Origin: Tepidiforma thermophila
GTDB lineage: Bacteria; Chloroflexota; Dehalococcoidia; Tepidiformales; Tepidiformaceae
Direction: 5' to 3'
Assembly: GCF_002563855.1 (NCBI RefSeq)
Contig: NZ_PDJQ01000001.1
Span: 1,860,001-1,924,000, forward strand
Length of the DNA: 64,000 bases
Made by a program: the position numbers and the translations under genes. Below, in pieces: positions 1-64,000 of the stretch. The notes beneath the pieces were generated by a model. The model saw only the letters and a program-made list of their open reading frames with translations. It had not been told where the DNA came from and searched no databases. Numbering within the stretch: the stretch's first letter is position 1; every line of letters begins with the position of its first letter.

Positions 1-230
1 ACGCCGCCGATACCCAGCCGGGCGAGGTCGCGGGCTTCATCTGCCAGCGCGTCCAGCCCGAGCCGGTCCTGCCCTGGCATCGAGGGAATGGGCTGGCGAC
101 CGGAGAGTCCGGCCTCGACGAAGAGCGGGTAGATGAGGTGCGACGGGGTGAGCTCGTTCTCGCGGACGAGCCGGCGCATCGCTTCCGTCGAGCGGAGCCG
201 GCGATGACGGGCGAAGGTCCCGAGTTGCAT
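1..230 (-). CDS. hemB: Delta-aminolevulinic acid dehydratase (porphobilinogen synthase), N-terminal part
   Basis: HemB condenses two 5-aminolevulinate molecules to porphobilinogen in heme/siroheme synthesis. Only about 76 N-terminal residues are inside the window; the gene runs off the left edge. The visible part has the family's opening pattern: RHRRLRSTEAMRRLVREN, then LIYPLFVE, then the SMPGQDR segment and a LARLGIGG stretch. I chose the ATG at 230 because a TAGACT hexamer lies 8 nt before it with no Shine-Dalgarno sequence, the leaderless arrangement seen elsewhere here. An in-frame ATG at 248 would add six residues. Siroheme for the adjacent sulfite reductase also depends on this pathway. 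Catalytic lysines lie outside the window. Confidence 0.85.
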   Translation of the reverse strand, partial: MQLGTFARHRRLRSTEAMRRLVRENELTPSHLIYPLFVEAGLSGRQPIPSMPGQDRLGLDALADEARDLARLGIGG

Positions 231-307
231 CGGTTGCCAGTCTAGCATCGGTGAACCCCCGGAGGGCGAGATGAGCGAGGGGCGGTATCCTGTGGAGCCA
301 GGGAACG

Positions 308-994
308 ATGGAACGACGGTTGCCGCCGCAGTATGAAGGCTGGCAGGCGCACGAGGGGCGCATGCGCCGGATGACCACGCCAGAGCTGGTCGCCGAGGTG
401 CAGGACGGCTCGCCCGAGCGGCGGCTGGCTGCGCTGTCGGTCATTAACCTTGCAGATGTTGACCCCTCGGTTGTCCGCGACTGGATTCGAACCCTTCCAG
501 ATGCCGAAGCGAACGAACTCGCGGGGGCAATCCCCGTGCTCTCCCCTGATGGCACCTGCAACGATGATGCGCGCTGGGCTGCGCTCGCACGTGAGGGATA
601 CGATGCCCGGCGGCTGCCGACCTTCCTCGTCGTCCTCATGGCCTCGCTCGAGGCGATGGAGTCCCGGGGCTGTCCCGGCGCAGCCTTCGAGTGGGAGCAA
701 ACCGCCGACTGGCTCGGCGACATCTTCGACCGGCTTGCGGCAGCTGGCGATGAAGACGCTCTGGACGACATTTCGCTCTTCGTCTTCGAGAACTACCTCG
801 ACCGGGACGCCATGTTCGAAGCGTTCTGCGGCGTCATCGTCCGGCACGAATGGTTTGCGCAGGAAGTGAGTGCAAACCCCTCAGTCTACCTGGCGAGACT
901 CCCGGAAGAACGCCAGCGCCGCGCCCTCCTCGAAGCAGCCCAGGCTGGCGGGCTCCCGTTCGAGGTTGCCTGGTTTAACCTGCGCGGGAGCTGA
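308..994 (+). CDS. Hypothetical protein, 228 aa
   Basis: I do not recognise this family. The predicted protein is acidic, mostly helical and soluble, with no signal peptide or membrane segment and few cysteines. A short AGGGAA stretch 3-8 nt before the ATG can serve as ribosome binding site, and TATCCT at 286-291 is a possible -10 box. It is divergent from hemB and convergent with the sulfite reductase gene, 17 bp away. Codon use looks like its neighbours (GC-rich third positions), which supports it being real. Function unknown. Confidence 0.6.
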   Translation: MERRLPPQYEGWQAHEGRMRRMTTPELVAEVQDGSPERRLAALSVINLADVDPSVVRDWIRTLPDAEANELAGAIPVLSPDGTCNDDARWAALAREGYDARRLPTFLVVLMASLEAMESRGCPGAAFEWEQTADWLGDIFDRLAAAGDEDALDDISLFVFENYLDRDAMFEAFCGVIVRHEWFAQEVSANPSVYLARLPEERQRRALLEAAQAGGLPFEVAWFNLRGS

Positions 995-1011
995 CCGCAC
1001 CGGAGCCGACG

Positions 1012-2787
1012 TCAGACGGCGCATTCTCCTTCCCCGCGCTGCAGGCGGTAGAGTTCGAGCCGGTTCCAGTCGATGAACATCCCGCGGTTGTCTTCCGTGA
1101 ACTCGCCCGGGATGCAGAGGTCCGCGATTGCACGTTCGAACGGCTCCGGCCCGACGCGGTCGAAGAACGCATTGAACGTCTCTCCCGGCTGGCGCTCGGC
1201 TTCGTAGAGGCGGATGAACCGTTCGACGGCATCGGGCCCCCGCTTCGCGGGCAGCCGCACTTTCAGCTGCTGCGCCAGCCGCAGCTCGCCGTTGTCGTAG
1301 TTGCCGCCGATGAAGACATGGTAGGCCGGGAGCTGGTGCTCCCCGACCTTCATGGCCGCGCCGTGAAACCCGATAGTGGCGATGTGGTGCTGCCCGCAGC
1401 TGTTCGGGCAGCCGCTCATCTTGATGTGAATCTGTTTGGTGAGCGGGTCGGTAATCTTCATCGCCTCGACGCGCTCCTGGATCGCCTGGTTCAGCCCCAT
1501 CGACGACGTGATGCCCAGCTTGCAGCTGTCGGTCCCCGGGCAGCTCACGACGTCGGTAATCGTCTGGGCCCCGACATCTGCCAGCCCGAGCTCCTTCAGC
1601 CGGGAGTACACCTCGTAGAGGCTTTCATCCCGGACCCAGCGGAGCACGATGTTCTGCCCGATGGTCGTCCGGGCGTAGCCTCCGGTGTACTCCCGCATGA
1701 TGGCTGCGAGGCCGCGGAACTGCTCTGGCCGCAGGTCGCCGCGATGCACTTTGACTTCGACCGCGCTGAACCCCTGCTGCTTCTGTGGCCGAACGTTGGC
1801 GGCAACGAACGCGGTGAATTCGCGGTGGTCGCCGTTCGGCTGCTGATAGTGCGGGCGCCGGGCGGGTGCGTTCGCCTCCTCGTCGTGGACGAAAAGGAGT
1901 GGGTCGGGACGGAAGTCCCGCCCGACGGTCCAGTCGCCCTCGAGCTCCTCCTCGACCATCCGGCGGAACTCGTCGATGCCAACCCGGTCGACAAGGAACT
2001 TGATACGCGCCTTGGCGCGGTTTTTCCGGAGCTCATCGGCACGGTTGAAGATGCGGAGGATGGCTTCGGAGACCTTCAGGTACTCGTCGACCGGGACAAA
2101 CTCGTACAGCACCGGCGCCTTGCGTGGCATCGTGCTCAGGCCGCCGCCGACGACCATCGTGAAGCCACGTACGCCATCCCTGACCCGGGGGATGAAGCCG
2201 AGGTCATGAATCCCGGTGATTGCGCGGTCCTCGTCGTTCGCCGTAAACGCGACCTTGAACTTCCTGGGCAGGAGCTGGGTCAGCGGGTTCCGCAGCCAGC
2301 GGCGGGCGAAGGCGGCAGCATACGGGGTCGGGTCGAATGGTTCCCCCTCCTGGATGCCGGCCCACGGGTCGCCAGTCACGTTCCGAACGGTGTTGCCGCA
2401 CGCCTCCCGGGTTGACAGGCCTGCCCGCCCGAGAACGAAGAGCGCCTCGGCGGCCTTGAGCAGCGGAATGTGGTGGAACTGAATGTTCTGCCGGGTGGTG
2501 ATGTGGCCCTTCCGGAGCGGCGCGTACTTCTCCGCTACCTCGGCGAACGCCTCCATTTGCTCGGGTGTAACGCCGCCGAAGGGCAGCTTCACCCGGATCA
2601 TCTGGACGTTGGGCTGGCGCTGCCCGTAGACGCCCTGCTTCAGCCGGAACCCGATGAACTGGGCCTCATCCCACTCGCCCTTGAGGAAGCGCGCTGCCTC
2701 GGTCTTGAAGTCCTCAAGCTCCTGCTCGAGCACAGGCAGCACGCGGCCGGGCTCGTTGGTGTAGACGACGGTCTCGACGTCGGGCAT
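1012..2787 (-). CDS. sir: Ferredoxin-dependent sulfite (or nitrite) reductase, siroheme/[4Fe-4S]
   Basis: This 591-aa protein carries the nitrite/sulfite reductase duplicated fold. The N-terminal ferredoxin-like half has the GVYGQRQ and GHITTRQNIQFH segments. The C-terminal half holds the siroheme/[4Fe-4S] ligands as C416-x5-C422 and C460-x3-C464 (SCPGTDSC and SGCPNSC). The expected reaction is six-electron reduction of sulfite to sulfide with reduced ferredoxin. Nitrite reductases share these motifs, but the gene is divergently paired with cysH-C-D-N, so sulfite is the likely substrate. The length suits the single-chain ferredoxin class rather than CysI. The start ATG at 2787 faces the shared 147-bp control region. 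Confidence 0.9.
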   Translation of the reverse strand: MPDVETVVYTNEPGRVLPVLEQELEDFKTEAARFLKGEWDEAQFIGFRLKQGVYGQRQPNVQMIRVKLPFGGVTPEQMEAFAEVAEKYAPLRKGHITTRQNIQFHHIPLLKAAEALFVLGRAGLSTREACGNTVRNVTGDPWAGIQEGEPFDPTPYAAAFARRWLRNPLTQLLPRKFKVAFTANDEDRAITGIHDLGFIPRVRDGVRGFTMVVGGGLSTMPRKAPVLYEFVPVDEYLKVSEAILRIFNRADELRKNRAKARIKFLVDRVGIDEFRRMVEEELEGDWTVGRDFRPDPLLFVHDEEANAPARRPHYQQPNGDHREFTAFVAANVRPQKQQGFSAVEVKVHRGDLRPEQFRGLAAIMREYTGGYARTTIGQNIVLRWVRDESLYEVYSRLKELGLADVGAQTITDVVSCPGTDSCKLGITSSMGLNQAIQERVEAMKITDPLTKQIHIKMSGCPNSCGQHHIATIGFHGAAMKVGEHQLPAYHVFIGGNYDNGELRLAQQLKVRLPAKRGPDAVERFIRLYEAERQPGETFNAFFDRVGPEPFERAIADLCIPGEFTEDNRGMFIDWNRLELYRLQRGEGECAV

Positions 2788-2862
2788 GGCGTTGACCTTT
2801 CCCGGGGTGGTCTCCCGGCGACGGCGCCGGGGGCCTTCCGAATAGAAAGCTGACTGAATCTA

Positions 2863-2908
2863 TCAACTTACCCTGTTGACCGCAAGCATCCCTGTCCATA
2901 AAGTTGAC
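2863..2908. promoter_or_regulatory. Candidate operator and cysH promoter between sir and cysH
   Basis: TTGACC (2876-2881) and TAAAGT (2899-2904) are separated by 17 bp and form a plausible -35/-10 pair reading towards cysH. The same stretch holds repeated half-sites. TCAAC (2863-2867) and GTTGA (2875-2879) form an inverted repeat with a 7-bp spacer. TCAACTT (2863-2869) is mirrored by AAGTTGA (2901-2907), and GTTGAC occurs twice (2875, 2903). Position in the divergent sir/cysH gap suggests a sulfur-responsive regulator. The regulator is not encoded in the window. Confidence 0.45.
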
Positions 2909-2934
2909 GAAGTTACTCGCCTAAGGGAGCTGCC

Positions 2935-3630
2935 ATGCCTTCTCCGGTCCCGAGCGATGCCGAGATTGAGACCCTCAACGAACGGTTTGAGTCGGCCCAG
3001 CCTCAGGCCATCGTGGAGTGGGCGGTCACGACCTTTGGTGATGGACTGTCGGTCGGCGCGAGCTTCGGCGGGGCCAGCGGGATGGCGATCCTGCACATGG
3101 TTTCGCGCCTCAAGCCCGATGTGCACGTCTTCGTGCTCGATACGGATTACCTCTTCGAGGAGACCTACGAGACGATGCGCCGCGCGGTGCCGGCCCTCGG
3201 GCTCACCAACGTGCAGGTTTATAAGTCGAAACTGACGCACGAAGAGCAGGCCCGGCAGTACGGCGCGGCCCTCTGGATGCGCGACCCCGACCTCTGCTGC
3301 GAACTGCGCAAGGTCGAACCCAACCGCCGGGCGCTTGAGGGCAGGACGGCCTGGGTCAGCGGACTCCGCCGCGACCAGTCCGAGGGCCGAGCTGCGATCC
3401 CCATCATCTCGTGGGCGGAGAAGTTCGGCGTCGTGAAGATCAACCCCCTGGCCAACTGGTCCGAGAAGCAGACCTGGGCGTACATCCTCGAGCACAAGGT
3501 CCCGTACAACCCGCTCCTCGACCGCGGCTACGCGAGCATCGGCTGTTACAACTGCACCGTGCCCGGCGTCCAGGGACGGGCTGGCCGGTGGCAGGGCTTC
3601 GAGAAAGACGAATGCGGATTGCATACCTGA
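2935..3630 (+). CDS. cysH: Adenylylsulfate (APS) reductase, 4Fe-4S assimilatory type
   Basis: This 231-aa PP-loop protein reduces activated sulfate to sulfite with thioredoxin. It has the P-loop-like SFGGASG segment (residues 43-49), the paired cysteines C121-C122, a C204-x2-C207 pair, and a terminal ECGLH motif with the catalytic C227. The CC plus CxxC set binds a [4Fe-4S] cluster and marks APS reductases; PAPS reductases lack it. So the substrate is probably APS made by CysDN downstream. The ATG at 2935 follows an AAGGGAG ribosome binding site. It is first in the cysHCDN operon, 41 bp before cysC. Confidence 0.93.
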
Positions 3631-3671
3631 CCTCGCTGCCGCATCGAAACCATCCCTTCACAGGCAAAGGC

Positions 3672-4247
3672 ATGATGATGACCGGTCAAACGCACGGGTT
3701 CGTGCTCTGGTTCACAGGGCTCTCGGGCTCAGGGAAATCGACCCTCACGAACGCGCTGGCCCCGCTGCTCCGCGAGCGCGGCCTCCGGGTTGAGGTGCTT
3801 GACGGTGATGAGGTGCGCACCCACCTCTCGAAGGGCCTCGGCTTCAGCCGCGAAGACCGCGACACCAACATCCTCCGGATCGCCTACGTTGCGAAGCTGC
3901 TCGCCCGGAACGGGGTAGCGGTGATCACCGCGGCAATCTCGCCCTACCGGGCAACGCGCGAAAGGGCTCGCGAACAAATCACCGCCGAGGGCGTGCCCTT
4001 TCTTGAGGTGCACCTCGCCGCGTCTCTCGAGACCTGCGAAGCGCGCGATGTAAAGGGACTGTACGCGGAGGCGCGCGCCGGTCGACGGCCCGGCTTCACC
4101 GGCATCGACGACCCGTACGAACCGCCTGAGGCCCCAGAGCTCCGGCTCGACACCGGCGTCCAGTCGGTTGAGGAGAGCCTCGCTGCGCTCATTCGACTGC
4201 TCGAAGGGCGCGGCCTGCTCCCAGCGGCGTCGGAGGTCGGCGCATGA
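3672..4247 (+). CDS. cysC: Adenylylsulfate kinase
   Basis: APS kinase phosphorylates APS to PAPS. The 191-aa protein has the P-loop GLSGSGKST (about residues 16-24), the DGDEVR substrate segment, the FSREDRDTN region, ISPYRATRE and the [11 protein letters not shown] lid, all standard for CysC. Three ATG codons in a row (3672, 3675, 3678) are possible starts; AAAGG at 3666-3670 best suits the third. The stop overlaps the cysD start (ATGA), so the genes are translationally coupled. Because the neighbouring CysH looks APS-specific, the PAPS made here probably serves sulfotransferases, or regulates APS flux, more than reduction. Confidence 0.93.
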
Positions 4248-5170
4248 CAGCCCAGGTGGTGATACCCGTCGACCACGACCCGGGCCTTGACCAGCTCGAG
4301 GCCGAGGCCATCTTCATCCTGCGCGAAGTGGCCGCCGAATTCGAACGGCCCGCGCTCCTCTTCTCGGGAGGCAAGGATTCGATCGTCCTGCTCCGCCTCG
4401 CCGAGAAGGCCTTCTGGCCGGCCCGCTTCCCATTCACCGTCATGCACGTCGACACCGGCCATAACTTTCCCGAGGTGATCGAGTTCCGCGACCGCCGCAT
4501 CGCGGAGCTGAAGGCGCGGCTGGTCGTGGCTTCAGTCCAGGAGGCGATCGACGAAGGGTGGCTCCAGGAGGAGCGCGGGCCGCGGGCCTCGCGGAACCGG
4601 CTGCAGACCCCCGTGCTCCTCGCCGCGATCGCTCGCCACCAGTTCGACGCTGCGATCGGCGGGGCCCGGCGTGACGAAGAGAAAGCGCGAGCCAAAGAGC
4701 GGGTCTTCTCCTTCCGCGATGAGTTCGGGCAATGGGACCCAAGGAACCAGCGCCCCGAACTCTGGAACCTCTACAACGGCCTCCACCTTCGCGGCGAGCA
4801 CATGCGCGTGTTTCCGCTGTCGAACTGGACCGAGCTTGACGTTTGGCGCTACATCGCCCGGGAGGGGCTCGAGATTCCGTCCATCTACTTCGCCCATGAG
4901 CGGGAGGTGTTCCAGCGCGACGGCATGCTGATGGCGGTCAACCCCTACCTCCCGATGCTGCCGCACGAGCGCCCGTTTGTGGAAACGGTGCGGTACCGGA
5001 CGGTCGGAGACATGACCTGCACCGCCGCGATCCGGTCTACGGCCCGGACCGTCCAGGAGATCATCGCCGAGGTTGCCACTGCCCGGGTGACCGAGCGCGG
5101 AGCCAGCCGCGCCGACGACCAGTTCTCGGATGCGGCGATGGAAGACCGGAAGCGGGAGGGGTACTTTTAA
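4244..5170 (+). CDS. cysD: Sulfate adenylyltransferase subunit 2
   Basis: CysD is the ATP-sulfurylase catalytic subunit. It joins sulfate and ATP to APS, driven by GTP hydrolysis in CysN. The 308-aa length is normal. The PP-loop SGGKDS (about residues 45-50) is present, followed by the [16 protein letters not shown] segment, the [13 protein letters not shown] loop and the [14 protein letters not shown] region typical of this subunit. The start overlaps the cysC stop by 4 nt, and the TAA stop overlaps the cysN ATG by one base. Coupling with both neighbours supports equal production of D and N subunits. Confidence 0.95.
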
Positions 5171-6447
5171 TGGACCTGCTCCGGTTCGTGACCGCCGGCT
5201 CCGTCGATGACGGCAAGAGCACGCTTATTGGACGGCTTCTCTACGACACGCGCCAGGTGTTCGAAGACACTCTCGCGAGCATCGAACGGGCCAGCCAGGC
5301 GCAGGGCCTCGACGACCTGAACCTCGCCCTCCTCACCGATGGACTGCGCGCCGAGCGCGAGCAGGGGATCACCATTGACGTTGCGTACCGGTACTTCGCC
5401 ACGCCCCGCCGGAAGTTCATCATCGCGGATTCCCCCGGCCACGTGCAGTACACGCGAAACATGGTGACCGGCGCGTCAACTGCCCAGCTCGCGCTCATCC
5501 TCGTCGACGCGCGCAAAGGAGTCGTCGAGCAAACCCGCCGGCACTCTGCGCTGGCTGCGCTGCTCGGCATCCACCACGTCGTCCTGTGCGTCAACAAGAT
5601 GGACCTCGTCGACTGGTCGGAAGCCCGCTTCCGCGAGGTGGAGGCCCAGTACCGCGGCGTCGCGGCTCAGCTTGGCATCGAGAGCGTGACGGTTATTCCG
5701 CTTGCCGCTCTCGAAGGGGCGAATCTGGTCCACCGCTCCCCAGCGCTCGATTGGTACGAAGGACCCACGCTGCTGGAGTTTCTGGAAACTGTCGAGGTGC
5801 CCAACCGGGGGCTCGACGCACCCCTCCGCTTCCCGGTGCAGTACGTCATCCGGCCGCAGTCGCGCGAGTTCCCCGACTACCGCGGGTACGCCGGGACTGT
5901 CGCCGCCGGCAGAGTCCGCGTCGGAGAGGCCGTACGGGTGCTGCCCCTCGGTGCGACCACCCGGGTGGCCGCCATTGACCGGTTCGACGAGGAGCTGCGC
6001 GAAGCCCGCGCCGGGGACGCTGTCGTAATCCGGCTCGAAGACGAGCTCGACGCAGGCCGCGGCGCGATGTTCGTTGCAGCGAGTGACCAGGTCCTGCCGG
6101 CGACGCAGATCGAAGCTGACGTGTGCTGGATGACCGATCTCTCGGCGCTCGAGCCCGGCCGGCAGGTGCTCATCAAGCACACCACGCGCCGCACGCGGGC
6201 CGTCGTTGCGGCGCTCATCGATAGGCTCGATGTCGAGGCGCTGGCGCGGGTTCCCGAACCATCTGCCCTCGGGCTGAACGATATCGGCCGCGTTCGGCTC
6301 CGGCTCATGGAGCCGATCGTTGCCGACGAGTACGCCACAAGTCGCGAGACCGGGGCGTTCATCATCATCGACCCGGCGACTCGGCATACGACCGGCGCAG
6401 GTATGGTCCGCGCGGTTCACGCTCCCGTGCCGGCTGGCGCCCCATGA
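5170..6447 (+). CDS. cysN: Sulfate adenylyltransferase subunit 1 (GTPase)
   Basis: CysN is the translation-factor-like GTPase that powers APS synthesis by CysD. Residues 9-17 (AGSVDDGKS) form the G1 P-loop. The ADSPGHVQYTRNM segment carries G3, and CVNKMDLVDW carries G4 (NKMD). Beta-barrel domains follow, and the chain ends at 425 aa. There is no C-terminal APS kinase fusion, consistent with the separate cysC upstream. The ATG shares a base with the cysD stop codon, and the stop overlaps the start of the following membrane gene (ATGA). That places the transporter-like gene in the same operon. Confidence 0.95.
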   Translation: MDLLRFVTAGSVDDGKSTLIGRLLYDTRQVFEDTLASIERASQAQGLDDLNLALLTDGLRAEREQGITIDVAYRYFATPRRKFIIADSPGHVQYTRNMVTGASTAQLALILVDARKGVVEQTRRHSALAALLGIHHVVLCVNKMDLVDWSEARFREVEAQYRGVAAQLGIESVTVIPLAALEGANLVHRSPALDWYEGPTLLEFLETVEVPNRGLDAPLRFPVQYVIRPQSREFPDYRGYAGTVAAGRVRVGEAVRVLPLGATTRVAAIDRFDEELREARAGDAVVIRLEDELDAGRGAMFVAASDQVLPATQIEADVCWMTDLSALEPGRQVLIKHTTRRTRAVVAALIDRLDVEALARVPEPSALGLNDIGRVRLRLMEPIVADEYATSRETGAFIIIDPATRHTTGAGMVRAVHAPVPAGAP

Positions 6448-7574
6448 ATGGTGCCCCGGGGCGCAAAGCGCTGGAGCGGCCTGCCGTCGAGCTCGAGGCG
6501 GTGCCCGGCCGGGGGAGCCGACGCGCTGCCGCACAGGTGGCCGTCCCGGCGACCAGGGCAGCGGCGGCCTCCGCGGGCATCCTGCTATTCATTTTCGGGC
6601 TTCAGGTGCTGAAAACCGGCGCCAGGGCGCTCGTTCCCATTCTCGACGGGCTCAGTGTTTCAGGGCCGGCTAACGCGGTCGGTTTCGGGTGGCTCCTCGC
6701 GTACGCGGCCATGAGCGGGTCGCCAGTCGCAGCGATTGGCGTGACGCTGCTCGCAGGCGGTGTCCTCACCCCTGCGGAGTCGTTCGGCGTCATTGGCGGG
6801 TCGCGTCTCGGGGCCTCCTTCATCGTGCTGGCCGTTGGGTTCGTGCTCTACCTCGCCCGGCGCCGCAACCCCGACAGTCTCGCCATCGGCGTTATCGCGC
6901 TGCTCACGACGTTCACGACGCAAGGGCCCGCCATCCTGCTGGGCCTTGTCTCGCTCCATTACGGCTGGCTCGACCGGTTCCAGTTCACGCCGCCACCGGG
7001 CATGCTCGACTGGGTCGATGCGCTGTACGGTGACCCGGTTCGCTGGCTCGACCGGCAGCTTCCGGCCGGCGGAATGTTCGGCCTCGGCGTGCTCGTGCTC
7101 CTCGGAAGTTTCGCTGTCTTCGACCGGGCGCTTCCGCAGCTCGAGGCCGGGTCGAGCAGCTTCGACCGCCTGCTCCACCGCATGCGCTCGCGCTGGTACA
7201 TGTTCCTGATCGGCGGCGCGGTCACGTCCATGACCATGAGCGTGTCGATCTCTCTGACGCTGCTCGTGCCGCTCAGCCTGAAGGGCTACCTCAAGCGAGA
7301 GCAGGTCCTTCCATACGTGATGGGCGCCAATATCACGACCTTCATCGACACGCTGGCGGGCGCCCTCATCCTGGGCGGGGCAGCGGCCTTCACGGTGGTG
7401 CTCACCGAGATGGTGTCGGTGGCTGCGGTGTCGCTGGTCATCCTCACGCTGGGCTACGGGCCGTACTCACGGGCGGTCCTCAGGCTGGCGCACCACGTCA
7501 CGCGGAGCGAGCGGCACCTTGGGCTGTTCCTGGCCACCATTGTCGCGGTTCCGCTCTTCCTGCTCTTCCTGTGA
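6444..7574 (+). CDS. Na/Pi-cotransporter-family-like membrane protein, candidate sulfate carrier
   Basis: The 376-aa protein is polytopic, with roughly eight to ten hydrophobic segments after a soluble N-terminal tail of about 45 residues. Two inverted-looking halves contain family-type signatures. One is the segment around the MSGSPVAAIGVTLL stretch; the other is PYVMGANITTFIDTLAGAL, which resembles the GANIGTT motif of Na/phosphate cotransporters. No PhoU domain is attached. The start overlaps the cysN stop (ATGA), so it is cotranslated with sulfate activation genes, and no other sulfate importer lies nearby. Sulfate or sulfite transport is therefore a reasonable inference; the family also moves phosphate. 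It ends 7 bp from the convergent CoA-transferase. Confidence 0.65.
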   Translation: MNGAPGRKALERPAVELEAVPGRGSRRAAAQVAVPATRAAAASAGILLFIFGLQVLKTGARALVPILDGLSVSGPANAVGFGWLLAYAAMSGSPVAAIGVTLLAGGVLTPAESFGVIGGSRLGASFIVLAVGFVLYLARRRNPDSLAIGVIALLTTFTTQGPAILLGLVSLHYGWLDRFQFTPPPGMLDWVDALYGDPVRWLDRQLPAGGMFGLGVLVLLGSFAVFDRALPQLEAGSSSFDRLLHRMRSRWYMFLIGGAVTSMTMSVSISLTLLVPLSLKGYLKREQVLPYVMGANITTFIDTLAGALILGGAAAFTVVLTEMVSVAAVSLVILTLGYGPYSRAVLRLAHHVTRSERHLGLFLATIVAVPLFLLFL

Positions 7575-7581
7575 CCCTGGC

Positions 7582-8823
7582 CTACCGGTGGAGCGACTCA
7601 TCGGGGACATCTGCCGCGACCCCCGCCCGGTACAGCTCTGCGATGCGGGCATCATCGAGCCCAAGGAGCTCACGGAACACGTAGTCGTTGTGCTCGGCAA
7701 ACCCGGGGGCCGGCAGCCGGATGTGGCCGGGCGTCCGCGAAAGGACCCACGGCGGCGCCTCCATCTCCCAGGTGCCGGCGTCGGGGTGAGTGTGCGCCAC
7801 CCACGCACCTGTGGCGCGGAGGTGGGGGTCGGCGACGAGCTCCGGCGTGGTGAGCACGGCCCCGGCCGGCACTCCGGCCCGCTGGAGGAGGTGCATCGCC
7901 TCGTGGTGGCCGCGCTGGCGCGTCCAGGCTTCGATCTCCGGGTCGAGCGCGTGCTCATGCTGTTTCCGGGCGGTGGCGGTCGCAAAGCGCGGGTCTTCGG
8001 CGAGGTCGGGCCGGCGCATCACCTGGCAGAGCGCCCGGAACTGCTCGTCGGATTCACAGGCGATGGCGACCCAGCGGTCTTCGCCGGCGCAGCGGTAGAC
8101 GTTGTGGGGCGCATGGTGCGGATGCCGGTTGCCCATCGGACGCGGAAGCTCCCCGGTAAGGGAGTAGCCGACGAGATGCTCGCCGACGAACATCGTGAGG
8201 TTCTCCCGCTGCGCCAGCTCGACGTAACAGCCGGCCCCGGTCAGCCGCCGCTTGCGCAGCGCCATGGCGACGGCACCGACGAGCGCGGTCGCGGCCATGG
8301 GGTCGCCGTAGCTGAACCCCGTCTTCATTGGCTCGCCGTCCTCGTACCCGGAGATCGAAACGAGCCCGGCCAGCTGCTCGACGTTGGAGCCGTAGGCGAC
8401 GTAGTCCTTTTCCGGCCCCGTTTTGCCGTGTCCCGGCATTGAGACATAAATGATGTCCGGGTTCACGGCGCGGACTACCTCGTAGCTCAGCCCGAGGTTG
8501 TCCATCACGTCGGAGCGGTAGTTCTCGACGAGTACGTCGGACTTCGCGCAGAGTGCGAGCACGGTTTCGCGCCCGAGCGGATGGGCGAGGTCGAGGGAGA
8601 TGGCGTACTTGTTCCGGTTGTTGTGGTTGAAATAGGCCGATCGGTTGTACCAGCGGGGGACGTCCCGCGGGATAAGCCCGAGCGCGCGGAGCAGGTCCCA
8701 CTGGCGCGGGCTCTCGACCTTGATAACCTCGGCGCCATAGTCGCCAAGCAGCCGGGTGCCCATCGGCCCGGCCCAGACCATCGTCAGGTCGACCACCCGG
8801 ATTCCCGCGAGGGGCCGCGTCAC
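7582..8823 (-). CDS. Family III CoA-transferase (CaiB/BaiF type)
   Basis: Family III CoA-transferases move CoA between carboxylic acids through an aspartyl thioester. This 413-aa copy opens with the usual LAGIRVVDLT...GPMGTRLLGDYGAEVIKVE block. It has the NHNNRNKYAISLDL and LVENYRSDVM segments and keeps the catalytic-position Asp (D174 in SYGDPMAA). Substrate is unknown. The start overlaps the stop of the upstream 158-aa gene by 4 nt, so it is the last member of a three-gene coupled unit with another CoA-transferase. It is convergent with the sulfate operon. Confidence 0.9.
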   Translation of the reverse strand: MTRPLAGIRVVDLTMVWAGPMGTRLLGDYGAEVIKVESPRQWDLLRALGLIPRDVPRWYNRSAYFNHNNRNKYAISLDLAHPLGRETVLALCAKSDVLVENYRSDVMDNLGLSYEVVRAVNPDIIYVSMPGHGKTGPEKDYVAYGSNVEQLAGLVSISGYEDGEPMKTGFSYGDPMAATALVGAVAMALRKRRLTGAGCYVELAQRENLTMFVGEHLVGYSLTGELPRPMGNRHPHHAPHNVYRCAGEDRWVAIACESDEQFRALCQVMRRPDLAEDPRFATATARKQHEHALDPEIEAWTRQRGHHEAMHLLQRAGVPAGAVLTTPELVADPHLRATGAWVAHTHPDAGTWEMEAPPWVLSRTPGHIRLPAPGFAEHNDYVFRELLGLDDARIAELYRAGVAADVPDESLHR

Positions 8824-9296
8824 CTTGTGCTCTCCCTGCGCGCGAGGCTGGGCGGCCCCTGCCAGACCTCGCCGTTATCGAGCGCGACGGTCAGTTGCGT
8901 GCCCGTCTGCTCGACCGTGCCCGGCAGTTCGGGCGTACCGGCGGGGTACCCGGCTTTGCGGGGCACGAGGACACGGGCGCCGGGTGGGAATTCGGCGCTG
9001 GCAATGATCTCGAGCGCCTCGATGCGGCGACCGATGGAACGGGCAAGCACCTGGAAGAGGGCGAAGTCGCTGGTTTTGCGGAAGGTCTCGAGCGCCTCGT
9101 CGAGGTCCGCCGCCTCCCGGGCGGGCCGCAGCTCCGCCGGCGGCGGGATCGTATCCTCGTCACCCCGGGCGAGCAGCGTTGCGACGTACTTCCGGGCGCG
9201 GGGCGCAGCCTCTGCGGTGAGGCGGTGGAGGAGCGCGAGGTCGTCGCACTGTTCGAAGAACGCTACGGCGCGGGCGACCCGCTCACGCTCGTTCAT
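8820..9296 (-). CDS. Hypothetical protein, 158 aa, between two CoA-transferases
   Basis: I do not recognise the family. Residues 1 to about 95 look helical and charged (RERVARAVAFFEQCDDLALLHRL at the start). The C-terminal 55 residues (from PPGARVLVPR on) look like a small beta barrel. There is no signal or membrane segment. The ATG at 9296 overlaps the stop of the upstream CoA-transferase (ATGA), and its own stop overlaps the start of the downstream CoA-transferase, so all three are translated together. A role as accessory or assembly factor of the CoA-transferases is inference from this layout only. Confidence 0.75.
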   Translation of the reverse strand: MNERERVARAVAFFEQCDDLALLHRLTAEAAPRARKYVATLLARGDEDTIPPPAELRPAREAADLDEALETFRKTSDFALFQVLARSIGRRIEALEIIASAEFPPGARVLVPRKAGYPAGTPELPGTVEQTGTQLTVALDNGEVWQGPPSLARRESTR

Positions 9297-10438
9297 GCTC
9301 CGATGCTCTCCAGGACCACACTCGTGTGTTCGCCCAGCAGTGGGGCCCGGCCGGCATCCCAGTCTGCGGGGCCCATCCACCACGGCGGCCCGGGGTAGAC
9401 CGCCTCCCCCGCCACCGGGTGGTCGATGCGCCGGAGGAACCCCCGCGCGGTGAGCTGCGGGCTCTCGATGAGGTCCTGCATCGTGTGCACGAAGGCGATC
9501 GGCGCGCGCCCTGCGCCGGCGCGGCGGTAGAGGTCGTGCTTCGTTTCGGTCGCAGCCCAGGCGTACAGCTCGGCCATCAGCTCATCGTTGTGCTGGACGC
9601 GGTCGGCCTGGGTGGCGAACCGCGGGTCCTCGCCCAGGTCGGGCCGGCCGATGACCTCGAGGAAGGGCTTCCAGTTGCGCGGCATCAGGTGGATGCCGAT
9701 GTGCCCATCAGCGCACGGGTAGACACCGATGAAGCTGGCCATGTGATTGCCCCGCCGAATGCCGCTCCACTGCCCAAGATAGCAGTAGTACGGTATCGAG
9801 GCTTCGAGGATGGGCGCCATGCACCGCTGGATAGAAATGTCGACGTGCTGGCCAACGCCATCCCGCTCGGCCGCGAGCACGGCAAGCACCGCCGCCGAAA
9901 AGGCGTTGAGCCCGCCCTGGTAGTCGGCCTGGTAGCCGCCGTTCTTGAGCGGTCCGCCCTCCAGTGTGCCGGTGATGTACATCTGACCACCCATTGCGAA
10001 GGCGATGAGGTTGTCGCCGCGGTATTCGGCGTACGGTCCGCTCTGGCCAAATGGCGTGATGGAGACCATCACCAGTCGTGGGTTGCGCTCCGACAGCGTA
10101 GCGAAGTCAAGCCCAAGCGCGCGGAGGTCGGCGGGGCGGTAGTTCTCGATGAGCACGTCGGCCGTTGCGATGAGGCGGAGCAGGCGTTCGCGGTCAGCCG
10201 GCTCGCGCGGGTCGAGAACGACCGATTGCTTCCCGGTGTTGAGGTACAGGAACAGGGCGCTCGCCTCGGGGTTCGGTTCGCCGCGGGGAAAGGGGCCGTG
10301 GGCCCGGGCGATGTCGCCGCCGGGCGGTTCGACCTTAATAACTTCGGCTCCGTAGCCGGCGAACAGCTTGCCGCAATAGGGCGCTGAGACGAAGGTGCCG
10401 AATTCAACAACACGGAGGCCTTCCAGGGGGCGGCTCAC
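9293..10438 (-). CDS. Family III CoA-transferase (CaiB/BaiF type)
   Basis: This 381-aa protein has the CaiB/BaiF opening (LEGLRVVEFGTFVSAPYCGKLFAGYGAEVIKVE), the LIENYRPADLRALGL segment and the catalytic-position Asp D172 (YQADYQGGL). The start is GTG at 10438: TAAGAT lies 8 nt upstream with no Shine-Dalgarno sequence, fitting a leaderless transcript that heads the three-gene unit 10438 to 7582. The substrate cannot be read from sequence. It shares only family-level similarity with the partner at 7582-8823, so they may form a heteromer or act on different acids. Confidence 0.9.
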   Translation of the reverse strand: MSRPLEGLRVVEFGTFVSAPYCGKLFAGYGAEVIKVEPPGGDIARAHGPFPRGEPNPEASALFLYLNTGKQSVVLDPREPADRERLLRLIATADVLIENYRPADLRALGLDFATLSERNPRLVMVSITPFGQSGPYAEYRGDNLIAFAMGGQMYITGTLEGGPLKNGGYQADYQGGLNAFSAAVLAVLAAERDGVGQHVDISIQRCMAPILEASIPYYCYLGQWSGIRRGNHMASFIGVYPCADGHIGIHLMPRNWKPFLEVIGRPDLGEDPRFATQADRVQHNDELMAELYAWAATETKHDLYRRAGAGRAPIAFVHTMQDLIESPQLTARGFLRRIDHPVAGEAVYPGPPWWMGPADWDAGRAPLLGEHTSVVLESIGA

Positions 10439-10471
10439 GGCGCCACATCTTACGCGGGCGCACCGCTGACC

Positions 10472-11488
10472 TCATCCCCCCGGGTGCTGCTCCCGGACAG
10501 CCGGACCGCGGTCGCCGTGCAACTTCGAAAAATCTATGCGTGTCGGCGGAATCTGCCCCATGCGCCCTGCGTGGTAATCACGGATCGCCTGCACGATCTC
10601 CTCGCGCGTGTTCATTACGAACGGCCCGTGGAACACGACCGGTTCGCGAATCGGCCGACCGCCGAGGATGAGGACATCGAGCTGCGGCGCCCGCGAATCC
10701 TGCACCTCATCGGCTTCGAGAATGATGCCGTCTCCGTTGCCGAAGACCACCAGCTGCCCTTCGCCGAACGGCCGGCGCTCAGCTCCCGCCCGGCCGCGCC
10801 CGTTCAGCGCATAGGCGAGGGCGTTGAAGTCCGGCCGCCAGGGGGATTCAAACCGCGACCCCGGGGAGAGCGTGACATGGGCGTACGTAATCGGCGTGAA
10901 CGTCACGCCCGGCCCGGAATACCCGCCCAGCTCCCCCGCGATGAGGCGGATGAGCGCGCCGCCATCGAACGAGGAAAGGAGCGTCACCCTGCCGGCATCG
11001 ATATCCTGGTAGCGCGGCGGTGTCCACTTCATTGCCGCGGGGAGGTTGACCCAGAGCTGAACGCCGTGGAACAGGCCGCCTTTCTGGACAAGCCATGCGG
11101 GCGGCACTTCGTCGTGGAGGATGCCCGCCCCGGCCGTCATCCACTGGGTTGCACCGTCGGTGATATACCCGCCTCCGCCCGTGGAATCGTGGTGCTCCAG
11201 CGCGCCGTCGATCATGTACGTGACGGTCTCAAAGCCGCGGTGGGGGTGCCACGGCGCACCTTTGGCTTCGCCCGGGGCGTACTCGACCGCGCCGATGTGG
11301 TCGAGGAGGAGGAACGGATCAGCGATGCCGAGGTCGAGCCCGGGAAAGGGCCTCCGCACCTGGAAGCCCTCCCCCTCGAGGTACGTCGATGCCGTGACGA
11401 CAAGGTAGACCGGACGCGGGCGTGCGCCGGGCGCGAGCCGTTCGACCCGCGGGAGGGCGAGGGGATTCGCGACGGAAACTGCTGGCAC
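10472..11488 (-). CDS. Pirin-family cupin protein
   Basis: Pirins are bicupin metalloproteins; some have quercetinase activity and others act as redox-linked regulators. The four metal ligands are in place: H81 and H83 (WHPHRGFETVTY), H125 and E127 (GILHDE). The 338-aa chain holds an N-terminal and a C-terminal cupin, plus a C-terminal segment (MNTREEIVQAIRDYHAGRMG) common in longer pirins. The start is GTG at 11488 because a perfect AAGGAGG lies 5 nt upstream. An 18-bp palindrome directly upstream of that site suggests repressor control. A dioxygenase-like activity is possible but not shown. Confidence 0.88.
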   Translation of the reverse strand: MPAVSVANPLALPRVERLAPGARPRPVYLVVTASTYLEGEGFQVRRPFPGLDLGIADPFLLLDHIGAVEYAPGEAKGAPWHPHRGFETVTYMIDGALEHHDSTGGGGYITDGATQWMTAGAGILHDEVPPAWLVQKGGLFHGVQLWVNLPAAMKWTPPRYQDIDAGRVTLLSSFDGGALIRLIAGELGGYSGPGVTFTPITYAHVTLSPGSRFESPWRPDFNALAYALNGRGRAGAERRPFGEGQLVVFGNGDGIILEADEVQDSRAPQLDVLILGGRPIREPVVFHGPFVMNTREEIVQAIRDYHAGRMGQIPPTRIDFSKLHGDRGPAVREQHPGG

Positions 11489-11499
11489 GGCGGCCTCCT

Positions 11500-11517
11500 T
11501 AGTTGCAGATGCAACTA
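11500..11517 (-). promoter_or_regulatory. Perfect 18-bp palindromic operator upstream of pirin gene
   Basis: TAGTTGCA and TGCAACTA flank a 2-bp centre (GA), an exact inverted repeat. It abuts the AAGGAGG ribosome binding site of the pirin gene, sharing one base. AGTTGCA half-sites of this kind are typical of MarR-family operators. Bound protein here would block transcription or initiation. No MarR gene is next to it. Confidence 0.7.
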
Positions 11518-11557
11518 CCAGCGTAGCAGCTTGCGGAGGCCGCTGTGCGTCCCGGGC

Positions 11558-11983
11558 TCAGGACCTCGAGGGGAGCTGAACCTGGACGTTCGCCCGGGTG
11601 CTCGGCTGGCCCTCGGCGAGCGTCACGACCTCCAGCTCCACGAGGTGCGCACCATCCTCCACGCGCTTCTCCACAACCCTGCCGGCCAGCACCAGCGGCC
11701 GGTCGGCAACGTCGGGGCGGCGGTAGGCAGCGCGCACACTCCGGACCATCCCACCGGTCCCTGCCCAGTCCGAAACATACTGGGTAATCCAGGCGAGTTT
11801 CAGCAGCCCGGGAACGAGCGCGCCTCCGACGCCGAGCCGTTTCCCGGCTTCGGCATCGGCAAATGCGGGATTAGTCGGGTTGTCGCGCCCGAAGAAGTCG
11901 ATGGCCATGTCGGTTGTGGGGACACGCTCGAGCGGCTCGAGCTCATCGTCGATGTTCACATCTTCGAAGTAGCGCTGGCTCAT
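11558..11983 (-). CDS. MaoC-like hydratase, C-terminal-type hotdog subunit
   Basis: The 141-aa protein is a single hotdog domain of the MaoC type, with the Asp/His-like catalytic region diverged (DFFGRDNPTNPAF, then GGALVPGLLKLAWITQYVSDW) and a C-terminal strand block ending VQVQLPSRS. MaoC proteins hydrate enoyl-CoAs to 3-hydroxyacyl-CoAs. Its start overlaps the stop of the preceding MaoC-N-like gene by 4 nt, so the two single-hotdog chains are made together, probably as a heteromeric hydratase equivalent to a double-hotdog enzyme. The substrate is unknown; a CoA ester is expected. Confidence 0.8.
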   Translation of the reverse strand: MSQRYFEDVNIDDELEPLERVPTTDMAIDFFGRDNPTNPAFADAEAGKRLGVGGALVPGLLKLAWITQYVSDWAGTGGMVRSVRAAYRRPDVADRPLVLAGRVVEKRVEDGAHLVELEVVTLAEGQPSTRANVQVQLPSRS

Positions 11984-12444
11984 TCCTCGCTCCCGCCGGT
12001 GGCCATCTTTGGGTCGAACTGGGTGATGGTGATCATGGCCGCGGCCACGTGGTTGCCCTCGGCGTCGTAAAAATCCGTGCCCTGGGTGACGAGCACGCTA
12101 TAGCCGTAGCGGCCCCCAAGTCGGTCGCGGATGTCGTAGACCTGTGAAACAGCCTGCAGCTGTTCGCCGATACGGAAGGGGCGGGTGAACCGCCACTCCT
12201 GTTGAGTCAGCAGACCGTTCGGCAGGATCTGAGGCATACCGCGCCGGGGCCCGCCGGCGAGCATCGCAATAACGTACGGCGGCGCGATGCCGGTCCCGTC
12301 GGCGTACCGGGGGTCACGGTCGCCGAGCACGTCGCGCATGCGGCGGGCGTCCTCCTCGCGGATCGTGACCGTGACCGGCTCGCTCTTCTTTCCGATGACA
12401 GCACGGTGTTCGTCGGTGATCAGGCTCTGTTCAGGGATTGCCAT
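11980..12444 (-). CDS. MaoC-like dehydratase, N-terminal-type hotdog subunit
   Basis: The 154-aa protein matches the N-terminal hotdog of MaoC/FAS1-like dehydratases: a VTIREEDARRMRDVLGDRDPRY opening, a GLLTQQEWRFTRPFRIGEQL strand region and an AAAMITITQF end. I chose ATG 12444 since a GTGGAGG ribosome binding site precedes it; further upstream codons look untranslated. It is coupled (ATGA) to the second hotdog gene. Pairs of this kind work as heterodimers in steroid side-chain and fatty acyl pathways. Which chain holds the full catalytic pair cannot be settled by eye. Confidence 0.8.
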   Translation of the reverse strand: MAIPEQSLITDEHRAVIGKKSEPVTVTIREEDARRMRDVLGDRDPRYADGTGIAPPYVIAMLAGGPRRGMPQILPNGLLTQQEWRFTRPFRIGEQLQAVSQVYDIRDRLGGRYGYSVLVTQGTDFYDAEGNHVAAAMITITQFDPKMATGGSEE

Positions 12445-12480
12445 GCATCCTCCACTGGTCGCCGGCAGTTTCGCAGGCGG

Positions 12481-12511
12481 GGGCACCGCCGGCAGCGGAT
12501 TCGGGGTGCCC
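12481..12511 (-). terminator. Hairpin between swivel-domain gene and MaoC genes
   Basis: GGGCACC (12481-12487) pairs with GGTGCCC (12505-12511), a 7-bp perfect stem with a 17-nt GC-rich loop. It lies between the stop of the PEP-utilizing gene (read right to left) and the start of the MaoC pair. No clear T-run follows, so termination is uncertain. Confidence 0.35.
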
Positions 12512-12553
12512 GTAGTCTGCCAGCTTTTCCGGCATACCGGGAGGGGCCAGCGG

Positions 12554-14305
12554 TCAGGGAACGCTGATCACGGTCACCGCGCCGGTATCGCCGTCAACCT
12601 CGATGATGGCGCCGTCCGGGATGCGTTTCGTCGCGTCCGTGGCCGAAACCACACAGGGGATGCCGAGCTCCCGGCTGACGATGATCGCGTGGCTGAGCGT
12701 CGCCCCGACATCGACGACGACGCCGGCCGCGGGCACGAAGAGGGGTGTCCAGGCCGGGTCGGTCATCGGCGCGACGAGGATGTTCCCGGGCTCCAGGACC
12801 GTCGGGTCGAGCGGGTCGAGGACGACCCGGGCGGTTCCGCGCGCCTTGCCGGGGCAGCCCGGCAGACCCTGGATGACATCGCCCGGCCGCGCGGCCTCGG
12901 CCCGGTGCTCCGTCCGGCGCCGCCAGGTGGTGTTCGGCGGCGGCGGGCCGTTGATGATGAACGGCGGTTCGAGCGAGAGCAGCCACTCGTAGTAGCGCCG
13001 GCGCGGCTCGACGAGTTCGTGCAGGTCGCCGAGCCGGCCCTCAGCGTAGGCCCGCAGCTCATCCTCGAAGAGCAGGCAGAGGTCTTGCGGCCGGTCGAGG
13101 TGGCCGCGTTCGACGGCCCGCCGGCCGAGTTCGCGCAGTGCCATGCGCGTCTCTTCGATGACGCGGATGATGTTGGTCTTCGAACGCTCGCGGCCGGGCA
13201 CGAAAGTGAGCGCGCTTTTCATCGCTGCGTCGAACTGGGCGAGCGTGTCGGGGTCGCCGGCGAGGGCCTCGCGGATCTCATTTCGAATCCGCTCACGCTC
13301 CGCGACCCGCTCGGCGTTCTTGCGCGCCGGCGAACCCTCATCGCCGCTCAGCCGCATCCGGTCGATGGCTGCCAGTGCGATGTCGGGATTGGTCTCCCAG
13401 GTGTCGGCCATTACATCCCATTCGTTCGGACCGCGGGAGCCGTATTCGGCGAGGAAGTCGGCGAAGGCTGCCAGGAACTTCTCGACATCGGGGTGACCGG
13501 ACGCCTGGAGCCGCTCGTACAGTCCGGATGGCCCCTGGTCAAACAGCCGGGTCAGCGCTTCGGAAGCCCTGACCATGCGGCTGAGCTCCCACATTGCGTA
13601 CGAGGGCGCCGCCGAGTCAACCCCGCCGAGCCCGGCGATCAACTTCATGGCGTCCGCCGGCCTGCCGATGGCGGCACAGATGGCGGCGAACGCGCCGGGA
13701 CCAATCGCCGAGGCACCGCTCTGGTTAATGTGCTGGTCGAACATCCGCCGGCAGTACGGGCGCATGGAGATGGCCCGCTCAATGAGCTCCACATCGGTGA
13801 GCTTCGTTAGGTCGGGCCGTTCGGCACGGATCTTCCGGGCAAGCTGCCGGTCGGCTTCCAGTTCCGACTGGTCCATGTCGCCAAGCACCCAGCCGAGCCA
13901 CTTCTCCATCACGGCTGTGGTGCGCGGGTTTTCGTGCCACGGTTCTTTGACGTATGGGGGCACGTCGGGGTGGTCGCCAAAGTATGCGGCATCGATGGCG
14001 GCGGCCGACATCCCAGGCGTCCGCTCGCCCCAGACACGAATCCAGGTCGCATTCAGGTAGCCGTACCCGCCGATGAGCCCAATGAAGTCGCATCGGTTCG
14101 GGTCCGGGTCCAGCTCCTCGTCATCGATGCCGAGGCGGTTGACCGCACAATCGCGCCAGCCGCGCACGGTGCCACCGTTGCCGAAAACGAGTTCCCAGCC
14201 TGCCGGGCTTGGCGGCTCGGGCAGCACCTCGCCGACGTTCGCCCGGGTCCAGAACGATGCCTTTGGGTTGTATGGCTGGTCTTCAATCCAGCGAACCTGC
14301 TCCAT
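12554..14305 (-). CDS. PEP-utilizing enzyme mobile-domain protein without an ATP-grasp domain
   Basis: The C-terminal ~90 residues form the phosphohistidine swivel domain of PEP synthase/PPDK/rifampin-phosphotransferase enzymes: PGNILVAPMTDPAWTPLF, then GATLSHAIIVSRELGIPCVV with the phospho-accepting His. The other ~490 residues are helical and do not show the ATP-binding (PPDK_N) domain that should feed that histidine. So the 583-aa protein looks like the middle and C-terminal parts of a Rph-like enzyme standing alone. The start ATG 14305 begins the conserved-looking MEQVRWIED segment; an upstream start would add 28 less convincing residues. The substrate and phosphoryl donor are unknown. 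Confidence 0.75.
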   Translation of the reverse strand: MEQVRWIEDQPYNPKASFWTRANVGEVLPEPPSPAGWELVFGNGGTVRGWRDCAVNRLGIDDEELDPDPNRCDFIGLIGGYGYLNATWIRVWGERTPGMSAAAIDAAYFGDHPDVPPYVKEPWHENPRTTAVMEKWLGWVLGDMDQSELEADRQLARKIRAERPDLTKLTDVELIERAISMRPYCRRMFDQHINQSGASAIGPGAFAAICAAIGRPADAMKLIAGLGGVDSAAPSYAMWELSRMVRASEALTRLFDQGPSGLYERLQASGHPDVEKFLAAFADFLAEYGSRGPNEWDVMADTWETNPDIALAAIDRMRLSGDEGSPARKNAERVAERERIRNEIREALAGDPDTLAQFDAAMKSALTFVPGRERSKTNIIRVIEETRMALRELGRRAVERGHLDRPQDLCLLFEDELRAYAEGRLGDLHELVEPRRRYYEWLLSLEPPFIINGPPPPNTTWRRRTEHRAEAARPGDVIQGLPGCPGKARGTARVVLDPLDPTVLEPGNILVAPMTDPAWTPLFVPAAGVVVDVGATLSHAIIVSRELGIPCVVSATDATKRIPDGAIIEVDGDTGAVTVISVP

Positions 14306-14457
14306 CCCCTGTCCCTGGAATTCGGTGATGCGGCGGGATGGTACCGGGTTGCGCGACCGTTGCGAAGGGCCTGGCTGGCCGGCCGACAAGTTTGACCGGA
14401 GCGAACGGTGCTGCCATAGATCGGGAATATCCTTCCATAATGGCGAGGAGGAGCGCG

Positions 14458-15318
14458 GTGCGCGTCGAGAAAGTTGGCATCATCGGAGCCGGTCTCATGG
14501 GGAGCGGCATCGCGCAGGTCGCTGCCTACCACGGGCTCGACGTCACGCTCGTCGATGTTGACCAGGCCCACGTTGACCGGGCCATCGCGGCCATCCGGGC
14601 GCGGCTGGAGCGCGAGGCCGAACGGGGCCGTATCAGTGCGGAGGCGGCAGAAGCCGCGTCGCACCGTCTACGTGGCTCCGCGGACATTACCGACCTCACG
14701 TCGGTTGCACGCGCCGAGGCGGTGATAGAAGCCGTCGTCGAAGACCTGGAGGTCAAGACGCGCATCTTCCGTCAGCTCGGCAGGGTTTGCCGGCCGGACG
14801 CTCTCCTGGCGAGCAACACGAGCTCGCTCCCGCTGAGTGACCTCGCGGCGGCCTCGGGACGGCCTGAGCGGGTGATCGGACTGCATTTCTTCAACCCGCC
14901 GTGGGCCCTAAAGCTCGTGGAGGTCGTTTCGACTGCTTCGACCACCGAAGAAACGCTCCAGGATGCGCTGCAGCTTTGTCGGCAGCTCGACCGTGTCACC
15001 GTACAGGTGAAGGATACCCCGGGCTTTATCGCGAACCGGCTGCTCGTCCCGTTCATCTTCGATGCCATCGAGCTGCTCCAAACCGGTGTCGCCTCGGCGG
15101 AGGATATCGACCTCGCCTGCCGGGTCGGGCTGAACCACGCCATGGGCCCGCTGGCAACGGCCGACCTGATCGGGCTCGATACCCTGAAAGCGATCGCGGA
15201 GAGCATGTTCGAGGAGTACGGCGAGCCGCGGTTTAAAGCGCCAACGCTGCTCCGCCGGCTGGTGAGCCTCGGCTACCTCGGCAGAAAAACCGGGCGCGGA
15301 TTTTTCCGCTACACCTGA
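14458..15318 (+). CDS. 3-hydroxyacyl-CoA (3-hydroxybutyryl-CoA) dehydrogenase
   Basis: This NAD-dependent enzyme oxidises L-3-hydroxyacyl-CoA to the ketoacyl-CoA. It starts with the Rossmann motif VGIIGAGLMGSGIAQVAA, has the ASNTSSLPLSDLA catalytic Ser region, the HFFNPPWALKLVEVV His segment, and KDTPGFIANRLL. From GTG 14458 the length is 286 aa, matching the family. That GTG has a strong GAGGAG site 7-8 nt upstream, better than the in-frame ATG at 14440. It is convergent with the next gene: their 3' ends overlap by 10 bp. It fits beta-oxidation with the acyl-CoA genes elsewhere in the window. Confidence 0.92.
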   Translation: MRVEKVGIIGAGLMGSGIAQVAAYHGLDVTLVDVDQAHVDRAIAAIRARLEREAERGRISAEAAEAASHRLRGSADITDLTSVARAEAVIEAVVEDLEVKTRIFRQLGRVCRPDALLASNTSSLPLSDLAAASGRPERVIGLHFFNPPWALKLVEVVSTASTTEETLQDALQLCRQLDRVTVQVKDTPGFIANRLLVPFIFDAIELLQTGVASAEDIDLACRVGLNHAMGPLATADLIGLDTLKAIAESMFEEYGEPRFKAPTLLRRLVSLGYLGRKTGRGFFRYT

Positions 15319-16475
15319 ATCCCGAGCTCTGAGCAGATCGCCGACATCTCGTCGATGATGGCCCGGCACTCGTCGTCCGTGTTGTAAAAGTGCGGCGCGA
15401 TGCGGATGCCGGCCCCGGGCCGGTAGTCCACGACGAACCCGCGGCGGATAAGTTCGTCCTTCACCTGCTCGGCATGGGGCAGGTCGACCGTGACGTGGTT
15501 GCCGCGCCGCTCGAACTCCAGCGGCGTGCGGACGATGAACCCCCGGGCGAGCGCACCTTCGATGAGCAGCGACGTCTGGTGGCGGGCCTTCTCGCGGATT
15601 GCTTCGACCCCGACGTCCCGGATGATCCGGTAACCCTCGCGCGCCTGGTAATAGGCGGGCATGTTTGGTGTGCCGCCCGTAAACCGCCCAATGCCCGGCG
15701 CATAGACGATTGGCGGCGGTTCGAACCCGAACGGGCGGGCGTGCGAGAACCAGCCGGCCATGCGCGGTTCGAGCCGGTCAACCAGGTCAGGGCGGACGTA
15801 CAGGTACCCGGCGCCGGGGCCGCCGCACAGCCACTTGACTGAGCCGCCAACCAGGAAGTCGACGCCCAGCTCGACGACATCGAACGGTACCGATCCCATC
15901 GACTGGTAGGCATCGAGGACGACCATCGCGCCGTACTCGTGGGCGCGCTCGACGATCGGGCGCACGTCGACCAGTTCGGCGGTCCGGAAGAGCACGTGCG
16001 AGACGACGACGAGGAGTGTGCGGTGGTCAATCGCCTCGATGAGCTGCTCCGCCGGGAAGGTAAGCGGGTCGCTGCCGATACGAACGACTTCAGCGCCGTA
16101 CGCACGCTGCCCATCGAGCAGGTATTCGACCGTCGGGAATTCGCCCGCGCAGGCGATAAGACGATTGCGCGGCGGTTCGTACTCCAGGCACGAGAGAATC
16201 TCCGCGAGCGCGTTGGTGACGTTCTGGCACATGGTCATCGAACCGCGCGGGGCCCGGATGATGTCTTCGAGGATGGAGGCTACGGTGGCGACCTGCGGGA
16301 GCCAGGTATCCCAGGCGACAACGCCTTCCTCAGCCCACAGGCGGGTATATTCGGCGAGCGCTCCGGGCACCGAATCCGGCATCGCGCCGAGTGAGTTGTT
16401 GATGAGGTAGGTCTTGCGGGCGAGGACCGGGAAGCGTGAGCGCCAGGAAAGCAAATCGGGCATGCCAGCGAGCAT
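15309..16475 (-). CDS. Class V PLP-dependent aminotransferase-fold enzyme, kynureninase-like
   Basis: The 388-aa protein belongs to the class V fold. YLINNSLGAMPDSVP opens the domain; TMCQNVTNAL binds the phosphate; VVLDAYQSMGSVPFDV carries the PLP Asp; and GGSVKWLCGGPGAGYLYV holds the Schiff-base Lys. The GGPG segment after the Lys is like kynureninase (Kynu: kynurenine to anthranilate and alanine). No other kynurenine-pathway gene is adjacent, so a cysteine-lyase or other beta-cleavage role is also possible. Starts at ATG 16475 and 16463 are both open; neither has a clear ribosome binding site. Confidence 0.75.
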   Translation of the reverse strand: MLAGMPDLLSWRSRFPVLARKTYLINNSLGAMPDSVPGALAEYTRLWAEEGVVAWDTWLPQVATVASILEDIIRAPRGSMTMCQNVTNALAEILSCLEYEPPRNRLIACAGEFPTVEYLLDGQRAYGAEVVRIGSDPLTFPAEQLIEAIDHRTLLVVVSHVLFRTAELVDVRPIVERAHEYGAMVVLDAYQSMGSVPFDVVELGVDFLVGGSVKWLCGGPGAGYLYVRPDLVDRLEPRMAGWFSHARPFGFEPPPIVYAPGIGRFTGGTPNMPAYYQAREGYRIIRDVGVEAIREKARHQTSLLIEGALARGFIVRTPLEFERRGNHVTVDLPHAEQVKDELIRRGFVVDYRPGAGIRIAPHFYNTDDECRAIIDEMSAICSELGIQV

Positions 16476-16506
16476 GCCCGATACACAAGCTGCGCGGAAG
16501 GCGGAG

Positions 16507-17235
16507 CTACCGCGGGAGTCCGACGTAGACCTCGCCGTTTTCGACTTTCACGGGGTAGGTCTGCATATCCTCGGCGGTGAGGGTGGGGCGGGCGAACTTC
16601 GGCACTGGGAAGGCCTGGTACGGCATCGGGATGAAGCGGAGGAGCTTGAAGAGCTTCGACTGAATGCCGCCCAGGAAGGGATGCTCCGCGTTGAACTGGC
16701 TCGAGAACGGCTGGCGGACGACCTTGCCGGTTTCGATGTCGAACCGGGCCCCGTGGAAGGGGCACATGACGCAGTTGTCCTTAATCGGTTCGGGCCGAAT
16801 CGGCGAGCCGGGGAACCCGGCCAGCGGGAGGCGAGCGTGCGAGCAGAGGGCGTTCAGCGCGTGGACCTTATCGCCGGTGCGGACGATAACGACGCGCTGC
16901 GCGCGGGCGCGGACCTCCTTCGGGAGGCCGTCGGGGAAGTCGCGGAGGAGTCCGACCTTCGCCCAGCGGGTCATTGCTGCGTGCGGCGTAATCTCCTTCG
17001 CCCGGATGGGCACCGGCGCATCAAGCCCGAGGAGGGGCGAAACGACCACTTGCATCAGCCCGCCGGAAACGAGGCCGGCAACCAGGAGCACGATGCCCCC
17101 GAGCGTGTTGTCCGACGCGGTCACGGGGTCGCCCGGGAAGAAGAGCAGGATGATGCCGCCAACGATGAGGCCGATACTTGCGATGCCCCACGTGCCGAGG
17201 ATTGAGACGCCAAGGAAAGCCAGCGCAGGTGACAC
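16507..17235 (-). CDS. Membrane-anchored Rieske [2Fe-2S] protein
   Basis: Two N-terminal membrane helices (about residues 5-33 and 46-69) precede a Rieske domain with C131-S-H133 and C158-P-F-H161, the full [2Fe-2S] ligand set. A C-terminal tail of ~75 residues follows. The start is GTG 17235, 7 nt after GGAGG; the TTG two codons upstream sits too close to that site. It is not accompanied by cytochrome b, so it is not a bc complex subunit. More likely it is an electron carrier or the membrane ferredoxin part of an oxygenase system with the flavin reductase upstream. Function is inferred. Confidence 0.85.
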   Translation of the reverse strand: MSPALAFLGVSILGTWGIASIGLIVGGIILLFFPGDPVTASDNTLGGIVLLVAGLVSGGLMQVVVSPLLGLDAPVPIRAKEITPHAAMTRWAKVGLLRDFPDGLPKEVRARAQRVVIVRTGDKVHALNALCSHARLPLAGFPGSPIRPEPIKDNCVMCPFHGARFDIETGKVVRQPFSSQFNAEHPFLGGIQSKLFKLLRFIPMPYQAFPVPKFARPTLTAEDMQTYPVKVENGEVYVGLPR

Positions 17236-17308
17236 AGCCAAACCTCCGTCGGGATACTACTCCGCTTGTGCAGAAATGCGCAAAGTTTCCGCTGACCCGG
17301 TGAGCAGT

Positions 17309-17620
17309 TCACGCCCCCGACAGCTGTTCGGAGAGCCCTTCGAGCAACACCCTGACGCGTTCCGGCGCCGCCAGGTGCTGGCGGATGCGGGATTCAAACT
17401 CCCGCCGGTCCGGCGACTGGGACCAGCGTTTCCAGTCGCCGAGGCCGAACCAGGTGCTGATGACCACGAGGTTGTGCGGGTCCTCGCTATCGCGGAGCGT
17501 CTCCCCGGAAATGTAGCCGGGTTCGTCGAGGCAGCGGATGCGCAGCTGCCGAAGCAGCTCCAGGACGTTTCGTTCGTGTCCGGGGAGGACCCGACGTTCG
17601 ATGACGACCTTGACAGCCAT
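17309..17620 (-). CDS. ABM-domain (antibiotic biosynthesis monooxygenase-like) protein
   Basis: The 103-aa protein is a single ferredoxin-like ABM domain: VKVVIERRVLPGHERNVLELLRQL at the start, YISGETLRDSEDPHNLVVISTW in the centre, and a final helix. Such proteins are small dimers; some are cofactor-free monooxygenases, others heme or quinol handling. It lies 4 bp after the flavin reductase stop and shares a strand with a second ABM-like protein (18128-18412), so all three probably form an operon. The GGAGGG site 8 nt upstream supports ATG 17620. Confidence 0.8.
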   Translation of the reverse strand: MAVKVVIERRVLPGHERNVLELLRQLRIRCLDEPGYISGETLRDSEDPHNLVVISTWFGLGDWKRWSQSPDRREFESRIRQHLAAPERVRVLLEGLSEQLSGA

Positions 17621-17624
17621 AGCC

Positions 17625-18122
17625 TCAGCCCTCCGCGAGGGAGCGGTATGCGCGGCGGAAGTAAATCAGGGGCGAGCGTTCCGGGTCGAACCGCGCCCCA
17701 ACGACCCGGCCGATGACGATGGTGTGGTCGCCGCCGGGCAGCGCCTGGTGGAGCTCGCAGTCAATCTGGGCGATGGCCCCTGGGATGAGCGGGCAGCCGG
17801 TGAGCCAGGTCTCGGTTGGGATCGAAGGGTCAAACGCTGGCGCTGGCTCGCGGCCTGATGTCGCGAAGTATTTCGAAACGTTCTCCTGCCCGGCCGAGAG
17901 GATGCTAATCGCAAACCGGCCCGACTCGCGAATCATGCGGGGAAGGTGGTTCGTATCGGCGAGGCTGACCAGGACCAGCACGGGGTCAACCGAAAGCGAC
18001 GAGAAGCTCGAGACGGTTATGCCGTAGACCAGCCCGTTAAGTTCGGTGGTCACGATGGTGACGCCCGAGGCCCAGGAGCCGAGCGCGCCCTTGAAATCGT
18101 CCAGCGAAAGTGTGGCGGACAT
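17625..18122 (-). CDS. Flavin reductase (FMN-binding split barrel)
   Basis: The 165-aa protein is a flavin reductase of the HpaC/two-component monooxygenase type: FKGALGSWASGVTIVTTE, then GITVSSFSSLSVDPVLVLVSL, and GDHTIVIGRVVG with an RSPLIYFRR end. It would reduce FMN or FAD with NAD(P)H and hand it to an oxygenase. No canonical flavin-dependent oxygenase is beside it; the neighbours are ABM-like proteins and a Rieske protein. The start at 18122 is ATG, 5 bp after the muconolactone-isomerase-like gene ends. Confidence 0.88.
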   Translation of the reverse strand: MSATLSLDDFKGALGSWASGVTIVTTELNGLVYGITVSSFSSLSVDPVLVLVSLADTNHLPRMIRESGRFAISILSAGQENVSKYFATSGREPAPAFDPSIPTETWLTGCPLIPGAIAQIDCELHQALPGGDHTIVIGRVVGARFDPERSPLIYFRRAYRSLAEG

Positions 18123-18127
18123 ACAGC

Positions 18128-18412
18128 CTACGCCGGCGGCAACGACGGCACCATGTCCCAGAGGGCGTGGACCGTCGTCTCGACGAAATACCGGGCCAGC
18201 GGCAGCGAAGCGATCAGGGTGTCCATTTCGCGGGCATCGGCAGCGTCGTAAATGGCGAGGACGCCCACGCCGGCTTCGCGGTAGATCGCACGGATCTTGC
18301 CCTGGTCGTATTGGGCGCGGACTGCGCGGAGCTGCTCGCTGACGAGCGCCTGCCACTGCTCGGGCGGCATATCGTGCGGCTGCCGGGATACCAGCCGGAC
18401 GGAAAACAGCAT
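18128..18412 (-). CDS. Muconolactone delta-isomerase-like small protein
   Basis: The 94-aa protein resembles muconolactone isomerase: MLFSVRLVSRQPHDMPPEQWQALVSEQL, then GKIRAIYREAGVGVLAIYDAADAREMDTLIASLPL. Muconolactone isomerase acts in the beta-ketoadipate branch of catechol breakdown. Other members of this fold have no known activity, and no catechol-pathway genes are adjacent. The AGGAG site 6 nt upstream supports ATG 18412. It opens the small operon with flavin reductase and ABM protein. Confidence 0.75.
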   Translation of the reverse strand: MLFSVRLVSRQPHDMPPEQWQALVSEQLRAVRAQYDQGKIRAIYREAGVGVLAIYDAADAREMDTLIASLPLARYFVETTVHALWDMVPSLPPA

Positions 18413-18480
18413 GGTGGGCTCCTGGGAGTGGCGTGAATGGAAGTATAGCCCTGCCGCACCCCGCCGGCGATGCGGCCCGG

Positions 18481-19242
18481 CTAACGGACCAGGAGGACCA
18501 GGGCGGCCGCCGTGCCGTAGGCGATCACCGCGACCCGCAGCCACCGCTGGCCGAGCCTGCGCGCCAGGCCGACACCAAGGTATCCCCCGGCGAGCGCCCC
18601 AGCTGCCATAACTAGCACAGCCTCCCAGGCGACAGGGCCGAAGAGGACGAAATAGGCAACGGCAACAAAGTTGATGACTGCCGAGAGGAGGCCTTTCAGC
18701 GCATTCGAATGCTGGAGCTCATCGGGCAGGAGGATGGCGAGCGCCGCAAGCATGATGATGCCAAGTCCGCCGCCGAAGTAGGCGCCGTAGATGGCCAGCA
18801 CAAACACAACAGCGAGCAGCTGCGGCGATACCCGCGCCTGGCTCCCCGGGGGCGTATGAGCACGGCGGGCCAGCCGCGAGAGCGGCCCCTGGAATGCCAT
18901 CACGCCGCAGGCGAACAGGATGAGGAAGGGAACGACCGCATCGAAGGCCGAGTCGGGCGTGAGCAGGAGGATGGCTGACCCGGCCAGCGAGCCGAGAATG
19001 CTGGGCGCCGCGAGGGCCGCAACCCGGCCGCGCTGGCGGCGGAGTTCCCCGCGGTAGCCGATGCTCCCCCCGACGTACCCCGGCCAGAGCGCGACGGTGT
19101 TGGTCACGTTTGCGGCCTTGGACTGGTACCCCGCTGCCAGGAGCGCGGGAAAGCTCACCAGGGAGCCGCCGCCCGCCACGGCGTTGATTGCCCCGGCGGC
19201 GAATGCCGCTGCGGCGAGGCCGGCTGCACTCTGGAGGTCCAT
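18481..19242 (-). CDS. TauE/SafE family permease (sulfite/organosulfonate exporter-like)
   Basis: The 253-aa protein has about seven to eight membrane helices. An N-terminal AAFAAGAINAVAGGGSLVSFPALLAAG is the diagnostic TauE/SafE repeat start, with a second copy around YGAYFGGGLGIIMLAALAILL. Members export sulfite, sulfoacetate or other small anions. The sulfate operon is 11 kb away, so a link is only suggestive. It is divergent from the HAD gene at 19301. Confidence 0.85.
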   Translation of the reverse strand: MDLQSAAGLAAAAFAAGAINAVAGGGSLVSFPALLAAGYQSKAANVTNTVALWPGYVGGSIGYRGELRRQRGRVAALAAPSILGSLAGSAILLLTPDSAFDAVVPFLILFACGVMAFQGPLSRLARRAHTPPGSQARVSPQLLAVVFVLAIYGAYFGGGLGIIMLAALAILLPDELQHSNALKGLLSAVINFVAVAYFVLFGPVAWEAVLVMAAGALAGGYLGVGLARRLGQRWLRVAVIAYGTAAALVLLVR

Positions 19243-19300
19243 GCGACGCCCTACGCTGGCAAACGCGGCCCGTACGCGCCAGAGGCGCTAGGCTGGCGAC

Positions 19301-19849
19301 ATGGCTCGGCGGCTCCTCACCTTCGACCTCGATGGCGTGCTTTGCAGACCGCCCTTCGGCATCAACCCGGGCAGCGGGAGGGGCAAGCGCCGCGATGCCC
19401 GGGGCCATGCCGGCATCCTCTGGCTGACCGAGCGCTGGCGCTACATCGGCCGTCGCCCGATGCCCGGTGCGCTTGAAGCCCTCGATGAGGTCGCCGGCAT
19501 GTTCGACGTCGTGGTCGTCACAGCGCGCGGCGAGCAGGCTCGGCCGCTCACGGAACGCTGGTTTCGGCGCTATCTCGGGCGGGTCCCTGAGCTGCGGATG
19601 CGGCCGTCAGCCAACGAGACGTCGGCGCAGTTCAAGGTGCGCGTAATTCGTGAGCTCGGTCCCGAGGCCCACTTCGAGGATGACCCGTTCACTGCCTGCT
19701 GGGTAGCAGAACTGATTCCGCAGGTCTTTCTCGTCGACTGGCCGCGCAACCGGTGGCTGGAAGGCGGCAATATCGTCCGCGTGCGCTCAGTGGCCGAGGC
19801 TGTCCCGCTCCTCGCAGGGAGTGTTCAGGCCGGGCGGGCCGAGAGCTGA
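19301..19849 (+). CDS. HAD-like phosphohydrolase-fold protein
   Basis: The 182-aa protein starts with the HAD motif I FDLDGVL (catalytic Asp about residue 9), has a VVVTAR motif II-like segment, and a late FEDDPF segment for motif IV. A basic insert (GSGRGKRRDARG) follows motif I. The substrate is unknown. TAGGCT lies exactly 6 nt before the ATG with no ribosome binding site, so the mRNA is probably leaderless. The 3' end overlaps the convergent cinA gene by 25 bp. Confidence 0.75.
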   Translation: MARRLLTFDLDGVLCRPPFGINPGSGRGKRRDARGHAGILWLTERWRYIGRRPMPGALEALDEVAGMFDVVVVTARGEQARPLTERWFRRYLGRVPELRMRPSANETSAQFKVRVIRELGPEAHFEDDPFTACWVAELIPQVFLVDWPRNRWLEGGNIVRVRSVAEAVPLLAGSVQAGRAES

Positions 19850-21075
19850 CCGAGCAGGGCCCGCCGGAGGAGCAGCATGGCAGTCGTTACTGCCCGGCGT
19901 TTCACGGCGGCGCGTCCCTGGTTCATCGCGGTGGTGATGACGTACGCCTCCCCGTCCGGCGTTGCGACCGCAACGTGCACAGTTCCCGGCGGGATGCCGT
20001 CCTGCGGGTCGGGGCCGGCGACGCCGGTGATGCCGATCCCGTAGTCGGTACCGATGCGCTCGCGGACCGCGAGGGCCATCGCCCGGGCGGTCTCCTGCGA
20101 GACGACGCCGTGCTCAGCGATGGTTTCTGCCGGGACGCCGAACGCGATCTTTTGCTCGGTTTGGTAGGTGACCAGACCTGCGACGAAGTAGGAGCTGGCG
20201 CCCGGGACATCGGTGAGCGTGCTCGAAAGCAGCCCCCCGGTGCAGGATTCCATTACCGCGAGGGTGGCGCGCCGCTCGTGCATGAGGTCGGCGATGTGGC
20301 CTTCGAACGTGTCGTCGTCGCGGCCCCAGATGGCATCGCCGAAGATGCGTTCGAGCGCCTCTTCCACCGGCCGAATTCGCGCCCATGCCTCTTCGCGCGT
20401 GCGCGCCTTCGCACCGATACGGAGGTGGACGCCGTCGGCGCGGGCGTAGGTGCCGATGCCGATACCCGGGGTCGCGTACAGCGGCCGCGCCATCTCATCG
20501 ACCGTCCCCTCGCCGATGCCCACCGTCTTCAGGGTCCGGGTGACCAGCACTTCGCCGGCGAACCGCCGTTCGAGTTCGGGCTGGACCTCCTTGGTCCACA
20601 TCCGCTCCATTTCGGATGGGACGCCCGGCATGCAGACGATGATGTGCCCGTCGTGTTCCACCCACCAGCCGGGGGCGGTCCCGCGGGGGTTCTCGATCGG
20701 CCGGGCGCTTGGGATCAGCCATGCCTGCTTGATGTTCGACTCCGGCATGGGATACCCGCGTCCCGCGAACCACGCGCGGAGTCGCTGCTCGAGGGCAGGG
20801 TCGACGTACGGTTCCTCGCCGAGCACGCGAGCGACGCCCTCTCGCGTCAGGTCATCATCGGTCGGACCGAGGCCCCCTGTGGTGATGACGAGGTCGGAGC
20901 GGTTCCACGCCCGTTCGAGCGTCTCGACAATCCGCCCGAGGTTGTCGCCGACGACGGAGGTGTACAGGAGGTCGATGCCCAGCTCCGGAAGCCGCTGCGC
21001 GATAAAGGCGCTGTTGGTGTCGACGATTTCGCCGAGCAGGATCTCGGTGCCTATCGCGATGATTTCTGCCTTCAC
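19825..21075 (-). CDS. cinA: CinA: competence/damage-inducible protein, nicotinamide-nucleotide amidase
   Basis: CinA repairs or salvages NAD-cycle nucleotides. The N-terminal MoeA/Mog-like domain begins KAEIIAIGTEILLGEIVDTNSAF with VITTGGLGPTDDD. The C-terminal amidase domain (about residue 260 on) has TLAVMESCTGGLLSSTLTDVPGASSYF and GITGVAGPD. The start is GTG 21075: the family starts with this KAEIIAIGTE motif, and TAGACT sits 8 nt upstream without a ribosome binding site. An ATG at 21126 would add 17 residues. The 416-aa length is normal. Confidence 0.92.
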   Translation of the reverse strand: MKAEIIAIGTEILLGEIVDTNSAFIAQRLPELGIDLLYTSVVGDNLGRIVETLERAWNRSDLVITTGGLGPTDDDLTREGVARVLGEEPYVDPALEQRLRAWFAGRGYPMPESNIKQAWLIPSARPIENPRGTAPGWWVEHDGHIIVCMPGVPSEMERMWTKEVQPELERRFAGEVLVTRTLKTVGIGEGTVDEMARPLYATPGIGIGTYARADGVHLRIGAKARTREEAWARIRPVEEALERIFGDAIWGRDDDTFEGHIADLMHERRATLAVMESCTGGLLSSTLTDVPGASSYFVAGLVTYQTEQKIAFGVPAETIAEHGVVSQETARAMALAVRERIGTDYGIGITGVAGPDPQDGIPPGTVHVAVATPDGEAYVITTAMNQGRAAVKRRAVTTAMLLLRRALLGQLSARPA

Positions 21076-21169
21076 GGCCCGCAAGTCTACGAGCGGGACG
21101 CCCCCGGGGAAAGGTCGTCGCGACATGAGCGCCTGCCGGGCAGCCCGCTGCTGGGACGCAGCGAAACGG

Positions 21170-21982
21170 TCACGTGACAGGGAGTTCACCGGCGCGGGAC
21201 AGCGCATCCCGCACTGCCGTCCCGGTGCCGGCAATAACCGCGCGGCTGGTCAGCGCGGCGGGAGTCCCATCGCGGGTCAGCACCACACCGCCCGCTTCGC
21301 GAACGATGAGCAGACCGGCGGCGAGGTCCCACGGCTGGAGGTCGGAGTGGAGGTACACGTCCCACCAGCCAGCTGCAAGCCCGGCAAATCCAAGCGCTGC
21401 CGAGCCGGGGATCCGCAGCGATTGCATGCGCGGCCAGAGGTAGGCGGCGAGTTCGAGCTGCCGGCGCGCCCGCTCGGCGTCGTAGCCGAGGTCCATCGCC
21501 ACGACTGCGTCCGCAACCGTCGGGCAGGGACGCAGCGCGGCGCGGCGGCCGTCGACCGTGCAGCCGCCCCCCGCGATGGCGACCACTTCAAGCCCGAGGA
21601 GCGGGTGGGTCGTCAGTCCCAGCACGGGCTCGCCGTCGAGGCAGAGCGCGAGGGTAAACGCGAAATGGGCGATACCGCGGGAGAAGTTTTTTGTGCCGTC
21701 GAGCGGGTCGATGACCCACGTCCAGCCGTCCAGCGTCGTGGCGGATGCCGTCTCCTCGCTTAGGATGGCGTGCCCGGGGAAATGCTCGCTGAGGATGGCC
21801 ATTACCGCGCGCTCGACGGCAAGGTCGGTCGCAGTCACGACATTGCCGCGCCCCTTGACGCCTGTCACTTCGGCGTGACTGGCTGCCGCCCGGATGATGT
21901 CGCGGGCGACACGAGCGCAGTGCCTCGCGATCTCAAGCGCATCGCCGCCGGCGGCCGAGCGCGGGAGGTCAGCCTCGCTCAC
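21170..21982 (-). CDS. Inositol monophosphatase family protein
   Basis: This Mg-dependent phosphatase has all family motifs in its 270 residues: the SEET metal loop, WVIDPLDGTKNF (metal-binding DPLDGT), and the late WDLAAGLLIVREAGG. Members hydrolyse inositol-1-phosphate, PAP/PAPS-type bisphosphates or sugar phosphates. Since the window makes PAPS (CysC), a CysQ-like PAP phosphatase role is possible, but no motif here separates the subfamilies. Its ATG overlaps the stop of the nitroreductase gene (21979), so the two are coupled. Confidence 0.88.
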   Translation of the reverse strand: MSEADLPRSAAGGDALEIARHCARVARDIIRAAASHAEVTGVKGRGNVVTATDLAVERAVMAILSEHFPGHAILSEETASATTLDGWTWVIDPLDGTKNFSRGIAHFAFTLALCLDGEPVLGLTTHPLLGLEVVAIAGGGCTVDGRRAALRPCPTVADAVVAMDLGYDAERARRQLELAAYLWPRMQSLRIPGSAALGFAGLAAGWWDVYLHSDLQPWDLAAGLLIVREAGGVVLTRDGTPAALTSRAVIAGTGTAVRDALSRAGELPVT

Positions 21983-22593
21983 CCGTCCTTCCTCCGGAGG
22001 TCGCGGGGACTCACCTCGAGGTCGGAGCCCCAGCGGTCGACCGCGACCCGGTGCTGCAGCGGAAGCCGCCGCTGGGGGGCCGTCTCCTTGGCTGCGAGGT
22101 CGGGCGGGAGCGTGCTCGGGTCGCCGGGGTACCCGCAGGCGACAACCGCCAGGATGCGGACCTGCCCCGGGCAGCCGAAGACCTCGCGTACAGCGGCCTC
22201 ATCGAATGCCGCCATCGGGTGGGCGACCAGGCCGAGTGCCGTGGCCTGCACCATCAAATTCCCGAGCGCGATCCCGACGTGGAGGGGATAGAGCTCGCGC
22301 CGGCTGCCGTCGGTGCCTTCAACAACAATGTCATGCGAGGGGTCCGCGGCCAGCACGAAGAGCAGTGGTGCGTGGCGTGCCCAGTGCCGGTTCCCCTCGT
22401 TCAGGGCCGCGACCAGTCGTTCGCGAACAGCCTCGCTCTCGGCGACCAGGATGCGTGTCGGCTGGGTGTTGCCGTGGCTGGGGGCGCGGGCTGCGGCCTC
22501 CCAAAGGAGGTCGCGGGCCGCAACCGGGACCGGTTCAGGGCGGAATGCCCGGCTCGCGCGTCGGTCCCGAATCGCAGGGAGCAGCTCATCCAC
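21979..22593 (-). CDS. Nitroreductase family oxidoreductase
   Basis: The protein (204 aa from GTG 22593) is an FMN-dependent nitroreductase-fold enzyme. It has an AIRDRRASRAF N-terminal motif, an APSHGNTQPTRI segment, a LHVGIALGNLMVQATALGL helix and a terminal basic region. It would reduce nitro, quinone or other electrophilic substrates with NAD(P)H. GTG 22611 is an alternative that adds six residues; neither start has a strong site, and family alignment favours 22593. It is coupled to the inositol phosphatase and divergent from the DUF429 gene. Confidence 0.82.
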   Translation of the reverse strand: MDELLPAIRDRRASRAFRPEPVPVAARDLLWEAAARAPSHGNTQPTRILVAESEAVRERLVAALNEGNRHWARHAPLLFVLAADPSHDIVVEGTDGSRRELYPLHVGIALGNLMVQATALGLVAHPMAAFDEAAVREVFGCPGQVRILAVVACGYPGDPSTLPPDLAAKETAPQRRLPLQHRVAVDRWGSDLEVSPRDLRRKDG

Positions 22594-22639
22594 GTCCCCA
22601 TGGTGGCACACGCCCGGCTTCGGCAGCTACCGTGGTGCC

Positions 22640-23389
22640 ATGCGCTGCATCGGCATCGACCTCTCCTGGACGGCCCGCAGGCCTTCCGGCTTCGCGCTCA
22701 TCGACCCGGCCGCCGAGGGACTGGTCCGGACGTGGACGGCCACGCTTGCACCGGCCGAGGTGGCGGCATGGCTCGATGGGTTCGAGGATGCTGTCGTCGC
22801 GGTCGATGCGCCGCTCGTCAATCGCCCGGGTCGAACGGCTGAAGCAGAGCTGGCGCGGGCGCTGGGCCGGTACGGCGTGACGGCCTACGGCATCGGCAAC
22901 GGCTTCCTCGAACGGCGCGGGCTGGCGGCGGGACCCCGGCTCGGAGAGCTGCTCGCTGCCAGCGGCTGGTCATTCGAGCCCCCGGGCCCCGGGGCGGGGC
23001 GGCGGTTCGCGTTCGAAACGTTCCCTCGCGCCCTCATCCTGTCGCTGCTGGGGGCCGCGGACGTGCCCCCGTACAAGCGCGGCCGGCTCGCCGACCGTTC
23101 TGCAGCATTGGCGACCTGCTACGACCTGCTTGAAGCGGCGCTCATGGCTGCCGGCCTGCGTCTGGACTTCCCGCGGCCCGCCGTCCCGGCCGATGGGGCA
23201 TGTCCAACAGGGCGCGAGCTCAAAGCGGCGGAGGACCGGCTCGATGCCGCAGTCTGCGCATTTGCCGCGTGGCAGGCCGCAACCAGTGGGCTGGAGCCCG
23301 GCGACCTCTTCGGTTCAGCGGCCGCAGGGCTGATTGTGGTGCCCGGAGCTGCCAGGCTTACATCCGCTCGGGGGCAGACATCCCCATAA
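22640..23389 (+). CDS. DUF429 protein, predicted RNase H-fold nuclease-like
   Basis: The 249-aa protein opens with GIDLSWTARRPSGFALID, then VAVDAPLVNRPGRTAEAE, and later FETFPRALI and KAAEDRLDAAVCAFAAW. These acidic and FE-P motifs are typical of DUF429. Members are predicted RNase H-like nucleases with unknown targets. TACCGT is 6 nt before the ATG with no ribosome binding site, pointing to a leaderless transcript. Its 3' end overlaps argS (opposite strand) by 32 bp. Confidence 0.78.
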   Translation: MRCIGIDLSWTARRPSGFALIDPAAEGLVRTWTATLAPAEVAAWLDGFEDAVVAVDAPLVNRPGRTAEAELARALGRYGVTAYGIGNGFLERRGLAAGPRLGELLAASGWSFEPPGPGAGRRFAFETFPRALILSLLGAADVPPYKRGRLADRSAALATCYDLLEAALMAAGLRLDFPRPAVPADGACPTGRELKAAEDRLDAAVCAFAAWQAATSGLEPGDLFGSAAAGLIVVPGAARLTSARGQTSP

Positions 23390-25058
23390 GCCCGAGGACC
23401 CGGGCAAGCGCGATCCGTGCTGCGAGCACGAGCCTGAGCCGGGCCCGGCTGAGCGCCTCGTCATCCGTGATGACCTTCAGCCCGGGGTCGTTTTGCTGCT
23501 TGAAGGCGTCGTTGAAGGCGTGGAACGCGGTGGCGAGGTCCTGGGCGTAGTGGGGGAGGTGCTGCGGCTCAAAGCGCGTGGCGACCGTTTCGATGACGTC
23601 AGCCAGCCGCATCATCTCGCGGATGAGCGCCAGCTCGTGCGGCGCCGTGAGGCGGGCGACGTCGCCGCCTTCCGGCGTCAGCCCCTGCTCCTTCGCGCGC
23701 TCGAGGATCGAGCAGAGACGCGCGTGCGCGTACTGGACATAATACACAGGGTTCTCCGACGACTGGCGAACCGCGAGGTCGAGGTCGAAATCCATCTGCG
23801 CCCCGGGCGAGCGGAGCAGGAAGAAGAAGCGGGCAGCGTCCGTCCCGACCTCATCGATCAGCTCATCGAGGGTGATGATCTCCCCCTCACGCTTCGACAG
23901 CCGGACGACCTCGCCGCCCCGCTTCAGGGTGACGAGCTGGTAGAGCAGGATGTGGAGCGCCTCGGGGTCGGCACCGACCGCGCGGGTGGCGGTTTTGAGC
24001 CGCGAAACATGCCCGTGGTGGTCTGCCCCCCAAACGTCGACCACGAGGTCAAAGCCGCGGCGGATGAATTTTTCCCAGTGGTAGGCGATGTCGCTGGCGT
24101 AGTAGGTTGGCCGGCCGTCGGAACGCACGACGACGTTGTCTTTGTCCTCCCCGAGTTCACTCGAGGCGAACCAGAGCGCCCCTTCGCGTTCGACGAGCAT
24201 CCCGGCCTGGCGCAGGATGGCCATCGCCTGCTCGTAGGCGCCGCCCGGCTGGTAGAGGGACTTTTCGGAGTACCAGCGGTCATACCGCACGCCGAACCGT
24301 TCGAGCGTCGCCCGGATGCGGGCTACCATCAGCTCGATGCCGAGTGCGCCGAGTTCGGGCGGCATGGGTTCGCCCGGGGGACGCAGAAAGGCATCGCCGT
24401 GGCGCTCCTTCACCTCGCGCGCCAGCTCCACCATGTACTCCCCGGGATAGCCGTCAGGCGGAATGGGGACATCTCTCCCAAAGAGCTGCTGGTACCGGGC
24501 GTACAGGGTCTCGGCGAAGTAGTCCGTTTGCGTGCCGGCGTCGTTGATGTAGTACTCGCGCTCAACCCGATACCCCGCGGCGGCGAGAGCGTTAGCCAGC
24601 GCATCCCCGATGGCTGCGCCGCGCCCGTTCCCCACATGCAGGGGTCCCGTCGGATTGGCCGAGACGAACTCAACCTGGGCCGATCGCCCGGCGCCCAGCT
24701 CGAGATCCGCATAGGCCTGACCCGCTGCGATGATGTGCTCGACCTGCTGCTGGAGGAAGGGGACCGACAGGCGGAAGTTGACAAACCCCGGCGGGGCGAC
24801 CGACGCCGGTTCGATGGCGGGGTCGGCGGGGATGTGCTTCGCAATCGCCTGGGCGATCTCAAGCGGCGGCCGCATTGCAGCGCGGGCCAGGCGGAGCGGC
24901 AGCGTCGATGCGAAGTCGCCGTTCGCGGCGTCCTTCGGCCGTTCAATGGCGGCCCCGGGGATGGCGACATCGGGGAGGTCGCCGGCGGAGATAGCGGCGC
25001 GGGCCGCCTCAGCGACGATCGATTCGAGATGGGTCCGGATGGTTCGCGTGTCGGGCAT
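23358..25058 (-). CDS. argS: Arginyl-tRNA synthetase
   Basis: ArgS charges tRNA-Arg. It starts with the ArgS-specific N-terminal additional domain, then the class I site: VSANPTGPLHVGNGRGAAIGD (HVGNG for HIGH). The Rossmann domain follows, with a KMSK-like LSKREGEIITLDELIDEVG and a C-terminal anticodon domain ending in the QNDPGLKVITDDEALSRARLRLV region. The 566-aa length is normal. TACGCT lies 9 nt upstream of ATG 25058 with no ribosome binding site (another TAGGCT is 2 nt away). It is convergent with DUF429 and is followed by a DUF402 gene on the same strand. Confidence 0.95.
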   Translation of the reverse strand: MPDTRTIRTHLESIVAEAARAAISAGDLPDVAIPGAAIERPKDAANGDFASTLPLRLARAAMRPPLEIAQAIAKHIPADPAIEPASVAPPGFVNFRLSVPFLQQQVEHIIAAGQAYADLELGAGRSAQVEFVSANPTGPLHVGNGRGAAIGDALANALAAAGYRVEREYYINDAGTQTDYFAETLYARYQQLFGRDVPIPPDGYPGEYMVELAREVKERHGDAFLRPPGEPMPPELGALGIELMVARIRATLERFGVRYDRWYSEKSLYQPGGAYEQAMAILRQAGMLVEREGALWFASSELGEDKDNVVVRSDGRPTYYASDIAYHWEKFIRRGFDLVVDVWGADHHGHVSRLKTATRAVGADPEALHILLYQLVTLKRGGEVVRLSKREGEIITLDELIDEVGTDAARFFFLLRSPGAQMDFDLDLAVRQSSENPVYYVQYAHARLCSILERAKEQGLTPEGGDVARLTAPHELALIREMMRLADVIETVATRFEPQHLPHYAQDLATAFHAFNDAFKQQNDPGLKVITDDEALSRARLRLVLAARIALARVLGLMGMSAPERM

Positions 25059-25106
25059 CGAGCCTACAGCGTACGGTGCCTGCGCGGATTGCGACAGGCC
25101 GGCGGC

Positions 25107-25610
25107 TCATCCGCAACTAAACGGGAACCGGTGCTCCCGGGCGAGCCGCGCGACTTCCTCCGCCGCCCTCCGGGCGTTCGCCACGACATGCTCGGGATAG
25201 CCGTAGGCGACCCGGTGCGCTTCGAATTCGTCTTCGTCGAGCAGCTCGATGCAGCCGCCGGGGTAGACCTTCACATCGAGGTCGAGGTCGATATAGCCAA
25301 TCTGGCACCCGTCGAACGTGGGCGGTGTGGTGACGTTGCAGTACCAGAGCGCGGTGCGGCAGCCCGGGCGGGAGAGGCGAAAGACGTTGTACCAGCGGTC
25401 GCGCCAGAAATAGACGATGGAATCGTATGGGGAACGGAACTCCCCGCGGGATGTGTAGATGGGCGTGCGCGCGCGGTAGGCCGTGACGAGGAGGTTGCCG
25501 TCATCGGAGAGTACCCGGAACGGCTGGAGCCAGTGGGCGGTGCCGTCGTACTTCGTTGCCCTGAGGAGCACCCTGGCGCCCGGGCGGGCCCGCGCTGTTC
25601 GGACGTCCAT
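25107..25610 (-). CDS. DUF402 domain protein
   Basis: The 167-aa protein matches DUF402. It has a GRVLLRATKYDGTAHW-like start, a YDSIVYFWRDRWYNVFRL beta segment, then the hallmark GYIDLDLDVKVYPGG and LLDEDEFEAH acidic/metal segment, and a final basic helix. Relatives include nucleotide diphosphate phosphatases, so a small-molecule phosphatase role is plausible. TATCAT lies 6 nt before ATG 25610 and there is no ribosome binding site, so this is another likely leaderless gene. Upstream lies a 53-aa membrane peptide on the same strand. Confidence 0.85.
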   Translation of the reverse strand: MDVRTARARPGARVLLRATKYDGTAHWLQPFRVLSDDGNLLVTAYRARTPIYTSRGEFRSPYDSIVYFWRDRWYNVFRLSRPGCRTALWYCNVTTPPTFDGCQIGYIDLDLDVKVYPGGCIELLDEDEFEAHRVAYGYPEHVVANARRAAEEVARLAREHRFPFSCG

Positions 25611-25696
25611 TGCCGGATGATACACGCGGAACCGCGCTCGCCAAGCGATGTTACGTGAACTTCGCAAAAAATACTGGCCGGTAAGCCAGCAAATCC

Positions 25697-25858
25697 TTAA
25701 TCGTTGACGAAGACCAGGCCAGAGACGAGTCCCGCCACGAGGGCGATAACGGCGAGGATGTAGCAAAAGGCGACCGCGCCGGGGTCGAAGCTCTCCCGTA
25801 CATCGGTGTGCATGGGGGCCGCGTTCGGGTTGGCGGGCGCGTGATGGTGGTCGGCCAT
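25697..25858 (-). CDS. Small single-pass membrane peptide, 53 aa, His-rich N-terminus
   Basis: From ATG 25858 a 53-residue frame reads ADHHH at the N-terminus, a short proline/asparagine linker, and one hydrophobic helix (about residues 29-51) ending VFVND before TAA. An AGGA site 6 nt upstream fits. The layout resembles small accessory subunits of membrane oxidases or transporters, but I do not recognise it. The HHH cluster could bind metal. The frame is short enough that chance cannot be excluded; the ribosome binding site and clean membrane helix argue for a real gene. Confidence 0.55.
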   Translation of the reverse strand: MADHHHAPANPNAAPMHTDVRESFDPGAVAFCYILAVIALVAGLVSGLVFVND

Positions 25859-25942
25859 GGCAATCCTGCTCCAGGGAAGGTGCTGTCCGAATTCTTGCCG
25901 GTCTCGCTGGTTGGGTCACGCATGCCGAGGTAGGCTGGGGTC

Positions 25943-26440
25943 GTGGTCGCGCGGCGCAAGCGGTTCGTGACGAAACAGGTGACGGTTCCCGAGGCGTTCG
26001 CGCGCTACTGCGCTGACTTCAATTCCGGGCGCTTCTACGAGGCCCACGAACACCTGGAAGAGATTTGGCAGTTCGAGCATGGCCCGGTCCGGGACCTCTA
26101 CAAGGCGCTGATCCAGGCGGCCGCAGCGTACGTTCACCTCCAGCGCGGCAGGTACCCCGGCGCAAGCAGGCTCCTCCGGACGGCACTCGGCTACCTCGAA
26201 CCCTATCGTCCGGGGCCGGCGATGGGGTTCGACACGGAAGGCATCTGGCGCGCGCTCGACGGAGCTCGCGAGCTGCTCGAAGAGCTTGGTCCGGGCGGCG
26301 TGGAGCGGTTTCCCCTTGCGCAGCGGCCGGTGATGGATTTCGATGCATCCGCCCTTCCCGCTGAGGCCCGGCGGTGGCGCGCGTGGGGTTTCGACGAGGA
26401 GGGCCGTCCCCTGGCGATGGACATCACGGTCCCCGCCTGA
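25943..26440 (+). CDS. DUF309 domain protein
   Basis: The 165-aa helical protein matches DUF309: FNSGRFYEAHEHLEEIWQFE, then DLYKALIQAAAAYVHLQRGRYPGASRLLRTALGYL. The EAH-LEE-W pattern is diagnostic. The biochemical role is unknown. The start is GTG 25943, with TAGGCT exactly 6 nt before it and no clear ribosome binding site. It stands alone ahead of the ABC transporter pair. Confidence 0.85.
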   Translation: MVARRKRFVTKQVTVPEAFARYCADFNSGRFYEAHEHLEEIWQFEHGPVRDLYKALIQAAAAYVHLQRGRYPGASRLLRTALGYLEPYRPGPAMGFDTEGIWRALDGARELLEELGPGGVERFPLAQRPVMDFDASALPAEARRWRAWGFDEEGRPLAMDITVPA

Positions 26441-26482
26441 CGAGCAGGCGTTCGCGTGGAACTTCGATTTAATCGCCACCGT

Positions 26483-26488
26483 TATACT
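26483..26488 (+). promoter_or_regulatory. Candidate -10 box for the ABC transporter operon
   Basis: TATACT here matches the -10 consensus at five of six positions and lies 75 bp before the ATG of the ATPase gene. No good -35 hexamer is at the usual distance. Confidence 0.35.
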
Positions 26489-26562
26489 CGTTGGTGAGCC
26501 GCCAGCGCGAGACCCTGCCAGGACTGGGGTTCTCTCCGGAAAACGAGCGGCCGGGGGTAACT

Positions 26563-27309
26563 ATGACCCAACACGCAGCGGACGATGTCGTGATCGATGC
26601 TCGGGACCTGGTTAAGACCTACGACACGGGTACCGTGCAGGTGCAGGCGCTTCGCGGCGTCAATCTGCAGGTGCGCCGCGGCGAAATGGTCGCAATCATG
26701 GGCCCATCGGGCTGCGGCAAGACGACCTTGCTCAACTGCCTGTCAGGCCTCGATGAGTTCGACAGCGGCACGGTGCTCATTGCCGGCCACGACATCGCCC
26801 ACATGCCCGACGACCGGAAAACCGAGTTCCGTGCCCGGGAGATGGGGTTCGTCTTCCAGACCTACAACCTGTTGCCGGTGCTGAGCGCGGTTGAAAACGT
26901 CGAATTGCCGCTCATCGTCTCGGGAACGAAGCCGAAAGAAGCACGCGAAAAGGCGCTCCAGGCGCTCGACCGCGTCAATCTCCGGGCCTGGGCGAACCAG
27001 CGACCGGGGCAGCTGTCGGGCGGCCAGCGGCAGCGCGTGACCATCGCCCGGGCGCTCGTCAACCACCCCTCTATCGTCTGGGCCGATGAGCCGACCGGCG
27101 CACTGGACTCGAAGACAGCCAACGAAATCATGGACCTGATTGTCGAGCTCAACGCGACCGAGCAGCAGACCTGCGTCATCGTGACCCATGACCCGAAGGT
27201 TGCCGCCCGCTGTCATCGCACGATTCACATGGCGGACGGCGTCATCGTACGCGAATACAGCCGCGAAGCGATGCGGGCACTGGTTGCGGCCGGCGGCGGG
27301 GCCGAGTAG
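26563..27309 (+). CDS. ABC transporter ATP-binding protein, LolD/MacB type
   Basis: The 248-aa ATPase has Walker [10 protein letters not shown] (residues 47-55), a Q-loop at [21 protein letters not shown], the signature LSGGQRQRV, and Walker [16 protein letters not shown]. The sequence after the Q-loop is typical of LolD, MacB and FtsE exporters. It powers the large FtsX-domain permease encoded 1 bp downstream. I chose ATG 26563 with a GGGGG site upstream; an in-frame TTG at 26491 would add 24 unlikely residues. Export of lipoproteins, peptides or antibiotics is possible. Confidence 0.92.
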
Positions 27310-30300
27310 ATGAACGAGCTGTTCGGCGTCTCGATGACCATCATCGCCAGTATCTGCGTGGCGGTGACGCTCCTCATCTTCCTTGCGATCGCGTTCATCG
27401 CCTGGCGCAACCCGGTGATGTTCAAGATGGGGCTCCGCAACATCCCGCGACGGAAGGCCCAGACGACGCTCATCATCGTCGGCCTCATGCTGTCGACGCT
27501 CATCATGAGCGCCGCGTTTGGCACCGGCGATACCCTCACCTCCTCCGTCAGCACGCAGGTTTACAACATCCTTGGTGAGACGGATGAGTGGATCTCGTGG
27601 GATGCACAGGAGAACCCGGCTCCGCAGGAAGACCAGGTCATCCCGCTGGCGCTCGTCGACGAATGGAAAGCGAAGCTCGCGGGTGACCCCGACATTGAAG
27701 CCATCGTCCCGCTCCAGCGCGAGACGCTTCCTGTCCAGAACGTGCGCACCCGCCTCAACGAGCCGTCAGCGCGCATTGTGGCCTTCCGGCCGGATGACGC
27801 TGCGGCGCTCGGCGGGCTGAAGGACCTCAAGGGCAACCCGGTTGAACTGGTCGGCCGGACGATCGCCGTCAACGAAGACCTGGCAAAGCAGCTGGATGCC
27901 AGGGAGGGCGACCAGGTCCTGCTCTTCTACCGGGGCCAGCCGGTCGAATTCACGGTGGTCGCAGTCACCCCGTCGAATGTTCTCTCCGGGGCGGTGGGCC
28001 CGTTCGCGCTCCGCGGCGGCGCGGTTCCGTTCGACACCTTTGCCCAGCTGACCGGCCGCGGCGACGTGGCCGACGCCGTCGCAGTGTCCAACGTCGGCGG
28101 TGTCAAGGACGGGCTGGAACGCTCGCGTGCCGTGACTGCCCGGCTGGAATCCCTGCTTGAGGGAACGCCCTACCGCGTCGTAGAGGTGAAGCGGGAACTC
28201 GTTGAAACGGCCGAACTCGTCGGTTCGGCGTTTACGGCCATCTTCGTCGTCTTTGGGCTGTTTTCCATCGCCGCCGGCATCCTGCTCATCTTCCTCATCT
28301 TCGTGATGCTCGCCGCGGAACGGAAGCCCGAGATCGGGATGGCCCGGGCCGTGGGCGCGAAGCGCCGGCAGATTGTCGAGTCGTTCCTGTCTGAGGGTAT
28401 GGGGTACGACCTCGGCTCAGCGGTCGTTGGGCTGTTCGCCGGCATGGCGGTCACGGCAGGCATGGTCCAGGTCATCCAGTACTTCGGGGGCGACAGCCTC
28501 GGCCTCGACCTGGCCATCAGCTTCACGCTGCGGAGCATGGTGACGGCGTTCTGCCTCGGCATCATCGCCACGTTCCTCGTCATCTTCATCGCCTCGTGGC
28601 GGGCGAGCCGCATCAACATCACGGCAGCCATTCGCGATCTGCCGGAGACAAGCCCAATCGACCCGGAGGCATCGACCTGGCGGGGCTACTACCGTGCAAC
28701 GATCAACGGCATCGCGGCGTTCAGTCTGCCGATCGGCGCGGCATTCCTGCTGTTCGGCGCGCCCGGGCTCCTGCTGGGGGTCCCGCTCATGCTCGTCGGG
28801 CTCATCAGCCCCTGGTTCTACCTCCTCCGCAATGGGGACGTGGCCGCGCCGAAGGCCCGGCGCACCGGGGAGCCGGCGCCGAGATGGCCGTGGCTGGTGG
28901 GCATTTTCATCCCGGTGATCGGCTGGTTCCTCGTGCTTCCGTGGTACGCCGTCGCGCTGATCCTCGTGCGCCTGACCCGCGACCGCAAGCCGCAAACGCT
29001 GCCTCGCTGGCTTGGCATTGGGGCGCTTGCGGTGTGGCCGCTCGCATTTCTCGCAGCGATGCTGCAGGACTGGCGCGTGCGCGTCCCCTGGACCGTTGCG
29101 GCGGCCATCGCATTCGGCATCGCCGGCGTCGCGCTCACGTATGGCGGCCTCGACCGGGACAGCGCCTTCTTCTTCCTCCTGGGAGTCTCGACCGTCTTTC
29201 TCTGGGGTGCGGTGACCCTCCGTTACTTTGGAGTCTCAGAACGCCTCGCTTTTTCGGGGACAAGCGCACTGCTCCTCGCCCTGTGGTACCTGCCCAGCAA
29301 GTGGCTCGAGCCGCTCACCGGGCCGCTCGAAGGAGACATCGAGATGTTCTTCCTGAGCGGCGTCGTGATGGTCACCTGCGGCGTGTTCATCGTCGTGTAC
29401 AACGCCGACATCGTGCTGCCGGCGATTGCGAGCCTGGGGAACCGCTTCGGACGCCTGGTCCCGGCGATCAAAACTGCAGTGGCCTACCCGCTCACATCGC
29501 GGTTCCGCACCGGCATGACGATGGCCATGATCGGACTGATCATGTTTTCGCTCGTAATGATGTCAACCATCAATGAGAATTTCGCCGCACTGTTCCTCAA
29601 CGATGAGTCGAAAGGCGGCTTCGATGTCGTCGGCACCGTCAACGAGAACAACCCGATCGACGACATCAGGGCAGCGCTGTCCTCCGCCGGTGCCGATACC
29701 CGACCGATCGAAGCAGTTGGTGTGGCCCGGGTGGCCTATCAACAGGAAGTCGAGGTCGAAAACCGCGACGGCTTTGTCAACACCGAAGACGGTAAGGTGG
29801 CCCCGTACAGCAGCATCAAGCTGTTTGGGGTCGATGACGGCTTCCTCGCCGCACAGGAGCTGAAGCTCAAGTTCCGGGCGGCCGGTTATCCCGATGATGC
29901 GGCGGTGTGGAAGGCGCTTCGGGAGCAGCCGAATCTCGCCCTTCTCCCGGCAGACGCCACGACCGCACCCCAGGGATTCGGCGGCGGAGGCAACCTGCGG
30001 CTTCGCTTGAAGCCGCTGACGGAAGGGTTTGAGCCGTTCACGCTCAACCTGCGCGACCCGGGGACGGGCGAGGTGACCACCGTTACGGTCATCGGGCAGC
30101 TGAAGGAATCTGCCGACACATTCTTCGCGCTCAGCAGCCCGGATTTTGGGACCGGGATCGTGGTCCGCGAGGCCACCCTCCAGGAAGCATTTCCGGCGGC
30201 GCGAGGGGAGCTATTTTTCTTGCGCCTCGCGCCGGGCACCGACTCGGAAGCCTACGCGAAGCAGGTCGAGGCGGCCCTGGTGCAGGCGTCAGCCAGTTCG

Positions 30301-30747
30301 CTCGATGCCCTCCTCGCCGACCAGCAGCGGCAGCAGACCGGGTTCCTCCTCGTCTTCCAGGGATTCATGGGCCTCGGTCTGATCGTCGGCATCGCTGCGC
30401 TCGCCGTCATCGCCTCGCGGGCGGTTGTGGAACGCCGTCAGCAGATTGGCATGCTACGGGCGATCGGCTACACCCGGCGCATGGTGGCACTCAGCTTCCT
30501 GCTCGAATCCGCCTTTATCGCGATCGCCGGCATCCTGCTTGGTCTCGTTCTTGGACTGTCGCTCGCGTGGGTACTGTTTACGACTGAAGACTTCTTCGAA
30601 GGGTCGGAGTCAGTGAGCTTTATCGTCCCCTGGCTGCAACTCGCGGTGATTTGCGCGGTCGCATTCGGGGCGTCGATTCTGATGACCGTCCTCCCGGCGC
30701 GGAGCGCGTCGCGCGTGCCAGTCGCGGAGGCCCTCCGCTACGAGTAG
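27310..30747 (+). CDS. Two-domain FtsX-type ABC transporter permease with membrane insertion
   Basis: The 1145-aa permease has an N-terminal helix and an extracytoplasmic domain. A first FtsX core follows (residues ~305-445), with the RKPEIGMARAVGAKRRQIVES coupling loop. A long hydrophobic middle (about 460-690) has roughly eight helices. Then come a second extracytoplasmic region and a C-terminal FtsX core (about 1015-1145) with the matching loop VERRQQIGMLRAIGYTRRM. Each FtsX core is standard for MacB-like exporters. The middle block is unusual. It is 1 bp after its ATPase gene. The substrate is unknown. Confidence 0.88.
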   Translation: MNELFGVSMTIIASICVAVTLLIFLAIAFIAWRNPVMFKMGLRNIPRRKAQTTLIIVGLMLSTLIMSAAFGTGDTLTSSVSTQVYNILGETDEWISWDAQENPAPQEDQVIPLALVDEWKAKLAGDPDIEAIVPLQRETLPVQNVRTRLNEPSARIVAFRPDDAAALGGLKDLKGNPVELVGRTIAVNEDLAKQLDAREGDQVLLFYRGQPVEFTVVAVTPSNVLSGAVGPFALRGGAVPFDTFAQLTGRGDVADAVAVSNVGGVKDGLERSRAVTARLESLLEGTPYRVVEVKRELVETAELVGSAFTAIFVVFGLFSIAAGILLIFLIFVMLAAERKPEIGMARAVGAKRRQIVESFLSEGMGYDLGSAVVGLFAGMAVTAGMVQVIQYFGGDSLGLDLAISFTLRSMVTAFCLGIIATFLVIFIASWRASRINITAAIRDLPETSPIDPEASTWRGYYRATINGIAAFSLPIGAAFLLFGAPGLLLGVPLMLVGLISPWFYLLRNGDVAAPKARRTGEPAPRWPWLVGIFIPVIGWFLVLPWYAVALILVRLTRDRKPQTLPRWLGIGALAVWPLAFLAAMLQDWRVRVPWTVAAAIAFGIAGVALTYGGLDRDSAFFFLLGVSTVFLWGAVTLRYFGVSERLAFSGTSALLLALWYLPSKWLEPLTGPLEGDIEMFFLSGVVMVTCGVFIVVYNADIVLPAIASLGNRFGRLVPAIKTAVAYPLTSRFRTGMTMAMIGLIMFSLVMMSTINENFAALFLNDESKGGFDVVGTVNENNPIDDIRAALSSAGADTRPIEAVGVARVAYQQEVEVENRDGFVNTEDGKVAPYSSIKLFGVDDGFLAAQELKLKFRAAGYPDDAAVWKALREQPNLALLPADATTAPQGFGGGGNLRLRLKPLTEGFEPFTLNLRDPGTGEVTTVTVIGQLKESADTFFALSSPDFGTGIVVREATLQEAFPAARGELFFLRLAPGTDSEAYAKQVEAALVQASASSLDALLADQQRQQTGFLLVFQGFMGLGLIVGIAALAVIASRAVVERRQQIGMLRAIGYTRRMVALSFLLESAFIAIAGILLGLVLGLSLAWVLFTTEDFFEGSESVSFIVPWLQLAVICAVAFGASILMTVLPARSASRVPVAEALRYE

Positions 30748-30797
30748 GAAGCCCGGCTGTCTGTCGCCGGGAGATATCGATGGAGCGCAGAGACACC

Positions 30798-30826
30798 GAA
30801 AGGGCCCGCCGGAAGCAGGCCCTTTC
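30798..30826. terminator. Hairpin between convergent genes
   Basis: GAAAGGGCC pairs perfectly with GGCCCTTTC (9 bp) around an 11-nt loop. It lies between the permease stop at 30747 and the convergent small gene ending at 30859, so it can serve both. CGTTCCTT follows on the plus strand and the stem itself ends T-rich. Confidence 0.65.
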
Positions 30827-30858
30827 GTTCCTTACGGGTGCGAACCGCAGCTTTGCGC

Positions 30859-31071
30859 TTACGAGGGCCGGGCCAGGAACCGCCCGATATTGACGATGAC
30901 GCGCTCGCGCAGCAGCCGGGCCGCGTTGCGCCGCTCGGGGTCGACAAGCTCATCGTGGTGGCGGCGGGAATCTGCCCGGGCCCGTTCGTATTCCTCGCGG
31001 AATCGCGTCTCGGGCGTCGGTTCATGCGGCCGGGCGAGATACTCCAGCGACATTGGGTCGAGGTTGTACAT
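30859..31071 (-). CDS. Small hypothetical basic protein, 70 aa
   Basis: A 70-residue frame is preceded by a strong GGGAGGTGCCTC ribosome binding region next to ATG 31071. The product is charged, helical and soluble, with NLDPMSLEYLARPHEP at the start and a RRHHDELVDPERRNAARLLRERV body. I do not recognise it. The GGGAGGTGCCT leader is shared with the 30-aa gene at 45903-45995, which supports real translation. The hairpin at 30798-30826 lies just after its stop. Confidence 0.6.
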   Translation of the reverse strand: MYNLDPMSLEYLARPHEPTPETRFREEYERARADSRRHHDELVDPERRNAARLLRERVIVNIGRFLARPS

Positions 31072-31158
31072 GAGGCACCTCCCTGCACAGTGAATGTGCG
31101 TTTCCTCACAACCACCGTAGCACAGGAAAGTAGCGATAACGTTACAGCTTCGAAAATT

Positions 31159-31563
31159 TCAGCCCGATGTAGCGAAGTCCCATGGCTGCCATAGACTGAA
31201 GACATAGCCGTCGGGGCCCATGACCTCGCATTCGAGCCTGCCTTCAAACTCGTACGGCGGCGCAATGGCCTGAGCGCCGAGTGCGAGCGCCGTGCGGTAC
31301 GCGGCGGCTACGTCGGCAACGGGGATCACCAGCTCCGCTCCGATGCCACGGGCCACGCCTTCGCGGGCAAGCGCATGAAACCACGGATGGCCGCGGAACG
31401 ACTCGTCGGCATGGACCTCGATAAGGGATCCGGCGAGACGCAGCGCCGCGTAGCCCGGGTGGCGTTCACGCAGTTCCGCGCCCGCAACCGCCACAAGAAA
31501 GTCCGCAAGGGCGCCGACATCGGTCGCCCAGAAGACCATGCCCAGGACCGGCTCCCGTGTCAC
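31159..31563 (-). CDS. VOC (glyoxalase/bleomycin-resistance fold) protein
   Basis: The 134-aa protein is a two-module VOC fold: VLGMVFWATDVGALADFLVAVAGAELRERHPGYAALRLAG, then ELVIPVADVAAAYRTALALGAQAI and a VMGPDGYVFSLWQ end. Members include epimerases, dioxygenases and resistance proteins. The start is GTG 31563. It follows the DUF35/thiolase genes on the same strand; 54 bp separate it from the DUF35 stop. A methylmalonyl-CoA epimerase-like role is possible but the metal ligands cannot be assigned with confidence. Confidence 0.8.
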   Translation of the reverse strand: MTREPVLGMVFWATDVGALADFLVAVAGAELRERHPGYAALRLAGSLIEVHADESFRGHPWFHALAREGVARGIGAELVIPVADVAAAYRTALALGAQAIAPPYEFEGRLECEVMGPDGYVFSLWQPWDFATSG

Positions 31564-31617
31564 GCTCGAACCGTCTCCCTCCGGTAATTTGCTGTCAAGT
31601 GTGAAGGGATGAGCTCG

Positions 31618-32031
31618 TCATAAGTCCCGGACTGGCCGGAAACGCGGCAGCGTAACGTCGTCGTACCGTTCGAAAACGACCTCCACGGACATGCCGACGT
31701 AAATGTCTTCGTTCGCGACCTCGACGAGGTTGGTGGGCAGCCGGGGGCCCTCGTCAAGCTCCACCACGGTGACGTTGTATGGCACCTGAAACGCGGGATG
31801 GTACCGCTGGTGCATGATACCGAAGGTCCGGACACGGCCGCGGCCGCTGGCGGCCTCCCATGTGTACCGGTCGCTGAGGCAGACGTCGCAGTGCTGCCTT
31901 GCCGGGAGGCGCCAGGTCTGGCAGTCGATGCAGCGCATCAGCATCAGACGGCCCGCAGCCGCGCCGTCGAAGAATGGACGCGAGGCTTCGTCAGGCTCGG
32001 GAACCGGGATTGTCGGCTGAGTCTCAGTCAT
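31618..32031 (-). CDS. DUF35 zinc-ribbon/OB-fold protein, thiolase partner
   Basis: The 137-aa protein has the DUF35 architecture: a rubredoxin-like zinc ribbon with C34-x2-C37 and C48-x2-C51, then an OB-fold (GRVRTFGIMHQRYHPAF to PRFRPVRDL). DUF35 proteins bind thiolases, HMG-CoA synthases or Ltp aldolases and help acyl-CoA binding. Its gene directly follows the thiolase-like gene with a 19-bp gap, so the two products probably form a complex. Confidence 0.88.
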   Translation of the reverse strand: MTETQPTIPVPEPDEASRPFFDGAAAGRLMLMRCIDCQTWRLPARQHCDVCLSDRYTWEAASGRGRVRTFGIMHQRYHPAFQVPYNVTVVELDEGPRLPTNLVEVANEDIYVGMSVEVVFERYDDVTLPRFRPVRDL

Positions 32032-32050
32032 CTATGACGTCCTTCGGGGG

Positions 32051-33238
32051 TCAGGCCGGGTGCGGGCTGAGGATGAGGCAGGCGTGGTAGCTCAGGTTGC
32101 CGCCGTTCCCGGTGACGAGAATCACGTCGTTCTTCACCTGCCGCTCGCCGCCGTGGCCGCGTCCCTGGATGATGCCTTCGCTCAGCGGGGTCATGCCCCA
32201 CATGTAATAGGCCGAGAGCTCGCCGCCGCCGGTATTTGTCGGGAGAGACCCCCCGGGAGCCAGCTTCCAGTCCTCCACGAAGGGGCCGCCCTCGCCCTTC
32301 TTGCAGAACCCGTAATCCTCGAGCGTCACGAGCACGGTGTAGGTGTAGCAGTCGTAAATCTGGCAGCAGGTGATGTCGGATGGGCCGACGCCGGCCATCC
32401 GGTACGCGGTTTCGGCAGCGATGCGCGCGCCCGTCTCGGTTTCCCACTCCGAGCCCGCGCGGCCGCTATCGCCCGGGTGTCCCTGCCCCATCCCGTGGAT
32501 GTACACCGGCGGCTGCGGCATGTCCCTGGCGCGTTCGGCCGGGCTGACGATGACCGCCACGGCCCCGTTGGAGACGAGACAGCAGTCGAGCAGGTGGAGC
32601 GGCTCGATGATCCAGCGCGAGGCGTGGTAGTCCTCGAGCGTGATCGGCTCGCGCATCTGGGCCAGCGGGTTCATCGTGGCCCACTGCCGCTGCCCGACGG
32701 CGATGATGCCGAGGTGGTCCTGTTTCGTACCGTAGAGGGCCATGTGGCGGCGTGCAGCGAGCGCGTAGGGGGTATTGGCGCCGAAATAGCCAGCCGCTGC
32801 GTACAGCCCTGCCATGCCCTTCGGCCGCTGGGGGTTGCGTGCGGCGCCCCCGTAGGCCGCCCCGGCCGACGTTCCCTCCTTCAGGGGAGCGTCCGCGAAG
32901 ACGCACAGCACATGGGTGGCCATGCCGGCGTGGATAGCCATGGTGGCGTACTGCACCATTTGTGCCGCCGTTGAGCCGGCAGCGTTCATGTGGTTCAGCA
33001 ACCGGAGGTTTTTCAGCCCAAGGTAGTTCTGCAGGCCGAGCGTCAGGCCGCCGCCCGTAGTCCCCGTGATCCCCGCGTTGATGAGCAGGCCGTCGATGTC
33101 GTCTTTCCGGAGGCCGGCGTCAGCGATGGCTGTCGCGACCGCCTCCGCTGCAAGTTCGTTGGTCGAGCGGTAGATGCGGCCCATCGCGGTCATGCCAAGC
33201 CCGGTGATGGCCGCGACTCCACGAAGCGGGTGCGCCAT
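32051..33238 (-). CDS. Thiolase-family protein lacking the nucleophilic Cys, Ltp/SCP2-like
   Basis: The 395-aa protein has the thiolase fold of the lipid-transfer class: GVAAITGLGMTAMGRIYRSTNELAAEAV, DDIDGLLINAGITG, and the C-terminal VTGNGGNLSYHACLIL. At the site where thiolases have the acyl-accepting Cys (CxSG) this protein reads AGST around residues 87-90, so the nucleophile is missing. Such proteins paired with DUF35 can act as retro-aldolases (Ltp2/DUF35 in steroid side-chain loss). I chose ATG 33238; upstream codons are unconvincing. It sits in a run with acyl-CoA dehydrogenase. Confidence 0.85.
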   Translation of the reverse strand: MAHPLRGVAAITGLGMTAMGRIYRSTNELAAEAVATAIADAGLRKDDIDGLLINAGITGTTGGGLTLGLQNYLGLKNLRLLNHMNAAGSTAAQMVQYATMAIHAGMATHVLCVFADAPLKEGTSAGAAYGGAARNPQRPKGMAGLYAAAGYFGANTPYALAARRHMALYGTKQDHLGIIAVGQRQWATMNPLAQMREPITLEDYHASRWIIEPLHLLDCCLVSNGAVAVIVSPAERARDMPQPPVYIHGMGQGHPGDSGRAGSEWETETGARIAAETAYRMAGVGPSDITCCQIYDCYTYTVLVTLEDYGFCKKGEGGPFVEDWKLAPGGSLPTNTGGGELSAYYMWGMTPLSEGIIQGRGHGGERQVKNDVILVTGNGGNLSYHACLILSPHPA

Positions 33239-33282
33239 AGGTCGAGGTATTCTCCTTCGCCGGCCCATTCTACCGGCGGACA

Positions 33283-34014
33283 TCAGATACGGTAGTGCTC
33301 GAGGTCGCGAGCAATCGTTGTGTTGCGAAGCGTCGCGGCTGACACAGCCGGCGTCAGGTGCGTGAGGATGAGGTGCGCTTCAGGAGCCATCACGTCGCGG
33401 AGCCGCGGGATGTCCTCGATGAGGTTGAGATGGATTGGCACATGCTCGTCGACGGACGAGCATTCCGCCACCAGCACCTCCGATGTGCGCGCCATTTCCA
33501 GTATCGCTTCACAGAACCCTGTGTCGCCCGTGTAGGCGAACACCCTGCCGCGAAGCTCGCACTGGTACCCAAGGTTCAGGCTGAGCCGCGCGTCGTGCTC
33601 AACGCGCTGGGCAGTGAGCCGCAGGTCCCCGACCTGCGCAGATTCGCCGTCCGCGAGTTCCACCCAGCGAAGCTCGTACACGATATCGAACAGCCCGGGG
33701 TAGACTGACCGGCCAATCGCGACCGCGAGCTCCTGCGTGCCGGGCGGGCCCACGATCGTCGCCGGGCGGGACCGGCCGAAGTACTTCCAGTGGAGCAGCA
33801 GAAACGGCAGCCCGAGGAAGTGGTCGCCGTGGTGGTGGCTGAGGATGATTGCCTCGAGCTCGTTCGCGTCGATGCCCATCCGGTTAAGCGATTGGAGGGC
33901 CTGCGGCGGCGCCTCGAACAGGTAGCGGCCATCCGCCACGAAGCCGTTCCAGCAGAGGCCCCCGGGCGCAAAAGCGTTGCCGGTTCCGACGAAAGCGAAA
34001 TCCAGGTTCCCCAC
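33283..34014 (-). CDS. Metallo-beta-lactamase fold hydrolase, RNase Z-like
   Basis: The 243-aa protein has the MBL metal motif SHHHGDH (LSHHHGDHFLG), an HDARLSLNLGYQ segment, FAYTGDTGF with a conserved Asp, and a late LTHLTPAV His. The pattern is of the RNase Z / arylsulfatase-like MBL group. Start GTG 34014 is 9 nt after TAAAAT without a ribosome binding site. It lies between the acyl-CoA dehydrogenase and the thiolase-like gene, so a thioesterase-like activity is as likely as tRNA processing. Confidence 0.8.
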   Translation of the reverse strand: MGNLDFAFVGTGNAFAPGGLCWNGFVADGRYLFEAPPQALQSLNRMGIDANELEAIILSHHHGDHFLGLPFLLLHWKYFGRSRPATIVGPPGTQELAVAIGRSVYPGLFDIVYELRWVELADGESAQVGDLRLTAQRVEHDARLSLNLGYQCELRGRVFAYTGDTGFCEAILEMARTSEVLVAECSSVDEHVPIHLNLIEDIPRLRDVMAPEAHLILTHLTPAVSAATLRNTTIARDLEHYRI

Positions 34015-34065
34015 GGAGCCGCGATTTTACCCCAGCAGCGTCAATGGCCTGCACCGGGCCGGGCG

Positions 34066-35325
34066 TTACGCCTCCGGTTTGCGGGAGCTCCCCATGCCGA
34101 ACATCACCTGGGCGATGCGCCGGATCTGGATCTCGTCGCTCCCCTCGGTGATGCGGTAGCGCCGATGGTGCCGGTAGATGTGCTCGAACGGCATGTGCCG
34201 GGTGTAGCCGATGCCGCCGTGCACCTGGATGGCCAGGTCGGCAGCGTTGCAGGCGAGCCGGTTGGCGCGGTAGTTGCACATCGCGACCTTGTCGCTGATT
34301 TCCATGTGATGCTTCTGGTCGAGCAGCCACGCCGTGCGGTAGACCATCCAGCGGACCATTTCGCACTCGGTCTGCAGCTCTGCGAGCGGCCACTGGATTG
34401 CCTGGCGGGTGGCGAGCGGCTGGCCGAACGTCACCCGCTGCTTCGCGTACTCAACGGACCGGTCGATACAGTACTGCGCGGCGCCTACGCCGGAGGCTGC
34501 CTGCCGGATGCGGTTCTCGTGGACGAAGGTGTTGGCCAGGGCGAGCCCGTCGCCCTCTTTGCCGAGCATCGCCGTTGCGGGGACCCGCACGTCCTTGAGC
34601 GTAACCTCGGCGTGGTCGCTCGGCATGTTCATCGTCCACCACATGAAATCCACCGAGAACCCCTCGGCATTGGTCGGGACGATGAAACAGCTGATGCCCC
34701 GGGCCTTTCCCTCCTCGCCCGAGGTGCGGGCAAAAATCAGGTCGTGGGTCGCATTGTGGAGCCCGCTGTTGAACCGCTTCTTGCCGTTGATGACCCATTC
34801 GTCACCATCGCGGACGGCCCGGGTTTCGAGCCACGTTGCGTCGGAGCCGTGGTTCGGCTCGGTCAGCCCGAAGGCGACCCGGGTCTTCCCCGTGAACATG
34901 CCCTCGAGAAACTCCTTCTTCTGATCCTCGGTACCGAACTGCTCCCACATCTTCACCGTGGGAAAGTTGCCCACGACTGAGGACTCGTTCTGGAGGTCGT
35001 TGTGCAAGCCGAGGCCCTTTTTCGCGAGGTGCTCGCGGATGATCGCCATCTCGAGGTTCGTGCCATCGCGCCCGCCGTACTTTCTCGGCACGGCGAACCG
35101 GAGCCAGCCGGCGCGGTCGGCGCGGCGCCGCATCTCGGCGAGCAACTCCTCCCACTCCTTGCGCGGAATGCCGCCGTTCTCCCAATCGGTCCGGGCCCAT
35201 TCGCGGCGGTGGTCAAAGAAGCGGATGTTGTCGTCCTGCTGCTCGAGGGGCTTGATTTCGCGTTCGATGAAGTCGTCCAGCTCGCGGAGCAATTCAGGGA
35301 TGTGGGGCGGAAGCTCAAAGTCCAT
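34066..35325 (-). CDS. Acyl-CoA dehydrogenase
   Basis: The 419-aa flavoenzyme introduces a 2,3-double bond into acyl-CoAs. Diagnostic segments are VAFGLTEPNHGSDATWLETRAV (FAD/substrate loop), WVINGKKRFNSG, and the C-terminal QVHGGIGYTRHMPFEHIYRHHRRYRITEGSDEIQ. A catalytic Glu would lie in the long helix region but I cannot place it confidently. The N-terminal helix bundle begins at MDFELPPHIPELL, supporting ATG 35325. It heads the minus-strand run with MBL, thiolase-like and DUF35 genes, a likely lipid or side-chain degradation set. Confidence 0.92.
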   Translation of the reverse strand: MDFELPPHIPELLRELDDFIEREIKPLEQQDDNIRFFDHRREWARTDWENGGIPRKEWEELLAEMRRRADRAGWLRFAVPRKYGGRDGTNLEMAIIREHLAKKGLGLHNDLQNESSVVGNFPTVKMWEQFGTEDQKKEFLEGMFTGKTRVAFGLTEPNHGSDATWLETRAVRDGDEWVINGKKRFNSGLHNATHDLIFARTSGEEGKARGISCFIVPTNAEGFSVDFMWWTMNMPSDHAEVTLKDVRVPATAMLGKEGDGLALANTFVHENRIRQAASGVGAAQYCIDRSVEYAKQRVTFGQPLATRQAIQWPLAELQTECEMVRWMVYRTAWLLDQKHHMEISDKVAMCNYRANRLACNAADLAIQVHGGIGYTRHMPFEHIYRHHRRYRITEGSDEIQIRRIAQVMFGMGSSRKPEA

Positions 35326-35383
35326 AGGGGCGACGCCTCGCTGTCGAAGGTTGCCGGCGTATCCTACCGGCAGGAGCCGCGGC

Positions 35384-35878
35384 TTGCCTCCATCGAAACC
35401 ACCGGCCGTCCGCCTGCTCGAGGCGCGGAAGGTCCCGCACCGGCTCATTCGGTTCGACCCGGCCATCCGGTCGGCGGTCGACGTTGCCCGGGAGGCCGGC
35501 GTGGAACCGGCCCGCGTGCTGAAAACGCTTGTGCTCGAACCGGAGCCGCCGCAGCGAAAGCCCGTTCTGCTCATGGTGCCGGCAACGATTGAGGTGGACC
35601 TGAAGCAGCTGGCGGCCGTACTTGGGCTGAAGCGGCTCCGGATGGCCCGCCACGCCGACGCCGAGCGGATGACCGGCCTGGAAGTCGGCGGCATCAGTGC
35701 GCTGGCGCTTGCCGGCAAAGGGTTCCCGGCCCTGGTCGACGCGGCGGCGCTCCGCCACGCCACCGTGTTTGTCAGCGCGGGCGTGCGGGGCGCCGACATC
35801 GAGCTGGCCCCGGCCGACCTCGTTGCGGTCACCGGCGCCCGCGCGGTTGACCTTCGCCCGGGAACATCAGCCGAGTAG
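35384..35878 (+). CDS. ybaK: YbaK/EbsC (Cys-tRNA(Pro) deacylase-like) protein
   Basis: The 164-aa protein has the YbaK fold: VPHRLIRFD, ARVLKTLVLE, PVLLMVPATIEVDLKQLAAVLG, and DAERMTGLEVGGISALAL. YbaK-type enzymes clear mischarged tRNA-Pro or act on related aminoacyl-tRNAs. The start is TTG 35384: AGGAG lies 7 nt before it, and no ATG in frame fits as well. TATCCT at 35360-35365 is a possible -10. The 3' end overlaps the convergent helicase gene by 12 bp. Confidence 0.85.
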   Translation: MPPSKPPAVRLLEARKVPHRLIRFDPAIRSAVDVAREAGVEPARVLKTLVLEPEPPQRKPVLLMVPATIEVDLKQLAAVLGLKRLRMARHADAERMTGLEVGGISALALAGKGFPALVDAAALRHATVFVSAGVRGADIELAPADLVAVTGARAVDLRPGTSAE

Positions 35879-37609
35879 CTCCAGGTACTTCCGCTTCATC
35901 CAGTCGCCTTTTCGCCGGTAGTCTGCCGCCGTGGAAAGCGTGCCGCGCTGGCCGGTCTCCCGGGCGTAGGCGGCGTTGAGGATGGCGAAGTGGTTCTCGC
36001 GGGGGCCGAACCGTTTCGCCCGTTCCCGGGCAGCGCGGCTCGTCCAGGTCTTGCAGTAGTCGATAGCCTCCTGCAGCTCCGCCTGGAGGTCGACCACTTC
36101 GCGCTGGGCCGGCGCCGGCGGCGGCGCGACGGACGCGGCAGCGCGGGGTGCAGGCGGCGGTGCCGGGATGCCGAACATCGTCAGCTGCTGGCCCTCGATG
36201 AGGCGCCCGGTCTCATCGAGTACCGCATCGCCGGCTTCGACGACGTCGACGATCTCGGGCGTGGCGCGGTCCTCCGCCTCGCCGGCCAGCTGCTCAGGCT
36301 CGTCCTCCGTGGCCTCGACCTCCAGGCGCGGTTCGTCACGGTTGCGCTGGCCAGGGATCGCGGGTAGTGCTGCCTCGCGCTCCAGGTGGTCGATGATGGG
36401 CGCGAGCCGGGGGTCGCGCCCGATAAATACGTGCAGCACGTTTTGGGCTTCGGGCAGGTTGTGGTTGTACCGCAGGCCGCGCCCGAGCTGTTGGATGACG
36501 GGCTCGCGGCTGAACACCGCGTCGAGCTTCAGGAGGACCGAGACCGTTGGGGCATCGAACCCCTCGCTTGCCTTCCGGACCTGGATGAGGACGTCGTAGC
36601 GGCCGGCATGGAAATCGCGCAGCCGCTGCTCGGCCTCCGCCGCAGGCAGCTCGTCGCCGCTATGGACCACCGCGCAGCGCAGCCCCGGGTGATGACGGGC
36701 GAAGACCCGCGCCAGGTGCTCGGCGTGGGCTGTGGTCGCGGCGAAGACCAGCCCCTGGTGCTGGCCCGGCGCCAGGGCGCGCTTCCGTTCCAGCGTCCGC
36801 GCAAATTCGCGCACGAGCGGCTGAACATAATCATCATTCCAGCGGAGCTGCTGACGGACGCACCGCTGGTCGAAGTCAGGCAGTTCGGCCATTTCCGATG
36901 CGGTGAAGGTATAGATTTCGCCGTCAGCGCTCCGGAGTTCGACGGCGTAGTCTTTCATCTGCATCGCCAGCCGTTTGAGGATGCGCCCCTCCCTCCACGC
37001 CTGTCGCATGGTCACGTGGACCAGGGGATCGATGACGAGCCCCTCGCCGTCCTCGACTGGAACGTAGCGGGCGCCGGCCAGCGGTTCGCGGTCGAGACGG
37101 ACCGGCGTCGCGGAAAGGAGCATGGTGGTTGCAACCGGGAGCGCGCGGAGCGCCGCGGCCCACTGTCCGCGCTCGCCGAGGTGGTGGGCTTCATCGCAGA
37201 CGAGGTGCACGCGCCGCCGGGCGCAGAGCTTCGCATACCGCTGCGGGGCGGCGGCAACCTGCTGGTAGGTCGCCACGATAACGTTGGCACGGTTGGCCGC
37301 GGCGCGGTGGAGTGTGGCGTTTTCGGCCAGGTACTTGCGGACATCGAGGCGCGCGTCCAGGACCTCCAGGGCCCGCTCGAGGCCGTGGTAGACCTGTGTG
37401 CGGAGGACGTCGGTCGGCGTGAGGTAAAGGCAGGTATCGGCGTGGCCCCCGGCAGCCGCGACGGCGAACGAGCCGACGCCGATGATTGTCTTTCCATAAC
37501 CGACGGGCACAACGACGAGCTCGGAGCGGGAGCCGGCGGCAAGCGCCCGGTTCCACCGCTCAAGCGCGAGGCGCTGACCGGGGCGAAGGCGCGGGTTGTC
37601 GACGCTCAC
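35867..37609 (-). CDS. SF2 DEAD/DEAH-box helicase-like protein
   Basis: The 580-aa protein has the SF2 core: Walker A VPVGYGKT (residues 34-41), a DEAH box (CDEAHH, about residue 135), SATPVR motif III, a FDAPTVSVLLKLDAVFS region and motif VI QQLGRGLRY. A proline/alanine-rich linker then leads to a C-terminal domain with a WTSRAARERAKRFGPRENHFAILNAAYARETG helix pair. Such helicases occur in phages and defense or repair systems. GTG 37609 is chosen because it overlaps an 11-codon leader frame; upstream in-frame ATG 37612 and GTG 37618 are also open. No nuclease or methylase is adjacent. Confidence 0.82.
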   Translation of the reverse strand: MSVDNPRLRPGQRLALERWNRALAAGSRSELVVVPVGYGKTIIGVGSFAVAAAGGHADTCLYLTPTDVLRTQVYHGLERALEVLDARLDVRKYLAENATLHRAAANRANVIVATYQQVAAAPQRYAKLCARRRVHLVCDEAHHLGERGQWAAALRALPVATTMLLSATPVRLDREPLAGARYVPVEDGEGLVIDPLVHVTMRQAWREGRILKRLAMQMKDYAVELRSADGEIYTFTASEMAELPDFDQRCVRQQLRWNDDYVQPLVREFARTLERKRALAPGQHQGLVFAATTAHAEHLARVFARHHPGLRCAVVHSGDELPAAEAEQRLRDFHAGRYDVLIQVRKASEGFDAPTVSVLLKLDAVFSREPVIQQLGRGLRYNHNLPEAQNVLHVFIGRDPRLAPIIDHLEREAALPAIPGQRNRDEPRLEVEATEDEPEQLAGEAEDRATPEIVDVVEAGDAVLDETGRLIEGQQLTMFGIPAPPPAPRAAASVAPPPAPAQREVVDLQAELQEAIDYCKTWTSRAARERAKRFGPRENHFAILNAAYARETGQRGTLSTAADYRRKGDWMKRKYLELLG

Positions 37610-37641
37610 CATGTGCACGTGGGACGACGCTCTGCGTGCAT
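37606..37641 (-). CDS. Possible 11-aa leader peptide overlapping the helicase start
   Basis: ATG 37641 is preceded by TAGGCT with a 7-nt gap, the leaderless layout of this genome. It opens an 11-codon frame (MHAERRPTCTW) whose TGA shares bases with the helicase GTG (GTGA). No ribosome binding site precedes the helicase start, so coupled reinitiation is plausible. Short frames can arise by chance. Confidence 0.3.
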   Translation of the reverse strand: MHAERRPTCTW

Positions 37642-37731
37642 GACGATCAGCCTACGGCGATCGGCGGCCGGAATCAGCCGTTACCGCCGCGACATCTCGT
37701 GATGCTTATCGAGCAAAGGTTCAGCGCTGGG

Positions 37732-38580
37732 TCAATCGGCAGCTGCGAGCGGAACGACCGCCCGGTACTGCATCAGCGGCCGGGTGGGCCCCTGCGCGCT
37801 GGGGTTGGCCCCGGGGCCGCCGGCCTCGCGCTGGAGGTACTGCCCCGCCATCCAGCCGTCGCCGACGGGCGACGAGACGAGGTACCACGCCACGCCGAGC
37901 CGATCGACCGGGCCCTCGATGACCGTCACCCGCGTGCCATGGGCCAGGCAGGTGATGATCTCGCCGCCCGGTGCGGTTCTCAGGCGGAGGCAGTCGCCCG
38001 GGGTGTTGACGCGGGCGCTATCGCCCGGCTTCAGCGTCGCGGGACCGACCGGGATCGGGGGCGCAGCCGGCGTTGCCCCATTGAGGGGGAAGCGGTAAGC
38101 GTGAACCTGCAGGCCCGCTGCCGCGGCCTGGGCCGCCGGGTTGTAGGCGGGCCGCAGCCGCACGATGCCGTCCCAGAGCTGGTTCGAATCAATCGCGTCG
38201 AACGTGCCGTCGCCGTTGTTCCGGATCACGATCGCGGTGTGCAGGCCTGCGTAGTCGGCGTCGGGCGAAGTCCAGCTATCGAGCGCGACCTGGATAATAT
38301 CTCCGGGGGCAGCCTCGGCGAGGGGTACCTCGACGGCGCCGGCTTCGAAGAAGCCGTGCCGGTAGTCGAAACCGATCTCCCGGCCGGTTGCGTCCCGAAC
38401 AACGCGCTTCACCCAGGGCCAGCAGTCGCCCTGGTAGGTCCCGAGGTCGCTTAGGGCGCGCTGGACGATGGGATGGTCCGCGTCAGCATGGGCGTCGGCG
38501 CGGGTGATGGCGGCGGCGGCAATGGCAAGGATGGCGACCAGGACGGTTGCCAGGGTGTGCCGGTGGCGGGTCATCGGCAT
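37732..38580 (-). CDS. Secreted CHAP-like peptidase with SH3 domain
   Basis: A signal peptide (positively charged start, hydrophobic residues about 10-27, then a signal-peptidase-type ADA) begins the 282-aa protein. A CHAP-like domain follows: YQGDCWPWVKRVV (catalytic Cys) and HTAIVIRNNGDGTFDAIDSN (catalytic His and downstream Asn/Asp). The C-terminal third is an SH3-like module (LRLRTAPGGEIITCLAHGTRVTVIEG). This suits an exported peptidoglycan-associated amidase or adaptor. AGGAG lies 8 nt before ATG 38580. The gene stands alone between the helicase and the CoA-transferase. Confidence 0.8.
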   Translation of the reverse strand: MPMTRHRHTLATVLVAILAIAAAAITRADAHADADHPIVQRALSDLGTYQGDCWPWVKRVVRDATGREIGFDYRHGFFEAGAVEVPLAEAAPGDIIQVALDSWTSPDADYAGLHTAIVIRNNGDGTFDAIDSNQLWDGIVRLRPAYNPAAQAAAAGLQVHAYRFPLNGATPAAPPIPVGPATLKPGDSARVNTPGDCLRLRTAPGGEIITCLAHGTRVTVIEGPVDRLGVAWYLVSSPVGDGWMAGQYLQREAGGPGANPSAQGPTRPLMQYRAVVPLAAAD

Positions 38581-38770
38581 CGCACCTGCTCCTGTTTCCT
38601 GAGGGCTCCGGGCACCGTACCCCAGCCGTGCGAGTTGTGACAACCCGCACGATACTTGAATCGGCATTTCCCCAACGGCAAATCAGGTTCGTCCCGACCG
38701 GCGGGCGGCTGATTGCGGCGAACGTGCTCCCGCGGGCTGCCTGTTGGGGCGCAATCCGTACAATCTCGGC

Positions 38771-41140
38771 ATGGCCGCCCTCCAGCCGCTCGCAGGGCTC
38801 CGCGTCATCGAATGCGCAGGGTGGAACGGGGTCCTGGCTGGCCGACTCCTGGCCGAAGCCGGCGCTGACGTTGTCCGGGTGGTCCCGCCGGGGGGCGATC
38901 CCCTGGCCGTCGAGCCGCCGTTCTTTGGCTCGACCGGCGTCTCCATCCAGTCAACCTTCTACAACGCCGGCAAGCGCACCATCCGGCTGGACCTGGGCGA
39001 ACCGGCCGGGCGGGAGCAGTTTCTTGCACTCGCCGCCGCGGCCGACATCCTTATCGAGGATTGGGTGCCAGGGGCTCCCCCTTTCACCGCGGCTGAACTG
39101 CGCGCCGCAAACCCGCCGCTGGCCCACATCGCCGTGACTCCAATGGGCCAGGACGGGCCGTGGCGCGACTGGCGCGTTAACGACCTTGCGGCGAACGCCC
39201 TCTGCGGTTCTGCATGGGTCACCGGTGACCCGGCGAGCCCGCCGATCTCCGGTTACGGCAACCAATCACACCATACCGTCGGTCTCTACGCGGCTGTGCT
39301 CGCCCTCGCGGCGGCTCGCTACGCCCGCCTCACCGGGCGGGGCATCCACGTCGATCTCTCGGCGCACGAAGCGCTCGTCACCTGCACGGAACAGGTGCTG
39401 ATGCAGTGGTTTTTCCCCAACGGCACGTGGGGCACGCCCATCGCCCGGCGCCAGGGGAGCCTGCACTGGAGCGGCGCCTATGAGGTCTACCCCGCCCGCG
39501 ACGGCCACGGGGTCATGGTCACTGCCTCATTGAAGCTCACCGAAGTCCTGGTGCCATGGCTTATCGAGTGCGGCGCCGCCCAGGAGCTTGCAGACCGCGA
39601 GAAGTTTCCCGACGTGGTCGCGATGGTCAAGAACCTCCCATACGTCATGAAGGTGCTCCGCGAGTGGGTGGCCGAGTGGAGCGGCGAGGAGCTGTTCTAT
39701 GAAGCCCAGCGGCGTCACCAGCCGTTCGGCGTGGTCTGGAACGTCGCCGAGGCGCTGACGAAAAGCCCCCAGATCGCGGCCCGGGGCTACCTGTACGAAG
39801 CCGACGTCCCGGGCGTTGGGGCTGTCCGGCTGCCAGGGCGATTTTTCCGCACCAGCGCCGACGGACCGCCTCCCCAGCCCGCGCGCGAGGTCGAGGTGTC
39901 AGCAGTCGCCTGGGCGCCCCGGGGTCCCGCAGCCGGCATCGCGCCCAACCGGCAGCTCCCCGCCAGCCGGCCACTGGAGGGCGTCCGCGTGCTCGATTTC
40001 ACCCATGTGCTGGCGGGGCCGTTCGGCACCCGCGTGCTCGCCGACCTCGGGGCCGAGGTCATCAAGGTCAGCAGTGCGAAGCGGAGCGGCGGTGCCAACT
40101 CCCCCGACCACCCCTACTACGTGTGCTGGAACCGGAACAAGAAGAGCGTCGCGCTCGATATGACCCGGCCCGAGGCCAGGGCGATTGCGCGAGACCTGGC
40201 GCTCGCGAGCGACATCATCATCGAAAACTTTTCGGCCGGGGTGCTCGAGCGCTGGGGGCTCGACCGCGCGTCCCTCGCGCCAGACCACCCGGGAGTAACG
40301 GTCATCTCCATGGGCGGCATGGGACAGACCGGCCCCTGGAAGGAGTTCGTGACCTACGCGCCGACCATTCACGCCCTGACCGGCCTGACCTATCTCACGA
40401 ATCCCGAGGGAACGTACACCGACGGCTACGGCTTTTCGCTGACGGACCACCTGAGCGGTCTCGCCGCGGCGCTGGCGGCGCTCGAGGGGCTCGAACACCG
40501 GGAGCGGACCGGCCAGGGGCTGGCTATCGACCTTGCCCAGTATGAGCTCGGACTTGGCATCATGGGCCCGACGATCATCGACTACCTCGCCAACGGCACG
40601 AATCCCGAGCCGCGCGGCAACCGGCACCCGTTCGATGCCTGGGCTCCGCACGGGATCTACCCCTGCGCTGGCGAGGACCGGTGGGTTGCCATCGCGGTCC
40701 GCGGCGATGAGGAGTGGCGGCGCCTCGCGGGCATGCTTGGCATCGAGCCTGGCGGACGGTTCGCCATCCATGCCGACCGCGTGGCCAACTGGCGGGAACT
40801 GGATGCCGCGATAGCAGCGCGGACCCGCCGCGAAGACCCGTACGAACTCGCCGAACGGCTTCAGCGGGCGGGGGTGTGCGCTGCGCCGGTGCAGCACGCC
40901 GGGGACCTTGCCGAACGCGACCCGCAGCTCGCGGCGCGGGACTTCTTCGGCAGCGCACGTGCGGAAAAGTGGGGCGAGTACGGGATCGACCGGTTCCCGG
41001 CGCGGTTCGACGGGGAGCGGCCGCCCGTGTACGAAGGAGTTCGGCAGGTCGGCGAGGACACCTTCGAGGTGCTCTCCACGGTGCTGGGCTACGACGACGA
41101 GCGGATCGCCGAACTCATGGCAGGCGGGGTGCTCTCCTGA
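38771..41140 (+). CDS. Fused double family III CoA-transferase
   Basis: The 789-aa protein carries two CaiB/BaiF units. Unit 1 (about residues 1-375) begins PLAGLRVIECAGWNGVLAGRLLAEAGADVV; unit 2 (about 395-789) begins LEGVRVLDFTHVLAGPFGTRVLADLGAEVIKV. The catalytic Asp is kept in unit 2 (D559, LTDHLSGL) but in unit 1 the equivalent site is His167 (NQSHHTVGL). So unit 1 is probably structural or binding only. TACAAT lies 6 nt before ATG 38771 with no ribosome binding site, suggesting a leaderless mRNA. Substrate unknown. Confidence 0.9.
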   Translation: MAALQPLAGLRVIECAGWNGVLAGRLLAEAGADVVRVVPPGGDPLAVEPPFFGSTGVSIQSTFYNAGKRTIRLDLGEPAGREQFLALAAAADILIEDWVPGAPPFTAAELRAANPPLAHIAVTPMGQDGPWRDWRVNDLAANALCGSAWVTGDPASPPISGYGNQSHHTVGLYAAVLALAAARYARLTGRGIHVDLSAHEALVTCTEQVLMQWFFPNGTWGTPIARRQGSLHWSGAYEVYPARDGHGVMVTASLKLTEVLVPWLIECGAAQELADREKFPDVVAMVKNLPYVMKVLREWVAEWSGEELFYEAQRRHQPFGVVWNVAEALTKSPQIAARGYLYEADVPGVGAVRLPGRFFRTSADGPPPQPAREVEVSAVAWAPRGPAAGIAPNRQLPASRPLEGVRVLDFTHVLAGPFGTRVLADLGAEVIKVSSAKRSGGANSPDHPYYVCWNRNKKSVALDMTRPEARAIARDLALASDIIIENFSAGVLERWGLDRASLAPDHPGVTVISMGGMGQTGPWKEFVTYAPTIHALTGLTYLTNPEGTYTDGYGFSLTDHLSGLAAALAALEGLEHRERTGQGLAIDLAQYELGLGIMGPTIIDYLANGTNPEPRGNRHPFDAWAPHGIYPCAGEDRWVAIAVRGDEEWRRLAGMLGIEPGGRFAIHADRVANWRELDAAIAARTRREDPYELAERLQRAGVCAAPVQHAGDLAERDPQLAARDFFGSARAEKWGEYGIDRFPARFDGERPPVYEGVRQVGEDTFEVLSTVLGYDDERIAELMAGGVLS

Positions 41141-41141
41141 C

Positions 41142-41158
41142 GGTTGCGAACAGCAACC
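41142..41158 (+). terminator. Short hairpin after CoA-transferase
   Basis: GGTTGC (41142-41147) pairs with GCAACC (41153-41158) around 5 nt, starting 2 nt after the stop. No T-run follows. It could be a weak terminator or an operator for the next gene. Confidence 0.3.
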
Positions 41159-41204
41159 GAGCCTCTGCTACGCTAACTGGAGCCATCGCCGGGGAGCGCC
41201 AATC

Positions 41205-42419
41205 GTGCCGTTTCGCCTGTTCACAACGCTCGGTAACGAAGTTCGCGAGTTTCGCACGGTCAGCCCCGGCGAGGTGCGAATGTACGTCTGCGGTGTCACG
41301 CCGTACGACGTGACCCACCTCGGGCATGCCTTCTCCTACGTGCAGTTCGACACCCTCCGGCGGTATCTGACCTGGCTGGGCTATCGCGTCCGATACGTCC
41401 AGAACGTCACGGACATCGACGACGACATGATCATGGTCTCGAAACGCCAGGGCGGCCGGCCGATTGCTGAGATCCGGGACGAAAACGATGCCATCCTCCG
41501 CGCTGACCTCGACCGCCTGAACGTCCTCCGCCCGACCGTGTACCCGTACGCGACCGACCATATCCCGGAGATCATCGAGACCACGCGCAGGCTCATCGAC
41601 CGCGGCCACGCCTATGTCGTCGACGGGGACGTATTCTTCGACGTGGCCTCGTTCCCCCGGTACGGCCGCCTCAACGGCATGACTCTCGAGGAGCTGGGCA
41701 AGCGCGAAAACCCGGAGTCGAAGCGCGCCCACAAGAAGCGGGGCCACCTCGACTTCCTGCTCTGGCAGCAGGTGGACCCCGGCGACCCTTCGTGGGACAG
41801 TCCGTGGGGACCGGGCCGCCCCGGCTGGAGTATCGAATGTACCGCGATGGCGGTGAAACACCTCGGCACGCAGATCGACATCCATGGCGGCGGCAGTGAC
41901 CTGAAATACCCACACCACGAAAACGAGATCGCCCAGGCCGAATGCGCCTACGATGTGGAGCCGTTTTGCGGCTGGTGGGTGCACAACGGCATGCTGCAGC
42001 TCGACGGGGTCAAGATGAGCAAGTCGCTCGGCAACCTGGTGCTCGCCCGCGACCTGATGCAGCGCGTCGAGCCGGACCACCTGCGGCTCTACCTGCTTAG
42101 CACCCACATCCGTGCGGACGCGAATTACACCGACGGCTCACTCGAGCGGCTCCGGGACCGGTACGAACGGCTGAAGGCGGCCGCAGCCCGGGCAGGCGAG
42201 GCTGAAGCTGACCGGGCCGTCCTTTCGCAGTTCCTGGAGCGGCTCGACGACGATTTTGACGTGCCCGGGGCGCTCGATGCCGCCGACGCGGCCGCGCACC
42301 GGGTGCTCACGGGCTCCGGGGATGCTGCCGAAGCCGCGGCGGTCCGGAAGGCGCTCCAGGTGCTCGGGTTTGCCTTCGCCGGGGCGCGGGGCCCCGCAAA
42401 CGGCGACTTCTCGCCCTGA
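41205..42419 (+). CDS. cysS: Cysteinyl-tRNA synthetase or MshC-like cysteine ligase
   Basis: The 404-aa class I synthetase has YVCGVTPYDVTHLGHAFSYVQFD (HIGH-type site, zinc Cys29), FDVASFPRYGRLNG, WSIECTAM (second zinc Cys), a GGGSDLKYPHHENEIAQAE zinc His/Glu region and KMSKSLGN at about residue 270. The core matches CysS, but the C-terminal part after KMSKS is about 130 residues, against about 190 in E. coli CysS, and the TPYDxTHLGHA motif is MshC-like. So it may charge tRNA-Cys or ligate cysteine to a sugar. GTG 41205 follows GGGGAG by 8 nt. Confidence 0.85.
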   Translation: MPFRLFTTLGNEVREFRTVSPGEVRMYVCGVTPYDVTHLGHAFSYVQFDTLRRYLTWLGYRVRYVQNVTDIDDDMIMVSKRQGGRPIAEIRDENDAILRADLDRLNVLRPTVYPYATDHIPEIIETTRRLIDRGHAYVVDGDVFFDVASFPRYGRLNGMTLEELGKRENPESKRAHKKRGHLDFLLWQQVDPGDPSWDSPWGPGRPGWSIECTAMAVKHLGTQIDIHGGGSDLKYPHHENEIAQAECAYDVEPFCGWWVHNGMLQLDGVKMSKSLGNLVLARDLMQRVEPDHLRLYLLSTHIRADANYTDGSLERLRDRYERLKAAAARAGEAEADRAVLSQFLERLDDDFDVPGALDAADAAAHRVLTGSGDAAEAAAVRKALQVLGFAFAGARGPANGDFSP

Positions 42420-42421
42420 AC

Positions 42422-43615
42422 TCAGCCCTCGGCCGGCCCGATGACCCGTTCACGCCGGAGCCGCTCCAGCTCGGCATCCGAAAGGCCGGCCTCCCGCAGG
42501 ACCGCCTCGGTATCGACGCCGAGGTCACGCGCTGGGAAGCTAAGACGGGGCGGGGTTTCGGAAAGCTGGATGTGCGGCCCAACGACCCGCTGGCGCCCGA
42601 AGCGAGGATGATCGATCTCCAGAAGATAGCCGTTTGCCCAGGCCTGCTCCGATTCAGCGAGCTCCGAATAGTCCTGGACGAGCGATGCGGGCACGTCCTC
42701 CTGCCGGAGTCGTTCGAGCCAGTGCGCGGAGGTGTTGCTGGCGAACGCGGCCTCGAGGATTGGTTCAAGCTCGTGGCGGTTCTTGTACCGCACGTACCCG
42801 CGGGAGAATCGGGGGTCGTCGATGAGATGCTCGAGGCCGAGCGCCCGGGCGATTCTCGGCCAGAACTTCTGGTCGATGCCCACGATCATCACCCAGCGCC
42901 CGTCGGAGCACTGGTAATGGCCCACGGTCGGCGAGGCCCGGAATTCGCGCGGGCGTTCGGTGCCGAAGTGGAGCACGTGCTGGAGTTCGGGCGCCTGCAG
43001 GGCGAGCTGGGTACCGAGCAGCGACACTTCGACGACCTGCCCGCGTCCGGTCCGCTCGCGGGCGTAGAGCGCCGTCATGATTCCGAGGGCGAGGTTCATC
43101 CCGCCGGTCTGGTCGGCAATACCGGGGTAGGGGATTTCCGGCCGGTGGCCCGGTCCGCCGCCGGCGTGCTGGGCGAAGCCGGAGTAGGCCTGCGCAATCT
43201 GGTCAAAGCTCGGGAGGTGCGCCATCGGCCCCTTTGAGCCCCAGCCGGTCGCGCGGGCATAAACCAGCCGGGGATTGCGCGAGAGTACGGCGCCAGGGCC
43301 AAGGCCCCATCGTTCCATCGTGCCGGGTCGAAAGTTTTCGACCAGTACATCGGCGGTGTCCGCGAGTCGCAAGGCGAGCTCCGCGCCGTCGGGTCTGCGA
43401 AGGTCGATACAGACCGACCGCTTGCCCCGGTCGAGCGACTCCCAGAATGCCGAAAATCCGTCCGGCTCGCGCCACATGCGACGGCCGTAGTCGCCATTCG
43501 GCTCTTCGACCTTGATCACATCGGCGCCGAAGTCGGCGAGGATGACCGTCGCAAACGGTCCCTGCTGGTACCGGGTGAAGTCGATGACGCGGATCCCTTC
43601 GAGCGGAGCGGACAT
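42422..43615 (-). CDS. Family III CoA-transferase (CaiB/BaiF type)
   Basis: This 397-aa member opens LEGIRVIDFTRYQQGPFATVILADFGADVIKVE, has LVENFRPGTMERWGLG and the catalytic-position Asp D168 (GIADQTGGM). The segment around RMWREPDGFSAFWESLDRGKRS is typical of formyl/succinyl-type relatives, but the substrate is open. TAGACT lies 7 nt before ATG 43615 without a ribosome binding site. Its stop is 2 bp from the convergent cysS stop. It is the fourth CoA-transferase gene of the window. Confidence 0.9.
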   Translation of the reverse strand: MSAPLEGIRVIDFTRYQQGPFATVILADFGADVIKVEEPNGDYGRRMWREPDGFSAFWESLDRGKRSVCIDLRRPDGAELALRLADTADVLVENFRPGTMERWGLGPGAVLSRNPRLVYARATGWGSKGPMAHLPSFDQIAQAYSGFAQHAGGGPGHRPEIPYPGIADQTGGMNLALGIMTALYARERTGRGQVVEVSLLGTQLALQAPELQHVLHFGTERPREFRASPTVGHYQCSDGRWVMIVGIDQKFWPRIARALGLEHLIDDPRFSRGYVRYKNRHELEPILEAAFASNTSAHWLERLRQEDVPASLVQDYSELAESEQAWANGYLLEIDHPRFGRQRVVGPHIQLSETPPRLSFPARDLGVDTEAVLREAGLSDAELERLRRERVIGPAEG

Positions 43616-43910
43616 GGGACTGAGTCTACGCGCAGGCAGGTCGGTTGCGAAGCCGTGTTTCCGTCACCAAATCGTCGCCATTGTCACCAGCGCGCCGGCG
43701 CGGGTGCCCCACGCTCGGACTTCAGGCGGCCGAAAGCCGTGCCGTCGAATATAGTGAGCGGCCTCGGGCCGGGGATCGCTACCGCGCAAGGTCATTCACC
43801 GAACGGGCACGACGCCATGGATCGACGACAGGGGCACGACACACCGGCAAGCCGAGCGTTTCGGTGCCGCCTGCGGAGGGGATGCTGGGCGGTCGATAAG
43901 TACCCGTGAG
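43616..43910 (+). other. Structured 295-bp region upstream of the HD-GYP gene
   Basis: No gene is supported here. The repeat GGGCACGAC occurs twice 27 bp apart (43805-43813 and 43832-43840). Directly after, CGGCA (43845-43849) pairs with TGCCG (43865-43869) outside an inner CCGA/TCGG stem, making a two-step hairpin about 40 bp before the ATG. I see no match to the c-di-GMP-I consensus. Function unknown. Confidence 0.35.
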
Positions 43911-45335
43911 ATGCCCTTCCTTTGCTCGCTCCGCACCCGGGAAGACTGGTTCATCGCGCTTGCCTTTGCGGCCGGCTCCGTGGCCTTCACCGTGGCGTTC
44001 TTTGTCCAGCCGATTACGGACCCGGTTGGTCTGGCGATTGTCGTATTGCTCGCCGGGCTGACAGAGGCCCTCTCAGTCCGGCTCTACTTCGGCGGCTGGG
44101 TTTCCGTGAGCTTCGTCGGGACCGCGATGGCGGCGGTCCTGTTCGGCCCGCCCGGGGCTGTGACCGTAGCAGCGGTTATCGCCCTGGTCGGGTACTTCCG
44201 TCGAGAGCGCGCGCAGAGAAAGCTTGCGTTCAACTTTGGGCACGAGACGCTGGCAGCGTTCGTGGCGACCATGCTCGTGGCCGGGGTCCAGGCTGTACTC
44301 GGCAGCTACCTTCCGCGGTCCGTGCTCGCCCTCGTCGAAGGGGGCCTGGCTTCGCTCGCCCTGTTCGCGGTCGACGGGGTCGCCGTGGCGGCCATCATTT
44401 CGCTGACGACGCAACGGAGCTTCGGCGCGACCTTCCGCGACAACATCGGCTGGCTGTTCCCCTACTACGGCGTGCTCGGGCTCGTCGCCGGCGGCCTGGC
44501 GGTCATCTTCAATGAGCTTGGCGTGGCAGCCGTCGCAGTCATGGTGCTGCCGGTGGTGCTCGCCCGGTACTCAGTCACCCAGTTCGTCGAACGCACTCGG
44601 GAGAACGTGCTCCGCCTGGAGCGTTCGAACGAGCAGCTCCACCGCGCCTACATCGAAATCCGCGATATGTCGGAGCAGCTCCGGGATGCCTATACCGGCA
44701 CGCTGGAGTCGCTGGTCACCGCGCTGGACGTCCGCGACCAGGAGACAAGGGGCCACTCGGTACGGGTAGCGCACCACGCACTGGATATCGCCAGGCTGCT
44801 CGGCATCAAGGACGAGGAAGAGCTGCTCACGATCTACCGGGGTGCCCTCATGCACGACGTCGGCAAGATCGGGGTGCCCGACGCAATTCTGCTGAAACCG
44901 GACCGGCTGACCGAGGAGGAGTGGGAGTTTATGCGGCGCCACCCCGCAATTGGCTACCGCATCCTCGCGCAGGTGCCGTACCTCCGCCCGGCGGCAAAGA
45001 TCGTGCTGGCGCACCACGAGCGATGGGACGGGAACGGGTATCCGCGCGGCCTCGCAGGGGAGGAGATTCCGGTCGGAGCGCGTATCTTTGCCGTCTGCGA
45101 TACCTACGACGCCATCATCTCGGACCGGCCGTACCGGCGCGGTCAGTCGCCAGAGGAGGCGCTTGCTGAGATACTTCGGTGCGCGGGGACGCAGTTCGAC
45201 CCGCGGGTCGTCGAGGCGTTCGAAGCACTGTTCCCCCGGTGGAGGCAGGAGGAGCCAGGAAACCCCGCCCGGCCGCTGCTGTACCTCCCGGCATGGAGGC
45301 AGGCAGATGGTGCGCCAGGAAGAGCGGCGAGCTAA
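43911..45335 (+). CDS. Membrane HD-GYP domain phosphodiesterase
   Basis: Six or seven helices (residues ~12-230) precede a coiled stretch (RTRENVLRLERSNEQLHRAYIEI) and the HD-GYP domain. Its motifs are GHSVRVAHHALDIA, the HD pair H315-D316 in MHDVGKIG, HHERWDGNGYPRGLAG with GYP near 376-378, and VCDTYDAI. HD-GYP proteins hydrolyse cyclic-di-GMP. All metal-ligand motifs look intact, so it should be active. There is no GGDEF partner in the window. The TetR gene starts inside its last 29 bp, so the two are coupled. A structured region precedes its ATG. Confidence 0.88.
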   Translation: MPFLCSLRTREDWFIALAFAAGSVAFTVAFFVQPITDPVGLAIVVLLAGLTEALSVRLYFGGWVSVSFVGTAMAAVLFGPPGAVTVAAVIALVGYFRRERAQRKLAFNFGHETLAAFVATMLVAGVQAVLGSYLPRSVLALVEGGLASLALFAVDGVAVAAIISLTTQRSFGATFRDNIGWLFPYYGVLGLVAGGLAVIFNELGVAAVAVMVLPVVLARYSVTQFVERTRENVLRLERSNEQLHRAYIEIRDMSEQLRDAYTGTLESLVTALDVRDQETRGHSVRVAHHALDIARLLGIKDEEELLTIYRGALMHDVGKIGVPDAILLKPDRLTEEEWEFMRRHPAIGYRILAQVPYLRPAAKIVLAHHERWDGNGYPRGLAGEEIPVGARIFAVCDTYDAIISDRPYRRGQSPEEALAEILRCAGTQFDPRVVEAFEALFPRWRQEEPGNPARPLLYLPAWRQADGAPGRAAS

Positions 45336-45843
45336 GACTCGCCGCCAGCTGGTCGAAGCGGCACGTCGGGCAGTCGCAGCCCGCGGATTTGAAGGTGCCT
45401 CGCTCGACGCCATCGCAGCGTCGGCCGGGCTCTCGAAGGGCGCCGTCTACGCGCACTTCCCCACCAAGCTCGACCTCTACCTCGCAGTGGTCTCCGATGT
45501 GCTGGAGGAGGCCAGACGGCGACTCGAGCGGGCTGCCGAGGCGCTCGCAGCCGGAGCATCGCCGCCCGCCGCGGCCGAGGCGTTCCTGGGAACAACCCGC
45601 GATGCGGAGCACAGCGCACTCATGCTCGACATCTGGATAACTGCAGGCCGAGAGCGAGCCGTCGGGGAGCTGCTCGATGCCTTCCTCGCCGAGCGGTCGA
45701 CCCTGCTTGGGGCAGCGGCCATTCGGGCTGGTCAGGGGCCGAGAGAAGCACTGGCGACCGCCGAACTGGTCGGCCGGCTCATTGACGCCGCTGCGCTCCA
45801 CGCCCGCTACCGTGGCGCGGCGGCTGCGGGAGATTCAGCCTGA
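45307..45843 (+). CDS. TetR-family transcriptional regulator
   Basis: The 178-aa protein has a TetR N-terminal helix-turn-helix: RRQLVEAARRAVAARGFEGASLDAIAASAGLSKGAVYAHFPTKLDLYLAVV. The C-terminal ligand domain is helical and not assignable. Starting at ATG 45307 with GGAGG 8 nt upstream, it overlaps the HD-GYP gene by 29 bp, so it is cotranscribed with a c-di-GMP enzyme. It may regulate its own operon or a distant target. Regulators of this size usually bind hydrophobic effectors. Confidence 0.9.
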   Translation: MVRQEERRAKTRRQLVEAARRAVAARGFEGASLDAIAASAGLSKGAVYAHFPTKLDLYLAVVSDVLEEARRRLERAAEALAAGASPPAAAEAFLGTTRDAEHSALMLDIWITAGRERAVGELLDAFLAERSTLLGAAAIRAGQGPREALATAELVGRLIDAAALHARYRGAAAAGDSA

Positions 45844-45859
45844 CGCCCGGACATGATGA

Positions 45860-45882
45860 AGGGGCCGCATGGAGCGGCCCCT
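45860..45882. terminator. Bidirectional hairpin after tetR and the 30-aa gene
   Basis: AGGGGCCGC (45860-45868) pairs perfectly with GCGGCCCCT (45874-45882) around a 5-nt loop. It lies 17 bp after the tetR stop and 20 bp beyond the stop of the small gene read from the other side. On the minus strand CTTCATCAT follows, a weakly T-rich tail. Confidence 0.65.
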
Positions 45883-45902
45883 CCTGATGGGGTCGCTCTC
45901 TG

Positions 45903-45995
45903 TTACCAGCTGATGGTCAGCATGGGCGCAGCCGTCGAAACGACCGCGACCGCAGCCAGCGCGCCAGCAACGAGGAGCATCCGGAGCCTAGCCAT
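45903..45995 (-). CDS. Small hydrophobic peptide, 30 aa
   Basis: From ATG 45995 a 30-residue frame has a charged start (MARLR), a hydrophobic alanine/valine stretch and an end of PMLTISW before TAA. A GGGAGGTGCCT ribosome binding region sits 2-3 nt upstream. A TTGACA-18 bp-TATTAC promoter (46045-46074) reads into it, and a 9-bp hairpin lies beyond the stop. Promoter, leader, frame and terminator make a complete short transcription unit. It may be a membrane micropeptide or signal peptide. It is too short for homology by eye. Confidence 0.6.
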   Translation of the reverse strand: MARLRMLLVAGALAAVAVVSTAAPMLTISW

Positions 45996-46044
45996 TAGGC
46001 ACCTCCCGCGAGAATCCGGCGGCAAGATGCCGACCGGCCGGTAT

Positions 46045-46074
46045 GTAATACGGCGCGGAACAGAATGGTGTCAA
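46045..46074 (-). promoter_or_regulatory. Promoter of the 30-aa peptide gene
   Basis: TTGACA (minus strand, 46069-46074) is a perfect -35 box. TATTAC (46045-46050) is the -10, 18 bp apart. The expected transcript starts near 46038, leaving a leader of about 43 nt before ATG 45995. This is one of the strongest consensus promoters in the window. Confidence 0.65.
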
Positions 46075-46126
46075 GATGGTAAATCGCCGGGTGGCGAAGC
46101 TTTCGGCTGCGACAGTCCTTAATTTC

Positions 46127-47971
46127 TCAGTGCGCGGGCGGCGTCTCGCGGCGGTGGATGCTCAGTCCGAGCTCGAACTCTTCAATGAGCGCTTCGGCCA
46201 GGTCGCGTTCGGGCCCTGCGGGCACCTCGCCGCGATACGCCGCAAGCGCTAGCCGCGCCAGTTCATTCGCACCCCGCGTGCGCTCCGCTTCGGAAAGTTC
46301 TTCGGCGCGCGCTGCCTGGTGGAGGCGGATACGCTCCCGGAGCAGGTCTTCGATCTTCCTGTCAGCGGCTCGGCGGGCCTCCGCTTCGGTGAGCGGCGGC
46401 AGTCGATAGGCTGCGAGCTCCCTGGCTAGCTGGCCTGCTTCGTCCGAGGCAGCCAGCACAGCGTCCGGGTCGCGGAGCCAGCGGCGGAATACCTCGCGCT
46501 CAAGAGCGCCGGTGAAGAGCGACTCGGGGTAGTTGCGGTAGGCGAGCCGGAGCCCGGGATGCTGCAGGAGGAGGGCGAGTAGTACCTCTTCGGGTCCAAG
46601 GGGGCGACGCACCTCCTGCTCCGGGGCTCCCCTGGGGCGCGCCTGGCGTCCTCGACGCAGGCGGTCGGCAACGGTTGCCTCCGGTACCCCAAGATGCCGG
46701 GCGACCCGCTGGATGTAGAGCCCGCGCTCGACCGGGTCGCTCACCGCAAGAAGCACCGGGACGAGCCGGTCGACCAGGTGACGCACCTCGAGCGGCGACA
46801 GGGATCGGCGCCTGCCAAGCATGCGGAAGAGCAGGAACTCTACGAACGGCTGCGCTCCCGCGATGGCCTGCTCCCACGCGGGGCGGTCGTCCCGGACGAG
46901 TTCGTCGGGGTCGCGCCCTGCGGGCAGCGGGGCCACGCGGAGGTCGATGTCCGTATCGGCGGCAAGGGTATCGGCTGCGCGGGCGGCGTCAGCAGCCTGG
47001 TCTTCGCCGGTGAAGCCGAAGAGCAGGCTGCCGGCACGTTCGGCGGCGTTCATCCCGGCCGCATCCGGGTCGAGGGCGAGGACGATGCGCGGTGCGAAGC
47101 GGCGGAGCAGCGCAGCGTGGTGGCGCGTGAGGCTGGTGCCCATCGTCGCAACGAGGTTGCGGTAGCCTGCCTGCCAGGGCCCAAGGACATCCATGTACCC
47201 TTCGACGACGACGACTTCGCCATGCGCGCGGATGGCATCAGCGGCGGCGTGCAGGCCGAACAGCGTGCGGCCCTTGTCGAAGATCTCGGTCTGGGGCGAG
47301 TTCAGGTACTTGGGCTCTTCTCCGTGGAGGCCGCGGCCCGCCAGCGCCACGAACTCGCCGCGCTCGTTCGCGATTGGGATGATGACGCGTCCGCGGAACC
47401 GGTCGTATGGCTCGCGGCCCTTCTCGGCGTCAACGAGGACGCCGGCAGCCACCATGTCCGGGATGGTGTATCCGCGGTTCAGGAGAAAATCACGGAGGTG
47501 ATGCCACCCATCCGGGGCCCAGCCGAGATGCCATGCTGCAATGGTGTCGACGGTGAGTCCCCGCGCGCCCCTCAGGTAGTCAAGGGCCTCCGCGCCCCCA
47601 GGTTCGTGCAGCTGGCGCTCATAAAAGCCGACGGCAGCGGAAACGATGGCGGCCAGCCGTTCGATGTGGGAGCGGCGCTTCGGGTCGTCTTCGTGGAGCT
47701 GGATGCCGGCCTCGGCAGCGAGGATGCGGAGCGCCCCCCGGAAGTCGACGTTCTCTCGCTTCTCGACGAAGGTAAAGAGGTCGCCGCCCTCGCCGCAGGC
47801 GCCGAAACAGCGCCATGTCCCGCGTTCGGGAAAGACATAAAACGAGGGCGTCTTTTCGCTGTGGAAGGGGCAGAGGCCGCGGTAGCTCCGCCCGGACTTC
47901 TGCAGGGGCGTGACCCGCCCGATGTAGGCGACGAGGTCGACCTGCCGTTTAATGGCGTCAACAACGTCCAT
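46127..47971 (-). CDS. dnaG: DNA primase
   Basis: DnaG makes RNA primers for replication. The 614-aa protein starts with the CHC2 zinc domain: C34-x2-H37, then C55-x3-C59 (RCFGAC). The last pair has one more residue than the usual Cys-x2-Cys. The TOPRIM core follows (EVVVVEGYMDVLGPWQAGYRNLVATMGTSL, then RIVLALDPDAAG) and a C-terminal helicase-interaction part. TACGAT lies 6 nt before ATG 47971 without a ribosome binding site, suggesting a leaderless mRNA. It ends 130 bp from the small peptide gene. Confidence 0.95.
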   Translation of the reverse strand: MDVVDAIKRQVDLVAYIGRVTPLQKSGRSYRGLCPFHSEKTPSFYVFPERGTWRCFGACGEGGDLFTFVEKRENVDFRGALRILAAEAGIQLHEDDPKRRSHIERLAAIVSAAVGFYERQLHEPGGAEALDYLRGARGLTVDTIAAWHLGWAPDGWHHLRDFLLNRGYTIPDMVAAGVLVDAEKGREPYDRFRGRVIIPIANERGEFVALAGRGLHGEEPKYLNSPQTEIFDKGRTLFGLHAAADAIRAHGEVVVVEGYMDVLGPWQAGYRNLVATMGTSLTRHHAALLRRFAPRIVLALDPDAAGMNAAERAGSLLFGFTGEDQAADAARAADTLAADTDIDLRVAPLPAGRDPDELVRDDRPAWEQAIAGAQPFVEFLLFRMLGRRRSLSPLEVRHLVDRLVPVLLAVSDPVERGLYIQRVARHLGVPEATVADRLRRGRQARPRGAPEQEVRRPLGPEEVLLALLLQHPGLRLAYRNYPESLFTGALEREVFRRWLRDPDAVLAASDEAGQLARELAAYRLPPLTEAEARRAADRKIEDLLRERIRLHQAARAEELSEAERTRGANELARLALAAYRGEVPAGPERDLAEALIEEFELGLSIHRRETPPAH

Positions 47972-48046
47972 AGACCCATCGTACGTGCCCGAGCGGCCAG
48001 TGGTGGTGCCGCCACACGGGCCTGAACGTGCGTGGTGGCATTACGT

Positions 48047-49603
48047 CTAGGGAAGCTGCACGGTGGTGCTGGCCAGCGGCTGATTGCCGACGTAGACGGT
48101 GACGGTCGCCTGTCCCGAGCCGGCGGGGCGCGCCACCGAGATGACCGGAGACGACTGCCCGGTTGCGAGGGCGATACTGACGCTCTTGCTCGTCGTCTCG
48201 CCGCCGAGCTGGACCTGGACGACTACGGTGCTCACCGGGAGCGGGCCGCCGTCGTTTCGAACCACAACGTCGACTGTTGTTGTCGTAACGGTCGCAGAGG
48301 TAATCACGAGATTCGGCGCTTCAACAGGCGGCTGGAGCACGAAGGTCGCGCCGTTGTTGTCCTCCCGCTGCTCGCGCACGATATTCGCCGGGTCGACGGT
48401 TACCACCGCACGCGCCTCAGGCTGCGTAATCGGCGGGCTGACCGGGAATTCGACGACTGTCGAGCCTCCGTTGGCCGGGAGATTCACGTTGACAGCAAGC
48501 TCCTGCTGGGGCACATCCCCGCCGACGGCAACCACGAGCGGGCCGCTGTACGCGTTATTGCTGACGTTCGACACGGTGACCCGGAGGACCGCCCCGCCCG
48601 ACGCGAGCACGGCGTTGGTGGGCACGAAGTCGGGCGCGTTGGCAGAAGGCGACGGCGACGGCGAAACGGTGGCAGTCGGCGATGGTTCCGGGGTAGCGGT
48701 TGCTGTGGGGACGGGTGTCGGCGTGACATCCCGCACCGGCACAAGGTCGAGCGTGTCGAGCGGCTCGATGGCGGCCCGCCGGACCCACCCGGCGCGCCCC
48801 GCGGGCGGCTGCACGAGCAGCCACGAGAGGTCGCGGGTCTTCCCGGTAATCGTCACCTGTGCGCCGGCGCGGAGGCTGCCAGCCTCGGCGAAGGTGTCGC
48901 CGGGGCCCTCGCGCAGGGTGGCATCGGCAACCACGCGCCCCTGGATCGATTGGGGGCGTTCGCCCACTGGCTCAATGGCGACAACCCGGACCTTCGCGGA
49001 ATCTTTTGACGCGCCCGACTCCGCGAAGACGCGCACGAAGAGCTCGTACGTGCCTTTGCCCGGGAGCGTAAACCTGAGCGTCGCCCGGTAACGGTTGTCC
49101 GGCGGTACCTCAGCCAGGTCGATGGCGTCCACGACGCGGTCGCCGACGAACAGCTCGAAACGGCGGAGTGGCACGGTCGCTGAGGCCTGGACGATGGCCT
49201 CGTGCTCGCGATTGATTTCCAGCCGCTGGTCGCGAGTTGGGGATTCAATCTGGACCGCGAACTCGGTCGCGGGTGTTCCACTGTTGCCGCCATCGCCCCG
49301 CACCAGGTTCAAGACGAGAAACACGAGGACGCCGCCCACGACCGCCGCCAGGAACAGGAACAGGTAGAACATCGGCTGGCGGGCGGGTGGCTCCGCATCG
49401 GCGTAGTATTCGTCGTCCCAGTAACCGTCTTCCCCGGCGAACTCATCGTCTTCGTAGTACGGCTCTCCGGTATACCCGCCGATGGTCGGTGGCGCCGGTT
49501 CGTCGGGGGGATATGAACCGCCGATGACCGGCTCATCGTCTGGCGGATAGGTCGCACCGATGACGGGCTCGTTGTCGTAGCTGGAGCCGAAACGATTGGA
49601 CAT
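48047..49603 (-). CDS. Membrane-anchored CARDB/SH3-domain surface protein
   Basis: The 518-aa protein has an acidic, Pro/Tyr/Asp-rich cytoplasmic tail (residues 1-76) with three related units (EPVIGATYPPDD, EPVIGGSYPPDE, PPTIGGYTGE). One membrane helix follows (about 78-102), so the rest should face outside. It has an Ig-like region, an SH3-like module (LREGPGDTFAEAGSLRAGAQVTITG), a Thr/Pro/Ser linker (PTPVPTATATPEPSPT) and two CARDB-like domains (VTVSNVSNNAYSGPLVV; VVVRNDGGPLPVSTVVVQV). I do not recognise a named family. A cell-envelope structural or binding role is likely. It lies between dnaG and dgt on the same strand. Confidence 0.78.
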   Translation of the reverse strand: MSNRFGSSYDNEPVIGATYPPDDEPVIGGSYPPDEPAPPTIGGYTGEPYYEDDEFAGEDGYWDDEYYADAEPPARQPMFYLFLFLAAVVGGVLVFLVLNLVRGDGGNSGTPATEFAVQIESPTRDQRLEINREHEAIVQASATVPLRRFELFVGDRVVDAIDLAEVPPDNRYRATLRFTLPGKGTYELFVRVFAESGASKDSAKVRVVAIEPVGERPQSIQGRVVADATLREGPGDTFAEAGSLRAGAQVTITGKTRDLSWLLVQPPAGRAGWVRRAAIEPLDTLDLVPVRDVTPTPVPTATATPEPSPTATVSPSPSPSANAPDFVPTNAVLASGGAVLRVTVSNVSNNAYSGPLVVAVGGDVPQQELAVNVNLPANGGSTVVEFPVSPPITQPEARAVVTVDPANIVREQREDNNGATFVLQPPVEAPNLVITSATVTTTTVDVVVRNDGGPLPVSTVVVQVQLGGETTSKSVSIALATGQSSPVISVARPAGSGQATVTVYVGNQPLASTTVQLP

Positions 49604-49694
49604 GGCGGGCTGACCCGAGTATCAGCGCGCCTCCATCTACCTTCAAGGCAGAACGCTCCCGACAGTGAAACGCGGAGGAAAGGACCGTGCGTCT

Positions 49695-50747
49695 TCAGAC
49701 CTGCCAGCCGATCGCGTCAGGGCAGCCCAGCGACGCGGCCAGCCGGATGGCGAAACGGTCAGTCATGCCGCTCACGTAGTCTGCCGCCCTCCGCTCGACG
49801 GAGTCCTCGGGCAGGGAGTAGTCCGGCGAGATCTCGTTCGGGTGCCGGACGAAATACTCGAACAGGAACCGCACGATCCGCTTTCCCCGTTCAGCCTCAC
49901 GGCGAGTGTCGTCATACATGTAGACCCGCTGGAACATGAACTCGCGGAGTTCGTTGGCGGCGGCGTGAATCTCCGGGCTGAATCGGATCACCGGGTCGGG
50001 CCCTGCCCCGGTGGCTGACCAGCTGGCCGCGACAATATCGCAAATGAGGGTATCGAGTCGCTCGGCATGGCTGCGGCCGATGAGCCGTTTCGTGCTGTCG
50101 GGGAGGTCATCCTCGGTAATGATCCCCGCCCGGACGGCATCGAGGATGTCGTGGTTGAGGTACGCGATGGCGTCGGCGGTCTTCACCACCTGCCCCTCGA
50201 GGGTCACAGGAACGCCCCAGCCCTCGGCGAAGATGTCCTCGCGGGCTTTGGAACTTTTCTCGACGGCGTCGAGTACTTCGAAGGTCAGATTGAGCCCCTT
50301 GCCGCCGTTTTCGAGCCGGTCGAGCACGCGCACCGACTGGTAGTTGTGCCGGAACCCCTCGGGCAGGCACTCTGCCAGCGCCTCCTCGCCGGCATGGCCG
50401 AAGGGTCCGTGCCCGATATCGTGTCCCAGTGCAGCAGCCTCGGCGAGGTCCTCATTCAGGTTCAATGCGCGGGCGATGGTCCGGGCCACCTGGGCCACCT
50501 CGAGGGTGTGGGTGAGCCGGGTGACAAAGTGGTCCTGGGTCGGAGCGATGAAGACCTGAGTCTTGTGTTTCAGGCGCCGAAACGCCTTCGTGTGCAGGAT
50601 CCGGTCGCGGTCTCGCTGGAACTCGACGCGAAGCGGCGAGGGCGGTTCGGGGCGCTTTCGACCCCGGCTCGTGGCGCTCCGGGCAGCATAGGGGCTGAGG
50701 TTCGATTCGAGCGCCTCGAGCCGTCGCCGAACGTCGAACAGGTCCAT
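49695..50747 (-). CDS. dgt: dGTP triphosphohydrolase-like HD protein
   Basis: The 350-aa protein is a dGTPase-family HD hydrolase: RDRDRILHTKAFRRLKHKTQVF, then TRLTHTLEVAQVARTIARALNLNEDLAEAAALGHDIGHGPFGHAGE with the HD metal pair, and DAIAYLNHDILDA. It hydrolyses dNTPs to nucleosides and triphosphate, and balances the dNTP pool near dnaG. The shorter C-terminus matches the dGTPase-like subgroup rather than E. coli Dgt (~505 aa). TTGGGG-17 bp-TACAAT lies upstream, with TACAAT 9 nt before ATG 50747 and no ribosome binding site. Confidence 0.92.
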   Translation of the reverse strand: MDLFDVRRRLEALESNLSPYAARSATSRGRKRPEPPSPLRVEFQRDRDRILHTKAFRRLKHKTQVFIAPTQDHFVTRLTHTLEVAQVARTIARALNLNEDLAEAAALGHDIGHGPFGHAGEEALAECLPEGFRHNYQSVRVLDRLENGGKGLNLTFEVLDAVEKSSKAREDIFAEGWGVPVTLEGQVVKTADAIAYLNHDILDAVRAGIITEDDLPDSTKRLIGRSHAERLDTLICDIVAASWSATGAGPDPVIRFSPEIHAAANELREFMFQRVYMYDDTRREAERGKRIVRFLFEYFVRHPNEISPDYSLPEDSVERRAADYVSGMTDRFAIRLAASLGCPDAIGWQV

Positions 50748-50890
50748 ACGTTCGGGATTGTACGGTCCAAGTCCGCCTCCCCCAACCAGGCTCGGCAACC
50801 GGCACGGCGGGAGGAGGTCGCATCGGGGGCTCGGTCGTATGGCTCCCGGGCCCCGTTAGACGGGAGGCCCGGGGAGGTCCAGGCGGACGT

Positions 50891-53176
50891 TCAGTGAACG
50901 GGAGCGCGGCCCAGCTTTGCTTCGGCGTTCGCGATGATCTCCCGCGTCTGGTCGATCATGTCCGGGCTCACGCTGACGCTGGTTGCGCCCCATTCGACCA
51001 GCTTTTCGGTCACCTCCGGGTAGACGCTTGGCGCCTGGCCGCAGATCGAGGCCGTAATACCCCGCCGGCGGGCGACGGTGACGGCGGTCTGGATCGCCGC
51101 CATGACCGCCTCGTTCCGTTCGTCGAAGATATCGGCGAGCGCCTCGCTGTCGCGGTCGATGCCGAGAACGAGCTGGGTAAGGTCATTGGACCCGATAGAG
51201 ATGCCGTCGATGCCGACATCGATGAAGCGGTCGAGGATGAGGACGTTGGACGGCACTTCGACCATCATCCACAGCTTGAAATCGTCACCGCGGACGAGCC
51301 CTTGCTCCGACATGAGCTGTTTAACGCCGCGCAGCTCATCGGGCGTGCGCACGAAGGGAACCATAACATAAAGGTTCTTGAATTCCTTGCGAACGCCCTT
51401 GATCGCTTCGAGTTCAAGCTTAAAGATGTCGGGCTCGCGGAGGTACCGGCTCGCGCCGCGGTAGCCGATCATCGGGTTCTCTTCGGTCGGCTCATACTTC
51501 GCTCCGCCTTCGAGGTTGGCGTATTCGTTCGTCTTGAAGTCCGTGAGCCGGTACACCACCGGGCGAGGATTGAAAGCCCGGCAGAACTCCTTAATGCCCT
51601 CTTCGAGCCGGCGGGTGTATTCCTCCGGCCGTCCCTCTTCGATGAACTGCCGGGGGTGCTTGCCAATCTGGGCCACGATGAACTCGGCGCGCAGCAGGCC
51701 GACGCCGTCGACGTGACGTTTTGCGACAACTTCCGCAAGCTCAGGCTCGGCGAGGTTCACGTAAAGTTTGGTGGTCGTCTTCAGCGCTGCTGCTCGTGCG
51801 TACCGCTCCTTCTGGCGCTCGTACCAGGCGAGGCGTGCTTCTGCCCGGCCGTCATAAATCCGCCCGGCTGACCCATCGACGGTGACTTCGCGGCCGACTT
51901 CGAGGCCCATCGCCCCGGCGACGCCCACAACGCACGGGATGCCGAGTTCGCGGCTCACGATCGCAGCGTGACAGGTTCGGCCGCCGCGCTCGGTGACGAT
52001 TGCAGATGCCCGCTTCATGGCCGGGACGAAGTCGGGCGTCGTCATCTCGGCAACGAGCACATCGCCCTGCTTGACGATGTCAATCTCGCGCGGGTCGTGG
52101 ACAATCCGCACCAGGCCAACGCCGACCCCGGGGCTTGCCGGCTGGCCGGTCAGGAGGATGGGGGCGGTCTCCTCTTCTCCCTCGTCGGCCTCCACGGCTG
52201 CCTTGAGCGTCGTCACGGGCCGCGCCTGCACCAGGTAGAACTTGCCCTGCTCGTAGGCCCATTCGATGTCCTGCGGTTTGCCGTAATGTGCTTCGACGGC
52301 ACGGCCAATTCGGGCAAGCTCGCGGATCTCGGCATCGGTGAGCTTCTGGCGTTCGCGCAGGTGCTCCGGAACCGGCAGCCAGGCGTTCGCCCCTTCGTGG
52401 CTGCCGTCAGCATCCGGCCGGCGGGCGATCATCCGGTCCTGCGGCGTCACCGTCTTGGAGATGATCTGGAGGGACTCCTTGTCGACGAGGTAGAGGTCAG
52501 GCGAAATTTCGCCGGAGACGATCCCCTCACCGAGGCCGTACACCGCTTCGATGGTGATCCGGGTGCGGTCGGACGTCACCGGCTCGACCGTAAACATGAC
52601 GCCCGAGATTTCGGACTGCACCATGCGCTGGACGGGAACGGCCAGCCCGACTTTTGTGTGGTCGTAGCCAGATTCCTCACGGTAGAAGATGGCACGCGCC
52701 TCAAACAGCGACGCCCAGCATGCCTGGACTGCCCGGACGACGTTGTCCTCGCCGACCACGTTCAGGAAGGTGCTCTGCTGGCCGGCGAAGCTTGCTTCGG
52801 GAAGGTCTTCTGCGGTCGCCGAGCTGCGCACGGCGACCGGTCCGCCGCCGAGCTCCCGGTACGCGGCACGGATTTCGTCAGCGATGTGGGCCGGCATCGG
52901 GGCACTCTTGATGCGGCGCTGGATGTTCTCGGCTCGCTCGTTCAGCTGGCGGGTGTCATGCACATTCAGGCCGAAGAGCTCTTTCTTGATGACCGGCTCA
53001 AGTCCGTTCTGGTGGATGAAGCGAAAGTAGGTATCGGCGGTGACAACGAACCCGGGCGGCACCGGAATGCCGGCGCGGGTGAGTTCACCGAGGTTGGCGC
53101 CCTTGCCTCCGACGAGGCCGATGTCTTCGCGGCCGACCTCGGAGAACCACACAACGGAACGAGTGACGCTTACCAA
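50891..53176 (-). CDS. ppsA: Phosphoenolpyruvate synthase (pyruvate, water dikinase)
   Basis: PpsA makes PEP from pyruvate and ATP. From TTG 53176 the length is 761 aa. The N-terminal ATP-binding domain has FSEVGREDIGLVGGKGANLGEL, RSSATAEDLPEASFAGQQ and a TVEPVTSDRTRITIEAVYGLGEGIVSG segment. The swivel domain has ERGGRTCHAAIVSRELGIPCVVG (phospho-His near residue 418). The C-terminal barrel has the FVRTPDEL and GIDGISIGSNDLTQLVLGIDRD motifs. TTG is chosen because GGAGG lies 10 nt before it; ATG 53197 (7 codons up) is the alternative. Confidence 0.93.
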   Translation of the reverse strand: MVSVTRSVVWFSEVGREDIGLVGGKGANLGELTRAGIPVPPGFVVTADTYFRFIHQNGLEPVIKKELFGLNVHDTRQLNERAENIQRRIKSAPMPAHIADEIRAAYRELGGGPVAVRSSATAEDLPEASFAGQQSTFLNVVGEDNVVRAVQACWASLFEARAIFYREESGYDHTKVGLAVPVQRMVQSEISGVMFTVEPVTSDRTRITIEAVYGLGEGIVSGEISPDLYLVDKESLQIISKTVTPQDRMIARRPDADGSHEGANAWLPVPEHLRERQKLTDAEIRELARIGRAVEAHYGKPQDIEWAYEQGKFYLVQARPVTTLKAAVEADEGEEETAPILLTGQPASPGVGVGLVRIVHDPREIDIVKQGDVLVAEMTTPDFVPAMKRASAIVTERGGRTCHAAIVSRELGIPCVVGVAGAMGLEVGREVTVDGSAGRIYDGRAEARLAWYERQKERYARAAALKTTTKLYVNLAEPELAEVVAKRHVDGVGLLRAEFIVAQIGKHPRQFIEEGRPEEYTRRLEEGIKEFCRAFNPRPVVYRLTDFKTNEYANLEGGAKYEPTEENPMIGYRGASRYLREPDIFKLELEAIKGVRKEFKNLYVMVPFVRTPDELRGVKQLMSEQGLVRGDDFKLWMMVEVPSNVLILDRFIDVGIDGISIGSNDLTQLVLGIDRDSEALADIFDERNEAVMAAIQTAVTVARRRGITASICGQAPSVYPEVTEKLVEWGATSVSVSPDMIDQTREIIANAEAKLGRAPVH

Positions 53177-53300
53177 TCTGTCTATACCTCCGCGCATCGC
53201 GCATAGTGCAGACCGATGGCTTCGGTCGCACGATTATAGGCCGATGCCGGCAGTTTGCACGGCCGGCCAAACGGCCCGAATTGCCCGCCTGGACGGCCGC

Positions 53301-55139
53301 TCATTCGACCGTCACCGTTTTCGCAAGGTTGCGCGGCTGGTCGACATCGCAGCCGCGGTGTACTGCCACATCGTAGGCGAGGAGCTGAAGCGGGATCACG
53401 GCCGCCACGGGCTCGAGCCACGACGAAACGGCAGGGACCGTTATCACCGCATCACAGAGCGCCGTGAGCTCGGCGTCGCCTTCGGTGATGACCCCGGTCA
53501 CCGGTCCGCCTCGCGCCTGGATTTGCTCGATGTTCGAAATCATCTTGGAACGCAAGGCATGCTGCGTGGCGATCGCGACGGTCGGGAACGTCGGCTCGAT
53601 GAGCGCAATAGGGCCGTGCTTCATCTCCCCCGCAGCGTAGCCTTCCGCGTGGATGTAGGAGACTTCTTTGAGCTTCAGCGCGCCCTCCATCGCAACGGGA
53701 AATGCAAGACCGCGCCCGAGGAACAGGACGTGCTGCGCTGCGGCCAGTGCGACCGCCCGCTTCCGGATCTGGTCGCGGCGTCGCAGTACATCTGCGGCCG
53801 CACGCGGCAGCTGGGCGAGGTCGTGCAGGTGACTCGCAAGCGCCTCTTCGGAGAGCCTCCCCTTCGCCTGCGCGATGCGCAGTGCCAGCAGGTACAGCGC
53901 GACGAGGGCGGTGGTGAAGCACTTCGTGCTGGCGACGCCTCGCTCGAGCCCGGCGCGGGTGTACACCGTTCCGTCGGCCACCCGGGTCGTCTGCGCACCT
54001 TCCGTGTTGCAGACCGTCACCTGGAGAGCCCCCGCCCGGCGGGCGACGGCCATCGCTTCGAGGACATCGACAGTCTCTCCGGATTGCGAAACGCTGATGA
54101 CGAGCGTCCGGTCATCCAGGACCGGGTCGCGGTATCGGAACTCCGACGCGTTGTCGGCAGCCGCCGGGAGACCCGCAAACGCCTCGATGTACCGTTGACC
54201 AATCATCGCAGCGTGCAGGCTCGTCCCCATGCCGAGGAGGACCACGCGCTCGACTGCCGCGAGGCGGTCGCCTGCACTGCCGAGGTCGTCGAAGTAGAGG
54301 GCAGGCGGGTCGAGCGTCGCCAGGCTCCAGATTGTGTCGGTAATCGCCTCGGGCTGCTCGTGGATTTCTTTCAGCATGAAATGCGGGTACTGCCCTTTGA
54401 GGGCAGTGACCGGGTCGATTGGGATCCGCCTGCGCTGCAGCATCACCGGCTCGCCGGTGAGCGTGACCACCTCCGCCCCGGACGGAGTGACACGGGCGAC
54501 CTGCCCGTCAGCGAGGAACGCGACCTCTTGCGTTAGCGGCAGGACAGCCGCCAGGTCGCTTGCCACGATGGTCTCCTCATTACCGAATCCGATGACGATG
54601 CCGCCTGCGTTGCCGAGGCGCGTGGCGACGAGCGTGCCCGGTTCGTCGACCGTCATCGCCACGAGGGCCTGCGAACCCTCGAGCCGGCGCGCCGTCCGGG
54701 CGAGCGCCTCGAACAGGTCGGCGCCGGCCGCCATCTCTGTTTCGAGCAGGTGAGCAACGGTCTCGGTGTCCGTTTCGCTCTGGAACGCGTGCCCGCGAGC
54801 CTGCAGCTCGCTCCGGAGTGCGGTGTAGTTTTCCACGATACCGTTGTGGATGACGACAACGCGTCCGTCGCAGGAGCTGTGAGGATGCGCGTTCCGGTCG
54901 CTCGGCCGGCCGTGGGTGGCCCAGCGGGTATGACCGATCCCGGCAGTTGCAGCCGGGAGCGGCCCGATCGCCGCTTCGAGGTTCGCGATCTTGCCCTGTT
55001 TTTTCGTGATGGCGAGGCGGTCACCGTCGAGTACTGCGATACCGGCCGAATCGTAGCCGCGGTACTCGAGGTCCTTGAGCGCTCGCAAAAGGATCGGCAC
55101 AGCCGGGCGGTGGCCCGTGTACCCGACGATTCCACACAT
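53301..55139 (-). CDS. glmS: Glutamine-fructose-6-phosphate aminotransferase
   Basis: GlmS makes glucosamine-6-phosphate for peptidoglycan. The 612-aa protein begins MCGIVGYTG: the glutaminase Cys follows the initiator Met, then LEYRGYDSAGIAV and GHTRWATHGRPSDRNAHPH. The isomerase half has two SIS domains (GMGTSLHAAMIGQRYIEAFAG; FLGRGLAFPVAMEGALKLKEVSYIHAEGYAAGEMKHGPIALI). The conserved tail QPRNLAKTVTVE is intact. GGAGG is about 10 nt before ATG 55139. The leader carries a glmS ribozyme (55262-55410), so expression is set by the product. Confidence 0.97.
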   Translation of the reverse strand: MCGIVGYTGHRPAVPILLRALKDLEYRGYDSAGIAVLDGDRLAITKKQGKIANLEAAIGPLPAATAGIGHTRWATHGRPSDRNAHPHSSCDGRVVVIHNGIVENYTALRSELQARGHAFQSETDTETVAHLLETEMAAGADLFEALARTARRLEGSQALVAMTVDEPGTLVATRLGNAGGIVIGFGNEETIVASDLAAVLPLTQEVAFLADGQVARVTPSGAEVVTLTGEPVMLQRRRIPIDPVTALKGQYPHFMLKEIHEQPEAITDTIWSLATLDPPALYFDDLGSAGDRLAAVERVVLLGMGTSLHAAMIGQRYIEAFAGLPAAADNASEFRYRDPVLDDRTLVISVSQSGETVDVLEAMAVARRAGALQVTVCNTEGAQTTRVADGTVYTRAGLERGVASTKCFTTALVALYLLALRIAQAKGRLSEEALASHLHDLAQLPRAAADVLRRRDQIRKRAVALAAAQHVLFLGRGLAFPVAMEGALKLKEVSYIHAEGYAAGEMKHGPIALIEPTFPTVAIATQHALRSKMISNIEQIQARGGPVTGVITEGDAELTALCDAVITVPAVSSWLEPVAAVIPLQLLAYDVAVHRGCDVDQPRNLAKTVTVE

Positions 55140-55261
55140 GAGGCTGGCTCCTCCGGTCGCAGGCATGGGGTGCCTGCTCGCTTGTGGCACGCGGTGCCCG
55201 CGAGCCGGCACAGGCGACAGCGGGCAATCAGACAGTGAGGAGCGAAGAACGGGAGGGGAAC

Positions 55262-55410
55262 CCGTGCACGTGGTGCGCTTTTGTCACGCGGTCACCCGGC
55301 GTGGTTTGTGCGTCACCTGCGGCTGTGCAGCCGGGGGGCCATCCGCCGAGTGGTTCGATACTGCCCCCGCCTCGTCATCCGCGCATAACCGCGCGGACCT
55401 GGCGCTTGCT
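55262..55410 (-). ncRNA. glmS self-cleaving ribozyme/riboswitch
   Basis: On the minus strand the glmS leader holds all core ribozyme elements in order. These are AGCGCCAGG with the cleavage site between A 55406 and G 55405, a P2 stem CCGCGC/GCGCGG (55391-55396 with 55379-55384), and GACGAGG ending at about 55370. Next come TATCGAA and TCGGCGGATGG, then CCCCCCGGCTG...CAGCCG, and finally the AACCACGCCGGGTGACC...GTGACAAAA region equivalent to P3-P4. These match the conserved glmS ribozyme core I recall from the Bacillus subtilis sequence. GlcN6P binds as cofactor and triggers self-cleavage, lowering glmS mRNA. Ends are approximate. It fills most of the 374-bp gap before glmS; I see no gene there. 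Confidence 0.88.
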
Positions 55411-55513
55411 GGTGTGCTCCCTGCGTGCCTCTGGTACTTCTGATGCTGGCCTTCCCTGGACCTACCTCCGGCCTGGCGTCGCCCCAGAGTGTCCGGGGTC
55501 CGCGTCTCGGCCG

Positions 55514-55852
55514 TCAACTTTCGACACGAGGTATCCCCGCAAAACCGAGGAAGTCGTCCTCCCATTCGAGGACGAGCCTGATGAGGCGGGCATCGATGCC
55601 GTACGGCCGGGCCACCACGCCGCGGCGCTCGAACTCTTCTGCCAGGGCCGCAGCGATGGCGTCGAGCGGCCGGGTGTGAATGCCCAGCTCCCGCTCCGTC
55701 TCGAGGATCAATTCGACGAGCTCCCCCTGGATATGGAACCCGTCCTCCTGGAGCTGTTCCCAAATCCACTCAGCACATTCCGTAAAAAGCGCACCCTGCA
55801 GGCGTCCCGTCGCTGGCACCTTCGTCCTCGTCGTTTCGCTGTACTCAGCCAT
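55514..55852 (-). CDS. Hypothetical protein, 112 aa, downstream of nfo
   Basis: I do not recognise this family. The acidic, helical product reads LFTECAEWIWEQLQEDGFHIQGELVELILETERELG, then a helical second half. The pattern of helices with GFHIQGELVELIL could be a winged-helix or helix-turn-helix-like fold, but that is a guess. ATG 55852 overlaps the stop of nfo by 8 nt, so it is co-translated with a DNA repair enzyme. GAAAGTTGA at its end overlaps a TTGACG that could be a -35 for the glmS leader. Confidence 0.7.
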   Translation of the reverse strand: MAEYSETTRTKVPATGRLQGALFTECAEWIWEQLQEDGFHIQGELVELILETERELGIHTRPLDAIAAALAEEFERRGVVARPYGIDARLIRLVLEWEDDFLGFAGIPRVES

Positions 55853-56753
55853 GCGCCGCCTGGCGGATCGCCTCAAGCAGAGGCGTTTCGGGCGCTGGCA
55901 GGCCCAATTCGTCCCGGAGCTGCTTCAGCCGCCGAATATTCTCCTCGTCCGGGCCCTGCCCCTCGAACCCAGGAACCTCGAGGATGAAGGGTACATCGGC
56001 GAAGGCGGGATGCGTCATCAGCGTGCGGAACCCCGATAGTCCGAGGTGGCCTTCGCCGATGTTCTCGTGCCGGTCGCGGAACGTGCCAATCGGCTGCTTC
56101 GTATCGTTGGCGTGGACTGCCACGAGGCGCTGGAGGCCGAGCTCCCTGTCGAGCTCCTCGAGCGTGGCCTCGAGGCCGGCCGGCGTCGCGATGTCGTACC
56201 CCATGGCGTAGGCGTGGCAGGTGTCGAAGCAGATGCCGACGTTCGGCGGGCTGCCCATCGCCCGCACGATGGCGCCGAGCTCGGCAAATCGCCCGCCGAT
56301 GCAGTTCCCCTGCCCCGCATTGTTCTCGAGGATGAGCAGCGCGGGGTTGCCCGGCTGTTCGGCGAGGATTGCGCCCAGCATGTCCGCGATGCGCTCGACC
56401 ATCGCCCCGTCGAACCCGGCGCCGAGGTGACTGCCAATGTGGAAGATGGTGCCGACGACGCCCATTTCGCCGGCAAGCCGGTGGTAAGCGCGCAGCGACG
56501 CTTGCGATTTCTCGAGGACGGCGGGGTCCTGGCTGCCGAAGTTCATCAGGTACACGCCATGGAAGAACGCCGGCATGCCGGACGCCTCGCGGATACGATT
56601 GAATCGTGCAATCTGGTCAGGGGTGAGCGCCGGGAGCTTCCACTGCTGCGGCGCGCTGACGAAGAGCTGGACCACCTCTGCACCGATGGCGGCCGCCCGC
56701 TCGAACGCGAGATGCGGGCCTCCTGCGCTCGAGACATGCGCTCCGATTCTCAC
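55845..56753 (-). CDS. nfo: Endonuclease IV (AP endonuclease)
   Basis: Nfo cleaves DNA at abasic sites. The 302-aa TIM barrel has the metal motifs GAHVSSAGG at the start, FFHGVYLMNFGS (His), IFHIGSHLG, LILENNAGQGN (Glu), GICFDTCHAYAMGYD (Asp/His), VHANDTKQPIGTFRDRHENIGEGHLG (Asp/His), and FILEVPGF (Glu). All zinc ligands look present. The start is GTG 56753, overlapping the stop of the methyltransferase gene by 4 nt. The family is usually 280-300 aa. It is coupled at its 3' end to a 112-aa hypothetical. Confidence 0.95.
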   Translation of the reverse strand: MRIGAHVSSAGGPHLAFERAAAIGAEVVQLFVSAPQQWKLPALTPDQIARFNRIREASGMPAFFHGVYLMNFGSQDPAVLEKSQASLRAYHRLAGEMGVVGTIFHIGSHLGAGFDGAMVERIADMLGAILAEQPGNPALLILENNAGQGNCIGGRFAELGAIVRAMGSPPNVGICFDTCHAYAMGYDIATPAGLEATLEELDRELGLQRLVAVHANDTKQPIGTFRDRHENIGEGHLGLSGFRTLMTHPAFADVPFILEVPGFEGQGPDEENIRRLKQLRDELGLPAPETPLLEAIRQAAHG

Positions 56754-57370
56754 GCTGACGCCTCCCCTCCCACGCTCGCGACCCCGACGATCGCCGGGAG
56801 CGGGCCAATCCGGGTGACCTTGAGGTCTTGGACCGAAAATCCGGCTTCATGGATCGCCTGGAGGGTGTCGCGGTTGGGGTGGCACCCGCCGCCGACGCGC
56901 TTCCAGAGCGGGGTGATGGCGTTCAGCACACCGCGCCCGAGGCGTGAGCCAGCAGTCACGTGCTCCCAGAACAGCAGGCGGCCCCCAGGGGCAAGAACCC
57001 GGCGAACCTCCCCTAACGCCTTTCGTTGGTCGGGAATCGTGCAGAAGACGAGGGTGGCCAGCACCGTGTCGAAGCTGGCGTCGGGGAAGTCAAGCTCCTG
57101 GGCATCGCCGTCGCGAAGGTCGAGCTGCCGGTCCGGCGGGCGGTGGCGTTCGGCCCGCTCACGCATGAATGGGTCGGGCTCAATGCCGACATAAGAAACA
57201 TCAGCGGGCAGGTGTGGCCAATTCGAGCCCACGCCGTACCCGATCTCGAGCACGCGGCCCCTGGCCTGCCCCGCAAGGCGTGCGCGGAGGCGCCGCTCGC
57301 GGGCACTTTCGTGCCGGGCGAGCCAGTCCCAGGCGGCGGCGAAACGGCGGTGGCCGGAAGCATTCGACAC
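56750..57370 (-). CDS. Class I SAM-dependent methyltransferase
   Basis: The 206-aa protein has the SAM-binding motif I VLEIGYGVGSNW, motif II acidic VGIEPD, post-I RDGDAQELDFPDASFDTVLATLVFCTI, and LAPGGRLLFWEH. The pattern is of the small-molecule/ubiquinone-type methyltransferase. A C-terminal segment is short. GTG 57370 is preceded by GAGG. It starts the nfo operon, 67 bp divergent from the CoA-transferase at 57438. Substrate unknown. Confidence 0.85.
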   Translation of the reverse strand: MSNASGHRRFAAAWDWLARHESARERRLRARLAGQARGRVLEIGYGVGSNWPHLPADVSYVGIEPDPFMRERAERHRPPDRQLDLRDGDAQELDFPDASFDTVLATLVFCTIPDQRKALGEVRRVLAPGGRLLFWEHVTAGSRLGRGVLNAITPLWKRVGGGCHPNRDTLQAIHEAGFSVQDLKVTRIGPLPAIVGVASVGGEASA

Positions 57371-57386
57371 GGGCGAATCCTCGCGT

Positions 57387-57415
57387 TTGACAGGATCCTG
57401 CGACGCGACCAAGAT
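57387..57415 (+). promoter_or_regulatory. Candidate promoter for the CoA-transferase at 57438
   Basis: TTGACA (57387-57392) and CAAGAT (57410-57415) are 17 bp apart. The -35 is perfect; the -10 is weak. A start of transcription near 57422 would leave about 15 nt before the ATG, with GGGAGG inside it. Confidence 0.45.
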
Positions 57416-57437
57416 CCCGCGCAACCGGGAGGGACCC

Positions 57438-58637
57438 ATGTTCCCCAACGTACCCCATACCGGGCTCCCGCTGTCGGGGCTCGTGGTCCTTGATTGCACG
57501 ATTTGGCAGCAGGGCACATATGCGACGGCGATGCTGGCAGATTTTGGGGCAGATGTCATCAAGATTGAGGGCCCGGACTCGCCCGACCCCGGCCGCGGCC
57601 TGAGCGAGGCGTACTTCGAAAGCCATAACCGGAACAAACGCGGGATAGTCGTCGACCTGAAGCACCCGCTGGGCCGCGAAACCGTGCTGCGCCTTGCTGA
57701 GCAGGCAGACGTCTTTGTGCAGAACCTCCGGCAGGGGGTGATGGACCGTCTTGGCCTTGGGTACGAGGCGGTGCGGGCGCGCAACCCCGGGATTATCTAC
57801 GCCACAGCTTCCGGCTATGGTTCGAAGGGTCCCCACGCCCGGTGGCCTGCGATGGATATTCTCGGGCAGGCGCGCGGCGGCACGATGACGGTGCAGGGCC
57901 CGCCCGATCAGCCGCCGGTTTTTTCGTTCGGGGGAATGGCCGACCAGGTCGGCGCGATTTCGCTCAGCTACGGGATCCTGCTGGCCCTCATCCACCGGGC
58001 GCGCACGGGTGAAGGCCAGCACGTCGAGGCATCGCTCCTCGGCGGCCAGGTGATGCTCCAGTCGTTCAATATCACCGGCACACTCTTTACCGGGCAGGTC
58101 CCGCCCCGCCGCTCGCGGGAAGACGCCGCGCCGCTCTGGAATGTCTACCAGTGCAAGGACGGGGGCTGGATTGCGCTGAGCATGGCCCAGCTCAGCCGCT
58201 GGTGGGCACCGTTCTGCGAGGCGATCGGGCGGCCCGACCTGCGCGATGACCCGCGATTTTGCGCGCTGCCGGCGCACATGGACCACCGCCGCGAGCTGAT
58301 CGCCGAGCTGGACCGCATCTTCGCTGCGAAGGACCAGTGGGAGTGGGTCGAGGAGCTGTGCGGCCAGGGCCTGCCCGTCGCCCCAGTCCAGGACTACGCC
58401 CAGGTCATCCGCGACCCCCAGGTCGTGGCCAACGACTACATCGTCGAGTACGAGCACCGCTCCGGAGAGCGGCGAAAGATCGTGGGACCGGCGGTGCAGC
58501 TCGGGGCGACGCCGGGGCGGATTGCGCGGGGGGCGCCGGAGTTTGACGAGCACACCGAGCAGGTGCTGCTGGAGTTCGGATTCAGCTGGGACGACATCCA
58601 GGAGCTCCGCGGCCAGGGCGTGATTGGGGCTCGCTAA
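57438..58637 (+). CDS. Family III CoA-transferase (CaiB/BaiF type)
   Basis: The 399-aa member opens LSGLVVLDCTIWQQGTYATAMLADFGADVIKIE, has FESHNRNKRGIVVDLKHPLGRETV and FVQNLRQGVMDRLGLG, and keeps the catalytic-position Asp D169 (GGMADQVGAI). The C-terminal lid domain is complete. GGGAGG about 6 nt before ATG 57438 gives a conventional ribosome binding site. It is divergent from the methyltransferase and is followed by the copper operon, which has its own control region. Substrate unknown. Confidence 0.9.
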   Translation: MFPNVPHTGLPLSGLVVLDCTIWQQGTYATAMLADFGADVIKIEGPDSPDPGRGLSEAYFESHNRNKRGIVVDLKHPLGRETVLRLAEQADVFVQNLRQGVMDRLGLGYEAVRARNPGIIYATASGYGSKGPHARWPAMDILGQARGGTMTVQGPPDQPPVFSFGGMADQVGAISLSYGILLALIHRARTGEGQHVEASLLGGQVMLQSFNITGTLFTGQVPPRRSREDAAPLWNVYQCKDGGWIALSMAQLSRWWAPFCEAIGRPDLRDDPRFCALPAHMDHRRELIAELDRIFAAKDQWEWVEELCGQGLPVAPVQDYAQVIRDPQVVANDYIVEYEHRSGERRKIVGPAVQLGATPGRIARGAPEFDEHTEQVLLEFGFSWDDIQELRGQGVIGAR

Positions 58638-58682
58638 GCGCTGCCTGGTGGTTGGCACTTGACCCGCGCCTGTTCGAATGTG

Positions 58683-58700
58683 AGGATAGGGGGGTATCCT
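58683..58700 (+). promoter_or_regulatory. CsoR-type copper operator upstream of csoR
   Basis: AGGATA and TATCCT flank a run of six G (AGGATAGGGGGGTATCCT), a 6-bp inverted repeat around a G-tract, the shape of CsoR/RcnR/FrmR operators. It overlaps the -10 position of a possible TTGACC (58659-58664)-17 bp-GAGGAT promoter, so bound regulator should block transcription of csoR-copZ-copA. Confidence 0.78.
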
Positions 58701-58712
58701 ATTGGAGGGCGC

Positions 58713-58988
58713 ATGACACCGGAAACTCGCCGCCAGGCGCTCCGACGGATCAAGATCATCGCCGGCCAGGTCGCGGCCCTCGAGAAGCAGATCGAGGACG
58801 ACCGCTACTGCATGGACATTCTCGACCTGTCACTCTCGATACAGCGCGCCCTTCGCAGCCTGGACGCCCTCGTCCTCGACGGGCATCTGAAAACCCACGT
58901 CGTTGAGATGATCCGCAGCGGTGAAGAGGAGAAGGCCATCGCTGAACTTCAGCGCCTGTACCGCACGCAGGGCCCAAGCGAACCCTAA
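58713..58988 (+). CDS. csoR: CsoR-family metal-sensing repressor (C-H-H ligand set)
   Basis: The 91-aa all-helical protein is a DUF156/CsoR regulator. Residues C33, H58 and H62 keep the CsoR spacing (C-x24-H-x3-X), but the last position is His where Mycobacterium CsoR has Cys. The same C-H-H set is known from Thermus thermophilus CsoR, which senses Cu and several other metals. It begins at ATG 58713 after GGAGG. The adjacent operator and downstream copZ and copA place it as the copper-responsive repressor. Confidence 0.92.
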   Translation: MTPETRRQALRRIKIIAGQVAALEKQIEDDRYCMDILDLSLSIQRALRSLDALVLDGHLKTHVVEMIRSGEEEKAIAELQRLYRTQGPSEP

Positions 58989-59015
58989 CCTTATCAACAA
59001 CTTCGGAGGCACCCT

Positions 59016-59225
59016 ATGGCACAGACGATTGAACTCAACATCACCGGAATGACCTGCGACCACTGCGTCAATGCGGTCACCGCGGCTCTCAAAGGAGTGC
59101 CGGGCGTTCAGGAGGCTGTGGTTAGCCTCGCCGAGAAGGCGGCCCGCATCACGGGCGAGAATCTCGACCCCGCGAAGCTCATCGAAGCGGTGAAGGAAGA
59201 GGGATACGAGGCCGCTCTACCCTGA
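59016..59225 (+). CDS. copZ: Copper chaperone, heavy-metal-associated domain
   Basis: CopZ binds Cu(I) and delivers it to CopA. The 69-aa protein is a single HMA domain with GMTCDHC (C14 and C17), NAVTAALKGVPGVQEAVVSLAEK, and KLIEAVKEEGYEA at the end. Spacing to csoR is 27 bp and to copA 39 bp, all on one strand, with GGAGG upstream. It should be cotranscribed with both. Confidence 0.93.
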   Translation: MAQTIELNITGMTCDHCVNAVTAALKGVPGVQEAVVSLAEKAARITGENLDPAKLIEAVKEEGYEAALP

Positions 59226-59264
59226 ATTCGCGCGGTTCGCCCCTGCTCCGCGGGAGGTTTGCAC

Positions 59265-61643
59265 ATGGCCGCTTCCAGTGAAGAAAAGGCGGTGACGCTC
59301 AGCGTGACCGGAATGACCTGCGCCTCGTGCGTCCGGCGGGTGGAGCGCGCGCTCAGCAGGGTGGAGGGTGTCGAAACCGCCTCCGTGAACTTCGCGGCCG
59401 AGACGGCGCGCGTGACGCTCGGTGCGCCCGTGCCGGTCGAGGCGCTCATCCAGGCCGTCGAAAAGGCAGGCTACCACGCGCGGCCGCTCACAGACCGGGA
59501 GCGGCCGAACCCGGCCGAGCAGGCGCGGGGGACGCTCATCCAGCTCATCGCCGCGTCGGTCTTCGCTGTGCCCGCAGTCATTCTCGCCATGGCGATGGAT
59601 ATTGCCGGGCTTCACCTCTTCGGCGAGCCGAACCTGCATGCCTGGGTCGTCCTGGCCCTGGCAACGCCGGTCCAGTTCGGCCTGGGCTGGCGGTTTTACC
59701 GGGGCGCCTGGGCGAGTCTCCGGCAGGGTAACCCCAATATGGACGTCCTCGTCGCGCTGGGGACCAGCGTGGCATACGGCTACAGCGCCTGGGTTGTCGT
59801 CAGCGGCCGTCACGACACCCACATGTACTTCGACGTGAGCGCCGCGGTGCTGCTGTTCATCTCGATGGGCAAGTACTTCGAAGAGACATCGAAAGGCGCC
59901 GCATCGCAGGCCATCCGCGCGCTCCTCGCGCAGGCGCCGGAGACTGCAACCGTGCTCCGCGACGGTGCCGAAATGGAGGTGCCGCTCGATGCGGTACAGG
60001 TCGGCGACCGGCTGCTCGTGCGTCCCGGCCAGCGCATCCCGGTCGACGGCGTTGTGGTGGACGGATTTTCGGCGGTCGATGAGTCGATGCTCACGGGGGA
60101 GTCGGTGCCCGTCGAGCGGAAGCCGGGCGACCGGGTGATTGGCGGAACCATCAACCAGCACGGCGCCATCACGATTGAGGCAACGGCCGTGGGCGCAGAT
60201 GCCGCCCTGCAGCGGCTCGTTCGGCTCGTCGAGGAGGCGCAGGGCTCTAAGGCGCCGGTTCAGCGCCTGGTTGACCAGGTTGCAGCGGTCTTCGTCCCGG
60301 TCGTCATCCTGCTCGCCGCCATCACGTTTTTCGGCTGGGGGCTCTTCGCCGGTGACTGGCAGCAGGGAATGACCGCCGCGGTGGCCGTGCTGGTGGTCGC
60401 CTGCCCGTGCGCGCTTGGACTCGCGACACCGACGGCAATCATGGTCGGCACCGGACTCGGCGCGTCGCGCGGGATCCTCATCCGAAACGCGGCCGTCCTC
60501 GAGCGGACACGCAAGCTCGATGTCGTGGTTCTCGACAAAACCGGCACCCTGACCGAGGGCCGCCCGCAGGTCAGCGACGTTGTGCCTCTTGGTGAGATGA
60601 ACCAGGACGACCTGCTCCGCCTGGCGGCCGCGGCTGAATCGCCGAGCGAGCACCCGCTCAGCCGGGCAGTTGTTGATGCCGCCATTGAGGCCGGCCTGGA
60701 GGTTCCGCCCGCCACCCGGTTCGAGGCGCTGACCGCCCGGGGTGTGCAGGCGATGGTCGATGGCCGCCTCGTCCAGGTGGGAAGCCCGGCCATGTTCGCG
60801 GAGCTTGGGTACAAGATAGGGCCGCTGGAGCCCCGTATCGGGGAGCTGGAGGCTGCGGGCCGGACGGTGGCGGTGGTCGCCGTCGACGGGACGGTCGTCG
60901 GCCTGCTCGGGCTCTTCGACGAAGTGAAGCCGAATGCCAGGCGGGCGGTCGAAGCGCTGCGCCGGCTCGGGCTCCGGGTCGTCATGCTGACCGGCGACAA
61001 TGCCCGGGCCGCAGCTGCGGTGGCCGCCCGCGTGGGGATCACGGAGTACCGGGCCGGTGTCCGCCCTGAGGAGAAGCTCGCGTTCGTGCGCGAGCTGCAG
61101 GCGCAGGGCCTCACGGTGGCGATGGCGGGCGACGGCATCAACGATGCGCCGGCGCTGGCCCAGGCGGATGTCGGCATTGCGCTGAGCACCGGGACCGATG
61201 TCGCTATTGAGACCGGCGACATCACCCTGCTCCACGGTGATGTGGCGAAGATCGCCGAGGCGATAGCGCTCTCGCGGGAGACGCTCACCACCATCCGCCA
61301 GAACCTCGTTTGGGCGTTCGGGTACAACGTGGTGGCGCTGCCGGTCGCGGCCCTCGGGCTCCTCAACCCGGTCTTCGCCGGGGCGGCCATGGCGCTCAGC
61401 TCGGTGAGCGTCATGGCGAACAGCCTCAGGCTCCGAACGAAGGGCCGTGCGCTCGCCAGAGCGGCCGGCAACCCGTACACGGCGCCAGTTGAAAACGTGC
61501 TCCAGGCCAACCGCGGGCCTGCCATCGCCATGGCGCTCGCGTTTGTCCTGCTCGTCGTGCCGCTGCTCGTGTTCACCGGGATCGACCGGGGCTGGTTCGG
61601 CAACGAGGGCGGAGCGGCTGACCACACCGGGCCGCACGGCTGA
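59265..61643 (+). CDS. copA: Copper-exporting P1B-type ATPase
   Basis: CopA pumps Cu(I) out of the cytoplasm. The 792-aa protein has one N-terminal HMA domain (GMTCASC, C19/C22). The CPC transport motif sits near residue 381 ([15 protein letters not shown]), the phosphorylated Asp is in DKTGTLT near 424, and the hinge is [19 protein letters not shown] near 621. The late helices [36 protein letters not shown] have the Asn and Met/Ser residues of Cu(I) pumps. The start ATG 59265 follows GGGAGG by 7 nt. The last helix is followed by a short tail. It is the third gene of the csoR operon. Confidence 0.95.
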
Positions 61644-61756
61644 GCCGACATCCGGGGCCTGCTTGCGCTGCCCGGCGCAGGTGTGGCGGAGGGCGCCCAG
61701 TAGCGCCGCAGTCCGCGCTCACGGCCCGTTCCCACGCCGGTTGCTAGACTGAAGTC

Positions 61757-62929
61757 ATGAAGCGCGCAGCTACCCGGCCTGTCCCGGTCGGTTCAGTCAT
61801 CATCGGGGGTGGCAACCCCATCGTCGTCCAGTCCATGTGCGCCACGCGCACCACAGATATCGAGGCGACAGCCGCACAGGTGCGGATGCTCCATGAAGCC
61901 GGCGCGGGCGTCGTGCGTGTCGCGGTTGATAGCGCGAAGGACGTGGCCGCGCTGGTGGAGATCCGGGCGCGGGTACCGGAGGCGAATCTCTCGGTTGACC
62001 TGCAGGAAAACTACCGCCTGGTCACGCAGGTTGCTCCGCTCGTGAACAAGGTCCGCTACAACCCCGGACACCTGCACCATCACGAAAAGCAGAAGTCCGT
62101 CCGCGACAAGGTCGCGTTCATCGCGGAGACGGCGGACCGCCACGGGATTGCCCTTCGCGTCGGCGTGAACTGCGGTTCGGTCGACCCGGAGATGGCCGCG
62201 AAGTTTGACGGCGCCGACCCGCCAGAACTCGACGGGGTCACCGCGATGGTCGAGAGCGCGCTCCAGCACTGCGCGATCCTGGACGATCTCGGATTCGACC
62301 GGTACGTCGTGTCCCTCAAGGACTCCGACCCGAGGAAGGTCATCGAGGCGAACACCCGGTTTGCCGCGATCCGTCCGGAGGTGCCGCTCCACCTCGGCGT
62401 GACCGAGGCCGGCATGCTTCCTGACGGCGCGATCAAGACGCGCATCGCCTTCGAACAGCTCCTGTCGCGGGGTATCGGGGATACGATCCGCGTCTCCCTG
62501 ACCCTGCCCTTCGCCGAGAAGTGGCGCGAAATTGAAGTGGGCAGGCAGATCATCGCTGACGTGGAGGCTGGCAGGTTCCGCTCCGTGCCGAAATTCCTCG
62601 ATGGCGGGCTCAACATCATCAGCTGCCCGAGCTGCAGCCGGGTCGAGAACGAGGCGTTCGTGGACCTTGCCTTCAAGGTCAAGGAGATGACCGCCTACGC
62701 GAAAGAATACGACATAACGATTGCGGTCATGGGTTGCCGGGTCAACGGGCCGGGCGAGACCGATGATGCTGACCTGGGTCTCTGGTGTGCCCCGACGTTC
62801 GTCAACCTCAAACGTGGCGAGGTCGAGCTGGGCGCCTTCCCGTACGATACGGTCCTCGACCGGCTGAAAGAGGAACTCGACCGGCTCATCGCAGAAAAGC
62901 AAGCAGCCGCGACGGCACGGGAGCGCTGA
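61757..62929 (+). CDS. ispG: 4-hydroxy-3-methylbut-2-en-1-yl diphosphate synthase
   Basis: IspG (GcpE) makes HMBPP in the MEP isoprenoid pathway with a [4Fe-4S] cluster. The 390-aa protein has [31 protein letters not shown], a [18 protein letters not shown] segment, and the iron-sulfur cysteines in [13 protein letters not shown] and the final [17 protein letters not shown] lies exactly 6 nt before ATG 61757 with no ribosome binding site, so a leaderless mRNA is likely. A palindrome at 62985-63010 ends the unit. Confidence 0.95.
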
Positions 62930-62984
62930 ACCGCCGGCCTCCTGGCACGACGGTAAGCTCGACAACACTGGGGCAAGAACGACG

Positions 62985-63010
62985 ACGGCCGGGGCAGCTG
63001 CCCCGGCCGT
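62985..63010. terminator. Bidirectional terminator between ispG and ssrA
   Basis: A perfect 26-bp palindrome (arms begin ACGGCCGGGG and end in the reverse complement) sits 55 bp after the ispG stop and 12 bp from the ssrA 3' end. It can fold into a strong GC stem on both strands. A short T-rich stretch follows on the plus strand. Confidence 0.75.
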
Positions 63011-63021
63011 TGTGGTGTCGC

Positions 63022-63381
63022 TGGTGGAGACGCGGGAGAGTTGAACTCCCGGTCCAGAGAAGGTCGGCTCCGGATTATCCTACAGGCTTTCCCACCGATA
63101 GAGGTCTCGCCGGGGAACTGCAGTGGTGGTCCCCACGTTCTCCGGCCAGCCGATGCGTCTTTCGCGGGCGGTATCGGCGTCAGCCCGCGGCAGCCTGGCT
63201 TTGGTGACGCCCTACCCCGGCGCTACCAGGCCGGGCCCCGGGGAGGACGGCTCCGCACTAAGCGGCGAGAGCGAGTTGGCGAGTGTTGCCGTTTATTTTT
63301 GGCCGCCTGATTAACGAGGGTGACAGCCAACCTCGGCCTGCTATCCGGCTACCTGGCTTCCTGTCGAATCCTTTCGTCCCC
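63022..63381 (-). ncRNA. ssrA: Transfer-messenger RNA (tmRNA)
   Basis: tmRNA rescues stalled ribosomes with SmpB. The minus-strand RNA starts GGGGACGAAAGGATTCGACAGG and ends CGTCTCCACCA. The first 7 bases (GGGGACG) pair with CGTCTCC of the 3' end, and the T-arm has the AGTTCAACT loop. An mRNA-like part ends ...CAA CTC GCT CTC GCC GCT TAG, giving the tag end QLALAA. The resume codon is uncertain: GGC would give a 10-residue tag GNTRQLALAA. Length is about 360 nt. A TGCTATGAT -10 box (63393-63398) lies 12 nt upstream. smpB precedes it on the same strand. Confidence 0.9.
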
Positions 63382-63392
63382 GTGATGGCCCT

Positions 63393-63401
63393 ATCATAGC
63401 A
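63393..63401 (-). promoter_or_regulatory. Extended -10 promoter of ssrA
   Basis: TGCTATGAT (minus strand) is a TGN-extended -10 with TATGAT at 63393-63398, 12 nt before the tmRNA 5' G at 63381. The -35 is not recognisable; extended -10 promoters often do without it. It lies between smpB and ssrA, so tmRNA has its own promoter. Confidence 0.5.
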
Positions 63402-63421
63402 CAGCTGTTCGCCACGGGGCA

Positions 63422-63874
63422 CTACCGCCGCCGGTGCAGCGCCTCCTGGAGCGCGCGCTGCTGGTCGCGCTGCTTCAGCGCTTCCCGCTTGTCGTACCGC
63501 TTCAGGCCGCGGCCCACACCCAGCTCGACTTTCGCCTTGCCGCGCTTGAAGTACATCGAGAGCGGGACCAGCGTGAGGCCCTTCTCCTCGACCATCCGGG
63601 CGATGCGCCGAATCTCCTGCTTGTGGAGGAGGAGTTTGCGGTCGCGGGTCGGGTCGTGGGCCGCGTACCCCGCGTTCCGGTAGGGTGCGATGTGGGCACC
63701 TACCAGCCAGACCTCGCCGTCCTTGACCCTGGCATAGGACCCCTGCAGCTGGACCTTGTGCTCCCGCACTGACTTGATCTCGCTCCCGGTCAGGACGATA
63801 CCGGCCTCGAAGCGGGCGAGGATTTCGTAGTCGTGCCTGGCGCGGCGGTTCTGGGCGATGGTTGCGTCGGACAT
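63422..63874 (-). CDS. smpB: SsrA-binding protein
   Basis: SmpB binds tmRNA and carries it to stalled ribosomes. The 150-aa beta barrel begins TIAQNRRARHDYEILARFEAGIVLTGSEIKSVRE. It has the RNA-contact loop VWLVGAHIAPY and RDRKLLLHKQEI, and ends in the positively charged tail (KRGKAKVELGVGRGLKRYDKREALKQRD). The start ATG 63874 is chosen because MSDATIAQNRRARHDY is the family opening; an upstream in-frame ATG at 63898 lies inside a hairpin. ssrA is 40 bp downstream. Confidence 0.95.
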   Translation of the reverse strand: MSDATIAQNRRARHDYEILARFEAGIVLTGSEIKSVREHKVQLQGSYARVKDGEVWLVGAHIAPYRNAGYAAHDPTRDRKLLLHKQEIRRIARMVEEKGLTLVPLSMYFKRGKAKVELGVGRGLKRYDKREALKQRDQQRALQEALHRRR

Positions 63875-63888
63875 CTCGGTGAAACGCA

Positions 63889-63913
63889 GCGGGCCCATCC
63901 GCGATGGGCCCGC
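63889..63913 (-). terminator. 11-bp hairpin at the smpB leader / end of the upstream gene
   Basis: GCGGGCCCATC pairs perfectly with GATGGGCCCGC around a 3-nt loop. It is 28 bp beyond the stop of the partial upstream gene and 15 bp before the smpB ATG. Terminator of the upstream gene is the simplest reading. A TAGACT -10-like box (63927-63932) upstream would instead place the stem at the very 5' end of the smpB mRNA. Confidence 0.45.
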
Positions 63914-63940
63914 CTGGCATCCTTCCAGTCTACCGCGAGG

Positions 63941-64000
63941 TCAGTTCCCGCGCAGGAGGTCAATGGCTTTGAAGAGCTGGATATCGCCCCGGTCGACGTA
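63941..64000 (-). CDS. C-terminal end of an unidentified protein, possibly S41 peptidase
   Basis: Only the last 19 codons and the TGA stop are in the window, reading YVDRGDIQLFKAIDLLRGN. The D-x2-L-x-KA-x-x-LL shape at the very end resembles the C-terminus of CtpA/S41 C-terminal processing peptidases, but 19 residues cannot prove it. The gene lies upstream of smpB on the same strand and ends before the hairpin at 63889-63913. Confidence 0.45.
   Translation of the reverse strand, partial: YVDRGDIQLFKAIDLLRGN

Follow-up and report, generated by a model that had tools for sequence, protein, structure and literature searches.

A predicted canonical glmS ribozyme in Tepidiforma thermophila and a candidate glnA-linked relative in Anaerolineaceae

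A survey of glmS ribozymes from 2011 reportedly placed all but two of the known representatives within glmS mRNAs. In Bacillus subtilis, an excess of glucosamine-6-phosphate (GlcN6P) leads to self-cleavage of the ribozyme, and the resulting fragment with a 5′-hydroxyl end is degraded by RNase J1 (reviewed in PMC3997798). The canonical P2.2 helix contains a bulged residue at position 6 (PMC7125110); shifted P2.2 bulges were inferred by Andreasson et al. from mutants, in which C4A was rescued by A6C (PMC7125110). The structure numbering used below follows PMC7125110 and PMC11602151.

The DNA region analyzed here (the window; 64,000 nt of the T. thermophila genome, phylum Chloroflexota) contains an element of the same class, RF00234. 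Judging from its sequence, we consider this element, with a probability of roughly 94%, to act in the glmS leader as a functional riboswitch of the canonical glmS ribozyme type.

The glmS leader of T. thermophila

The earlier note on this DNA had proposed a complete glmS ribozyme in a minus-strand glmS leader, which is borne out by the RF00234 covariance model and by the intact glmS gene downstream. The scan with this model, suggested there as a check, revealed a significant match (67.5 bits, E = 2.3e-13; gathering threshold 37 bits) spanning model positions 1–167 of 167 (Table 1), and this is the single match in the whole 2.74-Mb host genome (one contig). The 3′ edge of the element is located approximately 121 nt from the glmS ATG, and the encoded protein was assigned to GlmS by TIGR01135 (735 bits; cut-off 418) as well as by NF001484 (753 bits). 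No sigma-70-like promoter was recognised upstream of the ribozyme. The window also carries a tmRNA gene (RF00023, 141 bits) at position 63022–63381 of the minus strand.

Table 1. Coordinates and loci of the features described in the text (window positions unless a locus is named).
Feature	Position	Strand	Basis
glmS ribozyme (RF00234), whole model	55260..55417	-	cmscan
Predicted cleavage site A(-1)/G(+1)	55405..55406	-	family alignment; AGCGCC invariant in 29 relatives
P2.2 pseudoknot helix, canonical register	55344..55404	-	100% paired; no variation among 29 relatives
P1 hairpin closed by GGTTAT	55377..55398	-	compensatory changes at six of nine pairs in relatives
P2.1 pseudoknot helix, CGA (55374-55372) with TCG (55358-55356)	55356..55374	-	100% paired, invariant
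P2 helix GGGGGC/GCCCCC around core	55334..55368	-	100% paired; two pairs changed on both sides
P3/P4/P3.1 domain	55266..55333	-	P4 and P3.1 covary in relatives
Shine-Dalgarno-like GGAGGAG, 8 nt ahead of glmS start	55148..55154	-	direct reading
glmS, glutamine--fructose-6-phosphate transaminase, 612 aa	53301..55139, ATG at 55139	-	TIGR01135
glnA-linked variant RNA, example loci	L229:1972-2215, L208:5953-6197, L211:174-422, L246:1578-1835, others among L186-L253		
f78 genome loci with glnA-linked variant	L061, L063, L065, L067, L069, others		

The core motifs named in the earlier note were all found in the window element: the site A55406/G55405 CGCC, GACGAGG, ATCGA, TCGGCGGATGG, the CGGCT-GCAC-AGCCG hairpin, P4 capped by GUGA and the TGACAAAA internal loop. 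The cleavage position predicted there, between 55406 and 55405, agrees with the family alignment. The hairpin closed by GGTTAT is likewise present, but it corresponds to P1 in the published naming and not to P2, as had been stated.

In P2.2, residues 55404–55401 and 55399 (C2, G3, C4, C5 and, beyond the bulged A6, G7) pair with 55348–55344 (C52, G53, G54, C55, G56) to give C2-G56, G3-C55, C4-G54, C5-G53 and G7-C52. The P3 hairpin occupies positions 55333–55320, and P4 positions 55317–55272, with the GUGA loop at 55295–55292 and an A-rich internal loop. Since the GCAC of L3 (55328–55325) pairs with GTGC at 55269–55266, forming the P3.1 pseudoknot, the ribozyme reaches to about 55266. Both core pseudoknots and P3.1 are present, and the core shows no departure at any residue.

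Leaders from 29 Tepidiformaceae genomes (the window's own family) were aligned and the pairs of the published structure, including its three pseudoknots, were counted. Standard pairs were found in 93.7% of pair cells, compared to 85.8% after shuffling and 32–38% when the partners were slid, and 21 pairs changed on both sides, a value equalled in 0 of 500 shuffles. The core sequences AGCGCC, GACGAGG (with the active-site guanine that closes it), ATCGA and TCGGCGG are invariant among these relatives; variation falls in P1, P3, P4 and P3.1, while P2.1 and P2.2 do not vary, as should be the case for a predicted active site. The folding energy of the single window sequence is not distinctive (z = -1.2), a value that counts for little in a GC-rich sequence with a pseudoknotted fold. 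What supports the fold is its match to the family model, along with the covariation seen among the relatives.

A chance match of the covariance model, for which the high GC content of the DNA and nothing else could be cited, has a negligible probability, given that the genome contains a single match, correctly placed ahead of glmS and found in the same arrangement in relatives; it was rejected on the basis of the E value together with the covariation. The evidence for the ribozyme is sequence-based, which would also allow a decayed or non-cleaving relative whose fold has been kept for another role (e.g. in translation or in stabilising the 5′ end of the mRNA). Such a relative is, however, highly improbable: every known active-site residue is unchanged, and decay would not preserve an invariant core alongside covarying supporting helices, as seen in the 29 relatives.

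For the canonical ribozyme, the usual glmS mechanism is plausible in this host. Plentiful GlcN6P would bind the preformed core pocket as a cleavage cofactor, and cleavage, presumably dependent on GlcN6P, would fall between A55406 and G55405. Degradation of the 5′-hydroxyl downstream fragment, possibly by RNase J as in Bacillus, would follow, and GlmS output would thus drop when its product is high. Since the host genome encodes RNase J (601 bits against a cut-off of 400) as well as MraY (253 bits against 192), the decay step and the peptidoglycan route are both available, and the presence of MraY makes the genome compatible with a link to cell-wall precursor supply.

Distribution and ancestry

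Analysis of the distribution of RF00234 matches revealed their presence in 125 of 400 Chloroflexota genomes, representing 74 of the 224 genera sampled, and in 33 of the 37 genomes of Tepidiformaceae, including all six of the genus. The surprise at the host that the earlier note had implied is therefore unsupported, and the window ribozyme is an unexceptional representative of an established class that is common in this phylum. Among the four Tepidiformaceae genomes with no match, two do not contain a full-length glmS and in a third the gene is truncated by the end of a contig, so that an intact glmS lacking the element occurs in a single genome, of 1.4 Mb. Outside this family, in the same class, a match was detected in 1 of 24 genomes (one genome from each of 24 families).

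This patchiness among families, together with the fact that Firmicutes are the best-known hosts of this RNA class, could point to a recent acquisition of glmS and its ribozyme from that phylum, in which case both would be foreign to the lineage. Such an acquisition is very unlikely, considering the frequency of the element in the family and across the phylum and the GlmS tree, which places the window protein among those of its own family and class, interspersed with proteins of class members that lack the ribozyme. A recent import is not indicated by this placement; an old transfer from Firmicutes may have occurred, the tree having sampled Chloroflexota alone, with no Firmicutes or other phyla.

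The window copy adds to the known range of a well-studied ribozyme a family in which it is nearly universal and in which the core is unchanged at high GC. The survey that it prompted matters more than the copy itself.

The glnA-linked RNA of Anaerolineaceae

Some genomes of one family in the phylum sample (labelled f78) contain two or three RF00234 matches. When 71 f78 copies were examined with their flanks, all but one (the third copy in genome G473) were located ahead of either glmS or glnA, the latter encoding a type I glutamine synthetase (TIGR00653, 533.7 bits; one protein scanned). The glnA-linked variant was searched for among the 84,980 species genomes of GTDB using a DNA pattern, which finds close copies only and misses divergent ones. 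This search yielded 68 matches, all in entries titled Chloroflexota or a subgroup of it, mostly Anaerolineaceae. The pattern is present in 55 of the 121 sampled f78 genomes; in the 400-genome phylum sample it occurs in only five, all of them f78. Cultured strains carry the variant, namely Longilinea arvoryzae KOME-1 (two copies), Bellilinea caldifistulae GOMI-1, Levilinea saccharolytica KIBI-1 and Ornatilinea apprima P3M-1, which makes it directly testable.

The pattern matches precede glnA in 59 of 68 cases, and three are placed at a contig edge. Three others (L214, L222, L253) lie ahead of a glutamate-synthase-region gene encoding approximately 400–430 aa (FMN), which was recognised by PF01645 at E = 1e-4, barely above the cut-off (one protein scanned); this gene is a predicted second nitrogen-assimilation target of the variant RNA. 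A further three (L197, L224, L247) precede a gene for a protein of 44–58 aa with a conserved C-terminus of about MDxETIEILLADKIATGG. No Pfam or NCBIfam match was obtained for the two such proteins scanned. This small protein is perhaps a regulator of glutamine synthetase.

In glnA leaders whose 5′ part is readable, GCG[G/A]CUG follows the cleavage site, with A53. This sequence was found in none of the 38 glmS leaders of f78, of which 14 contain GCGCC[U/A]G with G53 and 24 contain GCGCA[U/A/C]G with A53. The 5′ part of one glnA leader could not be parsed, and two leaders parse with G at position -1, one of them probably a mis-parse at an internal insert. P2.2 of the variant pairs fully only with position 4 as the bulge (C5-G54, U6-A53, G7-C52), a shift of the kind inferred by Andreasson et al. 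from mutants. Residues 5 and 53 were also seen to change together in the glmS leaders of f78, f49, f55 and others, as C5 with G53 or A5 with A53, which suggests two natural P2.2 arrangements in glmS-linked copies.

Sixty-five dissimilar pattern-selected copies were aligned. AGCG, ACGAGG, AAAAUCG and AUCAGCGG are invariant in this set, an invariance that is partly imposed for the letters fixed by the pattern itself (AGCG, ACGAGG, AAUCG, UCAGCGG); the same core letters are found in f78 copies that the Rfam model recovered independently of the pattern. The variant has thus retained the residues from which glmS ribozymes form their active site and GlcN6P pocket. Pairing was observed in 91.5% of cells, compared to 79.3% after shuffling and 40–47% when slid, and 45 pairs changed on both sides, a count independent of the search pattern and reached in 0 of 500 shuffles. 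On this comparative evidence, the variant is a real structured RNA. Its leader is closed by a helix, P0 (GGAGA with UCUCC; 88% paired), in which five of six pairs changed on both sides, and two hairpins (P2a/P2b) are inserted between P2 and P2.1. Inspection by eye of the window's genus for an upstream-downstream helix of the P0 kind gave only 3–5 weakly conserved pairs (GGGAG/CUCCC), on which no such helix is proposed there.

Two further observations were made in the course of this analysis. An extra helix between the leader 5′ of the cleavage site and the P3-P4 junction (e.g. GGGAAAGA/UCUUUCCC) was noted in L172, L175, L176, L179, L180 and glnA-type RNAs, and could keep a short 5′ fragment attached after cleavage. 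Moreover, L182 (G070, one MAG with 8% contamination) carries a glmS-ribozyme-type RNA (GCGCACG, A53) that is not ahead of glmS; inspection of the translation by eye placed it ahead of genes for a DegT/DnrJ-like sugar aminotransferase and a Gfo/Idh/MocA-like oxidoreductase.

The glnA-linked RNA is a candidate nitrogen-control ribozyme, by which nitrogen assimilation would be controlled through cleavage. It seems likely that Anaerolineaceae duplicated an ordinary glmS-type RNA and re-used the variant with bulge 4 in P2.2 for nitrogen control by mRNA cleavage, with GlcN6P serving as a proxy for glutamine supply or with a different ligand. Of these, GlcN6P is the simpler hypothesis because the pocket is unchanged. 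No description of the variant was found in the searched literature, which is weak evidence of novelty as most subscription journals lay outside the search; the passages considered from full-text papers that name both Chloroflexi and this ribozyme contain no account of a glnA-linked copy. The variant looks new. If it cleaves, glmS-type ribozymes extend beyond amino-sugar synthesis, and nature offers rearrangements of P2.2 with the bulge at position 6, 5 or 4.

Comparison with known glmS ribozymes

The glnA-linked variant shares with glmS-linked copies the fold and the invariant core residues, is scored by RF00234 and shows covariation of its own. It differs from them in the glnA or other nitrogen genes located downstream, and in having GCG[G/A]CUG with A53 in place of GCGC[C/A]NG. 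It also contains P0 and P2a/P2b, although glmS-linked copies within the same family have inserts similar to P2a/P2b as well.

The window element, like the RF00234 ribozymes of B. subtilis, B. anthracis and Thermoanaerobacter tengcongensis, has the A/GCGCC site, the P2.1/P2.2 double pseudoknot with bulged A6, P3/P4 with a GNRA loop and an A-rich internal loop, P3.1, and a position in the glmS leader. It is distinguished from the best-known representatives by its GC-rich helices, its short P1 loop and its Chloroflexota host, whereas the core residues are identical throughout.
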